Shown here one piece after another: positions 1 through 25,171 of a stretch of DNA of 25,171 nt. The translations under genes were made by a program, and so were the position numbers. The stretch is taken from the IMG/VR virus record IMGVR_UViG_3300017769_000114, positions 1 to 25,171 of that record. The stretch is one strand, 5' to 3'. Positions within the stretch are counted from its first letter, which is position 1; every line of letters starts with the position of its first letter. Source of the stretch: a virus. Below the pieces are notes generated by a model. That model saw only the letters and a list, made by a program, of their open reading frames with translations. It was not told the origin of the DNA and made no database searches.

Positions 1-1186
1 CTCCCTGCAAGTAGTTAGAAGCACCCAACAACGTAGGATCGTTCAACAGCTTCCAGTCGTGCTTGTGGAAAGTGTAACCTCCGCGAGTGAATGACTTAAA
101 GCCGAGCTTCACAGCCATGTCAGCATCGTTGTTGAACGCGCCGAATTGACCAGCCAAACCTGCAGTCACACCAGTAGAAACACCAGAAGCCAACATATCG
201 TCAACAGCCAAGTCCTGCTTTCTGTTCAAGTACATAGCGTACTCAGAAGGAGCACCCTGCTTGTCCAACTCCAAGATCAAATCATCGAACTCAGCAAAGC
301 TATCCATAGGGTTGGCGTTTGCATTAGAAACGACGATACCTCTGTCTTCAACAGCGGTGATGTAACCCTCAGAACCAGCAATGTTTTGACCGAGATCGTT
401 GTCAGTGTTGTGCTGAGCAGTAGCTGCGTTCTTCTCACCGAAGAGCAACATCATCTCTCTGCGATCTTCGAAGCGCTTACGAGCCTCAGCCTCACCGTAC
501 ATGAACCAGCGGTAGTCGCCATTGCCAAGGTTCACCCAACCAATGTTGGTTGCCTGTGATCCATTGACTTGGTAGCGATCCTTTACGATCTGGAATGGAT
601 TGCTACGCTTGATGACATCAGCGTCGTGGAAGTGAGTTGGCTGATCTGTACCCTGAGCGTAGATGTTACCAATGTGAATCATCTTGGTAGTAGTACCATC
701 TTCATTAGGTGTAGCCTGCAAACCGTCGAGGCGCTCCAACTTCAAAGCAGCATCAGCAGTTGCAGGAGCTTCGTTTACGAGGTAACGAGTGCCCGTCTCT
801 GCGTTCATGAGGACGTCGTTGGCCTGAACCAATCCTTTAGAGCTGTCTGTGGTGTCACCAGAAAGGGTGTCGTCAACAGTAAAGACAGCAGTACCTGGAG
901 TGTTTGCAGTTCCACCAGCAGCAGATGATGCGAGAGCACCACCAATAACTCTGTGGCGACGGCCAGCTTCCCACCAGTCAATCTGGTCAGAAGTACCGCC
1001 TGAGTTCACAGCGCCAACGAGTTTCAAAAATCCAGTGATACCCTGGTCTCCGTAAGACTCCACCAAGTCAGGCAAGACGAAATCCTTAGTCGTCTTGAGC
1101 AGGTTGTCAATAGTCGTGTATTTTTCGGGCGTCAAACGCAGGTCTTGTGAAGCCTGGTCTAGAGCTGCCCCAGTAATAGTAGCCAT
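1..1186 (-). CDS. Major capsid protein (3' end outside window)
   Basis: Open from an ATG at 1186 to the window start (395 codons), so the C-terminus is missing. It begins MATITGAALDQASQDL and has the soluble, Gly/Ala/Asp-rich composition and the WW and RWFMYGEAEARKRFEDR segments expected of a phage coat protein. It lies directly after a scaffold-like gene (12 nt gap) and downstream of terminase and portal, the usual order. Codon choice is strikingly biased (GCT, GGT, AAC, GAC, TAC, AAG), unlike the neighbouring genes, as expected for the most highly expressed virion gene. There is no Shine-Dalgarno; the leader is A-rich (AGAAAATT). The capsid call is from position, composition and codon bias; the exact family (P22-type or other HK97-fold) is not established. 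Confidence 0.75.
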   Translation of the reverse strand, partial: MATITGAALDQASQDLRLTPEKYTTIDNLLKTTKDFVLPDLVESYGDQGITGFLKLVGAVNSGGTSDQIDWWEAGRRHRVIGGALASSAAGGTANTPGTAVFTVDDTLSGDTTDSSKGLVQANDVLMNAETGTRYLVNEAPATADAALKLERLDGLQATPNEDGTTTKMIHIGNIYAQGTDQPTHFHDADVIKRSNPFQIVKDRYQVNGSQATNIGWVNLGNGDYRWFMYGEAEARKRFEDRREMMLLFGEKNAATAQHNTDNDLGQNIAGSEGYITAVEDRGIVVSNANANPMDSFAEFDDLILELDKQGAPSEYAMYLNRKQDLAVDDMLASGVSTGVTAGLAGQFGAFNNDADMAVKLGFKSFTRGGYTFHKHDWKLLNDPTLLGASNYLQG

Positions 1187-1198
1187 AATTTTCTAGCT

Positions 1199-2338
1199 TT
1201 AGATTTTAAAAGTAAGTTTGTTAGAGGTCCGTCCCATAATGTTTTTAAGCTGCTCCCCGAGTGGGTTAGCATTGGGATCAGAACTCTGTTGAGGAACCTG
1301 AGTAGAGACGTTAGCCGCGTTCTGCACCACACCCTTCTGACCATCACTAAGGCCTTGCCTGTAAGTGGACGACACAATAGCGTCGATGTTGTCGAGAATG
1401 GCGCGATGAGAGTTAAGCTTGTCAAAATCCCAGCTTCCGTCGTTGTGGACGTATGCGTCAAAGTACTCGTCAAGACGAGCGTTCTTATTCACAAGGTCCT
1501 GTTTGTATCGATCATCCAGTCCGAAAGTGAAAGTCTTCTCATTGCCTAGATCAAATTCCAATCCATCCAAATCGTTGACTTCCTGTCTCATAGTTGAGAC
1601 CCACTCATCATTGATAAAGCTTTCTTTTTCCGCAGTCTTTTGCTCAGCCTCAGGAGCAGCATATCTCATGCGTTGCTCTTCAATCTGATTCTTGGCACTG
1701 GCTGCATCGACCTTCATCTGAAGGGCTCCAATTTTGACTTCATCCTCTGAGTACTTGCCTGGATCAAGCTTGTACTTATTCAGAACGAGAGTGTTTACCT
1801 CATCAGCAGAAAGATTAGGATACTGCAATGCCATGTCCACCTTAACCAAAGTCGCATCATCCATCTCAGATGTGCTCAATGATTGATAAGTAAACCAGTC
1901 CTTGGGAGCTCTTCCTGTCTCCGCTACGAACTTGGCAATTGCCTCCACCCTTTCGTCTAATGGGTTTTGTTTAGGCATGAGGTCATCAAGAGAAGATACA
2001 TCTCTGTTGAGCTTCTCGCTCAAGTATGAGATGACAGCTTTCTCCATGTCTTCCTCACTATATTCTTCATCGTCAGCATTATTTTGCTGAGTGAATTCAC
2101 TTTGACTAACCTGTTCAACTTGCTCAGATACAGGCTGTTGCGCCTGCGGCTCAGAAGTAGTTTCTACTTGTGGCTCTGCAGCTGGCTCTGGGTTAGGTTC
2201 AGAAACCACTGGAGACTCCTGTTGGGGAGCCTCTTCAGTTGGTGTCTCTACTTGTGGCTCGGCAGACATAGCTGCAGCGAGCGCATCTGGGGAGTCGTAT
2301 ACTTCGAACCCTCCAACGGCGTCTTTATTTTCGTTCAT
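1199..2338 (-). CDS. Scaffolding-like protein
   Basis: 379 aa. The first ~95 residues are a low-complexity acidic Pro/Glu/Gln/Ser segment (repeats such as EPQVETP and EPQVETT). The middle is charged and helical, including an EEYSEEDMEKAVISYLSEKLNRD stretch in parts around residues 90-115. The C-terminus is short and basic (TSNKLTFKI). A disordered acidic N-terminus, helical body and basic tail immediately upstream of the coat gene is the usual look of a phage scaffold, whose basic C-terminus contacts the coat. No protease motif is visible. The leader contains ATTAATTAAATA before the ATG, also found before the gene at 13238. Assignment is by position and composition. Confidence 0.6.
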   Translation of the reverse strand: MNENKDAVGGFEVYDSPDALAAAMSAEPQVETPTEEAPQQESPVVSEPNPEPAAEPQVETTSEPQAQQPVSEQVEQVSQSEFTQQNNADDEEYSEEDMEKAVISYLSEKLNRDVSSLDDLMPKQNPLDERVEAIAKFVAETGRAPKDWFTYQSLSTSEMDDATLVKVDMALQYPNLSADEVNTLVLNKYKLDPGKYSEDEVKIGALQMKVDAASAKNQIEEQRMRYAAPEAEQKTAEKESFINDEWVSTMRQEVNDLDGLEFDLGNEKTFTFGLDDRYKQDLVNKNARLDEYFDAYVHNDGSWDFDKLNSHRAILDNIDAIVSSTYRQGLSDGQKGVVQNAANVSTQVPQQSSDPNANPLGEQLKNIMGRTSNKLTFKI

Positions 2339-2362
2339 TCTATTTAATTAATTGTTTACAGT

Positions 2363-2728
2363 TTAGTCCGAAATGTATGCAATGCAGGAACCTGAGTTCA
2401 CATCGATCTCAGTCCATCTTCCAAACACAGTGACGCCTTTAGGAAAGGTCATTGAGTTTGTGATTTGAAGTCCACCGCTACCCTCATCTGCCGTCTCTGA
2501 GCCATCAGCAAGATCACCTGCAGCGTCTGCAGTATTGAAGTACTTAGTTGCAATATCTGCAACCAATCCCCCGCTGCTGTCAAACGTGGTGTCCTCAAGC
2601 ATGGTGATTGCCACAAAGACTTTCCCTGTGGGCGGTTTAATGGCGGCAGCGCCGTTCTTTGTAAAGACAGCGCCAAGCTGACCAAAAGAAACCTGATTTG
2701 CTGTAGCTGGATGTGCTAATGTTGCCAT
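2363..2728 (-). CDS. Small virion protein, beta-rich, possible head decoration protein
   Basis: 121 aa, starting MATLAHPATANQVSFGQLGAVF. Short and Gly/Thr/Ala-rich, with no Cys cluster or catalytic motif; it ends WTEIDVNSGSCIAYISD. It lies between two other short beta-rich genes (10 nt from the next upstream) and the scaffold gene, so it is probably a capsid decoration, head-tail joining or minor virion protein. The family is not recognised; only the structural-module context supports the role. Confidence 0.55.
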   Translation of the reverse strand: MATLAHPATANQVSFGQLGAVFTKNGAAAIKPPTGKVFVAITMLEDTTFDSSGGLVADIATKYFNTADAAGDLADGSETADEGSGGLQITNSMTFPKGVTVFGRWTEIDVNSGSCIAYISD

Positions 2729-2738
2729 ATCTCAATTA

Positions 2739-3152
2739 TTAGTTTTGGTTGAATGGTCCTGCAGCTGAGCTGTCCAATCCGAACACACCGAACTCCACCA
2801 TCTGATCTACCTTGGTGCCGTAGACTCTGTATGATTTATTCACTGCAACGGGAATAAAACAAAACTCAGAGCCACCCACCTTTGCCACAAGACCATCGTT
2901 GTCCGTGTCATTGTAGATGTATACATACGTCTCCTTCTCTGTCTCCAGATTTTTAATGAAGAGATATGCCGATTCGGTTTTGTCGTTGGCTGTATAGACC
3001 TCTAGAGCATTTGCATCTACAGCAGTCTTCACAACCTTAGCTCGGCTAAGAATGCCAGAGTCTGCGGCTCCAGAAAAATCTGCAGATACGTTTACAGGGC
3101 TTGCCAAAACGGAAGCGCTGCTCAACGTCAATGTCGCTCTAAGCGTAGCCAT
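2739..3152 (-). CDS. Small virion protein, paralogue of the adjacent gene
   Basis: 137 aa, starting MATLRATLTLSSASVLASPV. The N-terminal pattern MATxxATLTLSSA and a central (A)YLFIKNLETEKETYVYI strand pair recur in the neighbouring 130-aa protein (MATTTATLTLSSADL and KVYIRNTSTVATENIAI), so the two look like a diverged tandem duplication. The gap to the upstream gene is 2 nt. The alternating beta pattern suggests an Ig-like or jelly-roll virion protein such as a decoration or fibre-attachment subunit. No enzymatic motif is seen. Confidence 0.55.
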   Translation of the reverse strand: MATLRATLTLSSASVLASPVNVSADFSGAADSGILSRAKVVKTAVDANALEVYTANDKTESAYLFIKNLETEKETYVYIYNDTDNDGLVAKVGGSEFCFIPVAVNKSYRVYGTKVDQMVEFGVFGLDSSAAGPFNQN

Positions 3153-3154
3153 TC

Positions 3155-3547
3155 TTATTCAAAAATAACCAGGTACTCAACAGTCAGAGCAGTGGCAACA
3201 CTTGGAGTAACCTTGATGTCTTGATCTCCATTGAATGGAAGCAAAGCCCAATCACCAGCGTAAAGCCTACCCAAGAGTTGAGCCTCAACGGTAATCGCAA
3301 TATTCTCTGTGGCAACAGTGCTTGTATTTCTGATGTAGACCTTGTGAGCCTTGTCATCAGCATAGTCAGCTTTCTCCACAAGAGTTGCGATACTGGTAGA
3401 TGAGTAAGTCTTGCGACCAACGCCAGTAGTTTGATCCAAGCCAGTCACGGTGCCAGCCTTGGTGAGTGTTGCCGTAGTGGACAACGAAAGCGCATCACCA
3501 GTAAGGTCTGCGCTAGATAATGTCAATGTTGCAGTTGTTGTTGCCAT
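3155..3547 (-). CDS. Small virion protein, tandem paralogue
   Basis: 130 aa, MATTTATLTLSSADLTGDAL at the N-terminus. Shares the start motif, a central K(A)xKVYIRNxS segment and a C-terminal beta strand (ALTVEYLVIFE) with the next gene downstream. The gap upstream holds a TATATTTG box (3566-3573, minus strand) 18 nt before the ATG, so this gene may head a short transcript covering the three small virion genes, the scaffold and the coat. Function beyond virion structure is not recognised. Confidence 0.55.
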   Translation of the reverse strand: MATTTATLTLSSADLTGDALSLSTTATLTKAGTVTGLDQTTGVGRKTYSSTSIATLVEKADYADDKAHKVYIRNTSTVATENIAITVEAQLLGRLYAGDWALLPFNGDQDIKVTPSVATALTVEYLVIFE

Positions 3548-3565
3548 AATAGATGGTTATTTGCA

Positions 3566-3573
3566 CAAATATA
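3566..3573 (-). promoter_or_regulatory. Bacteroidetes-type -7 box (TATATTTG)
   Basis: The minus strand reads TATATTTG, matching TAnnTTTG, 18 nt before the ATG at 3547 in a 34-nt gap. No TTG is present 19-21 nt upstream, so this is a half-promoter match. The same 8-mer occurs before the genes at 4188 and 9428. Confidence 0.5.
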
Positions 3574-3581
3574 CTTATTAT

Positions 3582-3815
3582 TTACTTCTTCTTTTTACCC
3601 TTGCCAGCTCTGATCTTAGCGGCTTCTTTTTTACCAAAGTCAGACTTTACTCTTGCCATAGCCCAAGCGTGCTGAGAAACCTTAGGTCTGTTGCCCGAGC
3701 TCATGTATGCCGCAAGGCCTCTACGATAAACCTGTTTCTGAGCTGCACTTAGGTTTGCAAAGCTCTTACCCTTCTTTTTTTTCTTAGACTTGCCGCCCTT
3801 TTTGAGTACAATCAT
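3582..3815 (-). CDS. Small Lys-rich basic protein
   Basis: 77 aa. Lys clusters lie at both ends (KKGGKSKKKKKGK near residues 5-17 and KGKKKK at the C-terminus) around a short helical core (ANLSAAQKQVYRRGLAAYM). It is the last of three ATGA-coupled cistrons for small basic proteins. Such proteins could bind and neutralise packaged DNA or coat the inner capsid; this is inferred from charge and from position in the virion module. No named family is recognised. Confidence 0.5.
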   Translation of the reverse strand: MIVLKKGGKSKKKKKGKSFANLSAAQKQVYRRGLAAYMSSGNRPKVSQHAWAMARVKSDFGKKEAAKIRAGKGKKKK

Positions 3816-3997
3816 ATCTTATCTCTTTGAGCCATAAGCTTTTTGAGTCTAGCTTCTACGGCAGGAGGGAATCCTTTCTTCTTTCTCTTGGCCTTGGTGC
3901 CTCTGTACTTCTTATAGATGTCAGAGATCTGCTTCATCAGCTGCTTTCTCTTACCTGAGTCCTTGCTGCCACGAGTGTACTTTGGATTGAACTTCAT
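3812..3997 (-). CDS. Small Lys/Arg-rich basic protein
   Basis: 61 aa, MKFNPKYTRGSKDSGKRKQL at the N-terminus and a second basic run GTKAKRKKKGF. It overlaps both flanking basic-protein genes by 4 nt (ATGA), so the three are translationally coupled. It is probably a nucleic-acid-binding virion or accessory protein, on charge alone; no conserved domain is recognised. Confidence 0.5.
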   Translation of the reverse strand: MKFNPKYTRGSKDSGKRKQLMKQISDIYKKYRGTKAKRKKKGFPPAVEARLKKLMAQRDKI

Positions 3998-4188
3998 GAC
4001 TTAGGATGACTTGCAACTTTAAACTTGGCTTTTGCAACAGCTCCAGCATGAGGCTTGTAATCCCCTTTCATCAAATAGTAACGACCCTGCTCCTCCATCC
4101 AGTGATATCCTGAAGGCGGATCTACTGACACCTTCTTGCTACTGATAGAAAGCTTGCCTCCTTTTTTGTATTTGACAACTCGAGCCAT
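3994..4188 (-). CDS. Small basic protein, first of three coupled cistrons
   Basis: 64 aa, MARVVKYKKGGKLSISSKK, then an aromatic centre (GYHWMEEQGRYYLMKGDYKP) and a Lys-rich tail. A KYKKGG-type N-terminus is common in short phage structural-module proteins of unknown role. Preceded by a TATATTTG box only 4 nt before the ATG, which would give an almost leaderless mRNA if used. It heads the basic-protein trio. Confidence 0.5.
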   Translation of the reverse strand: MARVVKYKKGGKLSISSKKVSVDPPSGYHWMEEQGRYYLMKGDYKPHAGAVAKAKFKVASHPKS

Positions 4189-4192
4189 GATG

Positions 4193-4200
4193 CAAATATA
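4193..4200 (-). promoter_or_regulatory. Bacteroidetes-type -7 box (TATATTTG)
   Basis: TATATTTG on the minus strand in the 16-nt gap before the ATG at 4188. A TTG lies 16 nt upstream, shorter than the usual 19-21 spacing, so strength is uncertain. The closeness to the ATG implies a leaderless or nearly leaderless transcript. Confidence 0.45.
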
Positions 4201-4204
4201 ATGA

Positions 4205-4639
4205 TTACGTAAGTGTCAAAGTAATTGACTTTGTGTCTCGACCATTGACTGCAGTCAGCGTTATCGAATACGTTCCTCTAGATACAGTGAGGTCTCCAAA
4301 CGACAGCGTAGTATTTGACCCAATGCCCACCAACTTCGTGTCACCAGCAAGAGCAGTAGATGAACTTGTGCCTAAAGACATGCTGGTCTTAGCTGTGTTC
4401 GCGGTGATAGCGCTTGACTGACTAGATGTAATCCCAGCCTTGGCTTTGTTCAATGCAATCTCAGTCCTTAAGTAATCCAGCTCATCTTGCATCTTCTGTA
4501 TCTGATAGATCATTGCAGCCTCTGCTTCAAAATCTAAGACATCAAGATGTTTGCCATTGTCAAAGTTTGCTTTGATTCGTGCCAAGTTATCGCCAGTCTT
4601 GTCGTGTATGGGCTCGTGCTTTCTTGTAGTTAATGACAT
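4205..4639 (-). CDS. Fibre-associated protein with coiled coil and Ig-like tail
   Basis: 144 aa. Residues ~35-70 form a likely coiled coil (FEAEAAMIYQIQKMQDELDYL), followed by a Ser/Thr/Ala linker and a C-terminal beta domain (FGDLTVSRGTYSITLTAVNG). It lies 1 nt after the collagen-like fibre gene, so it is probably co-translated and may act as a fibre cap, connector or trimerisation partner. The family is not recognised; the role is inferred from architecture and neighbour. Confidence 0.5.
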   Translation of the reverse strand: MSLTTRKHEPIHDKTGDNLARIKANFDNGKHLDVLDFEAEAAMIYQIQKMQDELDYLRTEIALNKAKAGITSSQSSAITANTAKTSMSLGTSSSTALAGDTKLVGIGSNTTLSFGDLTVSRGTYSITLTAVNGRDTKSITLTLT

Positions 4640-4640
4640 G

Positions 4641-6551
4641 TTATACTGCTGCTATTGTTACGTAACCACCGTGAACCTCATTGCCTGAAGCATTGGCTAT
4701 CCCTATAAATAAATAATTAGTTGTAGAGCTAGTTACATCTGTTATATCAATCTCTGTACCTACGTTACCAGTTCCTTTGCTAACGCCTGTTTTAGAATCA
4801 ATCTGAAACTCCCAAACCTCAACGGCATCTGCAGCAGATCCATTAATTTTAACGTGTGTTGCTTTAAACCCCGTAGGTATTGCAATTGATGCATAGATTG
4901 GATTGGAAGAAAATGACTCTAAAAACAGTTGATCTATACCAATATTAGTATCATCTATAAAAAGGGGTCTACCACCGTCGTCAGCAATAAAGTCTCTAGG
5001 CAAAATTTTAATTCTTGTCGTTGAACCATGCCAACCGTCCGAACCACCGCCAACCGCTGCAATACGATCGTTGATAGCTGCTGATGTCATAAGGTGCTCA
5101 TCAGAATCTACAAACTCACCAGCTAGATCTACATCATTGATGGCGTGTCCGCCAATTTTATAAATCCCAACATTAACAGCGGCACCAGTAAAAGTACCAG
5201 CAGTATTGACTGCACAACTGCCATTGCCTAGGGTAACATTTACTACATCTTCAGACGCTCCACTTGTGACAATTAACCCTGGCTGTAACTCTCCATCGTG
5301 ACTGGCTACCTTGATTGTCATCTTGCCCTCTTCGGAGCCATCGTCTGCCTCGTCTATCTCACAAAGAATAAAGCCAAAAGTTTGATCATTGTCTGCGGCG
5401 TCAAGTCCGTTAAAAAAAATCTTACCAAGATCATCTCCATCCGCCCCAGTAGTGCTCTTTTTAAACACAAGCTGAGGTGCTAAGCCATTGGTATTGGTGT
5501 TGTTAAGTAAAAGAGACGGCTTATTTGAAACAGAAGAACTTACAGACAGATCACCACCATCAAAAGTTAGGTCAGCTTCAGCTTGAATTGCAGAAGTTCC
5601 ATTCCCTGTAAGCAGTGCGTTTGACGTTAAGGTGGTAGCCCCCGTGCCCCCTTTGGCTACGGTAACAGTATCAGACAGTGTAGAGCCAGCAGCAGTAACC
5701 GTGATAGGTGCAGTACCGTCAAAGTCCACACCATTGATTGCTCTAGCTGTGGCAAGTGCTGTAGCTGTTGCAGCATTTCCCGTACACGAACCTGAAGACC
5801 CTGAAACAGTAGTTTGATCGCCTGTATTGTTTCCTGATATAGTAGCATCTGAAAGAGCAGTGCTAAGTTGAGCCACACTAAAAGAACCTAAAACAGCGGC
5901 ATTACCAGTGGATGTAATGTGGCCTGTTAGGTTTGCATTAGTTGTTACTGTAGCTGCGTTACCAGTAGTGCTTTGGTTAAGGGTAGGAACATTGTTTGCG
6001 TGTATCGTACCTGCTCCATCAGATGTAAGGTCTACAGGAATAGCATCAACAACTAAGTCAATGTTTCCATCATCATCTTGATACGTGGCTGATATCCTTG
6101 TCTCTGTATTGCCGCTAAACATGGCTCCCACGATATCCTGAACCTGCTCAGAAGTCAAGACAGTGTCAGTATCGGTTACAGTATTTGTAAATGTAATCTT
6201 ATCTCCAGACCTAGCAATGGAAAGTCCCGTGCCAGCCTCTAGGACCACGTCATCATTTACTCCAGCGCTGTCAGATAATCTGATCTTCTCTTCATCACTG
6301 TTGTCTCCATCTACGCATGAGACAGAATATGATCTGCCGTCAGATCCAGCAGCTCCTGTAGCTCCTGTTGCACCTGTTGCTCCAGTATCTCCCTTGTCGC
6401 CTTTTGGACCTTTTGATGTAACAACAAAACTGTTTGCTACAGGAGAAGCAACAGATACAGTGCTTGTTGTCTGAGTGAAGCTAAGCGCGTTACTGCCAGA
6501 AACAGAAACCTCTACAGTATTCCCCTGTGTTGATGATACAGTTACACTCAT
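4641..6551 (-). CDS. Tail fibre with collagen-like Gly-X-Y segment
   Basis: 636 aa. An N-terminal beta domain (residues 1-47) is followed by a collagen-like run of about eight Gly-X-Y triplets (GPKGDKGDTGATGATG..., residues ~48-72), known in phage fibres as a trimerising segment. Next come long Gly/Thr/Asn/Ala repeats including VAKGGTGATTLTSNALLTGN around residues 300-320, a pattern frequent in marine phage fibres, and a C-terminal beta domain (WEFQIDSKTG...). The N-terminus overlaps the previous gene by 4 nt. It probably forms a trimeric receptor-binding or appendage fibre. No C-terminal chaperone or protease domain is evident. Confidence 0.75.
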   Translation of the reverse strand: MSVTVSSTQGNTVEVSVSGSNALSFTQTTSTVSVASPVANSFVVTSKGPKGDKGDTGATGATGATGAAGSDGRSYSVSCVDGDNSDEEKIRLSDSAGVNDDVVLEAGTGLSIARSGDKITFTNTVTDTDTVLTSEQVQDIVGAMFSGNTETRISATYQDDDGNIDLVVDAIPVDLTSDGAGTIHANNVPTLNQSTTGNAATVTTNANLTGHITSTGNAAVLGSFSVAQLSTALSDATISGNNTGDQTTVSGSSGSCTGNAATATALATARAINGVDFDGTAPITVTAAGSTLSDTVTVAKGGTGATTLTSNALLTGNGTSAIQAEADLTFDGGDLSVSSSVSNKPSLLLNNTNTNGLAPQLVFKKSTTGADGDDLGKIFFNGLDAADNDQTFGFILCEIDEADDGSEEGKMTIKVASHDGELQPGLIVTSGASEDVVNVTLGNGSCAVNTAGTFTGAAVNVGIYKIGGHAINDVDLAGEFVDSDEHLMTSAAINDRIAAVGGGSDGWHGSTTRIKILPRDFIADDGGRPLFIDDTNIGIDQLFLESFSSNPIYASIAIPTGFKATHVKINGSAADAVEVWEFQIDSKTGVSKGTGNVGTEIDITDVTSSTTNYLFIGIANASGNEVHGGYVTIAAV

Positions 6552-7009
6552 CTTCTTGCACTGCTAGTTGCTTTGGTTACATCTTCATTGATGGTAAATG
6601 ACCCGCGCAACACTGTAGTGTGTGTGTCTACACCCGATGCTGTTGGAAGAATAAACTGCAGATCATAAACATGGCGACCAGGAGGAACATTTCGCATAGT
6701 CGCAGCAGTAGCTTTAATCGTTACGTTGCCGCTATCATCTACAACAAATGGCTCAAAATATGCGCCACCAGGAATCTCTGCAGTATTAAGATTGCTGCCC
6801 TTAAGGCCTCTCTCCGTTGTTGCAATCAAAGGACTTCTAGACTTTCTTCCTGTAGCCCACACCTGCATTACAAATGCATAGCTAGACGTGACAAGAGTTA
6901 AGCCCGTACCACTAGAATCCTTAAGGGTTACAGTAAGTTCAAAGGTGTCCCCCTGGCGACATGTAATGTCAAGAACCTCCGATACATCTAAGTTTACTGA
7001 ATTAGACAT
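6548..7009 (-). CDS. Ig-like virion/baseplate-type protein next to portal
   Basis: 153 aa with DITCRQGDTFELTVTLKDSSG near residues 14-34, then SYAFVMQVW and PGRHVYDLQFIL. This QGD-(F/Y)-x-L-T-(V/I)-x-L-K-D start is typical of small beta-sandwich phage tail or fibre-adaptor proteins (similar to BppU N-terminal-type domains). The start codon overlaps the end of the portal gene by 8 nt. I infer an adaptor or fibre-attachment role between portal/tail and the collagen-like fibre; the exact family is unproven. Confidence 0.55.
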   Translation of the reverse strand: MSNSVNLDVSEVLDITCRQGDTFELTVTLKDSSGTGLTLVTSSYAFVMQVWATGRKSRSPLIATTERGLKGSNLNTAEIPGGAYFEPFVVDDSGNVTIKATAATMRNVPPGRHVYDLQFILPTASGVDTHTTVLRGSFTINEDVTKATSSARR

Positions 7010-9428
7010 CTTGCATATTCATTAGTGCGTTTCTCATTGGATTGCCATCGCTGTCTTTAAGCTCAGTCCTTTGACCCTTTCTCTGAGAGATAAGCTTAGA
7101 CTGTTCGACTGCTTGCTTCTCAACTCTTTCGTCTTTGCGATCTTCTTTGAGAACTTCAATCTTCTCTTTAAACTCTTCATCAGTTTCCTTGAATCCAAGT
7201 GTAGCCTTGGCCCTGATGGTCTCAATCTCTTTGTTAAACTCGTGGCGAACAGCAGCCATCTGAGCATCAAGCTGAGCCTTGAGCTGAAGCTTTTGAGCTT
7301 CAATCTGAGCTTCTGCTTGCATCTTTTGACCTTCCATCTGCATCTGCATAGCTTGTGACTGTTGAGCCATCTGAGCTTGCATCTGCTGCTGTTGAGCAGC
7401 CATCGACTGTGCTTGCTGAATCTTTTTCTTTCGGCGGACAACAAGAAGTCTTTCGGCCTGGTTGACATCCTTAAGCTCTCTGATTGCCATAGCGTCTTCT
7501 AGGTCAATCTCTTTTTGGCCCAATGAAATCTGAATGGCCTGCTCTAAGTATGCCTGATCCTTATCATCCATATCCTTCTGTACCTGAACACCAAAGTTGT
7601 ACATAGGCAACCTAGAGAAGCTAGTAAGAATGCTCATATTGGTTTCACCAATAGCATTCTTGTACACCTCCATGATGACTGATTCCTCAGGAAGAATCTG
7701 CAAACACTTGACAATGTCATTGCATACGTTCTTGTACAGAATCATCGATGCATTTGTGATATCGTAAGTAGCATTGTTTGATGCAGCAATGGCTTGCTCA
7801 CGCACCCCGACCAAGGCTTCAGACTTTGGAGTGCTTGCATCAACTACTTCATTGATCCCCGTTGTGTCACGGATCATTCTGAGGTAGTGGTTGTACAGCC
7901 CAACAAGCTCATTAATGTTTCTAATACTGTTCCCGATTTCACGGATTGGCGGGTTTTGGAAACCGCCTTCTGGGTTCTTGCTCCTATAGTAGAAGACACC
8001 AGTTTGCTCGTAGATATCATGTAGGTCCAGTGGCTGTAACTCACCACCCTTTCCAAGCTGCACATTCTCAAGACCTTCAATGTCAATGATCAGGCCATCA
8101 GGCTTTGCCTTCGCGATGGCTTGTTGAATCTTCAGGTGAGTCAACTGCAACATGTCAGCAAATCCAACACAGCTTGATACCATAGACTTAGGCATCATGT
8201 CTGTCATGTTTGTTGCTACGACAGAATAAGACATCCTTGCTTTGCTGATGTCATGGATATTCTTTGGCACATTGTGCATCCTGCCATAGCCAAACAGATA
8301 GTCAGTGCCTATTACAAAATATCCTTTGTAGACATTGACGATTTCCATCTTATGCGGCTTGCGCTCAAAGACACTCCCTGCCTTTTCTTTATAGTCGAAG
8401 CCTTCGTAGAAGAAGTTCCTGTTGCCGAATCTATTTTCTTTTTCCTCAAAGAACATGCAGTCAGTAGACAGAAACTCAAACTCCAAAACATCTACCGAAT
8501 ACTCTTCGTAATCGTAGACATTTCTATTCATGCTTGTGTCAAAATGATATCCTGACCCCATCTTGCCAGTAACCTTTTTGGCAATCTTCTCAAAGTCTTT
8601 GTCTTCTAGCTCGCCGCTGGCAAGGCGCTTAAGCTCTTGAATAGGCATGCTACGGATATGGCCCGCATATGTGATATCCTCAAAGCTTGGGTCTTCGGTT
8701 TGACTATGAATAAAATCTTTTGGATCAACATAATGGGTCTTGATTCCATAGTTAGGATCATTTGACCTCTTCACTACAGCCATGCCATTGGTAGCCAAGT
8801 CATTGACGCACCGTCTAAAAGTGTTGTCATCAAAGCTGTTCCAAGACAAAGTCATGTCTGTTGCTACCTGAGCAGCAATCTCAGCATCACTCTTGACATT
8901 CTCCCCCATAAAAATTTCCGCCTCTGCCTCGGTGTCTGGAATCATAGACGGGTCCATGCCAATTGTTGCACCTGTCTTTTGTTGAAATGCCATAAGCTGC
9001 TTCTTCAGTGCAACCTGGATCTCAATTCTTTTTTTGTCCCTGTTCTTTTCAGAGGACGACAGAGGGTCAACGGCCTCTAGGTTTGGATAAAGATTTCTAC
9101 CCAGGATCTTGTTTACCACAATCCTCACAAACTTGGGCAGGATAGGTACTGGTGTAAAGTCCAAATTCATCAAGCTACCATCGCCTGCATTTGGATCTGC
9201 ATTATTTAGAAGTCGCTTGTAAATGCTGGTGTCTTGCACACCTGTAGCATAATCTTTGTTTTTCTTAAACAGATTGTATCGTTTTGAAAACAAAGAGTTA
9301 CTGTCAGACTTTTTCCCCCACTGAGACTCAATAGCTTTAGCATATCTCAACCCATAGCCCTTACCCTCCTTCTCTTCTTGAGAAGCAAGTGGATCGGGGA
9401 AGTTTTTCTTACCGCTATATTGTTTCAT
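7002..9428 (-). CDS. Portal protein
   Basis: 808 aa, similar in size to long P22/podovirus-type portals. The N-terminal part contains NLDFTPVPILPKFVRIVVNK (around residues 90-110), a wing/stem region follows, and the sequence QLTHLKIQQAIAKAKPDGL sits in the middle. The C-terminus has a long Gln/Met/Ala-rich coiled coil (roughly residues 660-770, e.g. AAQQQQMQAQMAQQSQAMQ), recalling the barrel helices of P22 portal. Portals form the dodecameric DNA gate and docking site for terminase; terL lies directly upstream. A TATATTTG box sits 20 nt before the ATG. No Shine-Dalgarno. Confidence 0.85.
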   Translation of the reverse strand: MKQYSGKKNFPDPLASQEEKEGKGYGLRYAKAIESQWGKKSDSNSLFSKRYNLFKKNKDYATGVQDTSIYKRLLNNADPNAGDGSLMNLDFTPVPILPKFVRIVVNKILGRNLYPNLEAVDPLSSSEKNRDKKRIEIQVALKKQLMAFQQKTGATIGMDPSMIPDTEAEAEIFMGENVKSDAEIAAQVATDMTLSWNSFDDNTFRRCVNDLATNGMAVVKRSNDPNYGIKTHYVDPKDFIHSQTEDPSFEDITYAGHIRSMPIQELKRLASGELEDKDFEKIAKKVTGKMGSGYHFDTSMNRNVYDYEEYSVDVLEFEFLSTDCMFFEEKENRFGNRNFFYEGFDYKEKAGSVFERKPHKMEIVNVYKGYFVIGTDYLFGYGRMHNVPKNIHDISKARMSYSVVATNMTDMMPKSMVSSCVGFADMLQLTHLKIQQAIAKAKPDGLIIDIEGLENVQLGKGGELQPLDLHDIYEQTGVFYYRSKNPEGGFQNPPIREIGNSIRNINELVGLYNHYLRMIRDTTGINEVVDASTPKSEALVGVREQAIAASNNATYDITNASMILYKNVCNDIVKCLQILPEESVIMEVYKNAIGETNMSILTSFSRLPMYNFGVQVQKDMDDKDQAYLEQAIQISLGQKEIDLEDAMAIRELKDVNQAERLLVVRRKKKIQQAQSMAAQQQQMQAQMAQQSQAMQMQMEGQKMQAEAQIEAQKLQLKAQLDAQMAAVRHEFNKEIETIRAKATLGFKETDEEFKEKIEVLKEDRKDERVEKQAVEQSKLISQRKGQRTELKDSDGNPMRNALMNMQDV

Positions 9429-9448
9429 TTAAGAGAGAGTATATGGCA

Positions 9449-9456
9449 CAAATATA
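9449..9456 (-). promoter_or_regulatory. Bacteroidetes-type -7 box (TATATTTG)
   Basis: TATATTTG on the minus strand in the 33-nt gap between terL and portal, 20 nt before the portal ATG. No TTG is found 19-21 nt upstream. It may give separate transcription of portal and downstream head/tail genes. Confidence 0.5.
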
Positions 9457-9461
9457 AGGAA

Positions 9462-11576
9462 TTAGCCTATGACACTATATCGTCTAAAAAAGCGACGCTC
9501 ATCGAACGATTTAACCTTTTTCTTTTTCACTTTCTGAGCAGCCAAAAGAGCAAGACCTGAACTAATTGTCAAGTCAAACTTTGTCCTGTTGTCTATCTTG
9601 TAGGCTATCCAGTCTTCAAGAGTTTCATTGAAGTACATGTTGCCAACCTCAAGTGTTTCATGATTGATGCCAACATGGTCATGTATGTAGGATTCAATCG
9701 CGTGAGCATGCGACTGGATGATATCCTGAGAGTTTGATGGAATGCCTTTGGTCTTCACCTTTACCTTAGCGCTGCTGGTCTTTAGGTGTTGCGGTCTATC
9801 CATTAGGTAGCCATCGTAACCCCTTGATTCAAAGTATCTTGCGATACCGTACTTATTGTTTTCAATTAAGAGTGGGTATCCGTAGAAGAAGGCAGCCATC
9901 AATACATCCTCGTAAAAGATTTTTGCCAGTGGAGGACGTGAAGCATACTCCAAAACAAACATGTTTGATGGATGCTCCATATGAAACTTGTTGTATAAAT
10001 GAAGCGCACCCTTTGAACCCCTGCCGTCAACTGTGGCATCTAGATCGTATGAGTCAACACCACCACAGCCCATCTCAGCATTAGGTGCAACTCGTTTGCC
10101 CTTGATTGTTGCTTTCTTGTTTCTTAAATCTACAGGTGGCATCCACGAAACTTTAAATCTCCCATTAGGATCTGGTGTAAAAACCACCTCGGTATCCTGC
10201 ACTCCACCCTTCCAGATGAAATTACCCACTACTACAGGGTTGGGAAACAACTCTTCGTTGTGCTCTACCTGCTCGTAGATTTTACCAATATTAAATACAC
10301 TGCCCTCAATGCTATCTCTAAAGGCTTCATCAGAGGTAAAAGGAAACTGACGAATAACCTCATTCATCTCAGAAGCATTATGCTTCAGTGACGATCTTTC
10401 GTTCTTGAGATACGTCTTCGCTCCGATATCAATAGTATCACCATCAAGACCAGATAATACAGTATCAGGGTCTTCAATGACTGGATGTCCGTGAGCGTCG
10501 AAGAAGCCTTCAAGAGACTCATACGCAGGAATAAACAAGCGATATAGACCGCTGCGAGTTCTACCATTTTTGTTTCTTTCTAGTGGATTAGAGTCCTCCC
10601 ATAAGGCCTTGTATTCTTTGCCACCCTTTGACATAGGGTTTACAGTGCTGCCAACCAGGGCCTTGCCTACAATTCTCTTACCTACAATTAAGCATGTTCT
10701 CTGTATCCTCCAGGCATCTCTAATGTCAGTGGGCTTCTCCCACTTACCTGCCTCATCAAGATAAAGTATGTGCAGCTTTTCACCATCGTATGCATTGTTC
10801 GTGGTGTTCTTCCAATTGATAACTGTATTGAGAGCCTCTCCCTGCTGAGAGGTTTTGTTGTTCTTGGTGATCCTCTTTGACGGCTCACGAAAGGCAAGCT
10901 CCATACGGGGATTGGTGGTACCGTCTTGAATGGGTTTGAAGAAGAATGGGTAGTGTCTAAACATGTAGACCACCTTCTTCATGAAGATGTTTTCTTGCGC
11001 GTCTTTACCCGTCTTTGACTGGATGCCGAGGAGTTTATCCTTGATCTGCGTAGCTTCATCAACCAAGATTGAAGAACAGATATTAGTGTATCCAGAGCGA
11101 CGGCATTTAGTGTAGAGCTGACCGATGCAACGCGGATCAGACTCGCACGCAGCAAGGTGTATAAATATTTCACGCTGGAAGGAAAGGTAAGACGGATATC
11201 CAATATCCATCCTAGTCCACTGAAGCATCATGTAGTGCCGACCCGTAATATATGTAGGGACACCATTGTTGAAAAACCAAAAGCCGTCACGCCTGCGGCG
11301 AAACTCCTCTTCGATATACGCAGAAAATTTTTGTCGAAACTCCCTAGGCATCTCCCCCCACTCATCCATAGACTTAATCCTAGACAGCTCCTTTGGCATA
11401 GAAACCCTCTCCCACAATTGCAGATGCTTTGGACTTCCATATCCTGCAATTTCTTTTTTGGGAGGCTGAGAGGGAAGAATAATGAGTAGCCCACCGAGTT
11501 CAATACTTTCACCTTTCGTACCCTGGGGGCATATGCTAACCGCCTGCTCGTCATAATTATCGACCTTGACCAGCAT
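9462..11576 (-). CDS. terL: Terminase large subunit
   Basis: 704 aa DNA-packaging ATPase/nuclease. The N-terminal ATPase has a lambda-like displaced-lysine Walker A (KCRRSGYT, residues 157-164), Walker B ILYLDEAG (270-277) and a VGST coupling motif (308-311). The C-terminal RNase H-like nuclease has candidate acidic residues D508 (GGVDSYD), E572 (LIENNKYG) and D668 (TKFDLTISSGLAL). It powers DNA translocation into the prohead at the portal, whose gene follows. The ATG overlaps the end of a small basic-protein gene by 20 nt. No small terminase subunit is recognised in the window; an HNH gene lies just upstream, as in several phage packaging modules. Confidence 0.93.
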   Translation of the reverse strand: MLVKVDNYDEQAVSICPQGTKGESIELGGLLIILPSQPPKKEIAGYGSPKHLQLWERVSMPKELSRIKSMDEWGEMPREFRQKFSAYIEEEFRRRRDGFWFFNNGVPTYITGRHYMMLQWTRMDIGYPSYLSFQREIFIHLAACESDPRCIGQLYTKCRRSGYTNICSSILVDEATQIKDKLLGIQSKTGKDAQENIFMKKVVYMFRHYPFFFKPIQDGTTNPRMELAFREPSKRITKNNKTSQQGEALNTVINWKNTTNNAYDGEKLHILYLDEAGKWEKPTDIRDAWRIQRTCLIVGKRIVGKALVGSTVNPMSKGGKEYKALWEDSNPLERNKNGRTRSGLYRLFIPAYESLEGFFDAHGHPVIEDPDTVLSGLDGDTIDIGAKTYLKNERSSLKHNASEMNEVIRQFPFTSDEAFRDSIEGSVFNIGKIYEQVEHNEELFPNPVVVGNFIWKGGVQDTEVVFTPDPNGRFKVSWMPPVDLRNKKATIKGKRVAPNAEMGCGGVDSYDLDATVDGRGSKGALHLYNKFHMEHPSNMFVLEYASRPPLAKIFYEDVLMAAFFYGYPLLIENNKYGIARYFESRGYDGYLMDRPQHLKTSSAKVKVKTKGIPSNSQDIIQSHAHAIESYIHDHVGINHETLEVGNMYFNETLEDWIAYKIDNRTKFDLTISSGLALLAAQKVKKKKVKSFDERRFFRRYSVIG

Positions 11577-11691
11577 ATGCTTTGGAGTAATTTTTAGAGT
11601 TCTTGTTCTTTGACTGCTTGGTCTTAGCGTGAACCCCTTTTCTTTTGATACGCTTCTTTTCGACCTTAACGGTTAGATTTCGCATTTTCAT
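11557..11691 (-). CDS. Small basic protein preceding terminase
   Basis: 44 aa, MKMRNLTVKVEKKRIKRKGV then HAKTKQSKNKNSKNYSKAYA, ending GQGR. Strongly basic. The start is coupled to the HNH gene (ATGA overlap) and the 3' end overlaps terL by 20 nt in another frame. KGVHAKTK...SKNYxKxYxGQG-like short proteins occur in many phages near packaging genes as I recall; no function is known to me. The tight packing between HNH and TerL supports it as a real gene. Confidence 0.6.
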   Translation of the reverse strand: MKMRNLTVKVEKKRIKRKGVHAKTKQSKNKNSKNYSKAYAGQGR

Positions 11692-12044
11692 TTATTCCTA
11701 CGTTCAATTGTTTTTATCCTGTGACAGTTAGAACACCTAACCTCACACTTTCTAATTTCTTCTTTTATTGCTTCAATAGAGTAGCTTCCATTGACCATGT
11801 CTGAAACATTGCCAACCTTCTCGCCACTAACATGATCAAAGTCTAAAACCCTTGCATCAGACTGACCGCAATCAACACATCGACTAAAGGACTTTACCCT
11901 AGATATAAAATCTCTCGCCCACTTTCTTTGAGACTTATTCCACTTCTTTGCTTTCTTCTTGTACTTTTCGATATTGTCAAGATAGTACCTCTTATGGTAC
12001 TCGTGTTGATAGGCTCGTCTTTTATGGGGGTCCTTGAAGGGCAT
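11688..12044 (-). CDS. HNH endonuclease
   Basis: 118 aa from the ATG at 12044. The N-terminal 50 residues are basic and helical. A zinc-binding pair C56-x2-C59 and C104-x2-C107 flanks the nuclease core, with LDFDH (D70-H71) and CSNCHR (H108) matching the HNH/His-Me finger pattern. HNH proteins beside terminases are known to stimulate TerL nicking at packaging in some phages; others are homing nucleases. The small size and coupling to the terL operon favour the packaging role. The start is chosen because TGATG couples it to the upstream gene; a GTG three bases earlier is possible. Confidence 0.8.
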   Translation of the reverse strand: MPFKDPHKRRAYQHEYHKRYYLDNIEKYKKKAKKWNKSQRKWARDFISRVKSFSRCVDCGQSDARVLDFDHVSGEKVGNVSDMVNGSYSIEAIKEEIRKCEVRCSNCHRIKTIERRNK

Positions 12045-12193
12045 CACTCATTGCAACCTTCGTTCCAAGATGATTCCCAAAACTTATAGTCAATCTTGTT
12101 TTTTTCCCAGACTATCTCTTTCCAATCACTTCGAAAATCTTTCAGCGAATCCTCCGCTGTAGTCTTTGGCTTGTTCGATTGATCCATTGTCAT
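12044..12193 (-). CDS. Small Trp-rich protein overlapping its upstream neighbour
   Basis: 49 aa, MTMDQSNKPKTTAEDSLKDF, then RSDWKEIVWEKNKIDYKFWE, acidic with four Trp. It overlaps the upstream gene out of frame by 68 nt, and its TGA overlaps the HNH start by one base (TGATG). Without it a ~80 nt gap would stand in an otherwise gapless operon. No family is recognised. An alternative start is the ATG two codons in. Confidence 0.5.
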   Translation of the reverse strand: MTMDQSNKPKTTAEDSLKDFRSDWKEIVWEKNKIDYKFWESSWNEGCNE

Positions 12194-12371
12194 TAAGGTC
12201 TTTGATCATTTGTTCTAGTCGTTGTCTTTCAACGAGTAGTTCTTTGCAGTCGGTAGCTGTTTGCTTGATAGACTGAAGCTCAGCCTTTCTAGCGCTTCCA
12301 TTGATATCAGGGTCAACAGGTTTTTTAATTTCATCTATCATGTTGTTGATTGCAACCTCCATAGATGACAT
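12126..12371 (-). CDS. Small helical protein, coiled coil
   Basis: About 81 aa from the ATG at 12371 (MSSMEVAINNMIDEIKKPVD), with helical segments (ELLVERQRLEQMIKDLNDNG) and a C-terminus GGFAERFSK. The frame is open further upstream to 12455, but that start would overlap the preceding gene by 68 nt. The coiled-coil look and position upstream of HNH/TerL might suit a small terminase-like or accessory protein, but no motif shows it. Function unknown. Confidence 0.55.
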   Translation of the reverse strand: MSSMEVAINNMIDEIKKPVDPDINGSARKAELQSIKQTATDCKELLVERQRLEQMIKDLNDNGSIEQAKDYSGGFAERFSK

Positions 12372-12387
12372 CAAGCGCTTGGCAGCC

Positions 12388-12657
12388 TCAATCGTTGTAA
12401 ACTTCTTGCGTGACAAAATTGATGTATTTAGGTGTCTTCTCTCCCACGTAAGCACTTACAACATTGTAATCAAGAAACTCTATGGCTTCATCAGAATCCA
12501 TACCCTCTTCGACAAGCACCTCTATCATCTTATTGATATCGTATACTGCCACCACATCGGGGCCATAGGTGCAGCCAACCAGGGCGGATTCAAATCCATC
12601 TGCGGTGAGGCACTCTTCTTCCGCCAGCATCTCCATAAGTTGTTCTTTGTCAATCAT
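12388..12657 (-). CDS. Small acidic protein of unknown function
   Basis: 89 aa, MIDKEQLMEMLAEEECLTAD, acidic and mostly helical, with two Cys and the tail YVGEKTPKYINFVTQEVYND. The start is coupled to the GroES-like gene (ATGA). The (A)LVGCTYGPDVVAVYDINKM segment is distinctive, but I do not recognise the family. It sits among accessory genes upstream of the packaging genes. Confidence 0.6.
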   Translation of the reverse strand: MIDKEQLMEMLAEEECLTADGFESALVGCTYGPDVVAVYDINKMIEVLVEEGMDSDEAIEFLDYNVVSAYVGEKTPKYINFVTQEVYND

Positions 12658-13238
12658 TTCTCAGCGTATAGAAGGTCATCTAGTCTTGTTCTGTAATACT
12701 CTTTACCATCAATGGTAATCCTGTAGTCTCGATTCTCTTTGAAACCTACAACGTCACCCACCTTTAAATCCATCTCCTCAATCCAAGGAGCCGTAAAAGC
12801 GACACGACCCTTTGTAGGTAACTTCTTTTTAAGTTCGACCACTTCGATGACATCTGACTTGGTCTTTAGTTCTTCTTGTTCAACAGCCTCAAGCAGGGTC
12901 CAACCAGCCAAGGGCTTAATCTCACCGTCCTTGTTCTTGTGTGCAATGGCTTGATTGTTAATTGTATGACTAGGGTCATAGCGCACAAGATAATGATTTT
13001 CTTCTCCAGTTAAAATCTGACCTTCATTCATTACAACGAGGTGATGAAAGTATAAGGTGTCACCAGCCTCAACGCCAGTGTCATGTTTAATGGGTGGAGA
13101 CACAACAGGGCCCTCTGTTACCCTATGTTCAAACTCGTTGAAGCGAGAATCAACATACAGGGTCAACCCTTCTTTTGTTGTTATTGTGTCTTTGATTTGT
13201 TTTTCTAACTCTACGACAAATAAGTCTAAGGTTTTCAT
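12654..13238 (-). CDS. GroES-like co-chaperonin fold protein
   Basis: 194 aa. Two segments resemble the GroES beta-barrel strand GD-x-(V/L)-x-F: VEAGDTLYFHH (residues ~56-66) and LKVGDVVGFKENRDYRI (~158-174), the second followed by a barrel-closing IDGKEYYRTRLDDLLYAEK. Several tailed phages encode GroES relatives (e.g. T4 gp31) that help fold the capsid protein with host GroEL. The double barrel-like layout and length (GroES is ~95 aa) suggest a duplicated or elongated relative. The call is by motif and pattern recall only. The ATG is preceded by ATTAATTAAATA. Confidence 0.5.
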   Translation of the reverse strand: MKTLDLFVVELEKQIKDTITTKEGLTLYVDSRFNEFEHRVTEGPVVSPPIKHDTGVEAGDTLYFHHLVVMNEGQILTGEENHYLVRYDPSHTINNQAIAHKNKDGEIKPLAGWTLLEAVEQEELKTKSDVIEVVELKKKLPTKGRVAFTAPWIEEMDLKVGDVVGFKENRDYRITIDGKEYYRTRLDDLLYAEK

Positions 13239-13252
13239 TTGAATGTATTTAA

Positions 13253-13525
13253 TTAATATCCTCCCGACCCACCTCCTGATGATCCAGAAGATGAATAGAC
13301 AGATCGTATTCTATTTGATGTTTCGTTTGCAAGTTCCTTCATGGTTGATTGAACCAGTAAATCAGCGCTTCTTGTAATAGGCCTAAGTCGATCATGAGCT
13401 TCTACTTTATGAAACCCACCAACCATAGCTCCACGATTAAAGTGAATGTGATATGCACCGATATATTCCGTACCATCAGGCCTACGGAACTCACCACCAG
13501 TTGTGTATAGCTCTGTTCTAACCAT
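13253..13525 (-). CDS. Conserved phage virion-module protein (YTTGGEF...PDG type)
   Basis: 90 aa from the ATG at 13525, MVRTELYTTGGEFRRPDGTE then YIGAYHIHFNRGAMVGGFH, with HDRLRPI and a Ser/Gly-rich tail (SSSGSSGGGSGGY). The YxxGGEF-PDG-x-x-Y-x-G-x-Y-H-(I/F)-H pattern is one I associate with short phage structural-module proteins of unknown role. The start is set at 13525 because the preceding gene stops at 13527; an in-frame upstream ATG (13543) would overlap it. Confidence 0.55.
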   Translation of the reverse strand: MVRTELYTTGGEFRRPDGTEYIGAYHIHFNRGAMVGGFHKVEAHDRLRPITRSADLLVQSTMKELANETSNRIRSVYSSSGSSGGGSGGY

Positions 13526-13526
13526 G

Positions 13527-13763
13527 TCAAAAATTACAATCAAACTCCAACATACAGGGCATTTCGTCTACACTTTTCCAAAGCGTTTGCGAGTCTTCAT
13601 CCTGTAGGTAGATGAGATACCTGTTCTTTCCGTATCTGTGAAGATGTCTTTCATCGTGAATGATGGCGCTTACTTCTCCTCGACCTGCACGCATGCCTAG
13701 ATAGTATGCCATAGCATCTTTGGGATCTTTCCCAATGACAATTTTTCTAATTACTCCATCCAT
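13527..13763 (-). CDS. Small protein of unknown function
   Basis: 78 aa, MDGVIRKIVIGKDPKDAMAY, mixed alpha/beta with HDERHLHRYGKNRYLIYLQD. It is 1 nt from the genes on both sides, so it is a co-transcribed cistron. No recognised domain. Confidence 0.6.
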   Translation of the reverse strand: MDGVIRKIVIGKDPKDAMAYYLGMRAGRGEVSAIIHDERHLHRYGKNRYLIYLQDEDSQTLWKSVDEMPCMLEFDCNF

Positions 13764-13764
13764 T

Positions 13765-14067
13765 TTATTCTAGATCTATTCCCAAACCATCTAGCAGATC
13801 AGTCAAATCATTTTCATCAAGCTGTTGCTTGGATTCATTCTGATAGTTTGAGATGATAAACTCTTGTATTTCAACTAGTTCACTAAAGTCTTCTACATTA
13901 ATACTATACATCGCGCTGACCTTAGACATGTCATCGGGCATAGGGTTAAGTAATCCAGCAAACATGATTGATATGAACCTGTCTTCTACCTCGTACTGCT
14001 TTGCCAATGCTTCTGCTTCAAACATTAGACGCTGCATGTGTAAAAGGAATTCAAAGTCAGGTGTCAT
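13765..14067 (-). CDS. Small acidic protein of unknown function
   Basis: 100 aa from the ATG at 14067 (MTPDFEFLLHMQRLMFEAEA), acidic C-terminus (DENDLTDLLDGLGIDLE). A TTG at 14085 is an alternative, but the ATG lies 15 nt after a TAAATTTG box, which fits better. It is the first gene of the leftward accessory/packaging run beyond the winged-helix gene. Family not recognised. Confidence 0.6.
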   Translation of the reverse strand: MTPDFEFLLHMQRLMFEAEALAKQYEVEDRFISIMFAGLLNPMPDDMSKVSAMYSINVEDFSELVEIQEFIISNYQNESKQQLDENDLTDLLDGLGIDLE

Positions 14068-14074
14068 AGGTTTG
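14067..14074 (+). promoter_or_regulatory. -7 box for the winged-helix gene (TAGGTTTG)
   Basis: TAGGTTTG fits TAnnTTTG, 22 nt before the ATG at 14097. No TTG is found at 19-21 nt upstream. It overlaps the start codon of the divergent minus-strand gene. Confidence 0.45.
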
Positions 14075-14082
14075 CCTTGAAA

Positions 14083-14090
14083 CAAATTTA
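14083..14090 (-). promoter_or_regulatory. -7 box for the leftward run (TAAATTTG)
   Basis: TAAATTTG on the minus strand, 15 nt before the ATG at 14067. The nearest upstream TTG is 25 nt away, longer than typical. Together with the opposite box at 14067-14074 it makes a back-to-back, overlapping promoter pair. Confidence 0.45.
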
Positions 14091-14096
14091 ATAAAT

Positions 14097-14519
14097 ATGC
14101 CTAGAAGTAAGGTACCAAGGAAAATCTTATTTAGAGACTTCGCGAAACAGGAAAGAGCTTACATCAACAAGAACTATCTCAAGAACCTTAAGAAGGTAAG
14201 ATTAAAGTATTCCGAGGCTATCGGAATGGACTTTTCGAAAGTTGAGTTTTTATTGTGGGCCTACGACCTGCAGTTCTTTACAATCAAGTATGCCAGCAAG
14301 GACTTCGATGTCAGTGAGTCAAACATAGGTAAGCGGTACATCTATCCCCTGGTTAAGGGTGGATACATATACAAGCACTTCGACAAGCTTACACCTTCAC
14401 AGAGCTATGAAGATCACTTGTTTCGAGAAGAGACAAAGTACAACTACAGAGTGCGGTATGCAATTACACAGAAGGCAAGGCTTCTGGTGCAGAGGATGTA
14501 CAACGACCTTGAAACTTAA
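14097..14519 (+). CDS. Winged-helix (MarR-like) DNA-binding protein
   Basis: 140 aa, the only rightward gene inside the leftward virion module. A basic N-terminus (RSKVPRKILFRDF) is followed by a helical segment (SKVEFLLWAYDLQFFTIKYA, residues 47-66), a likely recognition helix (VSESNIGKRYIYPLV, 72-86) ending in GGYI, and a beta wing into a final helix (YRVRYAITQKARLLVQRMY, 117-135). This is the MarR-type order: helix, recognition helix, (K/R)GxI turn, wing YxIT. It probably represses or times the leftward genes, including its divergent neighbour, since the promoter boxes overlap. Its TAA overlaps the stop of the convergent minus gene. Confidence 0.65.
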   Translation: MPRSKVPRKILFRDFAKQERAYINKNYLKNLKKVRLKYSEAIGMDFSKVEFLLWAYDLQFFTIKYASKDFDVSESNIGKRYIYPLVKGGYIYKHFDKLTPSQSYEDHLFREETKYNYRVRYAITQKARLLVQRMYNDLET

Positions 14520-14680
14520 GTGGCGTTATTGATAAACCTTATATCACCCTCAAGAAGGCCCTGATTTTCAATAGTTCCTCCGTCAGCCAAAACCCTAGCG
14601 GCAAAGGCTATGACCAAATTGTATTCTGTTGACACGTCTTGAACGTGCCCAGAAGCAACAGATATGCTTAATCCAATCAT
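14516..14680 (-). CDS. Small hydrophobic beta-type protein
   Basis: 54 aa, MIGLSISVASGHVQDVSTEY then NLVIAFAARVLADGGTIENQ, ending GDIRFINNAT. Coupled to the upstream gene by ATGA. The stop codons of this gene and of the winged-helix gene lie in the same TTAA. Without this gene there would be a ~155 nt empty stretch. The GxxxxA...LADGGxxE pattern is common in short segments of phage fibre proteins. Function unknown, perhaps fibre-associated. Confidence 0.6.
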   Translation of the reverse strand: MIGLSISVASGHVQDVSTEYNLVIAFAARVLADGGTIENQGLLEGDIRFINNAT

Positions 14681-15066
14681 TCTTCTTCAGGTTCGGGGAA
14701 CCACTCTGGGTGTAGCTCCTGACATTTTGCAATATACTCTCTATTGGCGCTAGACGATCCAAAGGTATGCACACCCATGGGGCGGCACCACACCATCTGA
14801 TTGTCCCAGTCTGCTACAGCAATTTGATTACCGTCTTCGTCATACTCACCTCTCCACAAAACATCAACATGATAATTGTCTGAATAGACAGGGGCGGTGA
14901 TTTCATTCCCCTCTGCATCATACTCACCTGGTGTGGTGATAATGTGACCGAGCCTTACAATAGAGTGAATGTGGGTGGGTGATCCTTCTTCGTCAACACC
15001 CAAGGCATTGATCTTAGCCGTAGCAGCAGACTTGCTGCCAAACTCGTATTTTCTAAAGATTGCCAT
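14677..15066 (-). CDS. Fibre-associated small protein
   Basis: 129 aa, MAIFRKYEFGSKSAATAKIN then ALGVDEEGSPTHIHSIVRLG, two GEYDxxGNxI repeats (residues ~46-55 and ~73-82) and an acidic tail. It lies 6 nt after the LamG-like fibre gene. The KxxFGSKxAAxAKIxALG-type start is one I associate with short phage proteins near tail fibres; no function is assigned. The GEYD repeats are an internal duplication. Confidence 0.55.
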   Translation of the reverse strand: MAIFRKYEFGSKSAATAKINALGVDEEGSPTHIHSIVRLGHIITTPGEYDAEGNEITAPVYSDNYHVDVLWRGEYDEDGNQIAVADWDNQMVWCRPMGVHTFGSSSANREYIAKCQELHPEWFPEPEEE

Positions 15067-15072
15067 GATGTA

Positions 15073-17331
15073 TCAAAGAGTTGTTAGATCTATACACTGT
15101 TGATCAGTAAGAGCTGAATCCCACACAACGACGCTTTTGGTTTTGTGACCACTCTGATTTGTTGTGGTCCCATTTCTGATAAGGGAGATCTTGTCGTAGA
15201 TGTCAGCAGCAACAACAGTTCCAGTTGTTCCCAGCTTTACACCGTTTACGAATACATTAAATGTTGTTCCATCAACGCGGCCAATACATTTAAAGATATC
15301 TCCTCTAGTTAAACCTGTCTTCTGTATAGCGACATTAGTATCGCTTTCTCTGTGCTGAACATTGATGTCATGAGTAGAGCCAACTGAAGAATTGGTTGCA
15401 AAAAATAGAAATCTGTTTTGATCATCAACCCTCAGCTGAAGGATACTTATTTGACCCCCACCTCCAAAGACTCGTGCTTCAAGAAGAACAGTCACCGCTG
15501 TGCCTAGCGTAATTCCGTGTGTGATTTCTGGAAGAACATCAGCGCTTCTAGTAGCTGCAGTGCCATGACAAGGGATATAAGAGGTAGGATTAGCACTGTT
15601 GCTGCCTTCTTCTAGTTGCCAGCCCCACGTCTCTATAGATGTAGTGGCTGTACCGTTTGCTCTGTCAATGTCTAGTTCAAAATCACCTGCAGTAGAGTTG
15701 GCTGTAAATGTAAAGCCTATACGCCACCAGTCATTGCCGTAACTCTCTACAAAAGCTCCAGTTCGAGTTCCACTTGCTCCAGTAGAGGTTAGTGCCAAAG
15801 ATGTTCCAGTCCACTGAAAACCCTGACGAAACAGTTCATTAGATCCTGCATCTGTCCTACACGCAAGGGTGGTAACACCAGTGCAATCAATGTTTTTTAC
15901 AAATGCTGATATCGAGTAATTTTCTGAATTTGTAAGGGTGACATTGTCATTTGATATTGGTTGAATCCTGTCGTTAGCATCAGCTCCATCCTTGGCAACC
16001 TTTAGAGATGACTTAGTGCCGTCTGGAGCTATACCATAATTTACAGTTAGGGTAACGTCATTGGTATGCTCTACAATACCCTCACTATTTGGAACTTCAT
16101 TTTTTCTCAGCGGCTCAACCAGCAAGGCAGGGGCGCCACCAGAAAGAGGGTAGTCAAAGCGTGGTTCATCTTCTTTGATGCCAGCTGTGCCTGCAGATCC
16201 ATTGCTAAAGATAATTTCTGTCGGGACCAGCCCAAGTTCCCACTGGGCATCTTGAATAAAGATACCCCCATTGTTTGTCCCGCCTCTATTTGGGTCTCCT
16301 GTAAACGAATGATTGTTGTCTTCTAAAGCGATATTAAAGTTAATCTGAGTTATGGCTATATCAGCGTTTACAGTCATAGAGCATCTAAAATAACCGTTGC
16401 CTGCAGGAGTTATCTTCGCTTCAATAACATCGCTTTCTGTCGTTCCTACAGTTCCATTTGCAAGATCAAAATAAGCTTCTTGATTTCCACTCTGGGTTCC
16501 GATTCCAAGAAAAGTATATCCCAATGGTTTTGCATGAATACTGATTGTTTGAACTACTTGACTATTTACAGAAACTCCTGCCTGAGTGTTTACTTGAACT
16601 CTATGAACACCAGTGTTAGTCTCAGACCTCATGTATGTGGCGTTGTTGGTTCCGTCGTATCCTTCCTGACCCAGTGAGTTGTGAATCCCCTGCACGCTGG
16701 ACAAACCCGCATGACCCCACGTTCCAATATCTTTAGAAAAGTTAGTGCTGTATAAGAATTTATTCTCCCTCCCCTTCTCGATCAACCCAGTAGGGCCTAC
16801 GCGAGTAGCGTCGAGGTTGGCGTCTCTGCTGATAGTAAAATCTGCGACATCCATCTCTTTGCAAGAGACATTGTCGATAGATCCTACAAAGTCAGATTCC
16901 GCATTGAACTGAACGGTTGGGAAGGTGAACGGCGTCCCTGAAGCCACCAAGTGCTCTACGTATGTCCCTGCAGCAGATCTGTCAGTACCGTAACCCGTGT
17001 TGCCAGCCTTAACGCGCACGATGCCAGCTGTATACGAAGTAATTGTGTACTCAACCCTGTAAGTCTTTCCGTTCACAAGGCCATTACCTGCTGCGTTGTG
17101 CAGGTTGGTGGTGGAGGATTGTGATCCGTCACATGAAGCCACGCCACCGCTAATGCTAAACCCAGTTCCTTTGGTCCAATCTGAATCAGAATCAAATGTA
17201 CCATTTATGATGAGCTCACTCCCAAGAGATCCGTCTGGCTTAACATTGTAAACCTTACTGGCGTCTTTTGTTTCAAGACCAGCAGCCGCAGAGGCCAAAA
17301 ACATGATTTTTGCGTCGTCGTATAGAGCCAT
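15073..17331 (-). CDS. Large tail fibre / carbohydrate-binding protein with C-terminal LamG-like domain
   Basis: 752 aa. N-terminal attachment segment MALYDDAKIMFLASAAAGLE, then three jelly-roll-like modules: residues ~35-160 (ELIINGTFDSDSDWTKGTGF), ~190-400 (LYSTNFSKDIGTWG) and ~415-595 (VPNSEGIVEHTNDV). The C-terminal ~150 residues fit a concanavalin/LamG fold (VTVLLEARVFGGGGQI... RVDGTTFNVFVNGVKLG) and end with WDSALTDQQCIDLTTL, a common fibre terminus. Such proteins bind surface glycans. It is followed by two small genes likely to be fibre partners. It is separate in sequence from the collagen-like fibre, so the virion probably carries two appendage types. Confidence 0.7.
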   Translation of the reverse strand: MALYDDAKIMFLASAAAGLETKDASKVYNVKPDGSLGSELIINGTFDSDSDWTKGTGFSISGGVASCDGSQSSTTNLHNAAGNGLVNGKTYRVEYTITSYTAGIVRVKAGNTGYGTDRSAAGTYVEHLVASGTPFTFPTVQFNAESDFVGSIDNVSCKEMDVADFTISRDANLDATRVGPTGLIEKGRENKFLYSTNFSKDIGTWGHAGLSSVQGIHNSLGQEGYDGTNNATYMRSETNTGVHRVQVNTQAGVSVNSQVVQTISIHAKPLGYTFLGIGTQSGNQEAYFDLANGTVGTTESDVIEAKITPAGNGYFRCSMTVNADIAITQINFNIALEDNNHSFTGDPNRGGTNNGGIFIQDAQWELGLVPTEIIFSNGSAGTAGIKEDEPRFDYPLSGGAPALLVEPLRKNEVPNSEGIVEHTNDVTLTVNYGIAPDGTKSSLKVAKDGADANDRIQPISNDNVTLTNSENYSISAFVKNIDCTGVTTLACRTDAGSNELFRQGFQWTGTSLALTSTGASGTRTGAFVESYGNDWWRIGFTFTANSTAGDFELDIDRANGTATTSIETWGWQLEEGSNSANPTSYIPCHGTAATRSADVLPEITHGITLGTAVTVLLEARVFGGGGQISILQLRVDDQNRFLFFATNSSVGSTHDINVQHRESDTNVAIQKTGLTRGDIFKCIGRVDGTTFNVFVNGVKLGTTGTVVAADIYDKISLIRNGTTTNQSGHKTKSVVVWDSALTDQQCIDLTTL

Positions 17332-17332
17332 A

Positions 17333-17875
17333 TCAGTCTTGTAAAGAGTTTACAATCAGCTTAGAAAAGTGCGATGCTTCACCTAAGTCTTGAGCATCAA
17401 GCAACAAACAGTCTCTAAGATCCCTGTATGCGATAGTTACAGTGTCACCACACTCCAAAGCTTCAGCAATGGGTGGGTAAATCCTTTGGTATGCTTGTGT
17501 GGATTTGCCAATAAAACCACCCGCTTTGGTATTGTTGTTTTCTTGGGTATCACCCACCAGTAGACAACCAGCAGTATCCTCGTCTGTGTTGCCGCAATGG
17601 ATCAGGATGTACTGAAAGTTCGGGACACCGCAGACCTCTAACATACCCTTGTGGATATCCTGGAACCTGCCAGAGTATTTGTTGTGGTACCCACCCTCTG
17701 TTCTGAATCTAATCTCGTAGGTGCCGTCGGGGATGCATGTCTCACCCCACACCTTCTCCTCACGATCTTCATCCTCCAGGGTGTAGCACAGAAACTCCCT
17801 GTCTCCTGTGACGTCAAACAACATGCCGTTGGTGGCATCGACGCCCTTATTAAACCGAATTACTTCAAGCTTCAT
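17333..17875 (-). CDS. DUF5675-like protein, possible L,D-transpeptidase relative
   Basis: 180 aa. Contains CYTLEDEDREEKVWGETCIPDG split around residues 30-51, HKGMLEV (75-81), PNFQYILIHCGNT (85-98) and DTAGCLLVG (100-108). These match my recollection of the DUF5675 family. The H93...T101-x-G-C104 arrangement is reminiscent of the YkuD L,D-transpeptidase His/Cys site, suggesting peptidoglycan binding or processing; that functional link is inference. It sits between the large fibre gene and a small beta protein, so roles in lysis or cell-wall penetration are possible. The C-terminal ~30 residues look like an added helix. Confidence 0.6.
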   Translation of the reverse strand: MKLEVIRFNKGVDATNGMLFDVTGDREFLCYTLEDEDREEKVWGETCIPDGTYEIRFRTEGGYHNKYSGRFQDIHKGMLEVCGVPNFQYILIHCGNTDEDTAGCLLVGDTQENNNTKAGGFIGKSTQAYQRIYPPIAEALECGDTVTIAYRDLRDCLLLDAQDLGEASHFSKLIVNSLQD

Positions 17876-17877
17876 TC

Positions 17878-18312
17878 TTATGCGAATACAGATGCAGCAT
17901 AAATTTCAACCAAAGATCCAGAGGCATCAGAAGATACAGCTGAGATCTTATTGATCTGAGAAAGACTGGTAACCTCTTCACTCCCCGTGGCATCTGCATC
18001 CAACTTATCTTCTGTCAACAGAAAAGATCCTTGACCATTAACCTGCACCATAAACTCCTGGGCTGCATCACGTACACGCAGAGTGATAGTATCACTAGCA
18101 TCCAGATTTGTAATCCTTAGGTAGGTAAGGTTGTTGTCTTTAATTGTGCCAGCCTCGTTGGCTGCGTCAAAAAGCAAGATGCTCTTCTCTGCATTTGTAA
18201 TTGTAAGGATGCGGTGGTCCAGATTTGTGCAACCAAACGTCGCAGTATTGGTATTGCTTTTATCGTTACCGCTAAGGATTAGATCCTCTTGAATGGTTAC
18301 CGTAAGTGCCAT
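17878..18312 (-). CDS. Small beta-rich virion protein
   Basis: 144 aa, MALTVTIQEDLILSGNDKSN, with the pattern YLRITNLDASDTITLRVRDA then FLL, close in style to the IKNL(...)TYVYI core of the two paralogues at 2739-3547. Likely a beta-sandwich decoration, fibre or head-completion protein. A TACATTTG box lies 12 nt before the ATG. The gap to the DUF5675 gene is 2 nt. Confidence 0.55.
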   Translation of the reverse strand: MALTVTIQEDLILSGNDKSNTNTATFGCTNLDHRILTITNAEKSILLFDAANEAGTIKDNNLTYLRITNLDASDTITLRVRDAAQEFMVQVNGQGSFLLTEDKLDADATGSEEVTSLSQINKISAVSSDASGSLVEIYAASVFA

Positions 18313-18324
18313 GACATCTTTTTA

Positions 18325-18332
18325 CAAATGTA
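18325..18332 (-). promoter_or_regulatory. Bacteroidetes-type -7 box (TACATTTG)
   Basis: TACATTTG on the minus strand in the 50-nt gap before the ATG at 18312, 12 nt from it. TTG is present upstream only at 12 nt and 27 nt, not 19-21. Confidence 0.45.
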
Positions 18333-18362
18333 CATTTTATTTGACAATGATGTAAACACCAA

Positions 18363-18593
18363 CTAGACCCAGGTAATCTTAACAGTCAAGGCAACTCCCT
18401 CAAGGTCTCTAAACTCACTCCTAGCAATTCTATCTATGATCGGGTAGAGATAGCAGTGAGCGATCTCCTCCTCACTCGTTTCTGTAACGATTCTCTGCAA
18501 TCCGTTCTTACCCATCCCCGCATCGATATGGATAAACTTGAAGTCTTTAGATACAACCGCCTTTACAATCTGATGGTAATCTGTATTCTTCAT
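18363..18593 (-). CDS. Small protein of unknown function
   Basis: 76 aa, MKNTDYHQIVKAVVSKDFKF, alternating alpha/beta, ending GVALTVKITWV. Coupled by ATGA to the EF-hand-like miniprotein upstream. No family recognised; its position beside DUF5675 and a lipoprotein could suit lysis or virion accessory roles, but nothing in the sequence shows this. Confidence 0.55.
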   Translation of the reverse strand: MKNTDYHQIVKAVVSKDFKFIHIDAGMGKNGLQRIVTETSEEEIAHCYLYPIIDRIARSEFRDLEGVALTVKITWV

Positions 18594-18757
18594 TCCTTTT
18601 CGATTAACGGCTGCCGAGACAGCATTTCAAGAAAGTCATACATCGTAATGAACCCATCACCATTAAAGTCCATGCATGCAGCATGAGACTCAGGATCAAT
18701 AGCCTGACCATAGTTTGCTAACAGGAGCAAGAAATCCATTATGTATGTTGACCACAT
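18590..18757 (-). CDS. EF-hand/dockerin-like miniprotein
   Basis: 55 aa from the ATG at 18757, or 49 aa from 18739 in the same frame. It holds a complete calcium-loop pattern D30-x-N32-x-D34-G35-x-I37-T38-x-x-D41 followed by FLEML. Before it stands a half-motif DFLLLLANYGQ, so the protein resembles a type I dockerin: two helices after loop-like turns, the second loop canonical. Dockerins bind cohesins; single EF-hand loops also stabilise fibre proteins with Ca2+. It lies between a lipoprotein gene and two small genes and overlaps the next by 4 nt. Partner unknown. Confidence 0.65.
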   Translation of the reverse strand: MWSTYIMDFLLLLANYGQAIDPESHAACMDFNGDGFITMYDFLEMLSRQPLIEKE

Positions 18758-18786
18758 ACTTTGGATACGCTGTGAGCTACGAAAAG

Positions 18787-19047
18787 TTACGGACGGGCAA
18801 CCTCTACCCTGAGCAAGAATACTGTGTCTTGATCTGTTGCCACCAAGGTATACTCCATGCCCAAATAGTCCTGGTATGTTTGACCAACAGACAGCCTGTG
18901 TTCAAAGTACTCTACGGGATGTGACCCATTCCAAGATGTAGGTATGATAAGGTCGCAACTGTACCTCTCTGGGTGAGTGTAGACCTTAGTGGGCACTGAG
19001 ACGCAGCCCACAAGCAAGACTGATAGTAAGAATGCTACTGTTTTCAT
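18787..19047 (-). CDS. Small lipoprotein
   Basis: 86 aa. Signal peptide MKTVAFLLSVLLVGC with a lipobox LVGC (Cys15), so it is predicted to be lipidated and exported; no Asp follows the Cys (next residue Val). The mature part is ~70 aa with a YFEHRLSVGQTYQDYLGMEY segment. It is the first leftward gene after the divergent region, about 180 nt from a full Bacteroidetes-type promoter. Possible roles are a spanin-like lipoprotein or a superinfection-exclusion/surface protein; none is shown by sequence. Confidence 0.65.
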   Translation of the reverse strand: MKTVAFLLSVLLVGCVSVPTKVYTHPERYSCDLIIPTSWNGSHPVEYFEHRLSVGQTYQDYLGMEYTLVATDQDTVFLLRVEVARP

Positions 19048-19233
19048 GGGGCTAAGCTATCAGCAGCCCCCGTGATCACCAAGATAATGCGGTATAATGA
19101 TGATTATGTGCCAAAGAAACAGGATGCAGCTGTCTCTTAAGAACCAATTAAAACGAACTACCAGTGATTCTCTACGAATACACTAAAAACAAAACGAATC
19201 GTTAGGTTTTTCTGGTTTCGCTTCTAACTACAG

Positions 19234-19264
19234 CAAAGTTAACCAAGAAAAATGACAAAAACAA
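19234..19264 (-). promoter_or_regulatory. Leftward Bacteroidetes-type promoter (TTG-N20-TAACTTTG)
   Basis: On the minus strand a TTG (19264-19262) is followed after 20 nt by TAACTTTG (19241-19234), matching the published -33 TTG / -7 TAnnTTTG arrangement with the preferred 19-21 nt spacer. Transcription would start near 19227, about 180 nt before the lipoprotein ATG, and run through the virion module. It is the only match in the window with both elements at proper spacing. Confidence 0.6.
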
Positions 19265-19290
19265 GAGTAAACAAACAGTCTAGGTGTAGA

Positions 19291-19324
19291 TGTGTAAGTG
19301 ATTAGTAATCATAAGGCTTACACA
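19291..19324. repeat. 8-bp inverted repeat with nested palindrome, candidate operator
   Basis: TGTGTAAG (19291-19298) and CTTACACA (19317-19324) are perfect inverted copies, enclosing the palindrome GATTAGTAATC (19300-19310). It lies just upstream of the leftward promoter's TTG, a plausible operator position. The TCAGACTGA palindrome follows at 19327-19335. Confidence 0.45.
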
Positions 19325-19661
19325 AATCAGACTGATCGGAGAAGAATCGCGCAACCGCAGAAAAAAGGGCGCAAAAGGGACTGAAGAAAAATTTGGGCTG
19401 AAAATTTTTTGAGTCATAGAGGTGAAGGGGATTATATATATATGCGCACGCCACGCACGCCTACCCGAAACGCGCTTATGATACCTATCTACCGCACACA
19501 TACGCGGTTAGCTGTATACTTTCAGCTTTTTGTACAGCGCTGTGCGACAGCCACTTGCCGTACCCCACGTTAAGTAACCGTACATGTGTAGGTATATGCG
19601 GTTAGTTATGGGTTTGGCTCCCCCAGCTATAAGCGGCCCGAGGACAACTCCCTCCTCCTAT

Positions 19662-19685
19662 ATGAGTACTACCAGTAGTACTCAT
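19662..19685. repeat. 10-bp perfect inverted repeat
   Basis: ATGAGTACTA, a CCAG spacer, and TAGTACTCAT. It lies 30 nt before the first long hairpin and could be a stem-loop or an operator for the rightward block. There is no U-run, so it does not look like a standard intrinsic terminator. Confidence 0.45.
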
Positions 19686-19714
19686 CCATGACCCCAGACT
19701 CCGACCCCTTAGAG

Positions 19715-19771
19715 GTTGTTAGTAATAAAAGAAGATGATTCGTTTACGAATCTTCTTTTATTACTTACAAC
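19715..19771 (+). repeat. Long covarying hairpin 1, leader of the first rightward gene
   Basis: The left arm (19715-19742) and right arm (19747-19771) pair over about 24 bp with one mismatch and a 3-nt bulge; the loop is TTTA. Its end is 14 nt before the ATG at 19786. Same architecture as the hairpins at 20378, 22082 and 24518, with stem sequence differing but pairing kept. There is no U-tract. Confidence 0.75.
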
Positions 19772-19785
19772 ATCTTAATCCTTAA

Positions 19786-20031
19786 ATGATGGCAAAATCC
19801 ACCACCACCCCCCAGTCCTTGATGTCTGCTACCAAGTCAGCAATCAACAAGGCTAGTTACTACACTACCAAGGAGAAGAAAGCCTTGGCTCTCAAGCTGT
19901 TGGCCCAACTCACTTCAGAGGTCGAAGCCTTGGAAGTCGTGGTGCCTAAGGCGAAGGCAACCAAGTCAAAGCCTAAGAACATCAGCAAGATGACAAAGGC
20001 TCAGTTGATTGAACTCATCAACAAGGGCTAA
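19786..20031 (+). CDS. Small basic protein with SAP/Rho-N-like C-terminus
   Basis: 81 aa. It begins MMAKSTTTPQSLMSATKSAI; the second ATG, three bases on, is an alternative start. It has a helical centre (KEKKALALKLLAQLTSEVEA), a Lys/Pro linker (VPKAKATKSKPKN) and a C-terminal ISKMTKAQLIELINKG. The last segment resembles the short helix pair of SAP/LEM/Rho-N-type nucleic-acid-binding motifs. It is the first rightward gene and may be an early regulator or DNA-binding protein, an inference from the tail motif and charge. Confidence 0.65.
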   Translation: MMAKSTTTPQSLMSATKSAINKASYYTTKEKKALALKLLAQLTSEVEALEVVVPKAKATKSKPKNISKMTKAQLIELINKG

Positions 20032-20042
20032 CACCCCACCCA

Positions 20043-20096
20043 GTTACTCTGACGAGGCTTCAGTAGCCGAAACCCCCCCCTTGGGGGGTCAGTAAC
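20043..20096 (+). ncRNA. Hammerhead ribozyme (type I)
   Basis: All core positions of the hammerhead are present in order. Stem I 5' strand GTTACT (20043-20048); CTGACGA (20049-20055, the CUGANGA box); stem II GGCT/AGCC (20056-20059 with 20065-20068, loop TCAGT); GAAA (20069-20072). Stem III pairs A20072-T20089 and C20073-20078 with G20083-20088, loop CCTT. The cleavage triplet GTC is 20088-20090, and stem I 3' strand AGTAAC (20091-20096) pairs perfectly with GTTACT. Stem I is the open helix, hence type I. Predicted cleavage is after C20090, leaving a 5'-OH RNA that starts 23 nt before the ATG at 20114. Confidence 0.88.
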
Positions 20097-20113
20097 AATT
20101 CAATTCAATCACC
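20097..20113 (+). promoter_or_regulatory. AATTCAATTCAAT leader
   Basis: Unstructured A/T/C-rich leader AATTCAATTCAAT between the ribozyme and the ATG at 20114. The same 13-mer precedes the genes at 23512 and 24595. There is no Shine-Dalgarno; A-rich leaders are usual for Bacteroidetes translation starts. Confidence 0.5.
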
Positions 20114-20359
20114 ATGCAAACTCTTGCACAGAAGGCACGCCGAGCCAAGCGTATGACTAAGACCGAGTGGACAGATGTACGTCAAGTACGTAACCACGTA
20201 TCCACGACCTTCATCCGTTCAGAGATGGCGGCAAAGTCAGACAGACCATCCCGTCCGTCACGGCAGACGTGTGAGAAGTTGGTCATCCAAGCAGGTGAGA
20301 CGCCGCAGGAAGCGTACCTACGTAGCAAGGAAGAGTGGCTCAAAGCCCAGTCAGCCTAA
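20114..20359 (+). CDS. Small basic protein, unknown function
   Basis: 81 aa, MQTLAQKARRAKRMTKTEWT, with a basic N-terminus, a Ser/Arg/Pro centre (SDRPSRPSRQTCEKL) and an acidic-helical tail (EAYLRSKEEWLKAQSA). A monocistronic unit: preceded by the hammerhead and followed by hairpin 2. No family recognised. Confidence 0.6.
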   Translation: MQTLAQKARRAKRMTKTEWTDVRQVRNHVSTTFIRSEMAAKSDRPSRPSRQTCEKLVIQAGETPQEAYLRSKEEWLKAQSA

Positions 20360-20377
20360 CCGAATCCACCAACCTTT

Positions 20378-20436
20378 AGAGAGGTTAGTAATATATATCT
20401 CATGGAACATGAGAGATATATATTACAAACCTCTCT
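20378..20436 (+). repeat. Long covarying hairpin 2
   Basis: The left arm (20378-20404) and right arm (20408-20436) pair over about 25 bp with two small bulges; the loop is GAA between CATG and CATG. It ends 24 nt before the ATG at 20461. The outer part (AGAGAGG ... CCTCTCT) is nearly identical to hairpin 4, the inner part differs. Confidence 0.75.
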
Positions 20437-20460
20437 TAACAACCATCAAATCCTTTCCCG

Positions 20461-20640
20461 ATGTCAGAATCAAACATCATCCTCGTCGAGGCGGAGCGCG
20501 ACTTTGCCGACTTCATGGCTCAAAAGTCAGACCTGATTGAAGCCACCAAACGTGCCATCCAAGTGCAGATGGAAATCGCTCGTAAGGCAGATGCGGCGGC
20601 TGCCCGACTTGAATCCCAACTCGATAACCTTCTCGGATAA
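20461..20640 (+). CDS. Small coiled-coil protein
   Basis: 59 aa, MSESNIILVEAERDFADFMA then helical (ATKRAIQVQMEIARKADAAA, ARLESQLDNLLG), predicted as a single long helix or coiled coil. It heads a seven-gene cluster; its TAA overlaps the next ATG (TAATG). Function unknown. Confidence 0.65.
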   Translation: MSESNIILVEAERDFADFMAQKSDLIEATKRAIQVQMEIARKADAAAARLESQLDNLLG

Positions 20641-20846
20641 TGCAATTCACCAACCTTCACACAAAGCTCACGGAGAGTGGGTACATGTCCAAGTCCGAAC
20701 TGGGCTACGCATTCGATGACATCAAAGAGGTCATGGGACCGAATGCCATGATTGAACACGTCTTTTACTACCTGGGCACGAACGACCTGCGAGAAGTCCT
20801 TGCATCCATGTGCCACGATTTGTCTGACTCTGAAACCCAAGAATGA
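20640..20846 (+). CDS. Small acidic protein, unknown function
   Basis: 68 aa, MQFTNLHTKLTESGYMSKSE, then helical DIKEVMGPNAMIEHVFYYLG and TNDLREVLASMCHDL. Coupled to both neighbours (TAATG upstream, ATGATG downstream). The GYM...YAFDDIKEVMG pattern is not one I can name. Confidence 0.65.
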   Translation: MQFTNLHTKLTESGYMSKSELGYAFDDIKEVMGPNAMIEHVFYYLGTNDLREVLASMCHDLSDSETQE

Positions 20847-21160
20847 TGAAGTTCACACACAAGTTCAAGACCACGCTACCACACGTGGCAATGACCACGG
20901 CATACGACGTGGACCACGACCGAGCGACCAACGTCGTGATGGATTCTTCGGTGTCCATTGACCCCGACCATCAGTATGGTGGATGGTACGAGACCTACGA
21001 CCTTGAGTCAGGTGGCGACCGCTTCTATGCAGAGGGTGTACTCGAGACCTCACACGATGAGGATGGAAGTGTACGCCTTGTGGGGTACGATGGGTGCTTC
21101 GAACTCCCTGAATTTATTACCGATGCCCTGGAATCGAAGGGCGTAATCATTGACCTCTAA
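20843..21160 (+). CDS. Unknown protein, beta-rich acidic
   Basis: 105 aa from 20843; the second ATG at 20846 is an alternative. Beta-rich, with many Asp/Tyr/His (VDHDRATNVVMDSSVSIDPD, HQYGGWYETYDLESGGDRFY) and a C-terminal helix (LPEFITDALESKGVIIDL). Overlaps the previous gene by 4 nt. No family recognised. Confidence 0.65.
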   Translation: MMKFTHKFKTTLPHVAMTTAYDVDHDRATNVVMDSSVSIDPDHQYGGWYETYDLESGGDRFYAEGVLETSHDEDGSVRLVGYDGCFELPEFITDALESKGVIIDL

Positions 21161-21169
21161 ACAACACAC

Positions 21170-21502
21170 ATGAAGTACGCAAGACAATGCTCCGTGACGG
21201 GCGAAGGGATGAACAAAGGATGGGTCTTCGGATGCGGCGTGTTCTACGCCAAGCACGAGAAGGATGCCTTGGCAGAGTGCCGTAAGGACAGGGACACCAT
21301 CCTGCACGACATCGAGAACGTGACTGCCGAGGAACTACAAGACCCCACGGCATGGGATGAGTTCGCGACAGCGCGAGACCAAGCCCTGCAAAACAAGGAG
21401 GACGACCATGACCTCATGACCATCGCGTTCCAGACGGACTACGCATACTACACGGAGTGGGAGGACGAAGACGATTACCAATTTGAAACCAACGAACAAT
21501 GA
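21170..21502 (+). CDS. Conserved small phage protein (CSVTGEGMNxGW type)
   Basis: 110 aa. The N-terminus MKYARQCSVTGEGMNKGWVF is followed by GCGVFYAKHEKDALAECRKD, with Cys7, Cys22 and Cys36; the remainder is acidic (DDHDLMTIAFQTDYAYYTEW). C-x-V-T-G-E-G-M-N-x-G-W/F-type starts are familiar to me from Bacteroidetes and marine phages, with no known function. Three Cys could bind metal, but no full zinc ribbon is seen. Confidence 0.65.
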   Translation: MKYARQCSVTGEGMNKGWVFGCGVFYAKHEKDALAECRKDRDTILHDIENVTAEELQDPTAWDEFATARDQALQNKEDDHDLMTIAFQTDYAYYTEWEDEDDYQFETNEQ

Positions 21503-21675
21503 AAAAAGTATTTGACACATCCACACTTGCGGTGCTTGCGTGGTTCACGGCGATGGCAATCGTGTCCATCCTCCTATCCTCATGCTCCACGACAGGTGCC
21601 CGATACGGCACCGCATACGATGACATGAGTCCGCGTAAATGCGGCAAGACTTCACAAACATTTCGTAACTGGTAA
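21499..21675 (+). CDS. Small lipoprotein
   Basis: 58 aa with a signal peptide (MKKVFDTSTLAVLAWFTAMA, then IVSILLSSC) and lipobox LSSC (Cys29). The mature part is only ~30 residues (STTGARYGTAYDDMSPRKCG). Overlaps the previous gene by 4 nt (ATGA). A lipoprotein in a rightward early-type cluster suggests altering the host surface, for example superinfection exclusion; this is inference. Confidence 0.65.
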   Translation: MKKVFDTSTLAVLAWFTAMAIVSILLSSCSTTGARYGTAYDDMSPRKCGKTSQTFRNW

Positions 21676-21686
21676 ACCCCACAATC

Positions 21687-21854
21687 ATGGCTGAAATTCA
21701 CCTCGGCAAGAATCAAATTGCCATCTTCGACTACACGACACGAGTCGTGCATCTCGTACACTGCGATTGGGACACATCGGACCCATCAATCGACAACGAT
21801 GAAAAGCTATCCGAACTCGGATGGGACATGTCCAATGTAGAATGGATGGCATGA
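21687..21854 (+). CDS. Small acidic protein
   Basis: 55 aa, MAEIHLGKNQIAIFDYTTRV then VHLVHCDWDTSDPSIDNDEK, a strand-rich start and acidic end. Its 3' end overlaps the next gene by 4 nt (ATGA), and it fills the gap after the lipoprotein gene. Unknown function. Confidence 0.6.
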   Translation: MAEIHLGKNQIAIFDYTTRVVHLVHCDWDTSDPSIDNDEKLSELGWDMSNVEWMA

Positions 21855-22072
21855 GCGATATCAAGCATCAGACGTACCACGGGATCGTGTACACGGACGG
21901 TTCCTTCAAGACACCCAAGGGTGACAAGCTCACACACACGGAGATGAAAGAGGCCATCACGAACTATCGCGGGGCCAACAGAATCTACAAACCGATGTCT
22001 CTCCTATACTACACGGACGTAATGAACGGACACGCCTCACGATGGGAGACAACAATTCCTCGACGACGATGA
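21851..22072 (+). CDS. Small protein, unknown function
   Basis: 73 aa from the ATG at 21851 (MSDIKHQTYHGIVYTDGSFK); an in-frame ATG at 21821 is possible, but the ATGA coupling at 21851 is preferred because it is the rule in this cluster. The C-terminus is basic (SRWETTIPRRR). The YTDGSFK segment superficially recalls RNase H (YTDGS), but the rest lacks that fold's acidic residues. Last gene before hairpin 3. Confidence 0.6.
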   Translation: MSDIKHQTYHGIVYTDGSFKTPKGDKLTHTEMKEAITNYRGANRIYKPMSLLYYTDVMNGHASRWETTIPRRR

Positions 22073-22081
22073 ACCCTTAGT

Positions 22082-22144
22082 AGTACTATCAATAAGAAGA
22101 AGAAAGACTCAGAATGAGTCTTCTTCTTATTGATTAGTACAACT
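22082..22144 (+). repeat. Long covarying hairpin 3
   Basis: The left arm (22082-22111) pairs with the right arm (22115-22144) over about 26 bp with bulges; the loop is GAA as in hairpin 2. The stem is purine-rich (AATAAGAAGAAG) on the left. It ends 15 nt before the ATG at 22160 and immediately follows the preceding gene cluster. Confidence 0.72.
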
Positions 22145-22159
22145 TAAATCCTCAAAACC

Positions 22160-22324
22160 ATGAGAAATCCGAAGCATCCCAACGGCTATCTTCCAAAGAT
22201 TGCCTACCACATGGCACAGGGCAACGCCGAAAAAGTTCAGTACTTCGCTGACCGACAGGTTCAGCAGTACGGCCCCATCACATCCGAGAACCTTGACGTA
22301 ATCCAAAAAATCCTTACAGCATGA
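22160..22324 (+). CDS. Small protein, unknown function
   Basis: 54 aa, MRNPKHPNGYLPKIAYHMAQ then GNAEKVQYFADRQVQQYGPI, helical. First gene after hairpin 3. ATGA overlap with the next gene. No family recognised. Confidence 0.6.
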   Translation: MRNPKHPNGYLPKIAYHMAQGNAEKVQYFADRQVQQYGPITSENLDVIQKILTA

Positions 22325-22620
22325 AGCATCTAACCACAAGCATAGACGGAAAGACGGCCCTGAAAACAACCAATGATATGACCAACGACGAGTTCATGTC
22401 ACACCTCATGACTGGGTACAACAACCACGGGGCACTCGTACAGATGGTAGTCATGGACTGCCTTCAGCGTGGCCTCGACCACTACATATCCAAGAAAGAT
22501 GAAATCCTTGCAGAGCACAACAAGCCCCGTGAGGATGGGCGCATCTCACTCATCAACATGAAGGCATGGGTGGAGTGCTGCGAAGAAACACAGAACCGAA
22601 TCGACGAAAAATACAGCTAA
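22321..22620 (+). CDS. Helical protein, unknown function
   Basis: 99 aa, MKHLTTSIDGKTALKTTNDM, then DEFMSHLMTGYNNHGALVQM and helical ...ISKKDEILAEHNKP. A C-terminal CCEETQNRIDEKYS holds two adjacent Cys. Coupled to both flanking genes. No family recognised. Confidence 0.65.
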   Translation: MKHLTTSIDGKTALKTTNDMTNDEFMSHLMTGYNNHGALVQMVVMDCLQRGLDHYISKKDEILAEHNKPREDGRISLINMKAWVECCEETQNRIDEKYS

Positions 22621-22621
22621 C

Positions 22622-22957
22622 ATGGCAACACGAGCAACAATCATTGTGGAGGGACAGCCCTCTGTAAAGGCCTACAAACACTGGGACGGGTACGAAGAGG
22701 CCACCCTGCCTTGGCTTGAGGAGTTCAACAAGTCCTTCACAGAAGCACGAGGCGACGACCCTGACTACAAACTTGCACAACTCCTGCGGTCAAGCGCATG
22801 GGATGCAGACAAGTTCAACCTTGACAAGTCCCGTGACACAGGGTGGGGCATCGTACCTATCAAAGCAGACATGTGGGAGGAGTACGAGTATCACCTGCAC
22901 AGCGACGGACGTGTGTCTGTCAAGACAGGCAAGGACATCAAACGCAAAGCAAACTGA
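22622..22957 (+). CDS. Conserved hypothetical (MATRATIxVEG...YKHWDG type)
   Basis: 111 aa, MATRATIIVEGQPSVKAYKH, then WDGYEEATLPWLEEFNKSFT, RGDDPDYKLAQLLRSSA, TGWGIVPIKADMWEEYEY. This combination of ATIxVEG, a WDGYxEATLPWLExFN core and an RGDDPxYKxAQLLRSS core is one I have seen as a conserved uncharacterised protein in Bacteroidetes and other phages and mobile elements. Function unknown; likely a compact alpha/beta domain. Confidence 0.7.
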   Translation: MATRATIIVEGQPSVKAYKHWDGYEEATLPWLEEFNKSFTEARGDDPDYKLAQLLRSSAWDADKFNLDKSRDTGWGIVPIKADMWEEYEYHLHSDGRVSVKTGKDIKRKAN

Positions 22958-22958
22958 C

Positions 22959-23114
22959 ATGACTTTATCTGAGCAACACAAAAAACTCGAGAGCCGACAA
23001 AAGACCTGCGGTGGCTTCATGTACCGACTCATCGACGCATGGTACCACGCAGACGGAAACAACAAACTCATCCTCGAAAGGGCTTTCAAGGATACAGCAT
23101 TCGATTTGACATGA
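22959..23114 (+). CDS. Small protein, unknown function
   Basis: 51 aa, MTLSEQHKKLESRQKTCGGF then MYRLIDAWYHADGNNKLILE. The start is taken at 22959, 1 nt after the preceding stop codon; the ATGA at its end couples it to the next gene. The ILERAF...FDL tail and WYHADG are short and not diagnostic. Confidence 0.6.
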   Translation: MTLSEQHKKLESRQKTCGGFMYRLIDAWYHADGNNKLILERAFKDTAFDLT

Positions 23115-23296
23115 CACAAGAACAATGCGAAGGTGCAGTCAAGGCACTACAGGAAGAAGGCCATTACGCCTCCCATGTGATGGGAGCGCGTGACGATCAC
23201 GGAGTGTGGATTGAGGTGTGGAACGGCGACCTCAGCGGCTGCATCGAGTTCCGCATTCACGACGAAGAAGTAGAATTTTGGAACTCACATTCATGA
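23111..23296 (+). CDS. Small protein, unknown function
   Basis: 61 aa, MTQEQCEGAVKALQEEGHYA then SHVMGARDDHGVWIEVWNGD, ending with an acidic EFRIHDEEVEFWNSHS. A helix-strand pattern suggests a small alpha/beta fold. Coupled to both flanking genes. Confidence 0.6.
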   Translation: MTQEQCEGAVKALQEEGHYASHVMGARDDHGVWIEVWNGDLSGCIEFRIHDEEVEFWNSHS

Positions 23297-23430
23297 AAGA
23301 CAACGAACAATTCAATCTCATCAAGGAGATAGCGGACATGCACAACAAAGCGATGGACAGGCACGTCATCAGCATCGTGAAGATTCCGCCACGTAAGAAA
23401 AAAGAAGAAAAGAAAGTGGTAGATAAGTAA
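23293..23430 (+). CDS. Small basic-tailed protein
   Basis: 45 aa, MKDNEQFNLIKEIADMHNKA then a basic tail PPRKKKEEKKVVDK. Coupled by ATGA. It is the last gene before the tRNA-like RNA element, ending immediately at 23430. A very short, helical gene; unknown function. Confidence 0.55.
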   Translation: MKDNEQFNLIKEIADMHNKAMDRHVISIVKIPPRKKKEEKKVVDK

Positions 23431-23489
23431 GGATATAGACCACAGGTGCGAATGGTTGGGTTATCCGAAGGTTCGATTCCTTCCGCACC
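23431..23489 (+). ncRNA. tRNA-like / pseudoknotted RNA element
   Basis: Contains a consensus tRNA T-arm: GAAGG, loop TTCGATT, CCTTC (23467-23483), abutting CGCACC (23484-23489), which pairs with GGTGCG (23445-23450) as an acceptor-like stem. The distance is too short for a normal tRNA (about 45 nt from GGTGCG to CGCACC), and no anticodon arm fits. An alternative fold keeps the same pairs: GGATA (23431-23435) with TATCC (23462-23466) and GACCA (23438-23442) with TGGTT (23453-23457), making GGTGCG the apical loop and the 6-bp helix a pseudoknot. It starts at the first base after the preceding stop codon and lies 22 nt before the next ATG, like the hairpins and ribozyme. Confidence 0.6.
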
Positions 23490-23496
23490 GCAAAAT

Positions 23497-23511
23497 TTTA
23501 AATTCAATTCA
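23497..23511 (+). promoter_or_regulatory. AATTCAATTCAATG leader
   Basis: AATTCAATTCA runs directly into the ATG at 23512. Third-party copies precede 20114 and 24595. Shared leader in three of the six rightward units. Confidence 0.5.
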
Positions 23512-23934
23512 ATGTCAAACGACACACAATCCACGTCCTACTGGGACAACAAAGGCAAGTACCAAACCGAATACAACGAAGCATGGAAGCAACTCGTCCC
23601 CGCGTCTGGCGAAGCTGAGGACGGCCTACCCGAAGCCCTCCGTTCCATCTCTCGTATCGGATACGACTACTACAACAACGGGTTCTGCAACCTGTGGCAG
23701 ACGGGGTGGGACGACGACCCTGACATCACGATGGACCCGTACTACGAAGACATGGTGGAGTACGTAGGATACCACGTCTCATCCCGAAAGTTGTACAACG
23801 ATTTCACAAACTGGTTGCGAACCACAAAAGGGTACTGCAACTGGAGTGACGGCGCTAACGTCATGGACCAAATCATCGACGACATCATGAAGCAAATCCT
23901 TGACGAAAACCTTATTAAGATCGGACAAGCATGA
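23512..23934 (+). CDS. Acidic Trp/Tyr-rich protein, unknown function
   Basis: 140 aa from the ATG at 23512 (MSNDTQSTSYWDNKGKYQTE); an in-frame ATG upstream at 23446 would run through the RNA element and is rejected. Rich in Asp, Trp and Tyr (YYNNGFCNLWQTGWDDDPDI, YVGYHVSSRKLYNDFTNWLR). First gene of a four-gene cluster. The family is not recognised by name. Confidence 0.65.
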   Translation: MSNDTQSTSYWDNKGKYQTEYNEAWKQLVPASGEAEDGLPEALRSISRIGYDYYNNGFCNLWQTGWDDDPDITMDPYYEDMVEYVGYHVSSRKLYNDFTNWLRTTKGYCNWSDGANVMDQIIDDIMKQILDENLIKIGQA

Positions 23935-24149
23935 CAAAAGCAGAACTAATCGAAGCCTTGAGCGAATACCATGACGACGATCTGGTTGTCATCGAGGTAC
24001 ACGACACACAACTCAGCGAAGACCTGTACGATTTCACATTCGACGCAGTGTGGTTGGGCGTACCCAAAGGTCAGCACCCCGCCATCGGTAGAGAGCAACA
24101 CGAGCTACGATTGACAGCAATAAATCACCACGAAACAATTGATTGGTAA
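23931..24149 (+). CDS. Small conserved phage protein
   Basis: 72 aa, MTKAELIEALSEYHDDDLVV then IEVHDTQLSEDLYDFTFDAV, ending HHETIDW. The DLVVIEVHD...EDLYDF(T/Y) core is a pattern I associate with short conserved proteins of Bacteroidetes phages and bacteria; function unknown. ATGA overlap upstream and TAATG overlap downstream. Confidence 0.65.
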   Translation: MTKAELIEALSEYHDDDLVVIEVHDTQLSEDLYDFTFDAVWLGVPKGQHPAIGREQHELRLTAINHHETIDW

Positions 24150-24433
24150 TGAATGACGAACTAAAAATTAAAGAGCAAGTAAGCAACTGCTTCAATGCCA
24201 AGCGCGTTACATACTCCCTGTCAGGTGGCGTTGAAAGCGCATACCAGAAACTCGCGTACCTGTTGACAGAAAGCTACGACCTCACACACAGCCAAGCGGA
24301 AGATGTGATTGACGACATAGAAGCACTGGTTGCACAATACGTCATAGAAGAGTCCCCGAAGTTCACAGATGAACCTGAGTTCGATCACCTGGAGGAGTGG
24401 GATCGTAAGTACGAAGAGAAGGTAGGCAAATGA
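24149..24433 (+). CDS. Small acidic helical protein
   Basis: 94 aa from the ATG at 24149 (MNDELKIKEQVSNCFNAKRV), chosen because it overlaps the previous TAA (TAATG); a TTG at 24143 in the same frame is less likely. Helical with acidic end (DIEALVAQYVIEESPKFTDE). Unknown function. Confidence 0.6.
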   Translation: MNDELKIKEQVSNCFNAKRVTYSLSGGVESAYQKLAYLLTESYDLTHSQAEDVIDDIEALVAQYVIEESPKFTDEPEFDHLEEWDRKYEEKVGK

Positions 24434-24519
24434 TTGTTCTGCTTTGCTTCACCTGTCTTGCATGTGGCATCGTCATCGGTGTCGGATGGGGACTGGACCG
24501 AAAGGACTCAAACCATTAG
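24430..24519 (+). CDS. Mini membrane protein
   Basis: 29 aa, MIVLLCFTCLACGIVIGVGW then GLDRKDSNH. One hydrophobic transmembrane segment with three Cys and a charged tail; ATGA overlap with the preceding gene. Its TAG is at the foot of hairpin 4. Very short, so the call rests on coupling and the clear TM segment. Confidence 0.5.
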   Translation: MIVLLCFTCLACGIVIGVGWGLDRKDSNH

Positions 24520-24577
24520 AGAGGTTTAGTAATATATCTCTCAATGTAATTGAGAGAGATATATTACAAACCCCTCT
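24518..24577 (+). repeat. Long covarying hairpin 4
   Basis: The left arm (24518-24545) pairs with the right arm (24549-24577) over about 26 bp with small bulges; the loop is GTA. It begins inside the stop codon of the preceding mini gene and ends 17 nt before the ATG at 24595. The outer stem resembles hairpin 2 (AGAGAGGTT...). Confidence 0.75.
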
Positions 24578-24580
24578 TAT

Positions 24581-24594
24581 ACAATTCAATTCAA
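24581..24594 (+). promoter_or_regulatory. AATTCAATTCAATG leader
   Basis: ACAATTCAATTCA runs straight into the ATG at 24595; same motif as at 20097 and 23497. Confidence 0.5.
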
Positions 24595-25171
24595 TGCCAC
24601 ATCTCATTACTCAAAACACCAAGCTCAAAAGGACGAGCAACATCATTGGGCAACGGGTCTTCAACTTCGGTATCCCTGCATTCCAAGATTCGGACGGCAA
24701 GAGAACCTGCCCCTTTGCAGGTGAGTGTGCTAAGTTCTGCTATGCACAGAAGGGTGCGTATGTGTGGAGCAATGTCGCCCCTGCCTTTCAGTACAGATAC
24801 ATGGCAACCAAATGCGACTCCTTCGTAGACAAGATGGTGGCTGAGTTGACGAAGAAACGTGTAGACATCCTCCGTGTCCATGACTCTGGCGACTACTATT
24901 CCACGGCATACATCGACAAGTGGATTGAGATTGCCAAGGTCTTGCCCAATGTCCGCTTCTATTCATACACGAAATCCATTCCTCTATTTTTACACAGGAC
25001 CATGCCCGAGAACTTTGACATCATCTTCAGTGAGGGGGGCACACGAGATGAGCTTATCGACTACAGCAAGCACCGTCACTGTCGCATCTTTGACGACGTG
25101 GAGGCCTTGGAGGGGGCAGGGTATGTCAATGCTATGAAGTCTGATGTCATGGCGACCAAGTGGTTCAACGC
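24595..25171 (+). CDS. Gp88-family protein (C-terminus outside window)
   Basis: 192 codons visible, continuing past the window. A Cys cluster C39-x5-C45-x3-C49 (CPFAGECAKFC, then YAQKGAYVW), RVHDSGDYYS (94-103), FYSYTKSIPLF (122-132) and SEGGTRDE (146-153) match the phage Gp88 family as I recall it (Pfam Gene product 88). The Cys cluster followed by an HDSGD strand and a YSYTKS strand recalls the layout of phage radical-SAM-like barrels such as DUF5131 proteins, so an Fe-S or metal site is possible; this is inference. It heads a new unit after hairpin 4. Confidence 0.7.

Follow-up and report, generated by a model that had tools for sequence, protein, structure and literature searches.

In phage T7, RNase III processing sites lie between the early genes and their use needs a host protein. 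Hammerhead ribozymes are known in viroids and retrozymes, where they release circular or small RNAs. In prophages, it was proposed that hammerheads flanking genes cut phage transcripts into operon- or gene-length mRNAs, and cleavage of transcripts with several hammerheads was observed in vitro as well as, with one arrangement, in E. coli (Perreault et al., 2011; PMC3088659). The role of hammerheads in bacteria and phages was an open question as of 2017 (PMC6155905), and the reason for their gene associations was unknown as of 2023 (PMC10085705).

Here we analyzed a hammerhead in a virus record of 25,171 bases (the window). The ribozyme itself belongs to a known, widespread phage class; it shares with the phage and prophage type I hammerheads the core, the three helices, the NUH cleavage triplet and an intergenic site in a phage genome (PMC3088659). 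The difference from the clusters described there is that it is a single hammerhead in an uncultivated flavobacterial podovirus-like phage and that it is mixed with hairpins and a tRNA-like element before a shared leader. An earlier note on this DNA knew of no description of a hammerhead used as a cistron separator, a use that had already been proposed in 2011 (PMC3088659). In the open-access literature no account was found of a rule for the spacing between cut and ATG, or of hammerhead, hairpin and tRNA-like elements before one leader. The spacing rule and the interchange of the three element types may, provisionally, be new.

Structure and conservation of the hammerhead

The window terminase is 42-49% identical to those of Flavobacterium elemovirus isolates and of an uncultured podovirus-like genome, the best among the listed matches, and Cellulophaga phages also match. 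A blastn comparison of the operon with cultivated phages gave no match, and the cultivated relatives were found via a terminase protein search. One protein of a near-identical 62 kb contig (L001) has a Por_Secre_tail sorting domain, consistent with a host among the Bacteroidota; an RNA ligase or end-repair enzyme was not found among those contig proteins that were searched. A rightward operon of small genes begins near 19.7 kb. In the divergent intergenic region, at 19659-19686, there is a ten-bp hairpin, ATGAGTACTACCAGTAGTACTCAT, that relatives keep with a compensatory change (GTACAAC/TGTAC in L139) and that is a possible operator or promoter feature.

The ribozyme lies between two genes of this operon, gene A (19786-20031, + strand; possibly starting at its second ATG, 19789) and gene B (20114-20359, +, ATG at 20114). 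Each encodes 81 amino acids with no family match. In agreement with the earlier note, the ribozyme is in the sense orientation, on the same strand as both genes. The gap between the gene A stop codon and the ribozyme is 11 nt, as opposed to the abutting stop codon that is usual in the class, and no U-tract terminator is apparent at this junction.

The hammerhead (20043-20096, +) reads, from 5' to 3', GTTACT-CTGACGA-GGCT-TCAGT-AGCC-GAAA-CCCCCCCCTTGGGGGGTC-AGTAAC. Stem I has 6 bp (GTTACT 20043-20048 with AGTAAC 20091-20096) and is open-ended, followed by the catalytic core C3-A9, CUGACGA (20049-20055). Stem II has 4 bp (GGCT 20056-20059 with AGCC 20065-20068) and a TCAGT loop. The GAAA at 20069-20072 contains the core GAA (12-14) and A15.1, and stem III has 7 bp, made of the A20072-U20089 pair and six C-G pairs. 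The cleavage triplet is GUC (20088-20090), of the NUH type, with C20090 as H17, and from its position within the fold the predicted cleavage site is between C20090 and A20091. Among 53 aligned phage hammerheads CUGANGA is invariant except for N7, and GAAA is invariant. Thus every core nucleotide that had been named from the sequence is in place, and the type I hammerhead is complete: the core with the A15.1-U16.1 pair, the three helices and the triplet are found together with covariation around a fixed core, and the strand order is that of type I, with stems II and III closed by loops and stem I open. Energy folding, unaided, gave precisely the three hammerhead helices (6, 4 and 7 bp) as both the MFE and the centroid structure. 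Loop II (UUCAGUA) and the A and AA that flank stem I agree with the consensus of the class, which hints at a possible conserved tertiary contact of the stem I region with loop II.

It had been suggested that such a match is very unlikely by chance, and this is borne out by 9,625 dinucleotide shuffles of the window (485 Mb, both strands), which gave no match to a motif with at least 5, 4 and 6 bp in stems I, II and III. Scanning IMG/VR by the core pattern, blind to gene positions, gave at least 120 matching stretches, and in the scanned loci the motif scanner accepted at least 154 type I and at least 20 type III hammerheads, duplicates included. A covariance model, R1, was trained on 53 further type I hammerheads from phages; the family of the window was left out. 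In this class alignment 98.6% of the cells are paired, compared to 68% in shuffles, and both sides vary in 13 of the 16 pairs. The window site reaches 64.3 bits with R1 (E 2.3e-15, filters off), and the next-best site in the window 12.3 bits. The motif scanner likewise accepted a single hammerhead in the window, and the near-identical 62 kb contig also has just one.

Searching with the hammerhead models of Rfam had been proposed as a check; the site falls below the Rfam cut-offs. Rfam 15 reported no hammerhead at gathering cut-offs, nor at E<=10 over 5.7 kb. For a 71-nt slice the best match was RAGATH-1-hammerhead (RF03152), which has the same strand order and core as the window ribozyme but scores far below its gathering score (22.5 against 56.3 bits); only model positions 26-77 align, over 20044-20095, leaving the first 25 unmatched, and the site falls short of membership in that family. 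The match to Hammerhead_II (RF02276, type II) is truncated and also below the gathering score (17.4 against 37 bits), and a loop closes stem II, which is open-ended in type II. The miss is explained by the Rfam thresholds, because in seven loci that were checked none of 22 phage hammerheads was reported at gathering thresholds. The class is therefore probably under-annotated.

A protein search with gene B found L001, whose DNA is 99.98% identical to the window, and L002 (74% protein identity); the search with gene A also found L139, L140 and L141, the last of which stops within gene A. The hammerhead is kept at the identical A-B junction in L002/L136, L139 and L140, even though gene B has diverged in L139 and L140, whose proteins share just 46-51% identity with that of the window. 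The six C-G pairs of stem III in the window (C6/G6) are CTCCC/GGGAG in L002 and L139 and GGTCAC/GTGGCC in L140. In L140, moreover, an A-U pair of stem I is replaced by G-C, a G-C pair of stem II by U-A, and the cleavage triplet is CUC, with position 16.2 compensated. Among nine distinct members 99.3% of the cells pair, 11 of the 16 pairs changed on both sides and none of 500 shuffles was equal, in an alignment that was fitted to the covariance model and so favours the structure. The earlier note had named loss of the core in close relatives as evidence that would count against a ribozyme; the core is kept in all three related phages while the stems vary with compensation.

Hairpins, a tRNA-like fold and a shared leader

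Four long AT-rich hairpins, all on the + strand, are found in the window: hp1 (19711-19775) 5' of gene A, conserved in L138, L139, L140 and L141; hp2 (20375-20439) between genes B and C, conserved in L138, L139 and L140; hp3 (22088-22134) 5' of gene J; and hp4 (24513-24579) 5' of a GP88-like gene, with a hairpin at the same place in L139. They are near-perfect duplexes of 16-27 bp, three of which share AGTAATA...TATTAC, and they are confined to junctions between genes of the rightward operon; the 62 kb contig has long hairpins of this type in those four places only. A loose terminator scan listed parts of hp1-hp4 on both strands. We set aside the possibility that these are ordinary terminators, given the near-perfect 16-27 bp duplexes and the absence of a clear U-tract after them. 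Our guess is that they may be RNase III sites. The analogue would be T7, where a polycistronic early phage mRNA is likewise cut between cistrons, with the difference that T7 requires the host protein whereas the hammerhead of the window would cut itself.

Between genes O and P there is a tRNA-like minihelix (23445-23492, +), with a 6-bp acceptor, a 5-bp T stem and the canonical T loop UUCGAUU, without an anticodon arm. ARAGORN reported no tRNA for either the window or L139, the minihelix has no Rfam match above threshold, and a search for its relatives returned the near-identical contig only. It might be a substrate of RNase P or RNase Z that serves as a cistron boundary. A second, different tRNA-like fold, with a 7-bp acceptor and a canonical T arm, is found in L139 (8340-8413, +), at the contig end after the last gene.

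Three kinds of element in the window, the hammerhead, the tRNA-like element and hp4, are each followed by a copy of one leader motif, AATT(T)CAATTCA(A/G)T, which stands directly before a start codon. The three copies compare with 0.01 expected per shuffled window. At the A-B junction, AATTCAATTCAAT (20097-20109, +) is part of the 23-nt leader predicted for the downstream mRNA (20091-20113, +). After the tRNA-like element AATTCAATTCAAT is at 23501-23513 (+), with the gene P ATG beginning at 23512, and after hp4 it is at 24583-24595 (+), with the ATG of the GP88-like gene beginning at 24594. Of the copies listed for the window, for the contig near-identical to it and for three relatives, 12 of 12 follow a hammerhead, a long AT hairpin or a tRNA-like fold; three of these 12 are the near-identical contig's repeats of the window's own copies. 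The gene starting with MSNQNRVQSS in L139 has its leader after hp2 and its homologue in L140 has the leader after a second hammerhead, which means that both elements precede one leader, before the same gene, in sister phages. L140 has at this place (5679-5899), between hp2 and the next gene, a homologue of gene J with its own hammerhead, where L139 has the hairpin and leader only; this looks like a gene-plus-ribozyme cassette that was gained or lost.

Position of type I hammerheads among phage genes

The position relative to genes was determined for a further 177 type I hammerheads of phages that had sufficient flanking sequence, 123 in a discovery set and 54 in a hold-out set that was drawn by a different core pattern and from which already-seen sequences were removed. 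The downstream measure was the first ATG to begin a frame of 40 codons or more, with random positions on the same strands as control. Such an ATG lies 18-32 nt 3' of the cut in 62 of the 123 discovery hammerheads (7% expected; median 27 nt) and in 24 of the 54 of the hold-out (8% expected; median 30 nt), where percentages are approximate, since ORF calls followed simple rules in place of a gene finder and the contigs are in part related to one another. In the window the predicted cut is, as the earlier note had stated and the sequence confirms, 23 nt ahead of the ATG at 20114, which is inside the census range.

On the other side, 107 of 113 discovery and 47 of 51 hold-out cases have an upstream ORF of at least 50 codons that ends between -20 and +25 nt relative to the ribozyme. 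The stop codon often occupies the three bases directly preceding stem I, lies one base into stem I, or coincides with the core UGA. As CUGANGA itself holds a stop codon, part of this last group could be mechanical, though the frames that end there are at least 50 codons long. The census is one of position and says nothing on effect. Fixed spacing across many unrelated phages, together with a stop codon in or next to the ribozyme and the natural swaps of elements, leads to a testable answer on the role of these hammerheads, namely cistron-by-cistron processing of phage mRNA.

Proposed role in the early operon

Based on these data we consider it likely that this type I hammerhead is active and divides the polycistronic mRNA of the early rightward operon at the A-B junction. 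Cleavage would take place in cis, during or after transcription, with the chemistry and end groups of established hammerhead biochemistry. The upstream product would end in the folded ribozyme body, with the 7-bp stem III as its last helix and a 2',3'-cyclic phosphate, and the downstream product would begin with a 5'-OH and the short, open leader AGUAACAAUUCAAUUCAAUCACC (23 nt) ahead of the gene B start codon. The cut would probably serve to provide gene B with a short 5' end of its own and to protect the 3' end of gene A, and the two 81-amino-acid cistrons could then be translated and decay independently. Elsewhere in the operon the same place is filled by the long hairpins, probably as sites for a double-strand RNase, and by the tRNA-like fold, possibly as a tRNA-processing site. 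The use as a cistron separator beside other RNA elements, which the earlier note had put forward, is thus well supported by the positional census and by the leader shared after three element types; the cleavage itself, any effect on mRNA stability or translation, and the function of the hairpins and of the tRNA-like element are inferred. A wider proposal stands in our view at even chances. It holds both that phages of this group partition one early transcript by interchangeable elements of three chemistries (a self-cleaving ribozyme, a double-strand hairpin and a tRNA-like minihelix) before the same leader, and that phage type I hammerheads are in general compact modules of stop codon, ribozyme and leader that set mRNA 5' ends 20-30 nt before a start codon.

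Several points speak against our preferred explanation. Stem III, long and rich in C/G pairs, might pair wrongly with C- or G-rich stretches elsewhere, ribosomes that translate gene A during transcription could slow ribozyme folding, and the 11-nt upstream gap differs from the abutting stop codon of the class. Another hypothesis, which we regard as possible though rather unlikely, is that the ribozyme mainly forms the 3' end of the gene A mRNA, as a terminator substitute with a nuclease-resistant fold, and that the gene B leader is a by-product of compact packing. The type I geometry leaves the entire folded ribozyme with the upstream RNA, most upstream stops in the census are right at the ribozyme, many of them either immediately preceding stem I or formed by the UGA of the core, the second hammerhead of L140 came together with its upstream gene J, and the lack of an apparent U-tract terminator at the A-B junction points the same way. 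However, the spacing from cut to ATG is equally tight, and the leader motif is common to junctions with other element types. Present evidence does not distinguish a 5'-leader role for gene B from a 3'-end role for gene A.

A switch controlled by a ligand, a protein or translation, in which regulated cleavage decides the co-expression of A and B, is improbable. Terminating ribosomes could control folding in that part of the census where the upstream stop is inside the ribozyme, but in the window the stop codon is 11 nt upstream, and loop II and the flanks are short, are common to unrelated phages and have no room for an aptamer. We find it very improbable that the element is an inactive stem-loop in the shape of a hammerhead, for example a protein-binding site or a remnant: some hammerhead-like RNAs were indeed inactive when tested (PMC3088659), yet here all core bases are kept in relatives and the stems change with compensation. 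The release of a circular or small non-coding RNA, for which viroids and retrozymes are the established precedent, has next to no probability here, as the flanks are protein genes; a pair of ribozymes releasing a small RNA was rejected because the window and the 62 kb contig have one hammerhead only.

Cistron processing by these hammerheads can be tested in cultivated phages with the same class of ribozyme, such as the Flavobacterium elemovirus and the pelagiphages. Flavobacterium elemovirus 7-9A (NC_055852) has a type I hammerhead at 17287-17349 on the minus strand (R1 55.4 bits); its predicted cut is 28 nt before the annotated start of gp69, and a small upstream ORF stops at stem I. A 231-bp segment that includes it has matches in 68 isolate records, of which the best 60, those listed, are at least 97% identical. 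Pelagibacter phage HTVC019P (NC_020483) has a type I hammerhead at about 2946-3011 (R1 47.7 bits), far from the next annotated gene. Both are of the same class as the window ribozyme according to R1 and differ from it in their neighbouring genes. The elemovirus genome has a further, type III hammerhead near 19138 (minus). In HTVC019P and a related uncultured phage, type III hammerheads (near 972, +, in L146 and near 284, +, in L147) are found a few tens of bases before start codons, beside type I. The annotated hypothetical gp68 of NC_055852 (17275-17382, +; 35 codons) runs antisense across the elemovirus type I hammerhead and is probably a spurious gene call.
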